From Sordariomycetes sp. S80-01Y (lineage: Eukaryota > Ascomycota > Sordariomycetes), in NCBI GenBank assembly GCA_037042185.1, contig JAXQJY010000028.1, forward strand, positions 2,108,001 through 2,172,000: a DNA stretch of 64,000 bases, written 5' to 3'. Both the position numbers and the translations under genes were made by a program. Under the pieces are notes generated by a model that worked only from the letters and a program-made list of their open reading frames with translations, was not told the DNA's origin and searched no databases. Below are positions 1 through 64,000 of the stretch, one piece after another (the first letter of the stretch is position 1; each line of letters opens with the position of its first letter).

Positions 1-1948
1 TGCAGCTAGTCAGCCTCAGCGCTTCTTTAGAGCGGGAATGATTCAGCCAGGATGCATGCCTGGCGAACAGAGAAACCAGCGCGCACGGATTGTGACACCC
101 GGAGCGCAGCTGGCGAGGGGGGTTGCGCGATGAGCGCGGTGTGATGAGGGGTGCAGCGGCACTTACAGGACCGGGCCACAGGTAGATCCTGTTCTTCTGC
201 TTGCCGTCCTTGAACCAACTGCGGCACTCTTCTTGCCAGACGGTGGTCTTGTGGAACTCGTCGAAGTGCTGGTAGATCTCGTTGAGAGCTTGCTGCGTAA
301 CGGCGATCGATCGGATGTTGTCGTGCTGGATCTTCTTCATCATCTTGACCGAGTACTCGACAGTCGTCTCGATCGAGGGCAGAAGCGTTCCGGAACTCCA
401 CGTAGCACCGGGTCCCTAATTCTTGTTAGAAATCATATGAACGGCTGTCGACTGATGGGCTCAAAACTTACCACAATGGTGTAGTAGTTGGGGAAGCGAG
501 GCGCGGAGACGCCCATGTACAGGTTGACGCCCTCTCCCCAATCCTCCTGAACCGTCTTGCCGAACTCGTTGATGACCTTGAACGCTGGCTTGAAAGCAAC
601 GTTGAAGCCGGTGGCGCAGACTAGAATGTCCATCTTGTGCAGCGTGCCCTTGTCGTCGACGATGCCCTCGGGGACAATCTTCTGGATGCCTCCATAGACG
701 GGCTCTACATTCGGCTGGACAAGAGCCTCCAAGTAACCGTCGCCGGGCGAGATACGACGACATCCAGGAGACCACTTGGGAATAATGTGCTTTTTCAACT
801 CTTCGTGTCCAGGTCCAATGCGACGGTGCATCTCTTCCGTGATGAGCTTCCTGAACGCATTGCTCATCTCACTGCCCTGTTGGTACATGCCGAACAAGCT
901 GTTGATCTCGGCCTCGATGCGCTTGCGGAACCAGAGATGGTACTCGGGGTCGTTCGCAAACTTCTTCTTGTCCTCATCAGTAAAGGTGTATTGGCGGTTG
1001 CCGGGTTGGTCGCCGGTATCGCCCTTTCTCAGGTCGGATTCGAGGACGCCGCCGCCAAAGGGTGGTGAGATCCACGTCGAGGAGCGCATAAAGACCTTGA
1101 GGTCCTTTGCCTCCTTTTGCAGCTGGGGTACGATCTGGACGCTGGTGGATCCGGTGCCGATGACACCAACGGTCTTGCCCTTGAAGTCAACGCCGTGATC
1201 CCATGAGGCCGAGTGCATCTTTGGCCCGGCGAAGTCATGGACGCCTGGGATATCCGGCCACTTCCAGTTGTTGAGGATGCCGGTGCCGTTGACCAGGCAG
1301 TGCGACCAGTCTTGCCACGTCTGCTTGGTAACTTGGTCCTCTAGTGTAAGGTTGTAGATGCCCTTGTCCTCGTCCCAGCGGGCTTCGACGACCTTGGTGT
1401 TGAGCTTCATGTACTTTTCCGATCCGTGGCGCTTAGCGAAGCTCTCGAAGTACCCTTGGATCTCGGGGCCGTATGCGAAGTAGTGCGACCAATCTGGCTT
1501 GGGGTCCCAGCTGAATGTGTAAAGATGCGAGGGGATCTTTCGAGTTAGTTGACGAGGGTTCCTCGCGGAGGCGCCGTGGACTTACGTCGCAAGCAACACC
1601 GGGGTACGTGTTTTCATACCAGGTCCCGCCGAAGTGAGGGTTCTTCTCAAATAGAGTGAGCTCCCAGCTGTCCTTCTCCAGCATCTTGCCCATCTTGTAA
1701 GCGAGACATAGTCCAGATGCGCCGGCGCCGACGCAGGCTACCCGCAGCTTGGTGGGCTTGCTGTGATATTGAGGAAGCACGGTGTACGGGGTGTTCTTGG
1801 GCACGTGAGGCGGGTAGCTGAACTCCAGAGCCTTGTCGGTAGTGCCGTTCTTGAGATACTCGCCGTTCTCGGGGATGGTCTCGTCGTGAGCCGCGTTTGT
1901 TACGCTGGGCGTGATGTCCTCGGCGTGCATCTCGGCGTGAGGCGCCAT
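1..1948 (-). CDS. Baeyer-Villiger / FAD-dependent monooxygenase 1 (3' end at window edge)
   Basis: Class B flavin monooxygenase that would insert oxygen next to a ketone carbonyl using FAD and NADPH. Exons read as 1948-1586, 1536-472 and 415-167, with a further short exon towards the left edge whose acceptor and stop I could not fix. The introns begin GTAAGT and frame is kept across each junction. Seen in order: an N-terminal FAD Rossmann motif GAGASG, the FGGTWYENTYPG segment, a BVMO fingerprint F-x-G-x3-H-x3-W-D (FAGPKMHSASWD), and a second nucleotide-binding motif GTGSTS just after it. It is a paralogue, not a duplicate, of the BVMO at 19670-21561. It is divergently paired with the reductase at 3048 across about 1.1 kb, so co-regulation is possible. 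The substrate is unknown. Confidence 0.88.
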
Positions 1949-3047
1949 TATGGTGGCAGCAATGTATCAACGCTCGGGTGTCAGGATATGCTCCAAAGGC
2001 GGTCCTCGATGTCAAAGAAAGATGCAATCAAAAGAAGAGTCTCAAGAGTCAAGGTGCAACACTCGTGTGTGTGGCATATGCCGGATGTATATTACTTAAC
2101 ACACCAGCTCTAACGGTACTTGTACTCTGGTCAATCATTTCCACGGCTGAAAGTCACCCCTCGTATGTCTTTTCCGTCAATGGGGTCCCAACCGCGCTGC
2201 GTCGCGTGTCATTGCGAGTGAGTGCCGGGACCACAAGTGCATGTTGATTTCCGGGTGACCTTAGCAAGGAGGCTGTCCAAGGCTCCAAGCTCGGGAGGGC
2301 CTCGACGGTGCAGGCTGGGCCGTGTTGGGGCTGGGGATACACATTTCCACCGTCGACGAGACCCGCCGTCTCGAGTTCTCGATGTCTTGGAGGGTCTTTC
2401 ACGCCGAGCGTCTTCTCCACATATCTCGAGACCAAATCGTGGGGTGCCGAGCGCTGTGGTGTCATGGTGCGGCACGAGACCAGCCCCCCGGATGAAGATT
2501 TCCTGGAGATGCGGAGTGTCTCATTTGGAGGGAATGGACGGTTGAGTCCCTCGAAACCTACTCTTTTTGATATCGCATCAAACAACTCTAAATTAGAAAC
2601 TTAATAGGTCAACTACAGAAGTAATGGTTTGGGTTATTTGCATGGTATCCAGAAGCTGGTCAGTAGAGGTGCTGGTAGCTCAGCCCAAGGGCGGCGCTTT
2701 GCATGTTGGCTGGCTTCCAACCGCCCAGTCTCGAATTCCACGCTACTGACTCTTCCCCTTGACCCCCTGATGACCCTATTGAGTCATTTCATGTAGCCCA
2801 TTGCCCCTGACCTGCATCCGCGTCTAAGCTTGACGATACCCGCCTGTAGCTGTGGGAGAGGTGGGAGGACGACGGCAGAACCCCTCCCCCGCCTTGCGAC
2901 GCGGGGTGTCTTCATCCATTCCAATTAGCCTTATACAATGACGATGCGACGACTGGTGGTGATGTTGGGTGGCGCGACTTTGAAGTTTTGCTTGTGAACT
3001 TGGTGAATCGACTTTTTGGATTATTGCTCAAAGAAACACGTCGCAAG
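1949..3047. promoter_or_regulatory. Shared upstream region of BVMO 1 and the PRISE-like reductase
   Basis: About 1.1 kb between two divergent start codons. Only short open frames without recognisable similarity are visible. It must contain both promoters and 5' leaders; no clear TATA box or repeated operator stood out. Confidence 0.5.
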
Positions 3048-4338
3048 ATGGCTCCTAATCATGCTCTCGTCTTTGGTGAGTCGGCATGACCTCGACCCCT
3101 TTGGGCGGCTCACTTACACCTTCTAGGCGCTAGTGGTATCACCGGCTGGGCCATCACAAACCTCATCATTCAAGGCTACCCAACGTCTGAGACCTTTGGC
3201 TCGGTAACAGCCCTTACGAACCGACCGTTGAGCCGGGAAGCAGCGCAATGGCCCGAATCACCGAAGCTCGACGTCGTCAGCGGGATCGATATCATGACTG
3301 ACAAGGGTCAATCTGGTTTCGAAGATGAGCTCAAGTCCAAGGTCAAGCACATCGGCGACGTCACGCACGTCTACTTCTTCGCCTACATCATGAACCCTGA
3401 TGGCGAGAAGGAATCAGCAATCAACAAGGAACTTCTTTCCCGCGCCGTCAAGGCCGTGGAGAAGCTGTCCCCGAACTTGAAGTTCGTCGTGCTGCCCACC
3501 GGCACGAAGGCTTACGGCGTGCATCTGCTGGACAAGTTCCCCTTCGCCAACGAGCTGCCGCTGAAGGAGTCGCACCGCCGAATCCCTGAGCCCTATGCAT
3601 CGCAGATGTTCTACTACGCTCAGTGCGACGAGCTCGACGCCCTGTCAAAGGGCAAGAAGTGGACCTGGTGCGATGTGATACCCGACGTCGTCGTTGGCTT
3701 CGTGCCGCAGAACAACGTCTACTCGCTTGCGCAGTGGCTGGGCTTGTACCTGAGCTTGCGAAGAGAGCTGGAAGGAGAGGGTGCTGAAGTGCCTTTCCCT
3801 GGATCTCAAAAGAGCTACGAAATCCTGTGCAACGACTCGAGCCAGGATATCGTCGCGAAGACAGCCATAATCGCGTCCCTCAAGCCGGAAAAGTCTGGGG
3901 GTCAGCGGTACAATGCCGCCGACAACGCGCAGCCTTCCACGTGGAGCAAGAAGTGGCCCATTATTTGCAAATACTTCGGCCTGAAGGGAGTACCTCCGCC
4001 TGCTGGAGATGTTGGCCCCGACCCGGCCGGCTTCTTGGCCGAAAACGTGGACAAGTGGAGGGAAATTGAGAAGAAGCACGGGCTTGTTACAGGTCGGGTT
4101 GGCAACGACCGATCATTTGGCGGATTCGTAAGTCTTCCTGAATCTCGAGCAATGTGGAATCGTGAGAAAGCTAACTTTTTGTCAGCCCTTGTTCATCATG
4201 CGCATGTTTGATTTCGACCGTCAACTAGATATGTCCAAGCTGCATGATCTGATGGGAGACCAGAAGGAGGAGATTGGCACAGCAGATGCGTGGTACACGG
4301 CCTTTGACCGCTACAGGAAGGCAAAGATCATCCCATAG
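3048..4338 (+). CDS. PRISE-like SDR reductase (progesterone 5-beta-reductase/iridoid synthase-like)
   Basis: Atypical short-chain dehydrogenase of about 393 residues, as expected for the PRISE family, which reduces enone double bonds with NADPH. Exons 3048-3075, 3127-4127 and 4186-4338; the first intron splits the Gly of VFGASGITGWAI, the N-terminal dinucleotide-binding motif. The body carries ALTNRPLSR, a typical NADP-contact segment in this family, and the FVVLPTGTKAYGVHL region around the active-site strand. The start at 3048 is chosen because it places the glycine-rich motif within ten residues of the N terminus. It is divergent from BVMO 1; reductase plus BVMO pairs occur in fungal terpenoid and polyketide metabolism, but no synthase is in this window. 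The substrate is not deducible. Confidence 0.85.
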
Positions 4339-4933
4339 CGCTGCGTTAAGTTAAGCATTCTCTAGAAGCATAAGTTCCTCAATTGTTTCCAGCCATTGGT
4401 CTTTCGTTCTGTTACCACTTTATCCTGTTTGCAAATTGGCCTTTCTGATCTGGTACGCCGCGGACGTCCGTGAGCTCGTAGACTCCGTCGTTGATGACAG
4501 TGGATCCCAGCCTGGATAGAGCCTAGGGTCTCGATTTTGGTTGCAATCTAATTTAGACCGACGTCGGCTGAATGCATGAATGCAGCCGTATATTGGCCTG
4601 GACGTGCTTTGTTCTGTGGCTTCCACAAGGGCCTAAGACAAGTTAGGTTAGTGGTCGGGACTTGCTCTGGACATACGCGTATGCATGTAATCAGGCCAGA
4701 TTGACATGCATATGCAAGACGAAGAGTATGTAAGGCTTATAGGAGGCGGCAAAAGCTAAAGCAAAACGCTACATGCACGATCATGTGGCACAAATGCCCC
4801 TCGGGTTTATGAGCCAGAGAACCCTGCATTGACAAGACCCAGCGTCTTGTTCCGTGGGGAGCACGAACAACTGCACGGTCGAGTTCAAGGGCCAAGATAG
4901 TTGGAAGGATTCAGGAATTTGACCTGCCGGTAG
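4339..4933. other. Intergenic region with no assigned gene
   Basis: Separates the reductase stop from the next gene. Near 4848-4915 one frame spells a short Cys-containing peptide (around NNCTVEFKGQDSWK), bounded by stops. It may be a lost exon of the following gene, but I could not connect it. Confidence 0.4.
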
Positions 4934-5626
4934 ACTGAACATGAGGTGGTGCGTTATAAGCGCGATACTATCTTGGAAACCCGCGACATCGAGCTGGCTG
5001 ATACCCATGGCGTCGATTTAAACGAGAGTAAGTTCCTCACAGTCCTAATGTACCACCTCAGCTGCTAATAAAAAATCCCCATAGTGTACAAGCACTCTCT
5101 CCTTAAGCGTGATGACGGAGATCACATCACCGTTTGGGTCGATCGTCGATTCGTTGACCATGAGGATGAGGTAGAGGACGAGGAGAGCCTGTCTAAGCGG
5201 CAGGTAGACCTTCGCCTTGCCAACAATGCCGGCTTTGAAAGTTCCGTGTTCTCCGACCAATGCCATCACCACAAGAGGCAGGACCACACGGGACCCAACG
5301 GGCCTACCACGGGGGGTGTAAAGGCAATTTACCAGTGGGCGCGAGCTCACAGGGGCGGAGTTTTCAGGGTAAGCAGCAGCACCAGCTGGCAAAATCTGGT
5401 CATCGCTGGCTCCAATGGCGGCACGATTGCTCTCTACTGGGCGAGGACAACTTCCAGCTCGTCTAGTAACACCGGCACTCAGGACGTGCGCAATGATGCG
5501 GACTGGACGCAGAACAAGGCAAGGAGTTTCAATGGAAAGTGGAGAGCGTCTTCCAAGGGAGGAGAGACGTGCAGCAGCGGTGTGCGCATTAACTATGAGC
5601 TCATCAAGACCAAGTACAACGTCTAG
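4934..5626 (+). CDS. Putative secreted, Kex2-processed small protein (5' exon unresolved)
   Basis: No known family recognised. The main exon is 5085-5626. A convincing intron (GTAAGT to ATAG, 5028-5084) joins it to upstream sequence open back to 4934, reading TRDIELADTHGVDLNE. No start codon or signal peptide was found upstream, so either a further 5' exon exists or the gene has lost it. The protein has three dibasic sites of the Lys-Arg type used by Kex2 (LLKR, LSKR, HHKR), an acidic propeptide-like stretch between the first two, and a C-terminal half with a Trp/Gly-rich segment (SWQNLVIAGSNGG) and two Cys. This layout is common in secreted fungal peptides and effectors. Secretion is an inference until the N terminus is known. 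Confidence 0.5.
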
Positions 5627-6393
5627 TTATTGGCACAGGAAGGGATGTTTAGGTTAAGAATGGGGGATCAAGGATTAGCTTACCGTTATCTCTTCAGCAC
5701 TTTTAGCCTAGACTCCGTCTCTTGTAAGAGTATTGTAGCCTTGGAAATTTCAACTATCATTACTCTTATGAATACTTTGAATTACAAGGGTTGTCACCCT
5801 TCTCGTTAATCGGTCTCGGGTACTTGAATGGAGGTTCGAATCACCCCCCTGATTCCCGACAGATTACGTTTCTCTCCCGCGGGAGACTTGAGTTCACAAG
5901 CAGCCCCCCTAACTCATACATACGCGGCTATAGCCGTCTCCAATAGATGCCGCGGTAGTGCCTTACTGCGGCCCTCTGGTGCAGTTATTGTTTGCAAGAT
6001 AGCGACGACTGAATTTGCCGCAACGTTGCAAGGCGTTCTCTGCGCAAACCTTCGAGATCTAAGCTGCAAGCCCGGAGGATCTTCTCCTGGGGTCGGCAGC
6101 TCCGGTGTCCGGCTGCCGTTTTCCTCCTGCCGTTGTGACACAGGCAGGAGAAGCAAGCTAGATTGGTGTCATACCACGGGCGTCTACGCTCCGAAAGTGA
6201 GTCAGAACCCAACTTGCCGTCTGTAACGGTCGAAAGCATAATATTTTACGGTTGGATACTAAGCAAAAGATTCAAGGGGGCTTCATTGAAATCTTGCAAG
6301 GCGAATTCCGCGATAGGTAGCCGCTTTACTAGGTAGCAGAAAGTAAGGAGATGCCAAGAGGGTTCATGCCTCGTCCATGTACGGGCGGTGACA
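5627..6393. other. Intergenic region, nothing assigned
   Basis: Two genes end towards this stretch from opposite strands. Open frames of 80-130 codons occur but show no recognisable domain or coherent splice structure. Confidence 0.4.
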
Positions 6394-7393
6394 TTAAAAC
6401 ATGACTGAGAAAGCGTCGACGAGAGTATCCTCTCCGCGTTGGGTGTTCTCCGTCCTCTTCATGTCCTCCTCCAACAGGCCCCCTGGAAGGAAAGAATGGG
6501 TCATCTCGACAAAATCATCGACAATTGTAGCTGGGAGAGCTTGGGCGAAAAAGTCCTTCAGTTGACTCTTCTCCACCAATCGAACCTCAATAGACTTTCC
6601 CGTCACCTTCTCGAATGCTCGCTGAACATCGAGAGTTGAGTACCACTCGGGCCCTTGGAGGTCAATAATCTTGGGCGACGTAGGTCTACTATCGGAAGTG
6701 AGCAACTGCGCAGCGCAGGTCCGTCCGATATCCCGCGCCGAGACCTATGCGACAGTCTCTGTCAGTCATGCACCTTGTAGAATGTCAAAATATGTACCAT
6801 TGGCATTTTATAGTCAGCGGGCGTGACCGTGGAGTAGAAATGTGGCGTGGGTGATTGTATCGTGGGTACGGCCGTCGCCCAGTTCTCCATGAAGTACCCG
6901 TTCCGAATGAAGACGACTTCGGGCGCAGCATCACGGTAGATAACCTCGCTCGCGTTGTTGGTTCTCACTTCGCCCTGGTTTTGAGTCAGTCGTGGAGAGC
7001 TCAAGACGGCACCGAGTAGTCTCAACTCACCACGCCCTCCGAGTATTGCGCCCCCATACTGGACACGTAGACAATTTTGCGCACGGAATGGGCATTTTCA
7101 ATGGCAGCCCGAATATTGGAGGCGATTTCTTTAGCGTGCTGGATATAGTCCGACCCATCGAGTCTCGGGGGAGACAGAACAAGCACAGCATCGGAGCCCG
7201 AAAAGTCTAGCGTAGTCTTATCGTGCAGATCTCCATAGCGAGCTTCGAATCCGGCGTGTGCCTTGAATTCACTAGGCACTTTGTCCAAGTTTCTGTAAAA
7301 ACCCACCACCGTGGGCGAGGAAGCATGGGCCAGCAAAGCCGCAATGGCTGCTTTGTTTGTTTGGGCAGAAGCCGGAACGACGCTTACACGCAT
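6394..7393 (-). CDS. NmrA-like NAD(P)-binding protein 1
   Basis: Atypical SDR of the NmrA/isoflavone-reductase-like group, about 296 residues. Exons 7393-7031, 6974-6798 and 6744-6394; all three meet in phase 0 across GT-AG introns. The N terminus MRVSVVPASAQTN sits where the glycine-rich dinucleotide loop belongs but lacks the usual GxxGxxG, so cofactor binding may be altered or lost. Family-typical segments follow: ALVLSPPR-like strand, KIVYVSSMGAQYSEG, then IRNGYFMENW, which lines the ligand pocket in NmrA relatives. Such proteins are either redox sensors of the NmrA type or reductases of secondary metabolism; the sequence does not decide. A second, more canonical family member lies at 11838-12883. 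Confidence 0.8.
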
Positions 7394-9299
7394 GGTATAT
7401 AAATGATTTTGATAGATCAGGAAATTATAGACATCTGTTCAAGTTACAAATCCCATCCAAGTCGCGTCGAGATATCAGCTTGTAGATACCGCTGGGATGG
7501 CCTCAATCAAGCGGAGTCCGACTGTTCCTGTGTCTATTAGATGGTTAGTCGAACCGATTTCCAATTTTAGTCAGGCTCGTTATACATGCTGAATCATCCC
7601 AGCTCTCAAGGATGTGTTCTGGATCTCCCCACGAACCTCCGTATCTCCCTGTCCTGCCTTGCCTGCGTAACTCCCAATCGCGCCTTGATGGGGGTCAATC
7701 GTGGCGCAGCCCAGCGGCCCCTGTCTCGCCACGGCTGCCATTGGTATGTAAGGTTCTGTTCATGAGCCGTTAATAAGGGCAGCCATTTTGGCCGGTCGAG
7801 GCTTTACTTCGTAGTGCTGTCCGCCCGGTGTTAGCTCCGAGCTTGGCGATGGCGGGGCTGGATCTTTGGCGTGCCCTGAGGCCGAAAGAGGTAACAAAAC
7901 CCTTGATTCTCGCCATGACGCATGGAACTAAGTCCTGCGCTTGATTTGTGCTGATTGATTTGTAAACGGCCGGGGAGCCCACACATGCCCTCGCCGCTTT
8001 CCAACTTCATTGGCTGATTAGGTCTGGTTGGGCGATGGGCAGTCACCAAACGGCGTGAACACCTAGGGTGCGACGAAGAATCTCATGGGTAGGTCCGGTG
8101 CCTTCCGAAAGCATATTTGTCCATCATAATTTAGTACTGGTACGGACTGATCATTGAAATGCCTACCTTAGTGGTCTAGTGAAGTCGACTTCCTGTAAAA
8201 TAGAAGCGCTGAGTCCTCCTCAAGATCAAAATGCTAGGCGACAAATACAGGCATACCTGTTGATAAGCGCTTCTTTATTCGCTAGGCGGATAAAATGAGC
8301 CCAGTAGGGTAGATAAATAATGGTTTCAGATCATAGTCGCCCTCACAACCTTTCTTCGTCAACCTCACACTCCCCACTCCCAGTCTTCATTGTGTACTCC
8401 AGGGCGTCATCACTTAGCTGCTCTCCTGTACATAGGTCCTGAGCTTAGCATCGAGCTGAGTCACGTGAAATCGGAAACCCCGGAGCCATGGAAATCTCAC
8501 TTTACTCTCTGGCTTCAACTTTACAAGTGGTGGCAACTGCAGGACTGTTTTAGACTTCCCAATGAGGAAGCAGTCTTGAGTCGTCATCATATCCAGCACA
8601 CTCATATTTTTGCATTACATTCTTCATAAACATATACCTAGGCCAGCTTGAAAGGGGTGGGCGCAGTGGTTCCGAGGCAGCATTTCTTGGGACTTGTGGA
8701 CAGCGACGCGGTACATGGATCTTCTCAAAACCGCGGTTCCATCAGGATGAAAGCATTTCCAGCCGTACTTGCGCTTATACAATCTCTACCAATGACGCAA
8801 TTCAGTAATTTGTGACATTGGTTCGAGAAAGAGGTGGGCGAAGTCATCTCTGAGTATTAGTCCGACGCCCGACACCAATACCCCGAGCAAGGCTAGTCTT
8901 GCGCCGCAGATCGATGCGTCCTTCCACAACCACAACCTTCATGAAACCAAAAGAGGTGATCTGCGTCCTTCGCCTCTTCTCTGTCGTCTTACAATGGCCC
9001 GAGAGAAAATGACAGATGACCGGGCTCGCTGTGGTCACCACGCAAAATGACGAAAGAGTCCAGCGGTGCCTCCCATAACAGTAGGCCGGAAATAGAATCG
9101 AGTGATAGTCGTTGGTTTCTCCACAAACCACTGGCACGGACGGGGATATTTCATTCCTGGGGTTCGCCCCGTGTTTCGTACCGGGAGAACTCGATATGTC
9201 CGTCATCCTTGGACCGACCCCAAGATGTCCTCATTGAGATGGCTCCGTGAGCTGTCTTCCGCGACAAGGAAAAGGCAACGTCTTGCGCATTGCCTTGGA
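7394..9299. other. Long intergenic region upstream of the PL11 lyase
   Basis: About 1.9 kb without a supportable gene. Short open frames on both strands have no domain, no coherent splicing and no sign of a signal peptide. It contains the upstream regions of NmrA-like protein 1 (reading left) and the PL11 lyase (reading right). Confidence 0.4.
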
Positions 9300-9307
9300 T
9301 ATAAAAG
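9300..9307 (+). promoter_or_regulatory. TATA box of the PL11 lyase gene
   Basis: TATAAAAG lies about 60 bp upstream of the start codon at 9368, a normal spacing for a strongly inducible fungal secreted-enzyme gene. Confidence 0.55.
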
Positions 9308-9367
9308 CAGTCAGACGGGACTACTTGCCTGAGGACTTCATAACAGTTACTGATACAATATAAGCTT

Positions 9368-11158
9368 ATGATGCTAGCCTCAATCAATGCTTTCGGCAAG
9401 TGGGTGGCCGCGGCCAGTCTAGCCACCTCCCTTGCTTTGGCCCAGCGGCCGATGGAGAATCTTGGCCGGGGACTAGTTGCTGTTCGCTCCAGCGACTCCG
9501 ATGTCCTCATTACATGGCGTCTCCTTGGCCTCGACCCTGAGGACATTGGCTTCAACGTCTACCGGAACTCCGAACTGCTCAACGATGAGGTCCTTACCGA
9601 AGGGACTAACTTCGTAGATAGCTCTGCTGATACCACCGCGGATACTATATACGAGGTTCGACCTGTTGTGAATGGCGGTGAACAGGATGTTGGCGGCAGC
9701 TTCACCTTGGCCGGCGATGCTCCCGTCGAGCCAATTGTTCGCATCCCAATCAACTCGGGCGATCCCATCAAGTTTGTGTGGGTTGGGGACCTCAACGGAG
9801 ATGGCGAATACGACTTCGTGCTTGATCGACAGGGCTCACCCCAGCAAATCGAAGCCTACACTAGCACCGGCGAGTTCCTCTGGGGAATCAACATGGGTCC
9901 CAACAGCGAGCAGCAAGACAACATCGAGCCTGGCTCTGCTGCACTGAACCTTGGTCACTGGGATGGCATGACCGTCTATGACTTCGACAGCGACGGGTAT
10001 GCCGAGGTTGCGATTCGAATCGCCAATGGCGTGGTTTTCGGTGATGGCGAGGAGTTCACTGACGGAGATGACGATGACCACCAATTCATTGCCATTGTCG
10101 ATGGACAGAGCGGTGCTCTGCGTGCCAGTACTGAGATTCCGCGGGACTATGACGCTGATGGACCTCTTGCGGCTCGGTTCGGCGTCGGTTATCTCGATGG
10201 GCAGCGTCCTCACCTGATCTCCTACATGAAGAACCGTAAAGATGATGGAGACTTCAATCTTATGATGGCCGCTTGGACCTTTGACGGCAGCGATGTGACA
10301 ATGGAGTGGAAATGGCTTCGCGAGGACCAAGACGCCCCTGACGGACACAACACTCGGTCCATTGACGCTGACGGCGACGGCATCGACGAGGTACACGAGA
10401 TCGGGTTTTCTCTGAACGGTGACGGCTCAGTGAAGTATTTGCTTGGTCCCGAGGGTGTCATTCACGGGGATCGCTTCCATATCGCCAAGATGGATCCCTG
10501 GAGGGTCGGTCTGCAGGGCTTCTTGGTCCAACAAGATCATCCAGACTTCCTGTACGAGGTCTACTTTGACGCCACTGATGGAAGTATCTTATGGAAGCAT
10601 TATGGCGACGAGAATAGTGACGTGGGCCGTGGTCTCGCCGCCGACATTGACCCTCGTTACCCCGGGATGGAAGTATGGTCTTTTTCGGGCCTCTACAACG
10701 CTCCCTCCGATGAGCTCACTGAGAGCGATACTGAGCTTTGCCCTTGGCCACATCTGACGCTCTTCTGGGACGGCGACATACTCGCGGAACTGTACAACGA
10801 CGGCAAGATCGAGAAGTGGGATCCTGAAAACCCGACGGCCTCGAACAGCGTCCCTCGCATCCTGGCTATCTCATCTTACGGCGGCGTCAATACGCACAGC
10901 GTCAACCCAGCAATGACTGGCGACATTTTCGGCGACTGGCGGGAGGAGGTCATTGTCACGAATGAGGCCAACGATGAACTGCTCATATTTACCACAGATC
11001 AGCCTTCTGACATCCGCCTGTATACCCTGGCACACAACCCTGCTTACCGTAATTCGATGACTTTCAAGGGGTATATTCAGAGTCATTACGTGGACTATTT
11101 CATCGGGGAAGGCATGAGCACTCCACCACGGCCGAACATTCGCTATGTAGAAGTGTAA
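9368..11158 (+). CDS. Secreted rhamnogalacturonan lyase, polysaccharide lyase family 11
   Basis: Single-exon gene of 596 residues. PL11 enzymes cleave the rhamnose-galacturonate backbone of rhamnogalacturonan I by beta-elimination outside the cell. The N terminus is a signal peptide with a hydrophobic core and a likely cut after ALA, before QRPMENLGRG, the conserved start of mature PL11 proteins. The RPMENLGRGLVAVR and WRLLGLDPEDIGFNVYRN segments, then repeated Asp-rich calcium-binding blades (DLNGDGEYDFVLD, DFDSDGYAEVAI, DADGDGIDEVHE) of the beta-propeller, identify the family. The C terminus YFIGEGMSTPPRPNI is also typical. Start choice: the first of two adjacent ATGs, just behind a TATA box. 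It marks the organism as able to use pectin side-chain regions. Confidence 0.93.
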   Translation: MMLASINAFGKWVAAASLATSLALAQRPMENLGRGLVAVRSSDSDVLITWRLLGLDPEDIGFNVYRNSELLNDEVLTEGTNFVDSSADTTADTIYEVRPVVNGGEQDVGGSFTLAGDAPVEPIVRIPINSGDPIKFVWVGDLNGDGEYDFVLDRQGSPQQIEAYTSTGEFLWGINMGPNSEQQDNIEPGSAALNLGHWDGMTVYDFDSDGYAEVAIRIANGVVFGDGEEFTDGDDDDHQFIAIVDGQSGALRASTEIPRDYDADGPLAARFGVGYLDGQRPHLISYMKNRKDDGDFNLMMAAWTFDGSDVTMEWKWLREDQDAPDGHNTRSIDADGDGIDEVHEIGFSLNGDGSVKYLLGPEGVIHGDRFHIAKMDPWRVGLQGFLVQQDHPDFLYEVYFDATDGSILWKHYGDENSDVGRGLAADIDPRYPGMEVWSFSGLYNAPSDELTESDTELCPWPHLTLFWDGDILAELYNDGKIEKWDPENPTASNSVPRILAISSYGGVNTHSVNPAMTGDIFGDWREEVIVTNEANDELLIFTTDQPSDIRLYTLAHNPAYRNSMTFKGYIQSHYVDYFIGEGMSTPPRPNIRYVEV

Positions 11159-11550
11159 CCCGACGCCCTTCACCATTGTTGCCAATGAAGCTTGCGCAAG
11201 CTGCAAGCGGAGGGATAACAGACGCGAAATAAACGGCACACACGAGGCTAGAGGTAGCCCTATGAGTTTCTACTGGTGGCTAGGGAAGGTGTGAGATAGC
11301 GAGTTATAGGTTCCTTGCTTGATGAATGAAACAACTGATGTTGTAAATAGCTCATTTCCGGTTGCTTTTCGTCCCATTCCCAAATGATGCCTCCCTGTCC
11401 TTTAGAAAGCAGAGAGAGAAGAAACGCAGAGGAAACATACACCTAGTTATTACCCCGCCAAAGTATCCGGCAACGGATGCCCCAAAACAACAATCAGTGT
11501 AGCCACGTGAAAAATCTTTGGAAACTTACATCACGCAAGTTGTAGAAGAA

Positions 11551-11610
11551 GGATGCGGGATGCGGGATGCCGGGCGTGGTTGTGGGATGTGGGATGTGGG
11601 ATATGGGATG
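11551..11610 (+). repeat. Short GGGATGYG minisatellite
   Basis: About eight imperfect tandem copies of GGGATGTG/GGGATGCG variants in intergenic DNA between the PL11 lyase and NmrA-like protein 2. The strand is strongly G-rich. No gene overlaps it. Confidence 0.7.
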
Positions 11611-11837
11611 AATTTCATAGCCCTCTATGCACGATAAATTGCACATGGAATCCTCGTTCGATGGCCAGAACAATGCGTGATCCTCGGTTTGTCAATGTGG
11701 TTAGTTCGGCTTACCAACATTGAGGCGAGCGATCCCAATAATTTGTAAGTTGCTCATTTAAAGAGCTTGCCGAGCCCGTCGATAAGCTTGGCCCAAGGAA
11801 ACAAACCCAATCAACCTACCTTCTCTTTCTTCACAGA

Positions 11838-12883
11838 ATGCCTGTCGTTGCGGTTGCCGGTGGAACTGCCAGTATCGGCCGTGCTATTGTAGAAGCAGTG
11901 GTAGCCGATGGGCTTTGGGAAGTTGTTGTTTTCAGTCGCAAGGTATGGCCGTGTAACATTTTCGTACCCAATGTTTTGGTTTTCTAACTTAGTATTGAAA
12001 CAGGCCGAAGCGGGGCTCGAGGAGATCCTTGGCGTACGCATCGTTGCCGTCGACTACTCGGACGTTGATAGCTTGGTGTTGCAGCTCCAAGAGAACAATG
12101 TACACACCCTCATCTCATCTTTAAGCGGTCGATCCCCTCCGGAGAACGAGCTTTCTCTGATTTCAGCTGCTGAACGATCGAAAACCACGGAACGATATAT
12201 CCCGAGCGTGTGGGGGTTCAAATACTCCCGGCAGCTTTCCTGGTTCCCTATCGCAGCAGCCAAGCTACCGTACTTCGAAGCGCTTGATAAGACATCTTTG
12301 GAGTGGACTGTCGTTTCGAACGGATTTTTCCTCGACTACTGGGGTGGCAAAAACATCAAGTCCTACCTGTCCCCAATGACTCTCGTCCTCGACCTACCTG
12401 CGAGGCAGGCCGCTATCCCAGGAACAGGAGACAAGCCCGTCGTTTTCACATACACTGGAGACGTTGCCAGATTCACCGCCAAGCTCTTGACATTACAAAA
12501 GTGGCAGCCTGAGTCGTATTGTATTGGTGACAAGGTCACTTGGAATGAATTTGTGCGTTTTGCGGAAGAGGTCACAGGTGCGTGTTCCAGAACAGTCACT
12601 GCCGTTATTTGCGCTGACTTCTTGATTTCCAGGCGATAAGTTCGACGTCACTTACGACTCACTGGATGTTCTCGAGTCAGGCAGGGTCACCGAGCTCCCG
12701 AGTCATCGAGAAGTCTACGAATACATTCCTAAGGAGGCCCTACAGGATATGCTTGCTCAGTGTGGTCGCCTTTTCGAAGAAAGCGCATTTGATTTCCGGC
12801 CTGAGCAGTCATTGAACGACATCTTCCCCGAGATCAAGCCAATGTCTGTCAAAGAAATGCTTCGTGTTGCAGAAAGTGGTTGA
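11838..12883 (+). CDS. NmrA-like / isoflavone-reductase-like protein 2
   Basis: Atypical SDR of about 309 residues. Exons 11838-11942, 12004-12577 and 12633-12883 with GT-AG introns and preserved frame. The N terminus VAVAGGTASIGRAIVE carries the GGTxxxG dinucleotide loop of the NmrA/PCBER group. It continues with VVFSRK, where Arg usually contacts the NADP phosphate, a RYIPSVWGF segment, and SNGFFLDYWG in the substrate pocket. It has the full NADPH-binding motif that the paralogue at 6394 lacks, so it is the better candidate for a working reductase. The next gene downstream is convergent, so there is no operon-like partner. The substrate is unknown. Confidence 0.85.
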
Positions 12884-13014
12884 GCATGTCGAAACATCAC
12901 GGCGCTGTAGGAATAGGCATCCGCTAGCCTACTGGTTCGGAATCTCGTTTATTTTGCCATACGTCTCTAGGATAGAAGATGTGCGAATGCGGAGCTGCTT
13001 TTTTAGAGGAGTCA

Positions 13015-14334
13015 TCAGAGCTCCGAGCTGTCTCTGGAGTGGAGAAACAAGAATGGCAGAACCCTTCCCATTAGAACGGGGTAGCTCTCTTGGGCAGCCC
13101 TTGTCATGAAACATCCGAGGCTGAAGCCCAGTGAAAGATCCCATGCCACCAAAGAAGATAACAACTGAGATCGATGAGTCACAGATTCGGTGCGAAACAG
13201 TGTAGCAACTGTAGGCGAGTCTGTTGAACTTGACGGGAGCCCGAGCGGTCCCTCATCGGTGTTTGGAAAGGGAACACGAATGTTTAGAGTTCGAGGGTCA
13301 AAGTAGTCGAAGTGTTTGAACTGTGGGAAGTGCAGTGTGATGGCACCATTGACGTGAAGGAAAAGCTTGAATGTTAGTAAGGCGATCCTACGTCAGTTAA
13401 TGGGTGGCACGTTTCCCTGGTAAAATTCATGCACGTACCGTTGGAATTGGTCTTGCACTTCGGGTGATGTGCTCTCTGTATCAATTTTCGATTGTGAGTA
13501 TAGGCCTACACGGCTGCAAAATATGAAAAATTGCCTTGTGTTCATCATGAGCTGCGGGATGAACTCTTTCATCCGATAAGTACAAAGAACTAGCGGGATG
13601 AGAAGGGCTTGAAACCAGGACAGATAATCGGAGCTAAGTCGTGCGCATGCTATGTTTTCCTCTAGATCATCGTGCTAGGCTCTCAAGTTATTATGCCGAC
13701 TTTTCTGCTCGGAAGTGAACCCATATACGAGACTTACGAGTTTTCTGTTGATGACCTGGAGTAATTCCTCGTGCCTAGCCCTTACTTCACTTCTGTGCTC
13801 AGGGGTGTCCGCCATCATCGAGCCCGCTACGTGAACGGCGTCCAAGAGTTCCGGCGGTTGAGGGTGATCCGAGAAGGTCTGTCGGTTCAAGACTGGCCAA
13901 TGGGGGTGGAATTGGTCAAAGTACAAATCAGTAAGGAAATCGCGTGATCCGGTCTGGTCGTGGACAACAGACGTAGCGATTATGTCCGCCTTGTTTCGGG
14001 ATTCTGTGTGAGATTTCGCGTCGCGAGTCCTCGTCTCCCCATTCTTGACGGTAGCATCTTCGACAGTGTCACTGATGCCTTGGGGTCGCTCCTTTTGCGA
14101 CTGACCGTGGCTGAGGGCCAAGTGTCTACTCAGTATATCTCTGAGAGAGGGCACGTCAGCCATAGTCCGATTTAAACTCGCATCATCAGCTAACCTCCTT
14201 TTGAACGAAGAAGCACATAAGTGACAGCCGAACGGTCGATCAACAGCGTGGTCCTTCTCGTGGCGAGTAAGGTGCTCTTTACGTATGTAAGACTTGGCGC
14301 AGTCGGTATATCGGCATTTGAATCGCGTAGCCAT
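13015..14334 (-). CDS. C2H2 zinc-finger transcription factor with fungal-specific domain
   Basis: DNA-binding regulator of about 378 residues. Exons 14334-14195, 14140-13738, 13659-13439 and 13387-13015. Two C2H2 fingers lie at the N terminus: CRYTDCAKSYIRKEHLTRHEKDH, then a second finger completed only after splicing (CHLCASSFKRR joined to DILSRHLALSH), which confirms the first intron. A linker leads into FDQFHPHWPVLNRQTF, the hallmark start of the fungal_trans domain, followed by an SWFQALLIPLVLC helix. The C-terminal part is shorter than in most relatives, so another intron near 13150-13200 or a truncation is possible. A Met 20 codons upstream (14394) is an alternative start; 14334 puts the finger directly behind the N terminus. 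Targets are unknown. Confidence 0.75.
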
Positions 14335-14731
14335 TCTGTATCCCCTGGAAAATTGAAGTATCGTAGCTTCAAATGTTTGAAGGTATCCGGGCACTCAGCC
14401 ATCTCGATTGTGCAATGTGGGATAAAATGTGGGATGAGTGCATCTGCTGACTATTAGCCTGGCCCTAGGCTACATTAGGTGTACGGCGCCCCACCGCTTT
14501 TGCATTGGATCAACGGCGATGAGACGACCAAGAAAAGGTTGTGATTGACCTGACGAATGATGATGTGTATGGCTAAGTAGGACAAGCAGGAACAGGGTTT
14601 GCTTGGTGAGGAGCCCCATGTACACGAAGTAAGACCTGGGTTGATACCTTGTTTTCTATCTAACGATTTTCATAACCCAACTCTAGAATATCTAGGTCTC
14701 ATCGATCCCCCATTGACTCCAGGCCCTGCGC

Positions 14732-15257
14732 TTACCGCGGGCCGTCGCAATAGGAGCGACCATCGCAGAGATCACAGCCGTCGTCGCAGTTATAGAAAAG
14801 GTCGGACAAGCAAGACTCAAAACCAGTGCAGTTGAGTAAGCACGAGCCGTTGGCGCTCCACGTGCAGCACCAGGACGAGGCTTTGAAGTTCTGGGAGGTC
14901 AACTCCGCCTCGTAGTTGGCATCTGATCCGATGGAAAATCGAGCATTAGCATGGAATTTTTTCTCGTCCAAGGCAGAAGCATATGGGAAACTGACTGCTG
15001 TTCCAGACTTTGCCATAGCGGCCATTTCCCCAAATCTCAGCGCCGTAACGGCCACATTCGACTCTGAAATGGTCCTCATTGTCGGAGAAGAACTCGCTGG
15101 TGGTGTCAAAGCAGACTTCCTCGTCGTTATCGAATATTTGAATGCCTATGGCGTCATTGGCCAGTGGGTTAGACTGAAGCCATGTGTGCACTTTCAAACA
15201 ACCCAGTGCGGTTGGCATCACAGCACCGAGGAGAGTTGCGGCGGCGAGCAGCTTCAT
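14732..15257 (-). CDS. Small secreted cysteine-rich protein
   Basis: Unrecognised family, about 150 residues. Exons 15257-14996 and 14922-14732; the 73-bp intron starts GTCAGT, has GCTAATG near its end and finishes CAG, and splicing restores one frame (KVWNSNANYEAEL). The start MKLLAAATLLGAVMPTALG is a clean signal peptide with cleavage before Cys or Leu; the upstream ATG at 15320 would bury it. The mature protein has about twelve Cys, most of them in the last 50 residues (WCCTW, CLLNC, CDDGCDLCDG, YCDG), suggesting a disulfide-locked fold with an acidic tail. Size, secretion and Cys content fit an effector-like or surface-active protein; function is not assigned. Confidence 0.8.
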
Positions 15258-15371
15258 GACAACGGCAATAAGAGTAAGCTCAAGAGGTATAAAGTGCTTG
15301 TGAGGTAGAGATATTATCAAAGTAGATATTGTTGAAGCTCAAATGGTTATAATTACAGGCAGGAGGATTGG

Positions 15372-15381
15372 GTTTTTATAC
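15372..15381 (-). promoter_or_regulatory. TATA box of the secreted Cys-rich protein gene
   Basis: On the minus strand GGGTATAAAAACCC lies about 115 bp upstream of the start at 15257, and is itself a near-palindrome around the TATA element. Confidence 0.5.
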
Positions 15382-15439
15382 CCTTCGTGATCTTGTCTAC
15401 GAATTAAGCTGGTCGAGCAGCCAAGACGTACTCCAAATC

Positions 15440-16650
15440 TCTGCATAATAAGGCGTGTTATCATTACACTTCTTGACGTAGGTAATAGGCTTTACTACTA
15501 CTTGATTAGCGCCAATGTTTGCTGTGCCCCTTTTTGGGTCTTGCCCACATACTTGGCTGACGTATGCAGGCTATTAGAACTATCTTTATTTATGTAGACA
15601 TAGTCGCGATGAGAAGTTGTGGTGGCGACACCTGGTAGGATATCTACACCTAGCCCCACCCACATAGATAGGCCAAGACAGACAATGACGCATAGGTTGG
15701 GGGCCAGCACGAAGAACGACTTGAGCTCCGACCCTCGAATGTCTAGCGACGCTAAGTTAGCGCGTAAGTTTCCTCTCGTGAGTAGTGTTGTGTCGAGCTG
15801 ATAGCTTTCCTTCCTCGGTTATCGGTATTGCCTGTGTAGCTGTCCGCAGGACTGGGCCGCCTATACTAGAGTGTAACGCCTCGCTGACTGAGTCTGATTC
15901 GAGCGGGCGTGCAGCGCGAGCCTCGGAGGCGTTAGGCTTGCGGTTTCCACCTTGCTTGTCGCTAGTCGTGTAGCCAAACCGCTGTATTTCGGGCGTCCGC
16001 AAAGCTAGCTGGTCTGCCAGAGTGGCTGCGCGGACTCTTGTTTCCTGCTTGCCTGCCTGGGCGAGCGGTCCAGCGAGCGGCTTGGCGTTGAGCCGTGCCG
16101 TTGGAGGACATATATCGGGAAAGCTTCCTGATGTGGAAGCCCATAGCTCTTGCATTACTGCGGTAGCGGCGGCGGCGGCAGGCGATGACCAGCTTGAAAG
16201 TCGCTTCTACTTCGGCCTCTGTGGGCTTGTTATTGCTTCCTTTGAAATAGCCTAAAAGTGTTTGATATATGAATAGACCTTAGAAAGGAGTTACGACATG
16301 TCTTAAGCTCGCGGCGTATACCTTGAGGATATGGTTATCCTGGGAGAAGGTACGTAGGGCGGTGATGAATATTTCGATGGCAAGAATCTTATGATAGATA
16401 GTGTCTTGCCCGCTCTCGCTAAACGACAAGAGATAGTATTAAACTCGAACGCTGCGACGATAGTGGCGGTGTCTGCGCTGTAAAACTTGGGGTAATGGAG
16501 CTCCAGCGTCCGCACGTTGTCCATGTGATCTTCGCAGTAAAGGTCCGGGAGATAGATGTAATACCCCGTAAGCGGGGCGGGACAGCTCTCTCTCGGACTG
16601 CACTTCGTATCGATAGCCTCAACAAGGTTCAATCAACCAGAGTAATTTCC
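15440..16650. other. Unassigned decayed region
   Basis: One minus-strand frame stays open for about 130 codons (15757-16155) and another for about 110 (16303-16632). Neither has a start context, a domain or an intron structure I recognise. Composition changes abruptly: GC-rich in 15900-16150 and AT-rich on both sides. It most resembles an eroded mobile element or gene remnant, but no terminal repeats or family motifs were found. Confidence 0.35.
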
Positions 16651-16699
16651 TCGAATGCAGAGCAGCAAAGCGAGTAGACCATAGCTGGTCTGTCAGTCA

Positions 16700-17428
16700 A
16701 TGCAATGTGAGGCAAGTCGAGGGCGCTTATACCAGGTAGTTATGCCAGAGGCTTCAGAAGCGCAGAATACCAGAACGGTTGTACTTTTGCAAACCGGCTC
16801 TGCGGTATCGATGCCCTGGCTTGATCATGTTGACTCGGTCCTGTGGCCCTGGTATGGAGGCAACACGGCCGGCAATGCCATTGCCGACGTAATTTACGGG
16901 ATGGTAAGCCCCTCGGGGAGATTACCTGTTACTTTTCCGAGCCGTAAGCTTGACATTGCCGCCAATTTGAACTTCCGGTCGACCAGAACTAAGACTTACT
17001 ATGAAGAAGGTATATGGGTTGACTATCGGCACTTCAACGCCCGCGGAAGCAAACCGCTGTACCCCTTTGGGCATGGACTTCCATACACCTCCTTCGATTA
17101 TGCTGCTCTCAAAGTCTCGCCATCGGAAACTACTTACCCTGGCACATGGCACATTGACGCCTCAGTCAAGGTGACCAACACCGGTGCGTCATCTGGCTCG
17201 CACTCGGTCCATTTCTCACCTAGCCCGCCATCCCCGACGTCTAACTCGCTTCTGCACCCTTCAGTCACACTGCAAGCGTTCGACAAAGACCAAGATTCTC
17301 ACCCCGAGAGACGCGGAGGTTATCACAGTGAAGATGGACGAGTGTAAGTTTCTAGATCCTCGTTGATGAATGAGCACGCTATACTGATACTATCGACAGA
17401 CGATCAAATGAGCTGGCGCTTATCTTGA
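16700..17428 (+). pseudogene. GH3 beta-glucosidase fragment (C-terminal part only)
   Basis: The readable protein covers only the GH3 C-terminal domain and the start of the fibronectin-III-like domain: VVLLQTGSAVSMPWL, WYGGNTAGNAIADV, SGRLPVTFP, YEEGIWVDYRHF, PLYPFGHGLPYTSF. The N-terminal TIM barrel with the nucleophile aspartate (SDW region) is absent, and upstream DNA shows no trace of it. Near 17285 the homology passes to another frame (KTKILTPRDAEVITV), so there is a frameshift. A possible terminal intron (17346-17399) leads to a stop at 17428. An intact relative would be about 700-850 residues. It sits in the decayed zone next to the broken methyltransferase, suggesting local gene loss. 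Confidence 0.85.
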
Positions 17429-18348
17429 AAAGAACCACCGCAACAGTACCTCATGGACAAGGTGAATGGTGTTATCTTATTCACATTCGTGTATCTGTCT
17501 CAGCCCATGAACAAATTTTCAAAAGATGCCCGTGTACTTGACTTCCTGTGATGACCCCTCTTTTCCTGAAGACCCTGGACTGTATCTCATTGAATTCACG
17601 CGGATTCTCGTTCTTTAAGGGTTGCGCTGTATCACAGAATCTTAGGTAACCATGAGCATATTTGAGGCTGTTGCTAGTGGGATGTTACCAATCTCTCCAC
17701 ATCCCTCCGGACATTCGAATGTTTCTTGTTCGGAATGCAGCTTCTGCCTGATTCGACCGCCGGGTATAGTTCCCCTTTTTGGAATCCATGCTAGCGCGAC
17801 CCCGTTCTCGTAGTGATCGCCTAGCTGCTGTGACTATTGATTTTCACCACTGTCGTAGGTAAATACGTATTGACTATATTTGAGTTCCAGTGCGTTGCAA
17901 TAAGCTTAAACCTTCCGTAACGTATTGTGAGCCCCACAACGGGCGGTCCCTGGATCACCAAAGGAAACTGTCCGACCTCGTCTCGTTTCTTGCGCGCAGG
18001 GGAGCCACTCCGTAATGCTTTACGTAAGTTGCGATCTTTAATCCCCCCGCAAGTCTGGCGAATCTGCAAAAGACGCTTGCTATGTTGGTGAATTCGTCAG
18101 CAGCGGAGTTGCGTTGATCTAGCACGGCGCGGAAACAAGGCCAAATCCGCAATAAGACCACAAGTTAGTCTAGTCAAACGATATATAAAGCCTTCTCGGC
18201 TCAAGTAAAGGATGTCACAATATTTTCAACTAGACATCTTGGCTCCTCCACACACGTCTCCTACACAACTACGTGCCAGTACATCGGGACATCTGCATTT
18301 GCCTTTTCAGATATTTGTGCCGAATACTCAGAGTCATAAACAGCCCCG
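17429..18348. other. AT-rich intergenic region with a TATA box for the methyltransferase
   Basis: No gene seen. TATATAAA at 18182-18189 lies about 160 bp upstream of the methyltransferase start and is the only recognisable element. Confidence 0.4.
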
Positions 18349-19158
18349 ATGGGTCACATGGACTTTGACCAAGGGGCAGCCGACTACCAGAAGCTTTCCG
18401 AGCATGTCAACAAGCAGATAATCAAGGAGGCGCTGCGTTGCGTCCCCGAAGCGCCTTCCGATGGCCGCATCCTCGATCTGGCGTGTGGGGGCGGTGTAGC
18501 TACTCAAGCATTCACGGAAACCATTGAGACTGGAGGAATCGCATCCCAGGGGCCGGAGATTCTAGGCCTCGATATCTCGAGCCGTATGGTCCAACTTTAT
18601 CAAGCTAGAGCGGACGCAAACAAGTGGACGAAGGTGTCCGCGAGAGTGCAGGATTGCCAGGTTCTCCAAGGAGTGGAAGATGAGGCGTTTGACCTTGTGA
18701 TCATGAGCTTCGGAATCATATTCATTCCAGATGCACCAGCTTGCGCTCGAGAGATACGACGTGTGTTGAACCCTGGCGGCCGTGCACTGTTTACAACATG
18801 GAAGAAGAACGGACTAGCAGATCTTGTGGCGCGCGCCACACAGGTTGTTAACAAGGAAGCGCAGAGTTTGCCAACACGATCTGGCTGGGACACCAAAGAT
18901 AAGATCATATCGGTTCTGGAACAGGGAGGGTTTGACAAGAAGAATATTGAGGTCACTGCCATCTCGAAATCCTGGACCAGCACCGGCGCAGACGGTATCG
19001 TAGAGTCGTTGGTGGCACCTTTCTGAAACCCTCTCAAAGACGACACACATGAATCTCGGGGAAGATGGGCGAGCGCTCTAGCGAGTCAGCTGAGTCAGGA
19101 AGAGAACGAATCCGGGACCGTCAATATGATGCCGTGGATCTCAGTAGCACAAAAGTAG
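18349..19158 (+). pseudogene. SAM-dependent class I methyltransferase with a premature in-frame stop
   Basis: The open frame 18349-19026 encodes 225 residues with the class I Rossmann core: motif I ILDLACGGGVATQAF, motif II region ILGLDISSRMV, acidic DEAFDLVIMSFG, and LNPGGRALFTTWKK. This matches the Methyltransf_11/25 group of small-molecule methyltransferases. The frame meets TGA at 19024-19026. Beyond it the same frame stays open for 43 codons to TAG at 19158, and the extension (WASALASQLSQEE, then VNMMPWISVAQK) is what relatives carry as their last helix and final beta-strand. The stop therefore probably truncates a formerly full-length protein of about 269 residues; a CGA-to-TGA change would explain it. 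Programmed read-through or a base-call error are the alternatives. The gene lies in a decayed stretch. Confidence 0.7.
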
Positions 19159-19669
19159 CTGTTACAACTGACGATAATATTGTAACGCTAGGAACAGGCG
19201 AATTCCAGTACTTGACCTTATAAATCCACGCAGTGTTGTGTGTATAAGAGGTTCGTAAATATAAATGAAATAGCTAACAGGAATTGCAAAAAGACGTTGG
19301 TAATTGTAGTAATCTTCCCCTTGAGACTTATTTTTCACATAATTTTTAATATTAGGAAGACGCACTTCCTCGAGTTTTCAAATCGATTGTATTCTCATAC
19401 TACATTTATTCCAGCTTTGTATCTTCGACATCTTGGGTACTTATAGATTATATTATCAAAGATACATATTGAAATATTTGAGACCGTCGTTGTGTACTTC
19501 ATGGTGATATATTTTACTCGGCAAAGAAAATGTATTTACAAAATTAGCAAAATCATTCATCGGAAATGAATATCGCCATTAACTAGTACCGAAGACTCTG
19601 CAGTACGCTGAAAATCCATCTTATAAGCTCGTTCACATATGTTGCTTCACCACACAACGTCGGCGGCTT
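19159..19669. other. AT-rich intergenic spacer
   Basis: Strongly AT-rich, with no open frame of note, between the broken methyltransferase and BVMO 2 (3' side). It marks the left border of the catabolic-looking cluster. Confidence 0.5.
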
Positions 19670-21561
19670 CTATAACTTCGACTGGGCCTGCTGCTGCTCA
19701 GACTCATCACCCTTGTACCCACTAAAGCTCACCCCCTTCTGCTGCATGACCGTGCCGCTCTTGCTGATGAGCTTCCTCTTGCCGCCCGTCGTCAGGGGCG
19801 GATCGTCGTCGTACTCGCGGATGTAGTAGCCGAGATCGGCCGTGGGGTCCAGCTCCGTCTGGCTGTACCCGTTGCCCAGGAAGGCGAAGCGGTTGCCCGC
19901 GTACTTGATGTCGAAATCGTCGAAGCGCACATCCCGCATGAACTCGAGGTAGTGAAGCGCAGACCCGGGCCACAGGGCCAGGATCGGCCCGTCGGGGCGC
20001 CCCTTGTACCAGGAGCGGCACGAGTCGGCCCATACGGTGCCCTTCATGAACCAGTCCTTGTACTCGATGAAGTCGCGGACGGCCTCTTCTTTGGGGGCGA
20101 ACTGCGTGATGTTGCTCGTCTGGTAGCGATCGATCATCTTGCACATGTAGTCGGCCTGGGCTTCGATCGCGCAGAGAACCGGTCCGTTGCCGATGGGGCA
20201 GTTGGGGCCGAGGAAAATGAGGTAGTTGGGGAACTCGGACGCGGCGAGACCCATGTAGGACTCGGGGTCGACAGACCACTTGTCCTGGAGATTCTTCCCT
20301 GAAGGGTTGATGACGGGGAAGCGAGGCTTGAAGGTTGTATCAAAACCGGTGGCGCAGATCAACACGTCGACGGGGTATTCTTGGCCATTATCGCACAGAG
20401 GGCCACGCTCTGTGACGGAGTTGATCTCTCCGTAGACGACCTCCACGTTCGGCTTGGTCAGAGACTCGAGATAGTTAACGCCAGGTGTCAGTCTCCGGCA
20501 ACCGACGCTCCAGTCAGGGATGAGCTTCTCCTCGAGGTACTTGTCGCCGAGCTTCTCCTTCATCTGCTCCATCATGTACGCGTGGGTATCTCGGTTGACT
20601 TGGTTGTTCTTCAGGAAAATGCCAAACTGTCCGTTCAGACCGGACTCGATATCTTTTCGGTACTCGGTCAAGGCGCCTGGCCTGTTAACGAAGGTCTCGA
20701 CTTCTTCGTTGGAGAATTGATGTTGCTCCAGACCCTGCACGGGAGACACCCATGTGGGCTCGCGGATGAAGTTGATGACCTTGCCGCACTTTTCGCGGAT
20801 GGCAGGCAGAACTTGGATACCGGACGATCTATCAGAGGTCAGTCAGAGTCAGCGATAGATGGACCAATATCTAACTTACCCGTTTCCGATCAGGCCCACT
20901 GTCTTTCCTTCTAACGACACAGAGTCGTCCCAGTTGGCTGTGTGCAGCAACGTGCCCTTGTACTTGTCGAGACCAGGGATCGCTGGCCACTTCCAGTTGT
21001 TGAGAATACCGCTGGCGTTGACGAGGATATCGCAGTGGTCGCTGATCACCGTGCCGGTCTTGCTGTCCTTGACCTTGACATCGTACCCGCCTGTTGTCTG
21101 GTTCCAGTACGACCCGATAACTTGGTGATTTGTCTTGATGTAGCTCTTCAGGCCGTACTTGTTGGCAAAGCCATCGAAGTACTCGAAGATCTCCTTCGCG
21201 GGAGGATACACGGCCGACCAGTCAAGCTTGGGCTCGAAACTCCAGGTGTAGTTGTGTGATGGAACGTCGCAGGCACATCTAACACCAATCAGTATCGTCC
21301 GAGGACGAAAATATGGATGGCAGCTTACCCGGGATACTTGTTCTCGTACCATGTTCCTGCAACCTCGGGGTTCTTCTCGTAGACCTGCAGGCTGAAGTTC
21401 TGGAAATGCTTCTGCAGCTTGTACGCCATCAGCAGACCTGAGGCACCGGCACCGACGCAGATGATCCGCACGTGCCTCTCAGCGTGGAGAGGCCCAGCTA
21501 GCCGCTTGCTGGCATCCTGGCTGCCGGGGCTGGTGGTGTTTGGTACTAGGAAGTCCGCCAT
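19670..21561 (-). CDS. Peroxisomal-type Baeyer-Villiger monooxygenase 2 (ends SKL)
   Basis: FAD/NADPH monooxygenase of about 596 residues. Exons 21561-21329, 21278-20880 and 20828-19670, all with GT-AG introns and conserved frame. Features in order: GAGASG FAD motif, VAGTWYENKYPG, a BVMO fingerprint with Tyr for Phe (YKGTLLHTANWDD), the second Rossmann motif GNGSSG spanning the second intron, and the CATGFDTTF segment. The last residues AQSKL end in a canonical PTS1, predicting import into peroxisomes, unusual for a BVMO. It opens a run of CoA-linked catabolic genes (ligase, SDR, ALDH, ACAD), suggesting it converts a ketone to an ester or lactone that is then degraded. The start at 21561 is chosen over 21606 because it leads directly to family homology. 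Confidence 0.92.
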
Positions 21562-22472
21562 TGCGTGGGATGTGACGAGGAAGCAGCAACGGGAAATGGG
21601 TATCAAGGGGTATGAACGGCGAAAACAAATATCGAAGAAACCCTTGGGATCAACAAAGTCCTTTTAAAAGAGGCTTGGGATGTTGGGCATCCGAAAAGTC
21701 CGTGTTCCGAATAGCCTCTCCAGGGATCTCGTCTCTCAGCCCATCCCCAGAAACGAGGGGAAAGCTCCCCAACAGCTAGAAAGGCAACAGCATCTCGATA
21801 ATCATTGGGCCAGATCCCCAGAAAACTCATGGATGTGGAGTGCTGGCGAGTGTTCATGAGTCAATCGCCTCAGGCTACACCATGTCTAACATGACTCGCG
21901 AAGCTGAGACCGCGATAGACCGTGTGATTACCAGAGAAGGGGGTGCTGCCCCGTAAGTCTGCCGACTCACGAAACGAGGGACGCGTGCAGCTGCATGACG
22001 CCAAAAGGTCGACTGGACGATCGAGTGTGGGGGAGAGAAGCGCACCCGCGGGGGGCCAATGATTCAGCAGTGCGCTAATCCTGCTGGGGTCGTGGACGAT
22101 GGGGTCGTTGGACAGGGGGTTTCTCCAGTTGACTAGCGAGACGGCGGGTAAGGACAGCCGGCGTTGATGGAGCCCGTTGGCTTTGGTGGGCGGCTGGGCG
22201 CATCTGGAACGAGCTGCGACAAAGTCTGGATTTCTCAGCGATGCGGTGGTGTGAGAAATGGCTTGCGGCGAAGGTGGTGTGTGCACAGATGGAGCTTTTA
22301 CATTGAATATCACGATCTGGATCGTGGCCACGTTGTAAGGTCTTAGTGCTGTGTCACTTGATGAACTCTCATCAATTGCTGCGATTAAGACCCGACATTT
22401 ACAGACATCTGAGCTCAATTGGCCCTATTGGTTCTCATGCTAATCTGCATCTAGCACAGCTGACCAGTGCAT
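21562..22472. promoter_or_regulatory. Upstream region of BVMO 2
   Basis: About 0.9 kb between the BVMO 2 start and the ligase stop codon; no gene was recognised. A GGGGTA element at 21607-21612 lies in the likely leader and resembles sites in the ligase/SDR promoter and upstream of the ALDH. Confidence 0.4.
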
Positions 22473-24309
22473 CTACAGCTTCGCCTTCCCGGTCTTCTCC
22501 AGCTCAGCAGCATCCCTCTTGGCCCACTCCCTCATAGTCTTCCGCTGAATCTTGCCGCTCGCCAGCTTGGGCACTTCTTCGACGAAGACGACGCCTCCTA
22601 CCAGGCGCTTGTGCTTCGCCACGCGCGGTGCGATCCAGTCCTGTATGTCCTTGGGCGTGACCTTGGTCTTGGATGCGTCTTGGATGGCGACGTAGGCCCT
22701 CGGCCACTCGTTGCCGTTTCTTGGAAAATGTCAGAAGGACCCTCGGTGAATACGATTTGGATGGTTAGATGACTTACAATTGGATGCCGACCACTGCTGC
22801 GTCAGCCACGTGCTCGTTCTCCAGCAGCGCGGCCTCGAGCTCAGCCGGTGCGACTTGAAGAGCGTTGACCTTGATCAGTTCCTTGGAGAGTCAGCTGGAT
22901 CTGCAAACCTAGTGATGATCGTAGACGAGTAAATGCTCACCTTCTTTCGGTCGACGATCCAGAAGAAACCCTTGTCGTCGCATATCGCAATATCGCCGGT
23001 CTTGAGCCAACCCTGCTCATCGAGGCTGTCCTTCGTCGCCGCCTCGTTCCTCCAGTAGCTCATGCAGACATTCGGGCCCCGGATGTGCATCTCGCCCGGC
23101 TTGCCCATTTCCACCTCCTTCCCGTCGTCGTCGACAAGCTTGCACTCGCAGTTAGGATCCAGCTGTCCCACGGAGCCCGAGTCGTCCTTGATGCCGCCGG
23201 GGACGTGGAGCGCTCCGCACGTCACCTCGGTCATGCCCCATCCCTGGTTGATTTGGATGCCGAAGCGGCGCTGGCACTCGTTCTGCAGCTCCCGGGAAAG
23301 GGGCGCCGCGCCGCAGAGCACGTCCTTGACGCTGCGCAGGTCGTAGCGCGCCGTCTCCGGCCGCTTGGACAGCATGACGAGGATGGGCGGCGCTATCTGC
23401 AAGCTCGTGATCTTGTACTTGCCAATCGCGAACAGGAAGTCCTCGTAGCGGAACTCGGCCATGACGTAGATTGGCACCTTGAGCTTGATGGCCATGAGGA
23501 TGGTGTACAGCTGGCCGTAGGCGTGGTACAATGGCAGGAAGCCGATCCACCGTTCCTGCGGGCGCTGCTCGAAGGCGTAGGGCTTGTGGGCGTAGCGCAT
23601 GAAGATGGTCTGCTCGACGTTTGCGATGAGGTTGAAGTGCGAGACGCAGACGCCTTTCGGCAGGCCGGTTGTCCCGGAGCTGTAGTTGATTGTCGCGACG
23701 GTTTCGGTAGCCTCCCTGGGCTTCATGTCCGGCCAATTCCAGGCGTCTCCTTGTGAGGGGGTTCCAATCATGTCGCGCCAGTCCTTGACCCCCTCGCGTG
23801 CGGCGTTGGGCTCGTCGGAGAACTGGAAGATGCGATCCTTCGACACTCCGGCCTTCGCGGCGGCGGAAAGAATCAGGGACATCATCTTGGGATGCGCCAG
23901 GATCACCTTGGCAGTGGTGTTGGTGATCTGATGCACGAGCTCTGTTCGCAAGGTCAGCCACGTACTCGCCAGCAATCAGGACCCTGGGAGACAAACCATG
24001 CTCGGTGTAGGCCGGATTGGCGCCGCTGAAGATGTAACCGGCGCCCACGATACCCAGATACGCCACGGGGACGAATATCTGGTTCGGCGTACAGATCATG
24101 ACCACGTCTCCGCGGTTGAGGCCCAGCCGGTCAAGACCGTATCCCAGCCTGCGCACCCATTGCAGGAGCTGGCTGGGCGACAGGCTCTTGCTGGTGTCCT
24201 TGCTATCGAACCATAGCGGGTCCTCGGAGACGTGCTGCTGTCCGAAGAGGTAGCTGAGGATGTTGGTCTGCGGTATCTCGAGATTGGGGTAAGGCGAGGA
24301 GAAAGGCAT
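22473..24309 (-). CDS. Acyl-CoA ligase, 4-coumarate-CoA-ligase-like, peroxisomal (ends AKL)
   Basis: AMP-forming acid-CoA ligase of about 554 residues. Exons 24309-23997, 23941-22941, 22881-22778 and 22719-22473. Seen: the P-loop-like AMP motif YSSGTTGLPKGV, GWGMTEVT, the KTGDIA hinge region, and the catalytic Lys context SGKIQRK near the C terminus. It activates a carboxylic acid to its CoA thioester through an acyl-adenylate. The protein ends GKAKL, a good PTS1, placing it in peroxisomes with the neighbouring BVMO and SDR. It is divergent from the SDR with under 500 bp between starts. The first intron is confirmed because it removes a frame-breaking stretch between AYTEH and ELVHQIT. The start at 24309 gives the usual PFSSPYPNLEIP N terminus. 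The exact acid is unknown. Confidence 0.93.
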
Positions 24310-24802
24310 GATGACGATGAGTCTGGCCGTCAATCACTGGGCGACGCTCCCTTCTGTTGATGGCAGACAGTCTTGGACCAAGTCGCACTGCACTATGCAA
24401 GCACCTTCTAGAATTAGTTCACTGAGCAGAAAAGAAAGAAGGTCGTTCAGCACTTGTTGACATGATGTCGAGATTCTTACCCTCCCCACCTATCAGGGAC
24501 ATGGAAGCTCACCGCGATGTCTCCCGTGGCCGGCCAAATAGACCCGAGGTCCCTACGCGGGGTAACTTTTTACTGTCCAGGTTTCCCCCCATAATTACCC
24601 CGGGATTATGGAGGCCGTCTCTGGTCAGTCCCGGCGCCGCAGCCACGGCTAGACTTGAGCTTTTCTCCACTAAATTGGGGGAGGATCTGTTGGAGACAGA
24701 CGAACGGCTTGTCCACGACGTTTGGAAGAGACACTCGCCTCGTCAGGTCTGATCAGAACTGGTCTTTCACTCCTCCCTCGCTTGTCTCGAAGAACCAACA
24801 CG
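24310..24802. promoter_or_regulatory. Bidirectional promoter between acyl-CoA ligase and SDR, with palindrome
   Basis: A 493-bp divergent promoter. At 24589-24611 an inverted repeat has arms CCATAAT and ATTATGG around a CCCCGGG centre. CGGGGTAA at 24558-24565 and its inverse TTACCCCG at 24595-24602 form a second inverted pair. Such GC-core inverted half-sites are what Zn2Cys6 regulators bind, and a gene for one lies at 31000. This is inference from layout only. Confidence 0.45.
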
Positions 24803-25804
24803 ATGTCTGATTTGAAGAACTTCGACTCCATGTTCTCCCTCGCGGGGAAGACGGCCCTCGTCACCGGTGGCTCCCGCGGCCTCGGTCTGCACATGGCCAC
24901 GGCCTTTCTGCGCGCCGGGGCCTCTCTGGTCATCATCACCGCTCGGAAGCGCGAGGGGCCTAACGGCATCGACCAAGCCGTCGACAAGCTGAATGCGCTG
25001 CCGGGGATCAAGGGCAAGGCGGTGGGCATCGCCGCCAACGTCGGCAACTCAGAGGACATCGTCCGTCTCGTGGGTGAGGTGAAGAAGGTGGTCGGCGACA
25101 AGGGACTGGGCATAGTGGTGTGCAACGCGGGAGCGGCCTGGGGGAGCAGGTTTGAGGACGCGCCCCCGAGTAGTTCGGTCAAGATCCTCGATCTGAATGT
25201 TCGCGGGATCTTTGAGCTTGTCCAAAAGTAATTCTCTGCCTTTCCGTTCTTTTTGAGCTCTGACTAACGAATAAAGGTCTCTGCCATTGCTCGAGCAGGC
25301 GGCAACGATGCAGGATCCCTCACGGGTCATCGTCATCAGCTCGACAGCCGGGACCAACGTACCCCATGTGGGCGAGCACGGCACCATCATGTACTCGACC
25401 TCGAAAGCCGCAGCAAACGTAAGTCTCCCTCCATTTGATGCAACACAAACTTGAGCTGACGTCCGCAGCACCTCGCCCGCAACCTCTCTGTCGAGCTCGG
25501 CCCCAAGCACATCACGAGCAACATCATCGCACCCGGCTTCTTCCCCTCAAAGCTCGCCCAGGGCCTCATCAGCAACCTCGGCGGCGAGGAGTCGCTGAGC
25601 AACGACAACCCCATGCGCAGGCTCGGGGAGCCGGAGGATATCGCCGGGGTGGCCGTCTTCTTGTGCTCGAGAGCGGGTGCTTACGTGTAAGTGAACCCTC
25701 TTATCTACTTCGCAGACCATGTTCTAATACTAGGCAGAAATGGAGTGGACATTGCGATTGATGGAGCGGCGAGGCTTTCGGCTGGTCGTCTCTCGCGCTT
25801 GTAG
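24803..25804 (+). CDS. Short-chain dehydrogenase/reductase, probably peroxisomal (ends SRL)
   Basis: Classical SDR of about 283 residues. Exons 24803-25227, 25277-25418, 25469-25686 and 25738-25804, with consistent phases. Motifs: TGGSRGLG for the cofactor, NAG at the usual place, catalytic Ser in VIVISSTAGT, and Tyr-x3-Lys in YSTSK. The segment ITSNIIAPGFFPSKLA resembles RhlG/beta-ketoacyl reductase relatives, so it may interconvert a secondary alcohol and a ketone. The last exon codes GRLSRL; SRL is a permitted PTS1 tripeptide, matching the SKL of BVMO 2 and AKL of the ligase. It is convergent with the ALDH, 142 bp between stops. The start at 24803 is preferred over the in-frame 24722 because family homology begins there. 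Confidence 0.9.
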
Positions 25805-25946
25805 GGTACTGCCGCCTCTGTTTCGTAGGGTTAATCACGTTCAAATACATCATTACAAAGCCACCATGGCAGCTTCAGAGTCTCATGAAAATTACTATTC
25901 AGTAAAGGCGGAAGGTACAATTTTTAATTGACAGTCGCTAGCTATA

Positions 25947-27517
25947 CTATTGCTTGGCCATGTTGATAAACACCGTCTTCTTGTCCGTGTACATGCGCAG
26001 CGCGTCGACGGCGTTCTCCCTTCCGATGCCCGACGTCTTGGTGCCGCCAAACGGTGCCGTCAGGAAGGCCATGCTGATGGCGTTGATGCCGACCATGCCA
26101 GCGTCGACATCCGAGGCGAAGCGGAGGGCCTTGTTGATGTCCTGCGTGAAGACGCCGGCCATCAGGCCGTAGTACGTGTCGTTGGCCTTCTCGATGATCT
26201 CCTCCTCGGTCTTGAACTTGTTGAGGACGGAGACCGGTCCGAAGATCTCGTCCTTGGTGATCTCGGCGTCGTCGGCGGTGCCCTCGAAAACCGTTGGCTG
26301 GACGAAGAACCCCTGCTCGTGTTAGCTGTTTCCCCCATACTCCGGTGCATCATGACTTACGTCCTCGCCGATGCGGCCTCCTCCCGTCAGCAGCTTGCCC
26401 TGCGACTTTCCGCGCTCGAGGAAGCCCAGCACCCGATCGTACTGAGCCTTGTCCACCAGCGGCCCCATCAGGGTGTCCTTGGCGTCGGGGTCGCCGGCCG
26501 CCTTGCCCTTGGCCTCCATGGCGGCCTTGTAGCCGGCGACGAACTTGTCGTAGATGCCCTCCTGGACGTAGACCCTGCTGGCGGCGAAGCACACCTGGCC
26601 CGTGTTGGCGGTGATGGCGTTTGCGCACCAGGCGATGGCGTTCTCCAGGTCGGCGTCGTCGAAGACCACGGCGGGCGACTTGCCGCCGAGCTCGAGGGTC
26701 ACGCGCTTGAGGTTGGACTTGGCGGCCATCTCCTGGATCTTGCGGCCCGTCGTGGTCGAGCCCGTGAAGCTGACCTTCTGGACCTTCATGTGGCTCGCGA
26801 AGAGCGCGCCGGTGCTGCCGTCGCCGGTGACGATCTGGAAGACGCCCGGCGGGAAGCCGGCCTCCTTGATCAGGGTGCCCAGGGCGAGCGCGCTGAACGG
26901 GGTCTTCTCCGAGGGCTTGAGGATGAAGGTGTTTCCGGTGGCCAGAGCAGGACCGGCCTTCATGCCGACGTTGCCCAGGGGCCCGTTCCAGGGGATGACG
27001 CCGGCGCAGACGCCCAAGGGCTCGTTCCTCACGATCTTCAGGAAGCCGTCCTCCTGGGGGTACGTCTCGCCGGCGAACTTGTCCGTCCAGCCCGCAAAGT
27101 ACCTGAAGCCCTCGGCGGCCAGGGCGATCTCGAAGGCACCGAAGGACGCCCAGGGGGCGCCGAGCGAGTATCTCGTCAGCTCGGCCAGCTTCTCGGCGTT
27201 GGCGTCGATGAGATCCGCCATCTTCAGCAGGCAGTTCCTGCGCTCGGCGGCCGAGGTCTTGCGCCACGTCTTGAAGGCCTTGGCCGCGGCGTCGACGGCG
27301 GCGTCAACATCCTGCTCCCCGCCGAGGGCAACGTCGCTGGCAATCACGGAGTTGTCCTTGGGGTTGTGGACTTCGAGCTTCTTGCTGTTCTTGGAGTCGA
27401 CGTACTAGAGCGCGTGTAAGTAAGTGGTAAGCGTGAAAGGAGCACTCCGAGGCAACGTACCTCATTGTTGATGAACAGCTGCTTAGGCAGGTTCGACCTG
27501 CTCCAGTTGAAAGACAT
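25947..27517 (-). CDS. NAD(P)-dependent aldehyde dehydrogenase
   Basis: ALDH-superfamily enzyme of about 488 residues oxidising an aldehyde to its acid. Exons 27517-27461, 27404-26361 and 26312-25947; the first exon codes only 19 residues (MSFNWSRSNLPKQLFINNE) and joins YVDSKNSKKLEV, the normal ALDH N terminus. Catalytic Cys is in NTGQVCFA, the general base Glu in VTLELGGKSP, with IPWNGPLGN and the GSTTTGR cofactor loop also present. No peroxisomal signal is visible (ends NMAKQ), so it may work in the cytosol on a product leaving, or entering, the peroxisomal steps encoded next to it. The gene is very GC-rich, which creates a 489-codon open frame on the other strand that I treat as an artefact. 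Confidence 0.94.
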
Positions 27518-28318
27518 GATGGCTTGTATGCTGCGCAAAGGTAAATGGCCTGCAATGTCGTGCGAGGAATATGGCTTCAGTTTCACAGCTCGCTCACACA
27601 ACACGACACCGCGCGGCAGGGTATATCAGGGACTCAAGCTCAGCTTCCAGCACGCGCTCGCCTCCCCCTCCCCCGCACTTTAGCTCCGAACGTCCGTGGA
27701 CCCCGGAAACACTCAGACTGAGCCGTTGCGTAATGAATGTCACAGGAGGCGCAGGAGGGGTATCGATTTCCTCGATCACCCGTCGGCTGAGCGAGTCAGA
27801 CGCTAAGCTGGGGTAGCTGCGGCATGACTCGATGGGCCGGAAATCCACATCCCCGCCCATTGACTCGTTCTGCTCCAGCTTCCAGGACCAATGAATCAGC
27901 ACCATCTCAGCGTCAGTCCGTTGGGGATTCGCAGCAGACACTCTTGTGAGTGCGCCTTCATGCTGTGATACCCATAAGGTCTCGTTTGTGCAACCCACCA
28001 CGAAAGTCCGAAACCCCGGCTTACGTATCTATGTATGGCTTCTGGGCCTGGGACCAACGGCTCAGCTGCCCCGTCACCGAATTGCAGGTGGCTTAGAATA
28101 ATTGAAGCAAGAAACATTTTGCGATTCTCTGGCCAGCCATAAGAGCTGGTTGTGGCACAGTGCTGGTGTATCTGATCTGGAGCTCAGGCGACGCACGCTG
28201 TTCCCTGGGTGGAAACATTGAGAGAACTCGACTTGATATATACAGGATGCAAGGCTCACAACAATGCCAGCAACGTTCAGTAGAAAATCAAGAGCTTAAT
28301 CCGTAGCAATGTACATAT
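27518..28318. promoter_or_regulatory. Upstream region of the aldehyde dehydrogenase
   Basis: About 0.8 kb between the ALDH start and the ACAD stop; no gene recognised. A GGGGTA element lies at 27757-27762, similar to sites upstream of BVMO 2 and the ligase/SDR pair. Confidence 0.35.
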
Positions 28319-29782
28319 CTACAAGGAATCCTCAGGCATCATGAGGATCTTCTCGCCGTACTTCTCCGCGTACTCCAGCGCCTTCTTGTTATACCGCTGA
28401 TGCCGCTCCGTCACCTCCTTGGCCTTCTTCAGCTCGTCCCGCCCTACCTGATGCCTGTGAGCGCTGTCCGGCCCATCTGCAAGGCGCGCCCAGCGAGCAT
28501 AAGCCCACAGCGTCTGCCATCATAGTCAGCAATCGCTCTGCATGTCGCGCGTTGACAAAACCTACCGGAAGCGGCGTGTGCTGCGTGACGCCCTGCCCGC
28601 CAAAGACCTGCATGCACTCGTTGACAATCTTCTCAATCTTGGTGGGCACGAGGATCTTGCACTGCGCGATGGCCCGGCGCGCGGCCTTGGGCCCGTAGAT
28701 GTCGATGGTCTCGGCGGCGTTGTGCACGACGAAGCGCATGGCGTCGAGCTCGAGCCGCATCTGGGCGACGCGCTCGACGTTGGAGTCGAAGTCGCCGATG
28801 AACTTGCCGCGGGGCTTGAAGCGCGGGTCGCGGCACCGCATGACGGCCAGCTCGAGGGCGCGCTCGCCCTGGCCGAGGAGGCGCATGGTGTGGTGGATGC
28901 GGCCGCCGCCGAGACGGCCCTGGGCGATCTCGAAGGCCCTGCCCTCGCCGAGGATCAGGTTCTCCTTGGGGATCACGACGTTGTCGTAGACGTACTCGCC
29001 GTGACCCTCGGGGGCCCAGGAGTAGCCCAGCACCGTCAGGTTCCGCACCTGGGTCAGGCCAGGGGAGTCGGCCGGGACGATGAGCATGGAATGGCGCCTC
29101 CACTGGTCTGGGTTCTCGGGGTCCGAGCAGCCCATCAGGATGTAGAACTTGATGTCCTTGTTCCACAGGCAGTTGGAGTAGAGCTTGCGGCCGTTGATGA
29201 CATAGTTGTCGCCCTTCTTGGTGATGCGGATGCCGACGTTGGTGGCGTCCGACGTGGCGACGCCGGGTTCCGTCATGGAGTAGGCGCTGAGCGCTTCGCC
29301 GCGTAACAAGGGCTTCAGATACTTTTCCTTCTGCTCGGGGTTGCAGTACTTTGCCAGCAGCTCCATGTTTCCTAGGCATGTCAGCATCGTGTAGGCTCGA
29401 CCGTCCAGCTCTGCAGCTCACCTGTATCCGGCGCATGGCAGTTCATGGTCATGGCAGCCCAGTAGCAGCGTCCCATGAGCTCTGCAGCGCAGCCATACTC
29501 GAGGTTGGTCAGGCCAGGGCTGTCCTCAAAGGTGTTGGGCAGGAAGAGGTTCCAGATGCCCTTGGCCTTGGCCTTTTCGCGGAGCTCCCTCAGCACGGGC
29601 GGAATGCCCCATTGCTTTGCCTGCAGCTGGGCGTCGAAGACGGGCTCGCGGGGGATGCATTCGTTCTCGACCCAGTCGTAGACCTGCTGGATCTTCTCGA
29701 TGGCGATGGGCCGCAGCTTCGACTTGGTGCCGGGGGGGATGTGATTGAAGGCCGGGCCGTCGAGGACAGCGGAGGGAGCCAT
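28319..29782 (-). CDS. Acyl-CoA dehydrogenase (ACAD10/11-like)
   Basis: FAD-dependent acyl-CoA dehydrogenase of about 453 residues, the first oxidative step of beta-oxidation-type degradation. Exons 29782-29422, 29371-28566 and 28513-28319. Seen: the substrate/FAD segment AYSMTEPGVATSDATN, a LGGGRIHHTMR helix, and the C-terminal signature QVFGGQGVTQHTPL, ending just at the second intron. The tail KILMMPEDSL has no PTS1. With the acyl-CoA ligase nearby it would act on the thioester that enzyme makes. The start at 29782 is chosen over the upstream in-frame 29839 because the MAPSAVLDGPAFNHIPPG opening is family-like. It is divergent from the Zn2Cys6 regulator. Confidence 0.92.
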
Positions 29783-30999
29783 GTTGGTATGTTGTCCACG
29801 GGGCTGGATGGGTTGAGTAAACTGGAACAGCCGATCCACGTGTCAAGTGAAGCAAAAGTGAAGCATCAATGAGAAAATGAAGGCCTGGGGAAGGGTCCCT
29901 CGTCTACTCCGCATATCGAGGACCCTAGACCGAGAGGCCCGCGGCAATTGTGGGGTCTCGGCTTGGGGTGCAGAATGCGGAGAGGCCCCGGCGTGGGCTG
30001 GAGGCGGGCGACATAGCACGACTAACACTAGGAGGAGTTACTAGTAGTACCGTAGTAGAGCTAGTCTCGGGGGGGTGCTGGTGGTAGCGATTGGGGGAGT
30101 TGACCCTGTCAGCCGAGCAGGCCCAGGGTAGAAAGGGAGGATATCAAGAATGTCGCTAGAAGTCAGTCTCTGCTCTACGGGTCACAGCCGAGGACCACGG
30201 CTCCAGCGCATCTGCTCATAGCTGCACTATTGGGCCACCGGTGATGACAGCTCAATCCATCGTGAGTGATTTGGCAGCACTTTGGAATCTGTGTTCACAT
30301 TGTGGTGCCAGAGACTGCCACGATGATTGCCTTGACTGCGATTTGTGTGAGCTGCTCGAGCCGAGTTGCCCTACCGAGCTGAGCCGTCTGCCATGGGCCC
30401 CCCTGGGGATCATCCACGCCAGCGTACGGCACAGCTTCCCAAACCACCATTTAGCCTCAAGCTGCGCGTAGGTGGCATTTGCGAGCACAAAATCGAGGCA
30501 GACATAGTTTTGAACTGTTGAGAGCTTCGTCAGATACTTGTCAGTTGACGATGTGTCATCCTTCTCCAATCATGACGACTTCATCTGGGGGCTGAGGAGC
30601 ATACCTCCCTACCTTGCCCACCTTAACAACCCCCACCAGGAAAGCATAGCATACACCTAAAGCCCTCCAATTCCCACATTCCGCCCGTCCCAAGCAAGCC
30701 AAAACGGTGATGGATAAATAGACGTTCAGCCGCGGCCTCACCGCATCATCTGCAGCCCGCGGCGAATCCGCTCCGCAACGGGTTTAGCCCCTGCGCGCTG
30801 CCCCAGCCGGGCCCCTCAGCGTCCTCCCCCATCGCGACCTCACGACCAGTCGAGGCGTGACGAACCGAAGCCGAGCACGACCAGCAGAGCCTCAGCCTCA
30901 CCGGGGCCTCCCTTCCGTCCCGCCTCCCGCCTCCCGTCTCCGTATCAGCCTCCTCTCTCTCTCCGTCTGTCTGTCCGTCTCCGCTGCCGTGCCGTGGCC
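29783..30999. promoter_or_regulatory. Divergent region between acyl-CoA dehydrogenase and Zn2Cys6 regulator
   Basis: About 1.2 kb, with pyrimidine-rich leader sequence immediately before the regulator start (30880-30990). No coding gene recognised. Co-control of the two divergent genes is possible. Confidence 0.4.
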
Positions 31000-32961
31000 A
31001 TGCCCGGCCCCGGCGTCAAGGGCCGGCCCCAGGCTTGCCTCACCTGTCGCAGACGCAAGAAGGGCGTGAGTGTCCCCTCCTCCTCCTCCTTCTTTTAGCT
31101 TCCTCCCGTCCCGTATCACAGTCCCATCTGCCAAGAGACGCTGCTGACTGCTCCTCTCCTCTGACAGTGCGACCTGCGGAGGCCCAGCTGTAGCCAGTGT
31201 CGCAAGGCATGCATCCCCTGCGCCGGCTACACGCATGATCTCCCCAAGCAACCGGTAGCTGACTCCTCGACCCCTGAGCCTGCTGCTGCCCCTGCGGCTG
31301 CTTCTACGACGACGACGACGTGGACGGACAGTAGCCATCCTGACACGACGCATGGCAGCCCTGCCCAGGTCTCGACAACGTGGTCAGCCGAGCTTCCCCT
31401 GCCGCTAGCTCGCGATGACTTCACGCCGGGGACCACGGCTCCGGGAGTCTACTATCCAGCACCAGTATCTTCTGTTGGGCACTATGCCTCGTCTTCGACT
31501 ACCCCCCTGCCTAGCACACTGCCCTTGTATCCGTCGACGTCACTCCCGCGGGAACCTCAGCCGCCCTACAGTGATGAGCTGCCTTGGGACACATATCAGA
31601 CCCAACCCTCGGCAACATCGACCCTCCCTAGCACGTCCAGGCCATCCTGGCGAGCATCCAACGACACATCCAGCACCGCTTTGATCCGACACCAGCAGAA
31701 GCTCCGCAGCCGCCTCATCCAGCACCACCACCACCACCACAGCGTCGACCCTCTGCACTCAGGCCCCCTGGCCGTCGCCGCCACGGCTGATAACCTCATC
31801 TCCCACTTCTGGTCCGCCTACCTGCCCAACTCCCAGCCCTTCCCCAGCAGCGCCTTTCACATCACCTTCGGCTCCTCGCTGCCCGCCGTCCAGGCGCATC
31901 TGCAGTCCAACTCGGGCCTCCGTCACGCCCTCCTGGCCCTGGGCCTCACCGCCGTCGGCCAGGCGCACGCCTCCAAACCCATGCTGGAGCAGGGCTTCCG
32001 CACGTATTCGGACGCTCTGCAGCAGGTCGCCCGCGGTCTGCGGCACGCCAGGGCTTACAGTGAGGAGCAGCTCGTCGCCACCAGGCTCTTCGGGCTGTAC
32101 GAGGCGCTCTTCGGCACGGAGCTGCAGAGCCACGCCGAGAGCGCGCGGAGCTGGATGCTGCACTCCAGCGGCGAGGCCGCCATCCTCACCGCGAACCCGC
32201 CCGAGGCGTACATCCGGGGCTCGGCGCACAGCCTGTTCGTCGCCGGGCGGCATCACATGGCCCTGTCCGCCCTCATGCACCGCAAGAAGACGTTCCTGTC
32301 CGAGCCCGTCTGGAAGACGGTGCCGTGGCTGGAGAACCCCAAGAGCTCGAGGGACTGGCTGCTGGACATCATGGTGGACATCCCCAGCGTGATAGAGGGC
32401 ATCGAGCTCATGAAGACGTGGCAGGACCCGCACAAGCGAGAATCCTACCGGAGGGTCCTCTGCCGCGCGACCGAGGACATCATGGACCGCCTGCTGAAGT
32501 GGCACAAGATTCACGCCGTGCCCATCACGCCCGCAACGCTCGCAGAGCCGCTGCCGCCCAGGCTCGAGCCCGGCATGCTCGCAAACAGCCACGTCATGAC
32601 GCTCTACCACAGCACGAGCATCCGCATGCACAACATGCACCGCTCCCTCGCAGCCGCGGGCTCCAAACCGTCCGACAGGCTCGACACCGCCGAGTGCTGC
32701 CGGCAGCTCGTCCGCGGCGTGAGGATATTCGCGCACCCGGACGCCGGGCTGTTCAGGCTGCACATCGCGCCCTACCCGATGAGCACGGCGATGCAGTACG
32801 TGAACGGCGCGGCGCCGGGCGATATGGCGGAGGAGAGGCTGGCGCTGTGGGACGTTCTGAACAGCAGGGAGTGCTTTCCCGTGCTGCAGTTTATCCTGAG
32901 CATGGAGCCGCTGCAGGTCCGTAGCTTGAAGCCCCCGGATGCAGGGCAGGCGAGGGAATAG
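31000..32961 (+). CDS. Zn2Cys6 binuclear-cluster transcription factor, likely cluster regulator
   Basis: Fungal transcription factor of about 619 residues. Exons 31000-31065 and 31168-32961; the intron falls inside the zinc cluster, and splicing gives CLTCRRRKKGC followed by DLRRPSCSQCRKACIPC, a regular C-x2-C-x6-C-x6-C-x2-C-x6-C. After a Ser/Thr/Pro-rich linker and a run of six His encoded by CAC repeats comes a Fungal_trans_2-type domain (LISHFWSAYLPNSQPF, LRHALLALGLTAVGQ). The gene flanks the BVMO-ligase-SDR-ALDH-ACAD set and is the only regulator there, so it is the natural candidate for its control. The GC-core inverted repeats in the ligase/SDR promoter fit its class. Inducer unknown. 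Confidence 0.9.
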
Positions 32962-33258
32962 GCGGTTCGACGAGGGACGGTTTGCATATGATACCCACGA
33001 ACGATGAGAGATGATTAGATGTGTGAAGATCAGCAATGAATTGAAGGCTACGCCTAGTAAATTTGTGTCGGAAGGTGTTGTGACTTAGTGGCCCGAGGCA
33101 ACGCTACGTTCTTATCATCTCATCCAGCGCGCACCCAAGCTTTACTAGCCGTAAATTGCTTGAGACGCGGTCATGTCACGGCACGCCATCTGGGCAGCTT
33201 GTCGCCACTTCCTTCCAACCTGGAAAGCCAACGCTCTGTTGATTCTAGACTAGTCTAA

Positions 33259-35340
33259 TTATGCCTTGAGCGCGGCGTAGTACTGCCCCACCGCCTCGTC
33301 CATCAACGCCTTCACCTTGGCGGCATCCAGCTTCTCCTTCCTCTCAAAGTTGTACAGCCCGTTGGCCTCCTGCTCAATGTCCGCCAGCTGCGTGTAGACA
33401 AAGGCGCAGCAGTGGCCGCCCTTGGTGACGCCCTCGACCAGCGTCCTGACGCGCTTCAGCAGGTCCTCGGGGTCCGTGGCCGTCGTGTACCCCCAGTCGC
33501 GCTCCTTGCCCTCGGCGCTGGCGGGGGCGATGTTGACGCCGCCGAACTCGGTGCACATGATGGGCGCGCCGGGCTTGTGGGCGATGCCGGGGTCCTTTCC
33601 GGGGATCTCGGCGGAGAAGAGCGGGCGGCCTGCCTTAGGCCCGAGGATGGCGTCCAGGGAGGCGCACGTCTTCGCCAGGTCCGGCCCGTCGGCGTAGTCG
33701 TGGAAGGTGGTCAGGTCTGTTAGCACGTGCTCCCAGCCGCAGTTGTCGTTGATGGACCGGGTGGGATCCAGCGTCTTGGTTTGGTAGTAGAGCGAGCGGA
33801 TGTGGTTGCGCTGGTCGACGTTGTCCTTGAGGCTGGTGTAGCCCCACGATTCGTTGACGGGGGTCCAGGTCACGATGCACGGCCGGTTGATGACGAGCCT
33901 CATGCTCTCCTCCCACTCCTTGTCGAACCTCTCGGTGTACTCCTGGCTGTACTGGTACGAGTTGGCCATCTCTCCCCAGACGAGGTATCCGAGCTTGTCC
34001 GCCCAGTAGTAAAACAGGGGGTCCTCGACCTTCTGGTGCTTCCTGCATCCGTTGAAGCCCATTTTTTTGGACAGGACGACATCGTCCTTGCAGGACTGCG
34101 CGGTGGGCGGCGTCATGAAGGTCTCTGCCCAGTATCCCTGGTCGAGACACAGGGCCTGGAAGTAGGGCTTGTCGTTCAGGCGCCAGGTGCCATCGCCGGT
34201 TGTCCAGTTGATGGAGCGCATGCCGGTCGTTGTCTTGACCTCATCGAGGACTGCTTCAGACGCCGAGAGAAGGCGGATTGTGAGATCGTAGAGCTGAGGG
34301 TGCTCTGGTGACCAGAGAGCCACGCCGTCGCGCCAGGCGAACTCATCGCCGAGCGGGGCGTCCTTGAGGAGGGATTCGGGCAGTGACTTGCGCTTGTCCT
34401 CCGAGAGGCGAACATTAAGGTCGAAGCTCACGCGGTTAGTCTCGCGCGGCAGAGGGATCTTATCAGACTTGGCCACCGGGATGCCGCCGAAGGACACCTC
34501 CATCTCAACGCTAACGTTTTGCGCAGCTCGTCGTCCGGTGACCGCGATGGTGTTGTGCAGCTCTCCAGAGTGAATGTCGTTGGACACAATGATGGTGCCG
34601 TTGCTGCCATCCGCAATGCGGGCGCTGGGCACGACTTCCAGCCACACGTTCTGCCAGATGCCTCCCGAAGGCGTGTAGAAGATGCTCTCCGGCTTGGCGC
34701 CCCAGTACTGCTTTCCACGGGGCTGTGTGAGATCGAAGGCGGAGTCGTAGACCCTCAGCGTCAGCCTGTGCTCTGACGTGCCGGAAGCAGCATCGATGGC
34801 ATCCGTCAAGTCCAAGTCAAAGGGGACGTGGCCCCCCCTGTGGCTGCCAATGAAGGAACCGTTGAGCCAGACGGTGGCTTCGTAGTCGACAGCACCGAAC
34901 CTGACGATGGTTCGCTTCTGCTTCTCCTTCTCCTCGGGCGTTCGCAGGTCCTTGATGGTGCGCTCGTACCACATGACCTCGTGCACGCCACGCTCATTGA
35001 TGCCGCTTGCGGGACTCTGGAAGACAAAGGGGACGTTGATCTTCCTCTTGTTGTGTGTCGTCTGTCCTAAGCTTGTCTTTGACAGGAGGTTGTCCTGGAT
35101 GAGCTTCTGTGTGCCGTCGGCAATCTTGGCGGTGATGCTGTCGCTCTCCTTGGAAGCACCGTCGCCAGCTTTAGCTTCCGAGGACACGGTCACGCTAGAA
35201 GGGAGACCGGCGTGCTGCCAGCGGAAAGACAGACCAATGTCATCGTCGTCGAAGAGAAAGTCCCAGCTGTTGCCGTTGAGGGACTGCCAGCGAAGGGGCG
35301 TTCGAAGGAAGTCGGGGCGAGGGTAGCTTTCGTCGGCCAT
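33259..35340 (-). CDS. Glycoside hydrolase family 2 protein (beta-galactosidase/glucuronidase-like)
   Basis: Single-exon gene, 693 residues. GH2 layout: N-terminal jelly-roll (WLNGSFIGSHRGGHVPFDLDLT), immunoglobulin-like middle, and TIM barrel. The acid/base Glu lies in WTPVNESWG and the nucleophile Glu in MCTEFGG, both intact, so it should be active. There is no signal peptide on the start at 35340 (MADESYPRPDFLRTP), suggesting an intracellular enzyme acting on imported glycosides; an upstream in-frame Met at 35493 gives no secretion signal either. It lies next to the Zn2Cys6 gene but has no evident link to CoA metabolism unless the cluster's substrate arrives as a glycoside. Exact sugar specificity is not deducible. 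Confidence 0.9.
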   Translation of the reverse strand: MADESYPRPDFLRTPLRWQSLNGNSWDFLFDDDDIGLSFRWQHAGLPSSVTVSSEAKAGDGASKESDSITAKIADGTQKLIQDNLLSKTSLGQTTHNKRKINVPFVFQSPASGINERGVHEVMWYERTIKDLRTPEEKEKQKRTIVRFGAVDYEATVWLNGSFIGSHRGGHVPFDLDLTDAIDAASGTSEHRLTLRVYDSAFDLTQPRGKQYWGAKPESIFYTPSGGIWQNVWLEVVPSARIADGSNGTIIVSNDIHSGELHNTIAVTGRRAAQNVSVEMEVSFGGIPVAKSDKIPLPRETNRVSFDLNVRLSEDKRKSLPESLLKDAPLGDEFAWRDGVALWSPEHPQLYDLTIRLLSASEAVLDEVKTTTGMRSINWTTGDGTWRLNDKPYFQALCLDQGYWAETFMTPPTAQSCKDDVVLSKKMGFNGCRKHQKVEDPLFYYWADKLGYLVWGEMANSYQYSQEYTERFDKEWEESMRLVINRPCIVTWTPVNESWGYTSLKDNVDQRNHIRSLYYQTKTLDPTRSINDNCGWEHVLTDLTTFHDYADGPDLAKTCASLDAILGPKAGRPLFSAEIPGKDPGIAHKPGAPIMCTEFGGVNIAPASAEGKERDWGYTTATDPEDLLKRVRTLVEGVTKGGHCCAFVYTQLADIEQEANGLYNFERKEKLDAAKVKALMDEAVGQYYAALKA

Positions 35341-36157
35341 GGCTGCGGTTCTGTAGTCAATTGAGGGTTCGTGTATGCCAATTGAAGGAATGAGAAGGAC
35401 AGGATATGGAAGTTCAGAAGAGCGGAGAGTGAAGCTGCTCTTCTGAGGTGGTGGTTTGACGACCGGGAGAGCTCTTATCGATACGAAGGTCAATTGATAT
35501 CATGAGGGGGAGGGGCAACGGCGCCGCGCCGTCAGCCTGTGAGCGTCCATCTTGGCCGACGTCGTGGAGACTCGGATGGACAGACAGAGTAAGACGAGCT
35601 GCACATCGCGGCGGGATTGCGCACAGGTGGTCAGCGGACCCGCGTAAGGAGGATTGAGAAGTTTTCAGGCTTGGCTCGATTTCCAACACATTCGGGCGTT
35701 GCTGCGTCAACCTTCAGGGGTCTCTCTGCCCCTTTTCCACGTCGGCGTGGCGTACGTCGTCGCAACAGCATGGCGTAATCAGGTACTACTGTAGTTTGGT
35801 GCGGTGCTGGAAACGCGAGTCTCTTTATGACATCTGTCTGTCCGCGAAAGGCATTCTCGAGCCGCGCCGGTAAACCAATGCGAAGGCGTAGCGATCCGTG
35901 AAGTGAGGGACCATCACGAGTCCTCCCAACTGAGGCTTCAAGCAGTGCACATTTCCGCTAGTTCCAAGACGGGCTCCATCCCTCTCGAAGACGAGATTTG
36001 AGTCCAATACTTTGTGGTTCCAGGATCTCGCCTTGGACATGCCTTGCGATTCTTCCTACAACGCATCCCCCTGTCGATGCACTACCAGATCCCCAGTGAG
36101 GCTATTCCAGCCTCTGGCTGCCCTTCATGGCTTTGAATCACGCTCGCCTGGTCTTCC
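35341..36157. other. Intergenic region upstream of GH2
   Basis: About 0.8 kb without a recognised gene; it contains the GH2 promoter and the 3' end of the mitochondrial protein gene. Confidence 0.4.
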
Positions 36158-37047
36158 TCACTCGTCCTTCTTGCTCCCTGGAGTCATCACACTTCCATCG
36201 GCAGTCTCAATACTCCTAGTCAGGGGGTTGCTATCCCGATCCGGTATCTTCTGCGCCTCTCCCTCCACCACTACTCAGCGTCAGCGTTTGCCTCTTGTCA
36301 TCCCCAGCCAGAGTTCGACTTACATCGCTTCCATAGATGCCAGCTCAGCACAATAACGAACGGCAGCCCGATCACGAGCCTCATGTACAGGCTCTTCAGC
36401 CGCGCTCGCTTCTCGTCCTGCTGCCGCTCCTGCTCCGCCCTCTCCTCCTCCATCCTCAGCTTGTCCGCCCGGGACTCGCGCGCCATGCGGAGGCGCCGCT
36501 CCCGGAATTCGGCCTGCTTCTCCGGCGTCATGTTCTGGTACTCCTTGTGCTGCTCCCGCGTGCGGTCCATCTCCTGCGCGACCTGCGCTCTGATCTCCGC
36601 CCTGCGCTTGGGCGAGAGGAGGTCGGCCTCGCCGGCTGCGGGGCTGACGCCGTCGCCCAGCGGACTGTTTGCGCTGGCATCGGGGCTGGAGCCTCCGGGG
36701 AGCCAGGACCTCCAGCCAGATTTGTTGGGGGATGCGGAGCTCGGGGACGCAGATGGCACGCCCAGCCCGTCCGTCGTGGGCTTCTTGAGCGGTGTCCTCG
36801 CAGCGAGCGAGTCATTCTCTTCCAGGTCAATCTTCCTCGTGGCCGCCTTCTTCCTGACGCTGTTCAACTTGGCGGCCGTGGCTCTCGGGTTGGGCTTCGC
36901 CGTCGAGGATTTGGACGTGTTCTTGGGGCTGGCGGGACTCGACGCGTAGCAGCGGGCGGCGCCGACGCAGTGGCGCCCGGTTGGGGTCGCGGATTGCCAG
37001 AGAAAGGCTCGCGAGATGATTACCCTTGATGCGCGTGTGGACGACAT
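36158..37047 (-). CDS. Putative mitochondrial single-pass membrane protein
   Basis: Uncharacterised fungal protein of about 278 residues. Exons 37047-36324 and 36270-36158; the 53-bp intron starts GTAAGT and has CTGAC before its TAG. The N terminus (MSSTRASRVIISRAFLWQ) is basic, hydroxylated and free of acidic residues, as expected for a mitochondrial presequence. A Ser/Pro/Lys-rich region follows, then about 70 residues of charged coiled coil (QEMDRTREQHKEYQ to QERQQDEKRARL), then one membrane helix near YMRLVIGLPFVIVLSWHLW. The second exon adds a hydrophilic tail ending GSKKDE. The layout resembles small inner-membrane assembly factors, but I do not recognise the family. Function is not assigned. 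Confidence 0.75.
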
Positions 37048-37606
37048 TGTGGACGGTGCTGGAGTGGCCGCCGAGGTGATGTCGAAGCTGGCAGCGTCGG
37101 CGCGTCGTGACTTTTTCCAGGAGCTGTCGGCGCGCGACGGGGTTCGGCGTTGCCAATCCCGGATAGGCTACTCTAGTACTTCTATCCTGAGTACCAGGTT
37201 AAGTAGAAGTTGTAGATATTACCAGTAACATCAAGGTAACGAATTCCGAGCAGTTTGATAACCTTCAGCGAAGCCAACGCTGATATACAATTATGGTACG
37301 TAGTTATAGCGGTTTGCCGCCCCTGTTCCCCTTACTGCCCCGCCTCCCAAATGAAGACATCATGCGCTACGAACCAGTCATGGTGCTCCCACGCAACGCA
37401 CCGCATGAATTAATCTAGATCATAAACGTCTCTTCCGCTCATTTTTGAGCTCACGGCGGTCACCATCGCACCATGGTTTCTACTTTTGTTTTGGTTTGCA
37501 GGTTGGTAAATGCAGCAAACGCCAGAACGCCATAGCGATTCCCTATGCCACCTCCCAGTCCACCGCATACATCTCCGTCGTCCCCTTTTCCAGCCTGAGA
37601 AGCCAC
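37048..37606. other. Intergenic region between the membrane-protein start and SPT5 stop
   Basis: About 0.56 kb; promoter of the mitochondrial protein gene and SPT5 3' UTR. No gene seen. Confidence 0.45.
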
Positions 37607-40600
37607 CTAGTCATCGTCCGTGTATGTCGGACCAGCAGGCGTCTCGGCTGCGTACGCTCCCGGCGTCGGCGCACCGTAGTATCCTCCTGCTCCCGGTGTC
37701 GGCGCGCTGGCCGCAGGTGTAGGCGCCGTGTCTGCGCCCCAGCCGCCTTGCCAGCTGCCTGCCGGCGTGGGAGCCCCGGCTCCAGGTGTGGGGGCAGCGT
37801 AGGCGCCTCCAGGAGTGGGAGCGTCCATGCTGCCGGCGGGACCACCGAGGCTGGCACCCGGTGTGGGGGCGTCGAACCCTGAAGCACCCGGTGTGTAGCC
37901 CCATCCTGAGGAGTCGTTGCCGGATGCGCCAGGCGTCGGAGCCGAGGAAGCACCCCAGGCTGGCGTCTTGCTGCCGCTGGTCCACGTATCTCCGCCACCG
38001 CTCGCATACGCCGGGGTGCGGGAGCCAGCGCCGAAGGGGTCGCCCACAGCCGGAGTCCGGGCCCCTGACTGCCACGCTGGCGTGCGTCCTCCAGAGCCGT
38101 AGGCTGTACGGGACCCATCGTAAGGGTTGACGGTACGGGAGCCATCGGCCCATGCCGGCGTGCGCGAGCCCGAGTCCTGCTTCCAGGCTGGGGTGCGGCC
38201 ACCAGAAATAGCGGGTGCTGCGGATGTTAGCTAGATACTCTTTAAATGTGGGAGGCAAAACTTACTACGCGATCCCCATGCTGGGACCCGGTCGCCCCCG
38301 GCCATGGGTGTGCGGCCGCCAGACTGCCAGCTAGGCACACGATCTCCGCCTCCGCCACGGCCTGCACCAAACCCACCTCGGCCACGACCGTTGATGTCGA
38401 TTGTGGCACCGGTCTTCTTGTCCTTGTAGCTTAGCTGCTCCTTGGGCACAGTGATTGTTTTGCTCTTGGTATGCAGCTCGACACGGGCGTGCGTGTCTGT
38501 CGAATCCTTGACGATACCCAGAAGGCCCTTGTAGGCTCCCTTCTTGATGATGACGGTCTGGTCAATAGCCTTGTCCCGGCCGAACTTTTGGATAGGTGCC
38601 GCGGGCTTCTTGTCACCATTGGGGTTGCGCCTCAGGGCTGGGTTCATGGCGTTCAGATCAGGACCTGACGACGCAGCGTTGACACGACCACCCTTGGCCG
38701 CAATGGTATTGAGCATGTTCGCCCTTGAAACGAAAACACCCGAGTTCTCAGTCGTGTCGTTCGTGTGCAGGAAGACGAACGATCGGTGAACGTGGATGAT
38801 CTTACCCTGGCGTCCCAGCCCACTGGCCTCCTTGACAACGTCGTCGATGCGGATTTCCGAACCGCTCCGGTCGGCCGCTACAACCTGCTTGCGCTGAGGG
38901 AGCTTGTTAGAGATTTGCGAGGGCATGACTTGGCGGGCTTCGCCGAACTGGTCGAGGACGACCAGTGACTCGCGGTCAACCTTGACGACGCAACCGACGG
39001 TCGTTGGGTCAAGCTGAACAAGGTCATGCAGCGAGTATTGACCCAACGAGCCTTGTCCGCCCATGTCGCTGGCTTCGCGCAGGTCCTTGCTGAAGACAGT
39101 CACTTCAGTGTTGGTCTGATCGGTCAGGATTGTCACACGGTCTTCCGAGATCTTGACAACCGTTCCGACTTCGTCGTGGAACTTGCTGCCCCCGGTAACC
39201 TTGACGTGATCACCAATCTTAAAGCGCTTGCGCAGACCCTTGGTAGGCACCTCGATCGTCTGCCCGGCGAGATCGCCTTCGGTGACGGACATGGTGACGA
39301 TGTCGCCCTGCACGTTGGTGGCCGTACCAATAACGCCCTTCTGCTCGCCAGAGTAGACCTCGATCACATCACCAGGCAGGTAAGTCACGAGGCTCTCGTT
39401 GTTCCTCAAGCTGGCTGCGAGCGCCTTCAGATCCAAGTTCTCGGTACCGTCTTCGGCCCCAGAAGCAAACCGAGTAACCTCCTCCAGACTGGGATTAACA
39501 TCCCGGGTTACCAAAGTGTCGACCTTGATATCCTTGACCTGGAAGCCCTGCTCGAACTCTTCACCAAGGTACGTCCAGCTTCCAGCGCTGGCGCTGCCTT
39601 GGACCAGGCGGGGGTTGTGCTTCTTGGCTTCGGCCTCGCTAAACAGTCGTTGGGGAGGACGGGGGCCAGGCATTCCGGGCCTTCGCTTCCCGCCGATTGA
39701 AGCAGCGTCGCGGACACCGTAGTCAAGCCGAGGAATAAAGCGGACCCTGGCTTCCAAGCCACTCTCTGTCACGTCAAGAACCTGACCCAAATCTCCTGCG
39801 TGCTTCGGGGGTTTCTTGAGTCGCACCCACGCGCCAGGCTCTAGACTGGGGGTCTTGACAACGCGGAGGAGCTCCGGCATGTCCTTGATTTCAACCAAGA
39901 CCATCTTGGTTCGAGGGTAGACGTTGAGCATGCCGTCCAACGCCTGAATAACGTCTGTCGACCGCTGCGCCTCAACGTAGATCAAACCCTTCATGACTGA
40001 GTTGGGTCCGCCACGCTCGAAGGCCGATGTGATTGCCAGCTCGTCCCTTGTCCCAAGCCTCTCCTCGATTCGCTTCTGGATTGAGAAGACGACCTCTCTC
40101 TCCTTACCCTCCTTACACCGGACTCCCCAAATGCTGGGATCGTCCACGCTGGGCAGAAGGAGCCTCTTGGGCACGACAGCACTGTCGCCAAAGCCTCTTG
40201 CAGGCCTCCGGTTGCCGTACCGCTGCCTCAAGATCTCAGCCTGCTTCTCGGCGTCCATGCTCGCTTCCATCTCCCTCCTACGGTCGAGTTCACGGTGGCG
40301 ACGGTCGTCGTCGACGCCGCCCACGTCGGCGGCATCGTCAGGATGCTCGTTGTCGATGAAATCCCCTATCTCTTCACCGTCTTTCTCATCATCCTCGATT
40401 TCGTCTTCGTCATCGACCTCGGCTTCTATATCAATGAAGGCGTTACGACGGTCGCGGCGGCGCTTGCGGCGGTGGCCCTTGGTACCTGGTCAGCTTCTGT
40501 TTGTTTGAGTGAGTACCCGGGACATACTTGTTGCACATCTTCGTCTTCGTCGTCTTCTTCCTCCTCCTCTTCCTCTTCTTCGTCCTCACCCTCCTCGTCA

Positions 40601-40872
40601 TCGTTCTTACGAGCGCCTTCGTCATCCTCATCACCCTCCTGGTCGTCCTCGTCTTCTTCTATATTGCGGGACTTGGCGCGAGGTGGCGCATCCTCGTCGT
40701 CGCCGTCCTCGTCGTCATCAGGGCTGCGAGCTCTCTTCGCTCCGCGAGGTTCATCCCGCTCAGCTTCTTGTTCATCAGCGCGTTCGTCGTCTGACACGTC
40801 GGCGGGCGCAGGGTTGAAGCCGTCGTCTTCCTCTTCGGATTCGTCGAAGCGCGGGGGGTCGTTTTCCGCCAT
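37607..40872 (-). CDS. SPT5: Transcription elongation factor SPT5 (DSIF large subunit)
   Basis: Essential nuclear factor that with Spt4 clamps RNA polymerase II during elongation; about 1055 residues. Exons 40872-40528, 40477-38266 and 38217-37607. The N-terminal 200 residues are extremely acidic, from TCC/TCG-type repeats on the plus strand. Then come the NGN domain ([21 protein letters not shown]), several KOW motifs ([62 protein letters not shown]) and a C-terminal repeat region. That region has a first block of (G)SRTPAW/GGRTPAW units and a second of APTPGA-like units, the kinase targets that recruit processing factors. The last intron splits the repeat region and keeps frame (GSR to TPAIS). 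It is divergent from the quinone oxidoreductase gene, 404 bp between starts. Confidence 0.97.
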
Positions 40873-41276
40873 GATGGGCTGCCGCAGATTCGAGCTGTGC
40901 CGGTGAGCGCCGTCTGAAGAGGCAGATGCGCGGGCGCAGGTGATGGAAGGGGGAAGTTTGAAAGTCAGGAATCGATGCGCTCGATGGGAACAAAGAGTTT
41001 CGGGAGCTCTTGCGTGCGGCTAAACCCCGGCCGACGCGCCCGTTGCGCCAGCCAACCGCCGTGACTTGTGCACGCCGCCAAGCCCCTATGAAAGTGCACA
41101 ATAAGTTATGCTTGATCCCTCCTAGTCTAAGTAAGGTACCTTAACCATGGCTATGAACAGCCGGACCTCCTCAACGCACCTCGGCTCGTCTTTCAACTTG
41201 ACTACATTCCCACTGATCGGTTCTGCAATGTAATGAGGAATCTGACGTTTGCCCTCCAGGCAACATCTACATCACG
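40873..41276. promoter_or_regulatory. Divergent promoter of SPT5 and quinone oxidoreductase
   Basis: 404 bp between the two start codons. No distinct element beyond pyrimidine-rich leaders was recognised. Confidence 0.45.
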
Positions 41277-42351
41277 ATGAAGGCCGTCATCATCCATGAA
41301 TTCTATGAGTCCCTCTCACAGCTTCACGTCTCCTCCGTCCCCAAACCTGAGCCGTCCTCCTCCTCACTTCTAATCAAGGTTCTGGCCGCTGGTGTGAATT
41401 TTGTCGACACGCTTTATGCTCGTGGCCAGCACCAGAACAACAAGTCCCACGTCTTCCCTCCCTTTGTCCTCGGTCTCGAGTTCGCCGGAATCGTCGTCTC
41501 AGCCCCTGCGGCGTCTCAATGGAAGGCCGGCGACCAGGTCTTTGGGGATCACGGTGGCAGTTATGCAGAGTACATAAGCGTCCCGTCTGATCAGGCAAAA
41601 AACCTACAGAGGATACCGACAGGATGGACCGCCGTTGAAGCAGCTGGACTTGGTGCGACCCTGCCCGTCAGCTACGGCGCGTTAACAGCAGGCGGGCTGA
41701 AGGCTGGAGAGACGGTCCTTGTTCATTCTGCAGCTGGCGGTTTAGGCATCATGGCCGTTCAAATCGCCTCGGCCCTTGGCTGTTTCGTCATCGGAACCGC
41801 TGGCTCGCCGTCCAAGTGTGCCTACGCAAAGTCCTTCGGCGCAGCTGAATGCTTCAACTACAGTGAAAGCGATTGGCATCAGAGAGTGCTCGAGGCTACA
41901 AAGGGAAAGGGTGTGGATGTTGTATACGACCCGGTGGGACTAGTTGATTTGAGCTTAAAGTGCATTGCACACAGGGGACGGGTACTTGTCGTGGGGTTTG
42001 CTGGGAGGGACAGTAGCAGCATGGAGGCCATCAAGATGAACAGAGTGCTGTTGAAGCAGGTCAGCTTGATTGGATATGTGAGTGACCTGCCTCCAAGATA
42101 CAGTGGTTGCTGACGAAGGCTAGCGATATGGGGAGAGCCTGAGGAGATACCCCGAGGAGAAGAACCGGATATGGGGCGAGCTCAGGCCCCTGATTGACAG
42201 CGGGAAGATCAAGCCTACGGTCTTCAGCGCGTACGGGGGTTTGGACGGCGTGCCCCAGGCCTTGGATGATTTATCTAGCCGCAAGGTCTCCGGCAAAGCT
42301 GTCATAAAGGTTGCTGAGGATGAGGCGTCGGGCTCGAAATCAAAGCTATGA
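41277..42351 (+). CDS. Quinone-oxidoreductase-like medium-chain reductase, peroxisomal (ends SKL)
   Basis: Zinc-independent MDR of about 342 residues. Exons 41277-42077 and 42124-42351. Seen: VNFVDTLYARGQ, GLEFAGIV, the AAGGLGIMAVQIA cofactor loop and AGSPSKCAYAKSFGA, all typical of NADPH:quinone oxidoreductases. Zn-binding Cys of alcohol dehydrogenases are missing, as in the family. The second exon ends GSKSKL, a strong PTS1, so peroxisomal import is predicted. Family members reduce quinones or act as enoyl reductases on acyl-CoA; a peroxisomal copy could serve either redox balance or fatty-acid-type reduction. It is about 8 kb from the PTS1-rich cluster and between housekeeping genes, so membership of that cluster is doubtful. 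Confidence 0.9.
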
Positions 42352-42672
42352 AGGATATTGGACATTCGTTTTATCTTGCGCTGGGACATTTCTACCGTCC
42401 CGGAATCAGGAAAAGATCCTGTGCACGTCCATCTATTCAGCGTCCCAACCTCCTTTGCTGCCACGGCCGTGTTGCATGCTTCTCGCAATGTGTCGTAGCA
42501 ATGTTTCCGAACCCTCCTTTTCGACTTTACAATACTCTTCAAACGCCGAGCTCCGCGATGCGACAGAAAGTAGACATCCAGTCTATGACAAACTCAAAAC
42601 GAAGAGCCATTGCACGACGTGGTGCAACGACCAAGCCCACCGCATGTCGGGGAAGGCAGTTGTTGCTTCTGC

Positions 42673-44726
42673 TTAAGACACGCGGGTGCCCCAGACCCCA
42701 CGCCCGCCGCTCACACCAAGCCATTCTCCATGCTCGCCGACTTGCAAGTGTGGCGCCCATGCCAGGTTGGCAACTTCATACTCGCATTCCCAGCTCGCGA
42801 CTGGGCTTCGTGCAGCTTCCTGCGCTCCATTCGCCCCTCCCGAGCTCGAGCTGGCATTCATCAAATCCCACAAGAGCACCTGACAGTCATCACCACCGGA
42901 AGCCAACAGCCCCCTTCTCAGTGGCGACCAGTCAAGGCTGTTGACAGCGCCAGCATGGCCGCGCAGCTCGAGGAGAGCTTGCCCGGGCTGGCGAGCGTCA
43001 AGGATGCGGATCGTGCCGGAATCCTGGGCAAAGGTCGCGAGGAGGTGTGTGTCATGCGGTGAGGTCGCCAAGCGGAGTAGAGGGGGCGGGTTGCCGGCGG
43101 ATTGTTGTGCGGCGTTCGGGCTCGCGCGGCTCGGAGTGTCCACTGGGAATGTCAGCACCGCCGCATCTGGAAGGGGTTTACTTGACCTACCTCTGTCATC
43201 CTTTCCTGTCGGCTCGTAGATGATTGTTGAATGCTCCAAACTGCGCAGGTCAAACATTCGCACACTGCCATCCTGACCGCAGCTGACGAACACGTCCACG
43301 GTGTTAGCGCAGAAGCGGACGTCGTACACCTCCTTGTCGTGCGCGATCAGCTGCGTCTTGGCCGTCAACGAGGGGATGTCCCATATCGTACAGGTTGTGT
43401 CGATGCTTGAAGTGATGATGAGGGCGGGGTTCATGGTGTTCCAGTCGAGGGAGGTCAAGGGCGCGGTGTGGTCGGGGGTCTTGGAGTTGGAGAGCAGAGC
43501 GAGGGGAGTCAGCTTGGTGCCGGGCTCCTGGGCTCCCCGTCTCGAAATGTTGCTTCCCGGTGTGGCGGGAGTCTCCGAGGGGAGAGACCACAGCCTCAGG
43601 TGGTCGCCCGAGGTCGCCAGCAGATCGGTGGATTGCTTCTGGGAGGATGGCGGCTCCCACAGGAGTCGCGTCACCGGGTACGAATGTGTCGCTTCGGCAA
43701 CTTTGGTGAACTCGAGGGCGTACTTGGACGTGCCGTGCGTGTAGACGTCGGAAGGAGTCGTAGTGGTGTGGCTGTCAAGGATTTGGATCTAGCTGGTTAG
43801 CAAAAGAGTCTTTCCCGTGCCATTGAGTCACTTACGAAGTTGTGACCATCCTCGAGGTAGCTGCCCACGGCCAGCTTGCCTGCGCCGTTGGCCTGGGGCC
43901 GCCACTTGCACCAGTCAAAAGCATAGATGGGCCAGGGCGCCATGTAATTGCTCGTGCCAGCTTGGGCATTGGCCAGATCGTAGCTCAAAGTTCCCGGGCC
44001 ACCGTCCGACATGCTCGAGTCGGCGCGCGGGCGGATATCTGCCAGGCCGAGAGGGGTATTCGAGATGTGCCTCTGCGACCCAGGCTGGGTGTACTTGGAG
44101 ACATCGGAAGGCGACATGAACTGCGACGAGGCAGAAGTGCCGCCAGGCGTGGTGGGCGTGTAGGCATGGTAGCTACCGGGGGTGTCGTAGGCGCCGCCAG
44201 GGCTCGAGCGAGAGTAGGTATGCGACATGTTGAGGGTTGGTTTGGCGGCGGTGGAGTAGTCGTGCTGTTGGTGGCTATCCTGCGGCGACAGCGAGCTCTG
44301 AATGGTAGGCAGAGCCGGCGCGGTGTTGGAGGAAACGGGCGGCGGCCTGGCCGTTAGACCTCCCGGCTGGAGGACGTTGGGCACGGAATTGGCAGACGGG
44401 CCTTGGTAGCTGAGGTGAGGCTGGGCGCTGGCGGGTGGAGGTGGGTGGTCGAGCTTGATCTGGGGGTTGGAGGAGGTGGCGTAGGACTCGGGGGACATGT
44501 GCTGGCGCTGGGGACTGGCGCTCATGCCGGACATGTGCAGCTCGTCGGGTTGGTGAAGCGGCTGCTGCTGCTGCTGCTGCTGTTGTTGCTGGCCTCCAGT
44601 CGAGGCTGAGGCTGAGGCTAGCTGGGAGGTTGAGACGGAGGAGCTGCCAGCGGTTCCAGCAGCGCCTGAAGAGGAGCCGCCTGTGTCCTGTCGTCGCGGG
44701 GCAGCGAAGGACCCTGATTGGTCCAT
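42673..44726 (-). CDS. DCAF7: DCAF7/WDR68 WD40-repeat scaffold
   Basis: WD40 adaptor of the DCAF7/WDR68/AN11 family, which tethers DYRK-type kinases and CUL4 ligases; about 652 residues with the intron model used. Exons 44726-43836, 43788-43191 and 43142-42673. The first 250 residues are a low-complexity Gln/Ser/Pro-rich extension with a ten-Gln run from a CTG/CAG repeat. The conserved core follows: IYAFDWCKW, KLAVGSYLEDGHNF, LLATSGDHLRLW, the SSIDTTCTIWD hallmark, LIAHDKEVYDVRF, DGSVRMFDLRSLEHSTIIYE. The second intron (43190-43143) is only 48 bp and a multiple of three without stops, so its retention would add 16 residues. It has GTAGGT, CTGAC and CAG, and removing it fits the family better. 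It is convergent with the quinone oxidoreductase. Confidence 0.93.
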
Positions 44727-45862
44727 TGCGGCGGAAGCGTCTCGACACCACCTGCACTGTCAGTGTAGCGCACTGCACCTACGCCGAGTCGGTAGTGGGA
44801 GCTCGATTCAAGCTTGAGGGGCTGGTCGGTGCAGAGACATCAATGCGCAGTCCACGGGCGTTGCTTGTTCCTCTGTGACGCGCCGCGCCTGTTGGGCAGC
44901 AATTGCTTCGTCTGGTCTGTCCACACGCAGATTAGGCGGGCACCCGACGGCCAGGATACGGCTTTGAGGGAGCGAGATGGCGTACCCGCTCCGGCACTTG
45001 CGACTGAGCCCAGCGTTGTGGGCAGTGGCAGTGGACGGATGGGAATTTTGGGGGTATATGTGAAGGATGGGATGGCGCTCAAAAACGGTGAGGGTGGTAT
45101 TCAAGAAGCGTCAGGACGCGGCGAGAGGCGCGGGTTTCGAGGGCAGCTCGTGTCGAGGTTGAGTTTAGGTGCCGTGTTGAGATGTCGCGGGTGGCACCGG
45201 CAGTCATAGGGCATTTCAAGTTGGCTCGATCTCTATCAGTGCTGCCAGTGGTATGCTCCAGGCTGTCAGTACCCTGGAGACTCAGATCTACGAAGCAACT
45301 TTCGACGGTCCTCAAACTCGACGCTGCATCAAGTTCCCCTTTTTTTTTTTGAAAATGCCACGACATGCAAGGCCGTTTAGAGAACCACAATGGCGCTGAC
45401 TGGCTTGCCCACTTACAGACATTCGAGGCCAGGTCTTGGCCTGGGCCACATTATCACATGCATCCATGTTACCTCGAGGACGCCTTGTGCAACTGATTCG
45501 ATCTACAATAGACAGCAGTGTAGACCACTGCGGGTTAAACTATCCCAGGAAAAGATTCAAAATGGATAAGGAGTCTCTGTCATTTGGCGACCCAATATTG
45601 TTCAATTTTATCAACACCAGGAAGGGACGCCTCATTCTGGAGGAGTGTCTTCAACACTCAGGTTCAGGTGTCACGTCCTCGCTGTAATCGTCCACGTGGA
45701 CAACCAACTCACTGCGTGTGATCATGATGGGAGTTCTTGCAAAGGGCCTCATATCACTTCATTTCTGAACGAGTTCCTTCAATATAATACAACCACTATC
45801 CCAATTCTCCCGGATGCCTGGTGCAACTTGAAGCGCCGACCCCAGGGTAGCTCAAACCCAAC
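44727..45862. promoter_or_regulatory. Divergent leader/promoter region of DCAF7 and the Atg28-like gene
   Basis: About 1.1 kb between two divergent starts. Short minus-strand open frames (e.g. 44808-45104) could be upstream ORFs in a long DCAF7 leader. A T10-11 run occurs near 45340. No independent gene was recognised. Confidence 0.45.
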
Positions 45863-47797
45863 ATGACGTCGCCTAGAGCTTCCCCGTCACTCCTCGACCG
45901 CATTGCAAGCACCATCACCACCTTCACCACCATCCCCGACGACATCTACTACACCTACTCTCCGCATCCCTCTAGGAAACGATATCCAAGCAGCCAGTAC
46001 ACCATGGAGGAGCTCGAGCCATGGCCAGAGGATGACGAGGGCGAGGAGCTTCTGCGCAATCGTAAGCCTACCGCGTATTCGGATCGCAAGCCGCCTAGCA
46101 AAGTCTCGAGCCCGGACGTGGACGCGTGGAACGACAGAAGCAGCTCCCACGGGTCAGGGTCGCGGGATGGAAGGATAAGGAAGCCCCTATTCTCTGGACC
46201 GCCGCCTCCAATTGCTGGGTCGATGGTGCTGCCGGCTCGTCACAGAACGTCCGAAGCCACGAGCCGGTCAAGCTCACGCGACATCAACGGGCACGACTCG
46301 AGGAAGAGCACGGGGCTCAGCAGTCTGATCTTCGACTACAGACAGAATGAGCGGTCTGCAGTGCCACAAGATTCAATTTGGCGCAATATTCGTCGTCGCG
46401 AACGGTCGCTCCAGGCCGACATTCAAACCCTCCTCGATGCGCAAGAGAGCGGCCTCAAGTCCGCCCCCGGCACGACCCCGAGCGAGACCGACTCCTACAG
46501 CGATACTGGAAGCAGCACTCCAACAGGCACCTTCTACTCCACCGCTACATCGAAGTCACGCATGGTCAACAGCCTCTACATCCCGCCCAAGTCCACTGCC
46601 GACGGCAATGTTGTTCCCGTGCGACAGCCAAAGTCAAGTCGTCCGAGAGGCCTAAAGACCGCAAGAATAGGGCTCGGGAAGTCTATATCGGCACTTGCTA
46701 AGCTCAAGGCTGAAGAAGATGAGCACCTCGAGGACGCCTTGGCGGAGCGGAGGAAGGCACTCAGAACATTAAAGCGACTAAGCCACCGACAAGAGAATGT
46801 CACAACCGAATTGAAGGCGTTAGAAGAGGACGAGGAGGAACCCCTGGGCTTGGAGTTGAGAGAGCTTAATCAACAACATGACGCCGTCACCTCGGAGATC
46901 AGGGAGCTGGAAGCCAAAGTCAGGGCCATGCGAAATCATCGACAGTCACTCAGAGAGCGAATTGACGACGTTAGGAACCGTCGGGAAGCTGGTCTCAGCG
47001 GCTACCGGGGCGCGCTGAAAGATGTCGACACAGAGGTGAACAACCTCATGAAACGCCCACCCGTCCAACCCCTCGATCTTGAAGCCCTCGACCACCCCGC
47101 AGGATCAACGACCGGCGGCGCCGAGTTCATGAACATGGTTCCTTCCCGACGAACTATCTCCATGGCGCAAGCATGGTGGGAGTCCGAGCTCACCGTGCTG
47201 GAACGCCGGAAAGCTCAGATTGACAAGGAAAGACAGGGACTGGAACAGGGTGGTGCCGTCTGGAGCGAGGTCATGCATCTCGTATCTGATTTCGAAGCTC
47301 GTCTGCGACAGATCATGAAGGGTGAGCAGCCTCAGGTCTCTGATAAAGGGAAGGAACGGAGACTGGATCAGGACGAGTTGATTAGGGGCCAGTTGGCTGA
47401 GATGGACAAGGTGGTGGATGAGTTGAAGAGGCACTTGGACCAGGCCGAGGACCGCGGATGGACGTTGCTGATCTGCGCCATCAGTGCCGAGCTCGAGGCT
47501 TTCGAGGCAGCGCAGGGGATGCTCGACGATCTTGTTTCAGGAGAGCAGTCGCAGCCGTCGCCGCCCTTGCAAGCATCGAACCTGAAAGGTCGTGAGAACC
47601 AAGACGACGTCCGAGACAGCCAGCGAGATGTCGACTCCCACGAAAAGGACCAAGAAAGCGACAACGAAGTCCCGCCCGACCTCCTTGTCTCCCACGTCGA
47701 GCAGCCGCCATCAGAGAATGACTCTGAGCTCAAGAGGGTAGACAGCCAAAGTGACGTTCCCGCCGAGTTTCTTGCCGAGCACAACAAAGTAGACTAG
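45863..47797 (+). CDS. Coiled-coil protein resembling autophagy-related protein Atg28
   Basis: Single-exon gene of 644 residues. The first 200 residues are disordered and Ser/Pro-rich. The segment DSIWRNIRRRERSLQADIQ followed by TLLDAQESGL matches my memory of the conserved block in proteins annotated Atg28 in filamentous fungi. Long coiled coils follow (LKAEEDEHLEDALAERRKALRTL, LRELNQQHDAVTSEIRELEAKV, and the helix around WWESELTVLERRKAQIDKER), then a charged disordered tail. Atg28 was defined in methylotrophic yeast as a factor for pexophagy and macroautophagy, scaffolding Atg17/Atg35. Similarity outside that block is weak, so the name is tentative; a generic coiled-coil scaffold is the alternative. 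The next gene (convergent) is the mitophagy factor Atg44. Confidence 0.6.
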   Translation: MTSPRASPSLLDRIASTITTFTTIPDDIYYTYSPHPSRKRYPSSQYTMEELEPWPEDDEGEELLRNRKPTAYSDRKPPSKVSSPDVDAWNDRSSSHGSGSRDGRIRKPLFSGPPPPIAGSMVLPARHRTSEATSRSSSRDINGHDSRKSTGLSSLIFDYRQNERSAVPQDSIWRNIRRRERSLQADIQTLLDAQESGLKSAPGTTPSETDSYSDTGSSTPTGTFYSTATSKSRMVNSLYIPPKSTADGNVVPVRQPKSSRPRGLKTARIGLGKSISALAKLKAEEDEHLEDALAERRKALRTLKRLSHRQENVTTELKALEEDEEEPLGLELRELNQQHDAVTSEIRELEAKVRAMRNHRQSLRERIDDVRNRREAGLSGYRGALKDVDTEVNNLMKRPPVQPLDLEALDHPAGSTTGGAEFMNMVPSRRTISMAQAWWESELTVLERRKAQIDKERQGLEQGGAVWSEVMHLVSDFEARLRQIMKGEQPQVSDKGKERRLDQDELIRGQLAEMDKVVDELKRHLDQAEDRGWTLLICAISAELEAFEAAQGMLDDLVSGEQSQPSPPLQASNLKGRENQDDVRDSQRDVDSHEKDQESDNEVPPDLLVSHVEQPPSENDSELKRVDSQSDVPAEFLAEHNKVD

Positions 47798-48124
47798 GGG
47801 CACTGCGAGCGACGTAGACTCTGGCGATGGAATTTTGCAAAGACAAGTTTTGGTGTATGGCACGGCGTTCCAGGATATACCCAAGCACAGCATTGGAGCA
47901 CGGGGAGTGGTACTTGTAAGAGTATTGATTTTGGTAGAGATATGTCCGTTCACAACAAGCGCAAATCATGCTGTCCCAAACGCCCGAGCACCGTGATCCA
48001 GACTTCAGATACCAGAACATCGCGCTGTCCTCATCGTTGCCCACTTCGTAATCTGTCGCATGCGTGGCTCGTTATCCATCATCTTTCGCCTCGCCATCGA
48101 GTCCTTTCCTACCGCACAGGGGTC

Positions 48125-48630
48125 TCATCGCGTGCGCTCGAAGAAGCCGCTCGTCCCGGCGATGGCAACCGACTGGTCCATCACCCACTCTCCCACACCG
48201 AGGTACTTGTCGATCCAGCCGGAGACCTCCTTGCTCTCGCCCGACACGCGCTCTGTCTTGAGCCTGCTCGCCGTCAGCTTTATTCACCCTTCTCAAAAAC
48301 AGCCGTGGCAGAATCGTGTCAACAGCACTCGTTTTGTCGATTCGGAGCAGTCGTAAAAAACAAAGGTTGCACTCACGTCAGTCCAGTCGAACGCTTCATG
48401 CCCGCCAGAAACGCGGAGACTATGTAGACCGTTAGTTCAGCTATCGTACTCGGAGCTATGAACGGGGACTCACAGAGGACCGCATCAAAGGCGTAGTGCG
48501 TCAGTCGTCCAACCTTTGACCACAGGCCGAGGGTTAGCAGGTTGAGGAGCTGGAAGCCTTAGAAGAGGCACGGGAGCAAGCCGGTGCAACGACCGGCGGG
48601 GGGAGATGTGAGGAGGGTACATACCACCAT
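48125..48630 (-). CDS. ATG44: Mitofissin Atg44 (DUF1748 family)
   Basis: Tiny four-exon gene for about 75 residues, easily missed. Exons 48630-48625 (only ATGGTG), 48513-48474, 48419-48377 and 48263-48125, each bounded by GT-AG and joining in frame. The spliced protein opens MVVGRLTHYAFDAVL, continues SAFLAGMKRSTGLT and ends GWIDKYLGVGEWVMDQ, then SVAIAGTSGFFERTR. This matches DUF1748, the family renamed mitofissin (Atg44/Mdi1), which resides in the mitochondrial intermembrane space, binds lipid and drives membrane fission for mitophagy. Length and N- and C-terminal blocks agree with the family. The 6-nt first exon is inferred from the family N terminus plus a perfect GTATGT donor. Confidence 0.88.
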
Positions 48631-49028
48631 GCTGTCGGCTTCTACTGGATGTGAGGACGGTGCAAAGGCAAGCGGACAGCTTGTGTTGATGCGCTGGGAT
48701 GGGTGCAGGTATTGCTGGGCTGCTGTTGTTTGGGATGCTGTCGGACTGTCAGGTGACGGCGCGATGGTGACTGTGACGTCGCGGGACACTGCGGCCAGCA
48801 ACGGGTGGATCACGTGTGACTTGCCAGCAACAGACATGGGCCACGTCAAAGTGCTACAGCAACATGCCCCAAATATGTATCATATGACCATACAATATTG
48901 ATAACTATGGAGTGGCTCCTGAATACGCAACTATAAGCAGGCTATCAGTACATTTGTGTAGGAGAGGTGAGCTGTCGAAAGGAGTGAGAGGGAGTCCATA
49001 TTGTCAAATAACGCGAAATTTGTCATCT

Positions 49029-49153
49029 GGTCGGTTAGCTCAGTTGGTTAGAGCGGTATGTTCCCACAACCAATCAGCCGCCTGATCAATCACTAATTCC
49101 TCCCAGTTGTACTAATAATGCAAAGGTCATGAGTTCGACCCTCATACTGACCA
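49029..49153 (+). tRNA. tRNA-Ile(AAU), copy 1, with a 51-bp insert between nt 26 and 27
   Basis: Mature halves are 49029-49055 and 49107-49153. Together they fold as a complete cloverleaf: acceptor GGTCGGT/ACTGACC with discriminator A, D arm GCTC/GAGC, anticodon stem TTGTA/TGCAA closing loop CTAATAA (anticodon AAT, read as inosine-AU), variable AGGTC, T arm ATGAG/CTCAT with TTCGACC. A-box and B-box promoters are intact and a TTTCTTTTT terminator follows at 49154. The insert 49056-49106 begins GTATGT, has CACTAAT 13-19 bases before its end and finishes CAG. It lies before the anticodon stem, not at the 37/38 site of all known eukaryotic nuclear tRNA introns of the usual kind. Confidence 0.92.
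49056..49106 (+). other. Intron-like insert in tRNA-Ile copy 1
   Basis: 51 bp, GTATGT at the 5' end, ACTAAT box, CCTCCCAG at the 3' end. It can also pair CCGC in its middle with GCGG across the 5' junction. It differs from copy 3 at 2 and copy 2 at 9 of 51 positions, all outside the first 7 and last 15 bases. Confidence 0.85.
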
Positions 49154-49692
49154 TTTCTTTTTGCCGTTTTCTTTTTTGATGAATTCATATCTTTCAATGG
49201 ACGGTTCAGGTCCGTGCCGACGGTGTTTTGGATTGTGCGGCATCCCCTTGGGTGCCGTAAGACACCAAGCAAGTATCTGATCCACTTCGTCGACATACTT
49301 GGATGGTACGTCTGTCTTCAGATCGGACAGCGATCAGTGTCTGCAACATGGTAAAGACTAGTTAGTTACTCGTTCCTTTTTCTCGTCCTGAACGAGCATG
49401 CCAGTGTTGTTCAGCTAGCTCAAGTCGATATTGAAGGCCCTTATGGATGCCATTAACAGTTATCTCAGGCAGCGGCGGCAAATGATGAAGTTTGAAGGCT
49501 GCGAGTAATATCAAGTAGCGATGTGTACCAGCCGGAAATGCTGGCACTTCTGTTACCAACGAAGTTTGCAACCCCGCTAGGTGCCTTGCCTATTTGATTT
49601 AGAGCAACGCTTTAATTGGTCAACCTGCGATCTTGAGGGTCCCTCCAGCACTCGACAACATAGGAGAAAACAATTCCCCTTGCAGACATCCT

Positions 49693-49817
49693 GGTCGGTT
49701 AGCTCAGTTGGTTAGAGCGGTATGTTTCACCAGCTAATTAACCGCCTGATCGATTACTAATTCCTCCCAGTTGTACTAATAATGCAAAGGTCATGAGTTC
49801 GACCCTCATACTGACCA
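49693..49817 (+). tRNA. tRNA-Ile(AAU), copy 2, with a 51-bp insert between nt 26 and 27
   Basis: Mature halves 49693-49719 and 49771-49817 are identical base for base to copy 1. The insert 49720-49770 has the same length and the same ends (GTATGTT, ACTAATTCCTCCCAG), with TACTAAT as its branch-like box, closer to the fungal consensus than copy 1. Nine internal positions differ from copy 1, while none of the 74 mature positions do. A 17-T terminator follows directly. The upstream flank CAGACATCCT is shared with copy 3, suggesting descent by segmental copying. Confidence 0.92.
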
Positions 49818-49820
49818 TTC

Positions 49821-49837
49821 TTTTTTTTTTTTTTTTT
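49821..49837 (+). terminator. RNA polymerase III terminator of tRNA-Ile copy 2
   Basis: An uninterrupted run of 17 T starting three bases after the tRNA discriminator, a far longer run than Pol III needs. It shows the gene retains normal Pol III architecture. Confidence 0.85.
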
Positions 49838-50213
49838 AGTTCTTAATCTTTTTTCCATGATTCCACAGCGTCTTAATGGACAGTTGTGGCCCAAACTTAC
49901 AGTCGTATGGGTTGAGTTTTCCTTTCATCGTCCTTTCTTTTCGCCATTCTCTGTTTCGCCATTCTTTATGTCGACAGCAATGAAGCATGGGCGTATCGAG
50001 TTTGGTATGTGACACGTGCTGCTAACTGCCCAATCTATTATCTTGACACGTGGTCTGCATTGTAGCTGTGAGAGCGTAGAGAAAATTGTTGTGCTGTACA
50101 GTCTGTGTTTATGCCTCAATCATGTTAACAATGTATTTTGCGGAAGCACCCTACTCGTTCTACAACTATGGATCCCTTAACATGCATGTGCGAAGGGTCG
50201 ATGTGTCCAGTCC
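49838..50213. other. Spacer between tRNA-Ile copy 2 and the damaged gene
   Basis: About 0.38 kb, AT-rich, no gene seen. Confidence 0.4.
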
Positions 50214-52714
50214 TCATGCTGCTGGCTGGCAGACATTGAGACGCTGGAAGTGGCGTCCACGCCTTGTGCTCAGTATGTCCACTCCTGCGATCTGCTGGCC
50301 TGGCTTGGGATGGTGCTCGATCTTCTCTCCATCCCCGGTATACTCTCCAGTGTACGTGTCTGTGGCACGGCCTCTCGCCTTGCTCTTCCCGAGAAACCTC
50401 CGTGGTTGCTTTTCTGTGTACTCGATGCTCCTTTCCTCCAAGAAATCGACCATGGAGTTGGCTCTCTTCGCATTGCCCAACCCAGACACCTTAGCCCACG
50501 CAGACCGGACCTTGCCGTCTCTAGATGGTTCATATCGATACTGGATTCCCAATCGAACTGCTGGGTCCCCAAGCATGGCGTCCGTAGCGTAGACATGTTC
50601 ATGGCGCACGCCATCTGGGACTAGGTCGCACTTTATGAAAAGATCAACAGTGCTCGCGTCTTTGGGAACGGTCACTGTCAGTCCACAAGTGAGGAATATT
50701 CTCCTGCCTCCAGAGCCTGCGGAGTGGACCGAGCCTTGCATTAGTTTCTTCCTGAGCTCATCCCGGCTTCTCGTGGCGTTTTCGCTTCTTGGCGGCTTCA
50801 CTACCGGAAGTTCCGCAGGCTCTTTTGGAGACACGTTCGCTTCTTGTTGGGTAGTCGTATGATGTGATGAGTTCAGGCTTCTCCTGGATTTTCCGGCTCG
50901 AAGTTGCACGCCGTAGTGCTTGCGGATGCCGTGGGATTTAACACGCAAAGCGTTGTCCATGCTCTTGATGGTTTGGGCTCGAGCCTCATTATCAAGTGAA
51001 GGACTCAAATTGCCAATGCGATAGGTATAGAGTGCTTCGGCCGCAGTGAGTTCATACTCTATGAGCAAAAGACTCGAAGCATCTAAATGAGCGTACGGAC
51101 TATCCGACTCGTTGACTTGGACATTGTTGGCGCCCCAGCAACCCAACCATTCTAAGGCCTGTTCGATCTCATGCGTCGAAACAGTTAGAGAGTCGTTCAA
51201 CAGCTGATTGGCTTCCCTTCTTTTGGGTTCCGGGTCATCAGCCGATCTATGGTCGGTGGCCTTGCGTGTGGGGTGGCCTTGATCGTCCAAAACTCGTGTG
51301 TTCTTGACCCGCCGGCGCATTTTCCCCACCATAGCGGCAGCGTGCCTCGTTCTGTTCGAGTGGCTGATTTTGTCGCTGATCTTGCGCTGAACTACTTCAA
51401 CGATCGACTCTCCTCGGGCGTGGATATCACCCGGGTCTTCGCAGAGAAACTTTGTGACCCAGGCAAGGAACTCGGTCGAATGCTTGTCCACCTGCAGTCG
51501 TTGCTGCGTTCGCGCTTCTTCGCGACGATACATATGTAATTCAGCCAGTGGAGCTCCCTTCGACCCCCTTTGCAGACCGGTCGAACTCAAGCGAGTAAAG
51601 TGGCAGGTTGCGGCTTTGCTAAGGAAATAGGTGCTGTCTGTTTCGCAGTTAAAGAGCCAGAGAATGAGGTTCAAACCTGCATCTAGACAAGCGGCTGTCT
51701 TTCTCTGAACGGCACGTTTGACGTAAAAGATGGCTGCTGGGTGGTCGATCAGCAGAATTATTCTTTTCAGCTTCTCACCGGGACCATTGAAATCCAGCTA
51801 AAATTTCAACTTGCCATCGGGAGGAAGGAAGTTGACTTCGACGAGGCAAAATCTTTCGTTGATGGTCTTTTCGAAACGCCCTTTCGCACATGACCCGCCA
51901 ATTATAAGGTAGGGTAACGGGAGTAGATCTAAAAGATCTTCCGAAAGTCCATCGTGCAGCTCCTGAACTGATTTGGACCAAGCTCTGGCGGGACAGCGAG
52001 GGTTGCTGCGATCACTGGCCTTCTCAGCACGCCAGTGCCAGTCATATCCGAAGACCTTCTTATCGGGTATGCCTTTCTCCTTGAGTAGCTTTATTGTGGC
52101 AGAGTCTTCCGCGTCCCAAAATGCGGCAGCGCTCTCGTCGCAATGTTGAATGTGCAGGATCAAGCCAAGGCCGGCGCCAGGATCTCCAGATGGAGCTGCC
52201 AGTCGATCACGAGCCCCCCCAGAAAGGGACATCTCTTCTTGGTAAAATGCCTCCAGCTTCAGCCGCATCTGATGACATAGGTTTGCTTTACACTCGTTCG
52301 CTGTCGCTGCGTGCGCGAGGAAAAACTGCGTCAGGTATCCAAGCCGAGTGGGGCTGAGCTGCGCTGCTGCTGCTTGTGAGAATCGACTAGCCAACTCCTG
52401 GCCTGCAAGGAACTCTGGTGGTTGAGGAAGCTCAGAGCTAGTCCAATCGGTGTTTGGGGGCGGGCCAATGGCATTTAGACCTGCGCCATCCTTGCCCACA
52501 TGTAACAAGTTGGGTTGCTGAGTATCGTGATGCTGGCGCATTGCCGCGTAGCAGGCATGGGAACCCATCGCTGAGAATAGCGGTCGCTTGTGAAAGTCCT
52601 CGATTTGCACAAGATTGGAACGAGGGCGCACGAGTTTTCGGCACCGCCATGAAATTCAAACGCTAAGGTGATGTCTGAGCAGGAGTTGTTAAGATTCAGA
52701 AGGATGAATGCCAT
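50214..52714 (-). pseudogene. Large gene of unknown function with an in-frame stop and a frame change
   Basis: Reads as a protein of roughly 830 residues in one direction but broken twice. From 52714 the opening MAFILLNLNNSCSDITLAFEFHGG runs in one frame, but the rest (VQIEDFHKRPLFSAMGSHACY onward) is in another, the switch falling near 52620-52650 without convincing splice sites. A single TAG at 51798-51800 then divides LPPDGKLKF from LDFNGPGEKLKRIILLIDHPAA in the same frame; it could come from CAG by one C-to-T change. The second half (NLILWLFNCETDSTYFLS, ELRKKLMQGSVHSAG) stays open for 486 residues, so decay is recent. I recognise no domain. It is enclosed by tRNA-Ile copies 2 and 3 in opposite orientation. 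Two shorter genes instead of one is the alternative. Confidence 0.6.
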
Positions 52715-52810
52715 AGAAGGGAGCGAACGAAGACACTACGTCAGGTAGTAAACAAAGCTTGAGCCTTCGAAGGTGGGGCAATTTTTAGCTGGAAATGGCA
52801 AAAAAAGAAA

Positions 52811-52935
52811 ATGGTCAGTATGAGGGTCGAACTCATGACCTTTGCATTATTAGTACAACTGGGAGGAATTAGTGATTGATCCGGCGGCTGATTGGCTGTG
52901 GGAACATACCGCTCTAACCAACTGAGCTAACCGAC
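52811..52935 (-). tRNA. tRNA-Ile(AAU), copy 3, with a 51-bp insert between nt 26 and 27
   Basis: Mature halves 52935-52909 and 52857-52811 are identical to copies 1 and 2. The insert 52908-52858 again starts GTATGTT and ends CACTAATTCCTCCCAG; it differs from copy 1 at only two positions. The terminator TTTTCTTTTT follows on the minus strand. Lying inverted to copies 1 and 2, with the same CAGACATCCT 5' flank as copy 2, it brackets the damaged gene between 50214 and 52714. Confidence 0.92.
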
Positions 52936-54154
52936 CAGGATGTCTGAGTTGAAATTATTGGTCCTTATAGATGGCAAACAGAGATGGCGACGGCAGATAC
53001 ATTTCCAGCTTTCGTCATGTTGGCCCCTCCATGTCGGTCCTGGCGAGCAAACCAATATTACTTCTTGAAATTACAATTACGGATCATTCAGGCTTGGACG
53101 GCGAAGCTGGACAAATGCATTGACTCCTTGGCCGGAACATTCGGGGTTCGGGAATGAAGGACTCAGTTGGCGGCGTCAGTGAGTTCTCAGAGACTTCATT
53201 TAGATGAAATCCTTCTCCTCTGGCGGGGTGTCGGATGCGAGATCCGGCAGGATCTCATGCAATCTATGGCCTAAGCTGTATGAAGTACTATCGGGGAGAA
53301 GCAGAGCCCCAAGATGTGTAATTGGAGCGTGTAAGCGGGGAGAGAGCTCCCACTCGCACCACAGTTCCTGTTACACGTAAGATGGGATTTTTGTTGAGCG
53401 GGTGCAGCAGATAGGGGACCTGGCGCAGCGATACCGCACTCTAATTTTTTTTTCTCCCGCAACAGCCTGAGCCAGCACCAATTGAGACACAACGTTCCTT
53501 TTGACGGGCAAATGCCTCACGCCAAGAGGCCTCAGAGCTCCCAGGGGTCTTTTAGTGAGGGTGAGGCAGGATTTCAGGCGCCTGGAGGCGGGATATTTCT
53601 CGGTGAAGGCTCTTCGCTTGGGGCGGGTAGACTCAAAGATTGGCTTTGCGGCCAGGGAAGCTCAGATCTCGGGCCTACAGTAGCCTGAAGGCTCAATGCG
53701 GATTTTGCACGGCTCCAGATATTTTCCCTCGAAGCTTGTTATCGTGAAATATTCCAACGCATGGCTCATCGCTCCATGACTGCCCAGAACACATCATTCC
53801 CGCGTTGTCGACTTAAAATCACTACCCACGAGCTGCTCTGAGATTATCTCTGTAAGTCTCCGTCGCGTCCAGGACGCATCTTGGTTGCCCCTCAGCTGCA
53901 CGTTGCGCTGTTAGTGCGCGGACTGGGCGGCTGCAGGACCCCTCCCCCCCATTGAGAGCTGCCCCCACTTCACCTCGAGTTCCCCTCCACCACCAAAAAC
54001 ATCATCCATCATCCCTCGTCTTTTCTCTCCAGCGCAGCCTCATTTCCCATCTTCCCCCTCTCTCAATACCGCCTTAGCTCTCAGAAGCTGCACCCACGAC
54101 TTCTTTACCAGATACAACCTACACATAATCGCAAACTACGAGAACACAGCTAAC
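52936..54154. promoter_or_regulatory. Upstream region of pyruvate kinase
   Basis: About 1.2 kb without a recognised gene. The last 250 bp (53900-54150) are strongly pyrimidine-rich with short CT tracts, the usual leader of highly expressed fungal glycolytic genes. Confidence 0.5.
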
Positions 54155-55834
54155 ATGCCTGCCGATCCTCAGCCCCTCCGCCAGCGCACCGACAGCATCA
54201 TGGCTGCCACGGCTCAGGACCACCTCGAGCTGGGCGGCAAGATCGCTTGGCTGGCCTCGCTCGACACTGCCTACAAGCCCGAGCGCAACCTGCGCCGCTC
54301 CTCCATCATCTGCACCATCGGCCCCAAGACCAACTCTGTTGAGGCCATCAACAAGCTGCGCACAGCTGGTCTGAACGTCGTCCGCATGAACTTCTCCCAC
54401 GGCTCCTACGACTACCACCAGAGCGTCATCGACAACGCCCGTGCTGCCGGCGAGGCTCAGGATGGAAGACCCATTGCCATCGCCCTCGACACAAAGGGCC
54501 CTGAGATCCGTACTGGTAACACTGCCGGAGACGCCGACCTCCCCATCGAGGCAGGCAAGATTATCAATATCACGACCGACGAGAAGTACATGACTGCTTG
54601 CGACACCGACAACATGTAAGTTCCTTGGTCCTGTTGCAACGCACGAGAATACTGACAGAATAGGTACGTCGACTACAAGAACATCACCAAGGTCATCAAG
54701 CCCGGCCGTGTTATCTACGTCGATGACGGTGTCCTCGCCTTCGACGTGCTCAAGATCACCGACGACCAGAACATTGAGTGCCGCGCCCGCAACAACGGCT
54801 TCATCTCCTCCAAGAAGGGTGTCAACCTGCCCAACACCGACGTTGACCTGCCCGCCCTCTCTGAGAAGGACAAGGCCGATCTTCAGTTCGGCGTCAAGAA
54901 CAACGTTGACATGGTGTTTGCCTCCTTTATTCGCCGTGCTAAGGACATCAAGGACATTCGCACCGTTCTGGGAGAGCAGGGCAAGAACATCCAGATCATT
55001 GCCAAGATTGAGAACCGCCAGGGCCTGAACAACTTCCCCGAGATTCTCGCCGAGACCGACGGTGTCATGGTCGCCCGTGGTGATCTTGGTATTGAGATCC
55101 CTGCCGCCGAGGTCTTCGCTGCTCAGAAGAAGCTCATCGCCATGTGCAACCTGGCTGGCAAGCCTGTCATCTGCGCCACCCAGATGCTGGAGTCCATGAT
55201 CAAGAACCCCCGCCCTACCCGCGCCGAGATCAGCGATGTTGGCAACGCCATCACTGACGGCGCCGACTGCGTCATGCTTTCTGGTGAGACGGCCAAGGGT
55301 GCCTACCCCGCCGAGGCCGTCAGCGAGATGCACGAGGCCTGTCTCAAGGCCGAGAACTCCATCCCCTACGTCTCCCACTTCGAGGAGATGACTTCGCTCA
55401 CCCGCCGCCCCGTCAACACCGTCGAGGCCTGCGCGATGGCCGCCGTCCGCGCCTCTCTCGACATTGCCGCTGGTGGTATCATTGTCCTGTCCACCTCTGG
55501 CGAGTCTGCGCGTCTGCTCTCCAAGTACCGACCCGTGTGCCCCATCTTCATGGTAACCCGCAATGCCACCACCTCGCGCTTCAGCCACCTGTACCGCGGC
55601 GTCTACCCCTTCCTCTTCCCCGAGGCCAAGCCTGACTTCAACAAGGTCAACTGGCAGGAGGATGTCGACCGCCGCATCAAGTGGGCTGTCGAGAACGCGC
55701 TTAAGCTCAACACCCTCACTCCGGGCGACAAGGTCGTTGTCGTCCAGGGCTGGAAGGGCGGCATGGGCAACACCAACACGTTCCGCATCGTCCAGGCCAA
55801 CCCCGAGCACCTGGGAATCGGCCGCCTGGAGTAA
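54155..55834 (+). CDS. PYK1: Pyruvate kinase
   Basis: Cytosolic glycolytic enzyme converting phosphoenolpyruvate and ADP to pyruvate and ATP; about 543 residues. Exons 54155-54615 and 54664-55834; the 48-bp intron splits a Met codon (DNM to YVDYK). Seen: [26 protein letters not shown], the active-site signature [27 protein letters not shown], and the C-terminal allosteric region [15 protein letters not shown]. Codon use is heavily biased to C-ending codons, as in strongly expressed fungal genes, which also leaves a 563-codon open frame on the opposite strand that is not a gene. Start: the first ATG after a CT-rich leader, with TAAC before ATG. Confidence 0.98.
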
Positions 55835-56057
55835 AAAGTTACGCTGGATAATTACGATCTTTTTTTGTTAGGCTGGAGCTGCGCGTTTGTTTAATGAGCC
55901 TTGATAGACTGGTACATGCTGCGTTTGGCGCAAATTTGACTTAGACTCCTACTGTTCCCTCTGGTAATGTGATTGCTTCATGCGGATACTGAATTAATCT
56001 ATCCCATCGACATCATGCAGCCACCCCAACGTTTCATATATACAAGTGACATCCCGC

Positions 56058-56901
56058 CTAGCACTTCATCGCAGGACCACCAGGAGAGATGTACTGTGTA
56101 GGGATCGGCCAGTAGATGTTGATGAGCAGTCCCGGATCATTGGGGCTGTAAGCTCCCGGGAAGCTCAGAAGGTTGGGGCTGTAGGATCCTGTACCTCCGG
56201 TCACGCGAAGCTGCGTGCACGAGATGTACAGCTGAGCGCCGTTGGTGTTGCTCGCGCTGTGCAGGCCAGTCTGCTCGAAGCGGATGAGGTAGTCTCCGTT
56301 CGCGATGCAGCGAGGAATGGGCACGGTGATGGAGCTCTTGCCTACCCCTAGTTAGTCTCTACCTCGTGCAAACAAGGGGCCCCGGATATTGGGGAAGGGT
56401 TGAACTCACCGTTGCTTGGGAACTCGATGCTGCTGCTCGTGATGGTGGGCTTGTCCTCGTAGATCTTGAACCAGACCTTGCCCTTTCCGTCAAAGTCCTC
56501 GGCCAGCCCGGGCGCCTTGGCCATGTACACGTTCACGGGGCCGGGGTGGTAGATGTTGGGCGCGATGCCGAAGGTGACGCTGCCGCCCGCGGTGACGGGG
56601 AGAGTCTCGGGGGCGGGCTCGCCGGGGTTGAGCTCATAGCAGGTCATGGCCTGGGATGTGACATCCTCCACGGGGCCGTTGGAGTAGTGGTTCGCCGTGA
56701 CGCGGGTGAACTGCCAGTCCGAGGTTGCGGAGATGGAGCCGGAGGAGGCGCGCGGGATTGTGTCTTGGGTTGTTAGTGTACTGAATATATTTGTATAATG
56801 CGCTATAAGACCTTTGGAGAGCAAGGCGCCGTGATGATCTACTTACAATGGGCCTGGGTAAGGCTCGCCGCAAGGGCAACGAAGGCAACGGACGATTTCA
56901 T
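56058..56901 (-). CDS. Secreted lytic polysaccharide monooxygenase, family AA9
   Basis: Copper enzyme that oxidatively cleaves cellulose outside the cell; about 230 residues including a signal peptide. Exons 56901-56847, 56763-56410 and 56341-56058. The signal peptide MKSSVAFVALAASLTQA ends exactly before His, which becomes the copper-binding N-terminal His of the histidine brace; the first intron falls one base after that codon. The second brace His is likely in NIYHPGPVNVYMAKA, and the axial Tyr in LLINIYWPIP. EDVTSQAMTCYE, KVWFKIYED and IPRCIANGDYLIRFEQ, with GAQLYISCTQL, are typical AA9. There is no carbohydrate-binding module. With the PL11 and GH genes it supports a plant-biomass lifestyle. 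Confidence 0.94.
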
Positions 56902-56997
56902 GCTGAGGCTGTTGCTTGGAATGAAGAGAATGGATAGTTCAGGAATATCTCACTGATATGTTGATCATTTCCCTGCTCTGGCTCTCGAACTTGCAGC

Positions 56998-57003
56998 TTT
57001 ATA
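56998..57003 (-). promoter_or_regulatory. TATA box of the AA9 LPMO gene
   Basis: TATAAA on the minus strand about 100 bp upstream of the start at 56901, embedded in GGATATAAAGC. Confidence 0.5.
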
Positions 57004-58307
57004 TCCTAGTTTCACGATGTCTGGCGGAGCCAAGCTCGCCGCAGTCAAAAAGGGGAAGCGCTGGATGTAACCACCCCAAGCCAAGCCAAGCTCCCCAAGA
57101 CTACGAACAGAGACGTAGTATCGCTCGAAACAGTCGAAGATTACTTTATCCGGGATGCAGACTTCTTTATCCGCCTTTTATTGCCCGAGCGTCCGTTTAC
57201 ACGGAGCCAGTCACAGGGTGGCAGATTGATGATTAGACGACCTCGCGTCATGTGGGGGGAGGGCTAGAACGGGGGCGCAATATATCCTGCATGGGGGCGA
57301 GGAGCCGAAGTCCGTGAATTGTAGGATGAGCGGCCGATGAGAGGTATTGACGACGGCGTGGGTAGAGTGCCGCGGCGGAGAATCCGGGGTGCATGCCGGC
57401 TTGGAAATCTTGGCCGCGGCGGGAGGAACCGAGCTTGTGGAAATGCCTATCACGTTCGCGAAGTGCTTTCCTCTGAGTTAATGAAAGCCGCGTGGGAGTA
57501 GAATTATCACCGATGCGGGTTGAGCTCACTAGTTGGGTTTCCATCTTGGTCGAGGACTGAGATGTAGCTGACGGTGGGGACGGAAAACAAGCCGAACTGA
57601 CCCTGTCATCTATACATGTGGGAAGTCTTCTTTAGAAGATTCTCGAGAGCATCGATATGATGGATAGCACCGTTGCAAAAGAATGAATAAGACCGGAGGC
57701 GAGTGGGAGGAAATCAAGCCTTGTAAGTTGACAGAGCCGATGTATGGGTGCAACAGGACTTGGCTTTTTGGACATCCACGAGAAACGAGCAATGAGCCAG
57801 GAAGAGATGTTATTGCCTTACGCACGACAATTCAAGAAGCGATCGCTTGTTGTCATCGAGGTCCATCATCGACATTTCCCGCCGCTGCTTTGTTGGCAAG
57901 GTCGGTCTATGCTCACGCTTAAATGCTTCCACCTGTGGACAGGCCAGGTAAAGACAAAGGAACAAGACGCATTCAAGTTGTTTAATCAAAGAAACAGGAA
58001 CAATGGATAAGGATTCGTCGTCCCTCGGACACGACCGAATTTCAGCACATGATTAGAGAACTCGAGGATCGCATCTCGAACAGCTGGTAACCTCACCCCA
58101 GGCCTAGTCTATAAAGACTCAGCATATCATCGCACTTTAGTATCTTCGCCTTCCTCTTCAGCAAGCACGTGTTCTCTGGAAGACAGGTGCTTCCTCACAT
58201 TAACTACCAGCATTCCCCCTTCCCCAGACCACCAGTCCCTTCAAAGCTGAACACCAGCCAACCCCCAGTCCCTTCCCGCACATTCTAGAAGCTAACACCG
58301 GACCAGC
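57004..58307. other. Intergenic region, nothing assigned
   Basis: About 1.3 kb. Open frames of 70-100 codons on both strands lack domains and splice structure. It includes the LPMO upstream region and, at its right end, the C-rich leader of the small protein at 58308. Confidence 0.4.
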
Positions 58308-58553
58308 ATGTGCACGCAAGAGCGCCTCGTCTTCACCTGCAACCACAGACGCCCCATATCCGCCGCCAAGCGCTGTGGGTGGGCCGCGATGAAGGGCATC
58401 GACTGCCCAGAGTCCATGGTTGACACCGACTACGACGGCTCGCAGGAGATCGTGTATGACTGCCTGGCGTGTCTGACGAAGAAGGGCGACTGCGGCGAGA
58501 AGAAGGGAAAGGTGGAGAAGTTGGTAGGAAAGATTCTGGGGAAGCGAGGCTGA
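58308..58553 (+). CDS. Small cysteine-containing intracellular protein
   Basis: Intact 81-codon frame behind a C-rich leader typical of expressed fungal genes. The protein MCTQERLVFTCNHRRP continues with AKRCGW, GIDCPE, DCLACL and GDCGE, then a Lys-rich tail EKLVGKILGKRG. The MCxxxxxxFxCxH opening recalls a group of small fungal proteins with metal-binding-like Cys/His spacing that are usually annotated as hypothetical. There is no signal peptide, so it is probably intracellular and may bind zinc. An intron downstream (GTAAGT right after the stop) may lie in the 3' UTR. Function unknown. Confidence 0.6.
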   Translation: MCTQERLVFTCNHRRPISAAKRCGWAAMKGIDCPESMVDTDYDGSQEIVYDCLACLTKKGDCGEKKGKVEKLVGKILGKRG

Positions 58554-59349
58554 GGTAAGTTCACTCTCTTAGTTTGTGCAGTACGTCTGTTGCTGCGGTA
58601 GTCCTCAAGTGAAGACTTCTCGGATGTTAATCGTTTCTGCGTCTGGTCTCGAGTGTGACCGACCGGAAGCCTCCTTGCTAATGCGGTAGAAATACTGAGC
58701 CACATCCGGAGCTGGAAAGTGGACATTTGACTGTTGCGAGGAGTGGGTTATCAGGATACGTGATTTGAGTGCTGAGCTAGAGATGCGAAGCCAGGGTGAT
58801 AGAGCAATTTGACCGACCCGTTGTTCAGATCTTCCGTTCGTGCGCGCAAGAATTGATGCTAAATCCAATTACTTTAGAAGGATGTTTTCTTATTATAACA
58901 TTACATCTAGAAGCCTGGCCCCTTGCCCCCCGGCCTCCCCCGTGGTGCCGAGATGCTGTTTGGCCAACTGATTAGTGACTCCCTGTCTTCTACCTTGTGT
59001 CAAACGCTGCTCCGCAAATATGAGCGACGGCTAGGCCTAATCCCTCCAACTACCACGCGAATCTGCAGTGTCCTATGGGGTTGACCGTAAATCATGGCGA
59101 GTGGTAAGTGTCGGGCCTTGCAACGTACGTGAGGAGCTGGTCTCCCGCGCAAGGGCATCAGGCCCAAAGCTGTACATCAATTAAACAGTAACGTGGAAAT
59201 GTCTATAATGTTGGTTCATCAGATTGAAGAGCTGTTCTATTCGTATATACCAGGATAATTTGTATACCAAGCATGCTGGCCCGAAACCGGGATGCCATAC
59301 CCACCATGTTCAACCAGAACGCCACCCATGCAAACTCTGAATCATGTTC
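58554..59349. other. Intergenic region, nothing assigned
   Basis: About 0.8 kb between the small protein and the 3' end of the MFS transporter. No gene seen. Confidence 0.4.
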
Positions 59350-61076
59350 CTACAAATTCTTGATTTCGAACTTTTTCCTCAGATGCTCCCCGTACTTCAA
59401 CACCAGCCACGGACACGGAATCATCACACATGCGATGAAGCCTAGCAGGCTGTTCCCCCAGCCCAGACCCAGGGAGTCGTACATCGGGAAGGCAGCCATG
59501 GGGATCACGGCGCCGAAGATGGAACGCACGAGGGCGTTGGAGGCGAGCGCCGAAGCAGCGTAGATGGTGAAGGAGTCGACGAGATACATCTGCAGTGGCT
59601 ATCTATGGTTAACAGGTGGTCCTCAAAGGGGGTCAGGACGGCTTACCATGAAGATGAGCAGTTGCGCTACGCCAACTACAGCAGTGCCGATGATGGGCGC
59701 AATCCAATGAACAGCGTAATCAGCTGTCCAGCCGTAGATGAACAGGCCAGCGGGCAGAAACAGTGCACCGAATCTCAGAGGCGGCAGTCGATACTCCGGC
59801 TTCATGCCCTCCGCAACTCTCCCCTCGGCCTCAGCAGCCACCTTCTCCTCAGCAGCCTTCTTCTTGATGTACCGATCGCTCATGACTGAGAACCACAGCA
59901 CACCGACCATGCTACCCACACCGAGTCCCAAGAAGGTCAGCCCAGCCTCGCCGGCGTCGAACTTGTAGATCTGCATGAACAAGGGCGTCATGCTGCCAAA
60001 CATGAGGTACATGTACGCGTATGCAATGGCCACGTAGAGGGAGGCGATCATGCAGATAGGCGAGAAGAGCAGCATCTTGCAGGGACGGAGGATGCTGCGC
60101 TTGAAGAAGTCGCGGGGTCGCATGCCCGGGTCGAGCTTGGATCGGAGGGAGGGGTTGCCGGTCTCTTTGCGGAGCTTGTTGACCTTTCGCTGCAGGAGGA
60201 CCGGGGCGTATGTTTCGCGTGCGCAGAGGAAGAAGAGGATTGTCATGGTGCCGGACAGGATAGACAGCAGCCAGAACACCCAGCGCCATCCCAGAGCCTC
60301 GGAAAGGTAACCACCCGCCACGGGCCCAATGATCGGACCAAGAAGCGGCCCGATGGCGAAGGCAGACATCGCGGCTCCGCGCTTCTCCTGGGCAATCATG
60401 TCGGCAATGGTGCCGCCGCCATTCGTCATGGGTACTGAACCAAACAGCCCAGCCAGGAAACGGAAGCCCAGCAAGGCGCTGAAGGTGGGTGCCTTGGCGC
60501 AGGCGATGGTGAAGGCGAAGAAGCCGACGTTGGTGAGATGATAGAGCGGCAGGCGGCCATAGAGCTCAGACAAGGGGGCGAAGACCATGGGCCCGGCGGC
60601 GAAGCCAAGGACGTAGATTGATACGACGAAGGAACCAAGTGTGCGGGAGTTGTTTTGGAACTCCACCATCAGCTCAGGAACGCCTGGCGCAAACATGGCT
60701 TGCGCGTGTCAGTACATCTCAATCGAACTCCCGGTCAGTGCGCAAACTTACAGGAACCAAGTGGTGTGAGGAAGGTTAAAGAGCTGACCAAGACACAGTT
60801 GACGACCTTTAGCCAGGATGGCCAGTTGTAAGGGTTAGCCGGATCGTCATCACCGTCCCAGAAGATGATGTTGTCGTCGCTTGGCGCGTCGCTCGTATCT
60901 TGCTTCTCGGCTTCGTTGGCGTCCAAGGGCTGCTTGTCGTCTGTCACCACGTCGGAAGCGTCATTGTCAGTGGTTGAAGCCTCCAAGCCTTCGGTATGTG
61001 TCGTAGGCGTCTTCTCGTCATGGCGAGGCGTCGTGTCCAGCGTCGCCGCCGCTTCCTTTTTATCGTCTGCTACCAT
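59350..61076 (-). CDS. MFS transporter, DHA1 drug:H+ antiporter type
   Basis: Plasma-membrane major facilitator of about 538 residues with 12 predicted helices. Exons 61076-60752, 60698-59647 and 59589-59350. A long acidic/Thr-rich cytosolic N terminus ends with DDPANPYNWPSWLK, the hallmark entry to helix 1 in fungal DHA1 pumps. The first intron falls inside helix 1. PLSELYGRLPLYH corresponds to motif A, GFRFLAGLFGSVPMTNGGGT follows, and GPLLGPIIGPVAGG is the antiporter-specific motif C. The central loop is charged (KVNKLRKETGNPSLRSK). The family exports small toxic molecules or metabolites in exchange for protons; the substrate is unknown. It is not adjacent to any metabolite synthase in this window. 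Confidence 0.93.
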
Positions 61077-62050
61077 GGCGGCAACGGCTGCCCATTCAGC
61101 CTTGTGCGGCAGGGGAGTGAGCGTTGGCGAAGAGTCAACGCTTTAGAGAACTTCAGTCAAGGTTCCTACGGAGAAGCAACAGCACGGCCTCCGCAAAGCT
61201 CTGAATGAGGCTTTGCTGGAGGGGAAAAGCCGGGTCGAACCTGGGGCCTGATTTCCTTTGTGGAGGTGTCGACGTGCGGCTGGCCGTTGTGTCGATCTTT
61301 GCCTGGTTCCAAGCGAATGTAACCGTGAGGCGACAAGAAGTCTGTTTACCAGCAATCAGCAACACCCAGGAGACGGGCTTGACAGTGGACGGCAGAGCTA
61401 AGGACATATCCTTTTCATTAAACAGTCGGGGTTCCGGGCTCCTCATTACAGCCCCCCAAGCCCCCATCGAACGACAAGCCCAGCATGATCGGCCGACAAG
61501 TCACCCATCTCCGTCCGATGTGGTGGGAGGACGATGCCGATTTCCCGTGGACCCTGCTTCGCTTCTCCGCCAATTTGTGGCCGTAGTGCGGGATGCACGA
61601 TCGGAGGTTCTGGACCGGCGTTGGGATCCCGGGGTCTCATTTGGCGGCTAAAGCCAAGGCCGGCTCAGGGAATCGGGATTCGGCCAGAGAGCGCGCGGAA
61701 CCCGTAGCGCTTGGCTCGAGAGGGAAAGTGTGCATACTTCGTACAAGGGGTTTTATGCTTGACTGCTCGGGTCCTCGGCATCCGGTGCAGTCGCTCAGTC
61801 ACGAAACCATTTAGTACAGAATACTGGTGCGAGATTGTCACGTTGAAAGCACGTGTTTGGCAAGTTGATACAGTAATATAGACCTCAGCCGGGTGAGACC
61901 AGGCCCGCAGCAGCCTCACCTGACAGTGGCATATTCGCTCGCTACCGCAACATGGCTCAACGCCCCCGTCCGTTGGGTTTCCGGAGGTTTGAATATGAAA
62001 AGCACCTCGCATCACTTCATCCGCAGTATTCGTAGAGACACAAATGAGCT
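61077..62050. other. Upstream region of the MFS transporter, no gene seen
   Basis: Short open frames only, no recognisable domain. It leads into the decayed right end of the window. Confidence 0.4.
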
Positions 62051-62275
62051 GGCCGCCATGATATGGCTGCTTTGTCTAGCTACTATGATCTGGCTGCTGT
62101 TATTTGGCTGCTTGGTTTGGCTACTGTGATGGGATGAGGCTTTCGTGATATAGCTGCTCTGATCTGGCTACTTTAACTTGGATAGTGTGATCTGGCTGCT
62201 TTAGCTGCTGCTCTAATTGGCTACTTTAGTTTGGCCTCTCTGATGCGACTCGGCTACTCTAATGCGTCTAGATCA
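62051..62275 (+). repeat. Degenerate minisatellite, unit about 14-17 bp
   Basis: Roughly a dozen imperfect copies of a unit like GGCTRCTNTGATNT in a row (TGGCTGCT, GGCTACTGTGAT, TGATCTGGCTACTTT and variants). Spacing varies between 13 and 18 bp, so it is old or was always irregular. Confidence 0.7.
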
Positions 62276-62559
62276 CTCTACATACTATATATGGTTACTT
62301 CCGCTCCCATTCCTTACGATAATTTAAGGCATATCGTTCCATATCCTCGGACTGCCTTTCTCCAAAAAAAGGCTGGCGGGCCATTGAGCCAGAATGCGGT
62401 AGCGAGCCGATATGCCACCGTATCACCGTGATGCTGTGCCGCGGCGAGCGAGGCACCACGCACCAAGCCTTAGCGCGCATCAGATGCCCAAGAGTCTCAG
62501 CTTCGCAACGTGTCGATGCTCTAGATTGCAACTCTCATAATTGCCTCTGCGCCTGTATT

Positions 62560-64000
62560 TTCATCGCCGACCTGGACGTCGCAATCATCACCATGGCTCT
62601 CCCAGCCGTTGCCTGCGCCCTCGACTCCAGCGCCGGCTATACCTAGAATACATATCATTACCCTAGCGTACACAGCAAGTATCCTATCCCAGAGACAGTC
62701 CTTCGATATTTGGGGATATTAGCCAGGGTTTCTTTAGACTAACGATACATTCTTTGCTAGAGGCCTAACATACGCGTTGGTGAAAGACATAGGTATCTTT
62801 ATTGCTAGGAGAGCACTTTGGAAGTTGAGGGCGAGAGAACTATTGACGATCGTGAATATCGGTATCGTCAATGTTCTTTTCTAGAGGGACATCAGCGTTT
62901 CCTGTGGGTTGACGAGTATAATTTAGGCGTTTGATAGTGGTGTCAGCCCGGTACTCGGTGGTGCTTTACTAGTAAGCTGACCTGGAGGTGGCATTCTTAG
63001 ATCGACCGTAAGTGAGTGTCAGGGACCTTGTGGGAATCTGACAGCAAGATTCTTGCAACGCGTCAAGCAATAGTAACGTGCGCATATGTATGACAGGCTC
63101 GATAGAGAGCCCGAGTAACTCAGGACCTTTAAAAATCAATATAGTCACCAATAAGCCCTGGCTAGCTCCTTTGCGCCTCGCTGCGAACGAGCAGAGAGCC
63201 CCATCTAGATACACTCCTTCACTCTCTTCAATCAACCCAGTTCCTGGCAGTGAGCCCCTAGTAGTTGTCCCAGATAAGTGACTCCAAGTAGAGATTGGCA
63301 CCTCTGGTAGGAGCTATCTCCCTTCTCCTACTCTTTACGCTCAGACTCCCTAACCCGGAGACCCTTATACGCGCCTGTCTTAAAGCCACTGACTAGAGGG
63401 AAGCTGCTTAATCCTCGGTGGCGCTTTGATACTTCTGATCGGTTTTTGTCTCAGCGGAGTATATGTCCTTAGCACTTAGTCATAGTAAACTATCTTATTA
63501 TTTTTTAGATTTATGGTAGGTCGATCATTTATAGTAAACGGGTAAAAGCTGGTATGATACCCTGTTATCACGATTTATCTATTACAGAGCCGGTTATCCG
63601 TAGCGGCATACATGATCTATTTCATCCACGCCTTTGTTTTCGTCGGTGTGGTCTGCTACCTATCCCTACACTTCAATTTGCGTGAGAGGCGAGTCCTCTG
63701 ATATCTGGTGGGTATGTTCTACCGTCTTCCGTCTCGTTCATGATCTCTGTTATGATGACAGGCCGAGTGGCGGTCGTAATCTTGGAGCAAAGCCCTCTAC
63801 GGATCTCTTCCCTAGGATTCCACGCTTATGGCTTTGGGATTGGCCCGTCTTCTTTAGCCTCTAATAACTGGAATAGAGGCACTGATTAGTATTCTTTGGT
63901 CGGTCTAGCTATAACTAGTATCCGCAGGTAGATTTAAAGTGGTGGTCCTAGTCTTAACTAAGTCTTTTAGGTTTCTATAATAGGAGCTATAGAGTAGTGG
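62560..64000 (+). pseudogene. Decayed MFS transporter, DHA2 (14-helix) type, running off the right edge
   Basis: Pieces of a DHA2 drug-efflux transporter appear in order along the plus strand, separated by stops and frame changes: DLDVAIITMALPAVACAL at 62569 (helix 1), a WG-containing loop and FFARGLTYAL near 62700-62780, ARELLTIVNIGIVN near 62830-62870, GLTSIIWAFDSGVSPVLGG near 62910-62965, PNPETLIRACLKATD near 63350-63390, YPVITIYLLQSRLSVAAYM near 63560-63615, then FIHAFVFVG. An unrelated-looking stretch of about 350 bp (62990-63330) may be an intron or insertion. Many stops are TAG/TAA, and CpA looks replaced by TpA, suggesting repeat-induced point mutation. It is clearly non-functional. 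Confidence 0.8.

Follow-up and report, generated by a model that had tools for sequence, protein, structure and literature searches.

Which machinery would free a tRNA from an insert that sits outside the usual intron position and looks like an intron of messenger RNA? In the textbook division, tRNA introns belong to a protein endonuclease and a ligase, and mRNA introns to the spliceosome. The question is raised by three tRNA-Ile(AAU) genes in a window of 64,000 nucleotides, the whole stretch of DNA that was analysed, from a Hypocreales fungus near Emericellopsis/Acremonium. The analysis establishes the anatomy of the inserts, their recurrence, the constraint on the exons and the lack, by three patterns, of an uninterrupted tRNA-Ile(AAU) gene in the assembly. 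From these sequences it is very probable that the inserts are U2-type spliceosomal introns in Pol III tRNA transcripts and are removed by the spliceosome. The messenger-RNA splicing machinery may then be needed to make several tRNAs of this fungus.

Interrupted tRNA-Ile(AAU) genes in the window

The matches of the Rfam tRNA model (RF00005) in the window were exactly the three Ile loci (39.9-40.1 bits; gathering score 29), and together with excision they bore out the claim of a sequence-only reading that each gene carries a 51-nt insert after nucleotide 26. The signals it had described were also found in 3 of 3 genes, namely a GTATGT start, a (C/T)ACTAAT box and a CAG end. Two details needed correction: the box, placed earlier 13-19 bases before the 3' end, starts 16 bases from the end of the insert and is followed by 9 bases, and gene C reaches 52936, one base beyond the former end coordinate (52935). 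The features are as follows.

49029..49153, + strand: tRNA-Ile(AAU) gene A, exon 1 49029-49055, exon 2 49107-49153 (RF00005, 39.9 bits; ARAGORN after excision)
49056..49106, + strand: spliceosome-type intron A, 51 nt, with GTATGT 49056-49061, CTAAT 49093-49097 (branch A 49096) and CAG 49104-49106
49158..49162, + strand: T5 run 3' of gene A, likely a Pol III terminator (from sequence, function inferred)
49693..49817, + strand: tRNA-Ile(AAU) gene B, exon 1 49693-49719, exon 2 49771-49817 (RF00005, 40.1 bits; ARAGORN after excision)
49720..49770, + strand: spliceosome-type intron B, 51 nt, with GTATGT 49720-49725, CTAAT 49757-49761 and CAG 49768-49770
49821..49837, + strand: T17 run 3' of gene B, likely a Pol III terminator (from sequence, function inferred)
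52812..52936, - strand: tRNA-Ile(AAU) gene C, exon 1 52936-52910, exon 2 52858-52812 (RF00005, 39.9 bits; ARAGORN after excision)
52859..52909, - strand: spliceosome-type intron C, 51 nt, with GTATGT 52909-52904, CTAAT 52872-52868 and CAG 52861-52859
52800..52811, - strand: T4 then T7 runs 3' of gene C, likely a Pol III terminator (from sequence, function inferred)

As had been proposed, removal of the insert gives a cloverleaf: ARAGORN calls a 74-nt tRNA-Ile(aat) for all three excised genes, whose acceptor and anticodon stems each hold one G.U pair, and the AAU-anticodon cloverleaf is conserved between copies. The minimum-energy fold of the excised sequence (ViennaRNA) only approximates it. 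The junction is nearly forced, since only two placements yield the identical mature RNA, one of which is GT..AG. Inserts A and B contain additional CTRAY matches upstream of the box, and the Ile anticodon arm itself contains a decoy TACTAAT. The three introns fold no better than shuffles; they are only 51 nt long and the window has no non-tRNA Rfam match, which does not point to group I or II self-splicing.

ARAGORN called no tRNA on the whole window (bacterial code), and in intron mode it misread the unspliced genes, naming A and C Gly(ccc) and B SeC(tca). Introns of this type may explain tRNAs that are missing or misnamed in the gene lists of such fungi. For tRNAscan-SE 2.0, the noncanonical-intron search is described for archaeal candidates (excerpt of PMC8450103).

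The Ile exons are identical in all three copies; between A and B there are 0 differences in 74 exon positions and 9 in 51 insert positions (Fisher p 2e-4). In none of 6 comparisons did the flanks score above the best of 100 shuffles, so the genes are not fresh duplicates. The three inserts are homologous and hence counted as one event. An uninterrupted tRNA-Ile(AAU) gene, which as the sole source of Ile-tRNA would have spoken against the sequence-only reading, did not turn up in the 30.9-Mb assembly with two patterns for half genes and one for a whole uninterrupted gene, so the reading of AUU and AUC codons would hinge on the spliceosome. Searching the genome with the Ile, iMet and Gln genes described below recovered just the query loci (3, 2 and 1), which does not suggest introner-like spread, diverged copies being possible. 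A pattern for the exon-intron junction had 0 matches in viral contigs and 0 in genome contigs (collections that comprise no fungal genome set), and a plasmid search gave none.

Inserts of the same type in iMet, Gln and U6 genes

For the rest of the assembly we used an incomplete tRNA census: of 683 candidates, 63 received a score from the Rfam search, which passed over the three Ile genes and no fewer than nine further ones. Both well-formed initiator-Met genes that were found carry a 51/52-nt insert (GTACGT...TCTAAC...TAG) between nucleotides 46 and 47; a second YAG lies in the exon, 6 nt downstream. The exons of the two genes differ at 0 of 72 positions, while their introns have diverged. 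The Gln(UUG) gene L052 has a 52-nt insert (GTGCGT...CACTAAC...TAG) within the anticodon (34/35) in addition to an ordinary 37/38 intron. The U6 gene L124 contains a 51-nt intron (GTAAGT...CACTAAC...CAG). Insert-free relatives exist as well. One is an iMet-like gene with T-stem mismatches (L066), another the second Gln(UUG) gene, L017; a U6-like gene is likewise uninterrupted and scores 59.1 bits vs 57.2 for the interrupted one. Excision at GT..AG gives Met(cat) and Gln(ttg) cloverleaves (ARAGORN), the latter retaining a 15-nt 37/38 intron. ARAGORN itself called L052 as tRNA-Thr(tgt) with a single 67-nt 37/38 intron; this parse was rejected, as the D arm matches that of L017 (alignment by eye) and excising the GT..AG piece leaves a TTG anticodon and A37.

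The census contained no Pro, Asn or Val(AAC) isotypes. Their absence was considered as a sign of more odd introns; for Pro this gained no support, as the 5 Pro genes that a pattern found seem by eye to have ordinary 37/38 introns and lack the signature.

It might be argued that the interrupted genes are dead or dispensable and that intact genes elsewhere supply the tRNAs. The census is incomplete, L066 and L017 lack the insert, and D- or T-arm insertions in eukaryotic tRNA genes are usually supposed to mark pseudogenes (excerpt of the review PMC4090602). Yet the exons are identical between copies (74/74 and 72/72) while the introns drift, the patterns returned no intact Ile(AAU) gene, and the only two well-formed iMet genes found are both interrupted. 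This explanation is quite unlikely.

In all six tRNA inserts we found the three U2-type signals: a GTRNGT 5' splice site, a CTRAY branch site whose A lies 10-12 nt before the end of the insert, and a 3' YAG, with lengths of 51, 51, 51, 51, 52 and 52 nt. The branch-site range used was CTRAY 6-36 nt before the 3' splice site (excerpt of PMC5832005). Fusarium introns are 42-529 nt long, with CTRAY in 91% and YAG|R in 94% (excerpt of PMC5677156); judged by sequence, the tRNA inserts fit Hypocreales introns. In 6 of 6 tRNA genes the exon resumes with T after YAG, whereas a purine is commoner there in Fusarium, and the Gln 5' splice site is of a rarer type. Gene prediction in the window gave many false introns from opposite-strand frames (full signature in 9 of 38 introns of 40-100 nt), so only two homolog-supported introns were used for comparison (48 nt, GTAAGT; 56 nt, GTACGT). 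CTRAY is absent from one of these two, the intron in the aldehyde dehydrogenase gene.

A random 51-nt insert would have a GTRNGT start, a YAG end and a CTRAY A 6-20 nt from the end with a chance of about 3e-6. Ile, iMet and Gln provide three insert families, each at its own tRNA position, that resemble one another in nothing but the signals (about 3e-6 each). For the signature alone, the Markov rate gives on average 6.3 starts per window (both strands), or about 0.3 expected over the 5.3 kb of census genes. What counts is that the signature matches the exact excision points.

The iMet and U6 introns both contain a Pol III B-box-like GTTCGAA. The comparison gave no evidence of homology between them: beyond the shared signals, 124 and 234 of 1000 middle-only shuffles scored at least as high. 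Among the 21 intron pairs compared in this way, the lowest value between different genes was that of IleC-U6 (11 of 1000). The B box and spacing common to the two may reflect constraint. Tentatively, a joint reading can be entertained in which the spliceosome would be obligatory for all AUU/AUC decoding and all initiation, and the iMet and U6 introns would supply the (canonical) B box that their exons lack, doubling as promoter and not being easily lost. We place it somewhat below an even chance, in part because GTTCGA also occurs in 2 of the 38 introns predicted in the window at lengths of 40-100 nt (control) and an uninterrupted U6-like gene is present.

Spliceosome or tRNA splicing endonuclease

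In the proposed pathway, Pol III would read the whole tRNA gene from its internal A and B boxes, and the nuclear spliceosome would recognise GTATGT, CTAAT and CAG in the Ile pre-tRNA. The 51 nt would leave as a lariat and nucleotide 26 would be joined to nucleotide 27, with end trimming and modification probably coming after splicing. The same spliceosomal removal would apply to iMet (46/47) and one Gln(UUG) gene (34/35), in which the ordinary 37/38 intron would then be cut by the SEN endonuclease.

Canonical tRNA introns are cut by SEN and joined by Trl1. The sequence-only reading had offered the spliceosome and a SEN-type activity side by side; the sequences clearly favour the former, because the same signature recurs in iMet at 46/47, Gln(UUG) at 34/35 and U6, and disfavour the latter. 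A fungal SEN with Trl1 acting at the new positions 26/27, 34/35 and 46/47, in the manner of the archaeal and red-algal enzymes at ectopic introns, is a much less likely alternative, which we regard as improbable. Ectopic tRNA introns are known in archaea, nucleomorphs and Cyanidioschyzon, archaeal-type BHB substrates are cleavable by eukaryotic SEN, and many nucleomorph introns have no defined BHB (excerpts of PMC4090602 and PMC3978253); the tRNA body is also recognisable in the unspliced precursor by the Rfam model. But SEN leaves GTRNGT, CTRAY and YAG in every insert unexplained. Eukaryotic SEN is believed to work by measuring from the tRNA body (excerpt of PMC4090602), and one ruler cannot serve three different insert positions. 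None of the inserts is at 37/38, and GT..AG was found in 0 of the 31 ARAGORN-called introns of the 63 census entries (several misparses; one of length 0). In a BHB, each cut site lies in a bulge, and the two bulges flank a central helix of 4 bp. At the inserts 1-3 of the 4 pairs can form, a comparison of low power, as 4/4 occurs in only 2 of the 31 census introns.

Pol II could also read the genes within longer transcripts, which the introns would serve instead of tRNA maturation. The signals are those of mRNA introns and long open frames lie nearby, but excision restores the cloverleaf in 6 of 6 genes (ARAGORN), and T runs lie 3' of all six, with internal TTTT in none; we consider this scarcely credible.

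Several points were counted against the spliceosome: the intronless L066 and L017, the uninterrupted U6-like gene, the T after YAG, the rarer Gln 5' site, the second YAG of iMet and the Ile decoy TACTAAT. Pol III pre-tRNAs have no m7G cap and fold quickly, which should be an obstacle to spliceosome assembly.

If spliceosomal removal is true, both splicing systems work side by side in one cell and meet even within a single Gln gene, translation depends directly on the spliceosome, and splicing can act on a Pol III transcript that is uncapped, folds fast and has a first exon of 27 nt. The interrupted tRNA genes would offer a test bed for the entry of spliceosomal introns into new RNA classes.

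Comparison with known introns of small RNAs

The earlier statement that spliceosomal removal from a Pol III transcript would be new was too broad, since U6 is a known precedent (excerpts of PMC10484740 and PMC5832005). The tRNA as host RNA of a spliceosomal intron seems to be the new part; our searches of an open-access library listed no spliceosomal introns in tRNA genes.

U6 and U3 introns are the precedents for spliceosomal introns in small RNAs, and according to excerpts of PMC5832005 no other small structured RNAs are known to be interrupted often. Fungal U6 introns, for example in S. pombe, are likewise mRNA-type introns in a Pol III RNA (excerpt of PMC10484740), and this genome has one too (L124). 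Those of Schizosaccharomyces match the B-box consensus (title of Frendewey 1990, cited in PMC10484740). However, U6 is a spliceosome component, and the origin proposed for its intron is reverse splicing close to the catalytic site (excerpt of PMC10484740), whereas tRNA has no tie of this kind. Fungal U3 introns are also spliceosomal, with RCTRAC branch sites, in a small structured host RNA (excerpt of PMC5832005), but the host is a snoRNA. Canonical nuclear tRNA introns, like the inserts, interrupt tRNA genes in the same genome and even the same Gln gene, but they sit at 37/38 and are not GT..AG. Ectopic tRNA introns of archaea, nucleomorphs and C. merolae share the location outside 37/38; unlike the inserts, they are recognised through a BHB or relaxed BHB where studied, and the excerpts of the sources describe no spliceosomal signals in them.

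Interrupted tRNA-Ile(AAU) genes in the window

Three places in the 64-kb window match the Rfam tRNA model, and no other Rfam family reached its gathering score anywhere in it. The three matches are copies of a single tRNA-Ile(AAU) gene, in which 74 nt of exon sequence carry a 51-nt insert behind nt 26:

49029-49153, plus strand: gene A
49693-49817, plus strand: gene B
52812-52936, minus strand: gene C

All 74 exon positions agree among the three copies. Of the 51 insert positions, 9 distinguish A from B, 9 distinguish B from C and 2 distinguish A from C. For the A-B change, exon and intron differ significantly (Fisher's test, p = 2e-4). GTATGT, ACTAAT and CAG are nevertheless kept in all three inserts, which bears out the sequence-only reading of a 51-nt insert with these signals. 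In six comparisons of the 150-nt flanks, none scored higher than the top value among 100 shuffles, which means that the genes were not freshly duplicated. Two open frames lie between genes B and C on the minus strand (50214-51674 and 51798-52631), and a Pfam search of both gave no match. Exon 2 of gene A contains, at 49107-49125 and identically in B and C, a TACTAAT in the anticodon arm with an AG downstream (CAAAG); judging from these motifs, the two could act as a decoy pair of branch site and 3' splice site, and splicing there would remove the anticodon.

An uninterrupted tRNA-Ile(AAU) gene was not found by three patterns in the 30.9-Mb assembly (16 contigs, containing the window). The 5'-half pattern (up to 3 mismatches) matched only A, B and C, as did the 3'-half pattern, and the uninterrupted pattern GC N6 CTAATAA N6 GGTC had 0 matches. 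This tRNA should be essential, since 289 of the 305 Ile codons in 14 window ORFs are AUU or AUC (73 and 216; AUA 16). Pieces of the window's pyruvate kinase (91%), aldehyde dehydrogenase (89%) and acyl-CoA dehydrogenase (84%) share the identities given with Emericellopsis proteins, which places the host in the Hypocreales, in the vicinity of Emericellopsis/Acremonium.

Interrupted tRNA genes elsewhere in the genome

In the genome-wide Rfam tRNA search 63 of 683 candidates were scored, 62 of them above the cut-off. The resulting census is incomplete: absent from it are the three Ile genes, seven Pro/Gly genes that pattern searches turned up and two genes seen by ARAGORN beside census genes (L027, L028). 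We screened 73 entries (63 + 3 + 7, counting L069, a fragment, and L070, subsequently taken in full; the ARAGORN-seen pair stood outside the screen) for inserts with a GTRNGT start, a CTRAY branch site in range and a YAG end. It turned out that the signature ends are the excision points restoring a cloverleaf in 6 of 73 entries, the three Ile genes and the following:

C13:1079444-1079566: iMet gene, 51-nt insert between nt 46 and 47
C15:1952371-1952494: iMet gene, 52-nt insert between nt 46 and 47
C11:2323230-2323368 (L052 231-369, minus strand): Gln(UUG) gene whose anticodon is split by 52 nt behind nt 34 and which has a further intron, of 15 nt, at 37/38

When the iMet and Gln genes were used to search the genome, nothing beyond these came back. 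The two well-formed initiator-Met genes found are both interrupted. An iMet-like gene free of an insert (L066, G000 C6:475296-475367, minus strand) has T-stem mismatches; it is possibly a decaying copy, and it might be functional despite them. Another locus (L116, G000 C7:792631) has a Pro-like D arm, but no T arm could be recognised in the sequence read, and it looks like a broken tRNA gene. In the Gln(UUG) gene two different kinds of intron occur together: a spliceosome-type one splits the anticodon, and another sits at 37/38.

T runs lie 3' of all these interrupted genes, Ile, iMet and Gln, and TTTT is absent inside all six (3 Ile, 2 iMet, 1 Gln). After excision ARAGORN reads Ile(aat), Met(cat) and Gln(ttg). 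The ViennaRNA minimum-energy fold is a cloverleaf for iMet and only near one for Ile; Gln with its second intron retained does not fold as a cloverleaf.

Splice signals and the probable route of removal

A random 51-nt piece would carry the GTRNGT start, YAG end and CTRAY in range with a probability of about 3e-6, and three insert families (Ile, iMet, Gln) carry them. Beyond the signals these families show no similarity, as at least 136 of 1000 middle-only shuffles match or beat the score of every cross-family pair. In model shares from Fusarium 5' splice-site frequencies (PMC5677156), GTACGT has 14.5%, GTATGT 10% and GTGCGT 3%, so the iMet and Ile sites are common and the Gln site is weaker. 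Behind YAG, the exon opens with T in 6 of 6 interrupted tRNA genes, whereas a purine is preferred in Fusarium. In both iMet genes another YAG lies within the exon, 6 nt downstream. Counting both strands, the window has 24 starts of the full signature, 3 of which are the Ile introns; 20 Markov windows averaged 6.3 such starts, with at most 12. The two homolog-supported introns of window protein genes are 48 nt (GTAAGT, CTGAC) and 56 nt (GTACGT, lacking CTRAY). Genome searches at BLAST sensitivity with the Ile, iMet and Gln genes found no introner family. A self-splicing intron is ruled out by insert size and lack of structure.

Most likely, the spliceosome would remove these introns in the nucleus from a Pol III precursor. 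Cutting by the tRNA splicing endonuclease SEN at new positions is very improbable: it would need three new positions and leave the splice signals unexplained, even though the eukaryotic enzyme can read BHB shapes and ectopic sites are known in a few eukaryotes, according to PMC4090602 and PMC3978253. A BHB test is weak as applied, since only 2 of 31 ARAGORN-called introns satisfy it. None of these 31 census introns is GT..AG (0 of 31), some being misparses, including those of iMet gene L047 and Gln gene L052, which ARAGORN cut at other points. Precursor folds were predicted to pair the introns of Ile genes A and B with the D arm of the same gene; this fold is not kept in copy C and is given no weight here. 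With spliceosomal removal, SEN would act second on Gln(UUG), at 37/38, because the anticodon exists only after the first intron has gone.

U6 genes, the B box and known systems

The U6 search of the genome gave two matches above the cut-off:

C8:978290-978465, minus strand: U6 gene L124, its ACAGAGA region interrupted by a 51-nt intron, GTAAGT...CACTAAC...CAG
C8:546025-546145 (match C8:546034): U6-like gene L125, uninterrupted, T run 3' of the gene

In L124 (C8, 978300) the detached first piece scores below the cut-off and the intron was read from the sequence. Its splicing is likely but not forced, because the uninterrupted L125 scores slightly higher (59.1 vs 57.2 bits). L125 looks the more diverged of the two.

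GTTCGAA, the Pol III B-box core, stands at index 22-24 in the U6 intron and both iMet introns and in none of the Ile or Gln introns. The B-box-like element of the U6 intron is GGTTCGAAC; both iMet introns (L047 245-367; L070) share GTTCGAATCYCGTCTAAC, with the core directly before the branch site, and have diverged in the remainder. As a control, GTTCGA occurs in 2 of 38 predicted window introns, a noisy set. A B box is missing from the U6 exons read, and in iMet the T loop reads ATCGAAA in place of TTCGA; in Ile and Gln, GTTCGA is present in the T arm. These motifs point to Pol III as the polymerase that transcribes the U6 and iMet introns, which might themselves serve as promoter elements. 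The middle-only shuffle comparison gave no support for their common descent.

Among the open-access papers listed, judged by title, opening of the abstract or passages of text, we found no report of spliceosomal introns in tRNA genes, and the available text of two reviews, on tRNA introns (PMC4090602) and tRNA genes (PMC4033280), never mentions the spliceosome. Such introns are therefore probably new, the search having covered mainly open-access papers. Noncanonical tRNA introns are described as rare in eukaryotes, with nucleomorphs and C. merolae named, in PMC4090602. PMC11782384 refers to spliceosomal introns in the rDNA of fungi, and in Schizosaccharomyces the introns of U6 are reported to agree with the B-box consensus, going by the title of Frendewey 1990 as cited in PMC10484740.
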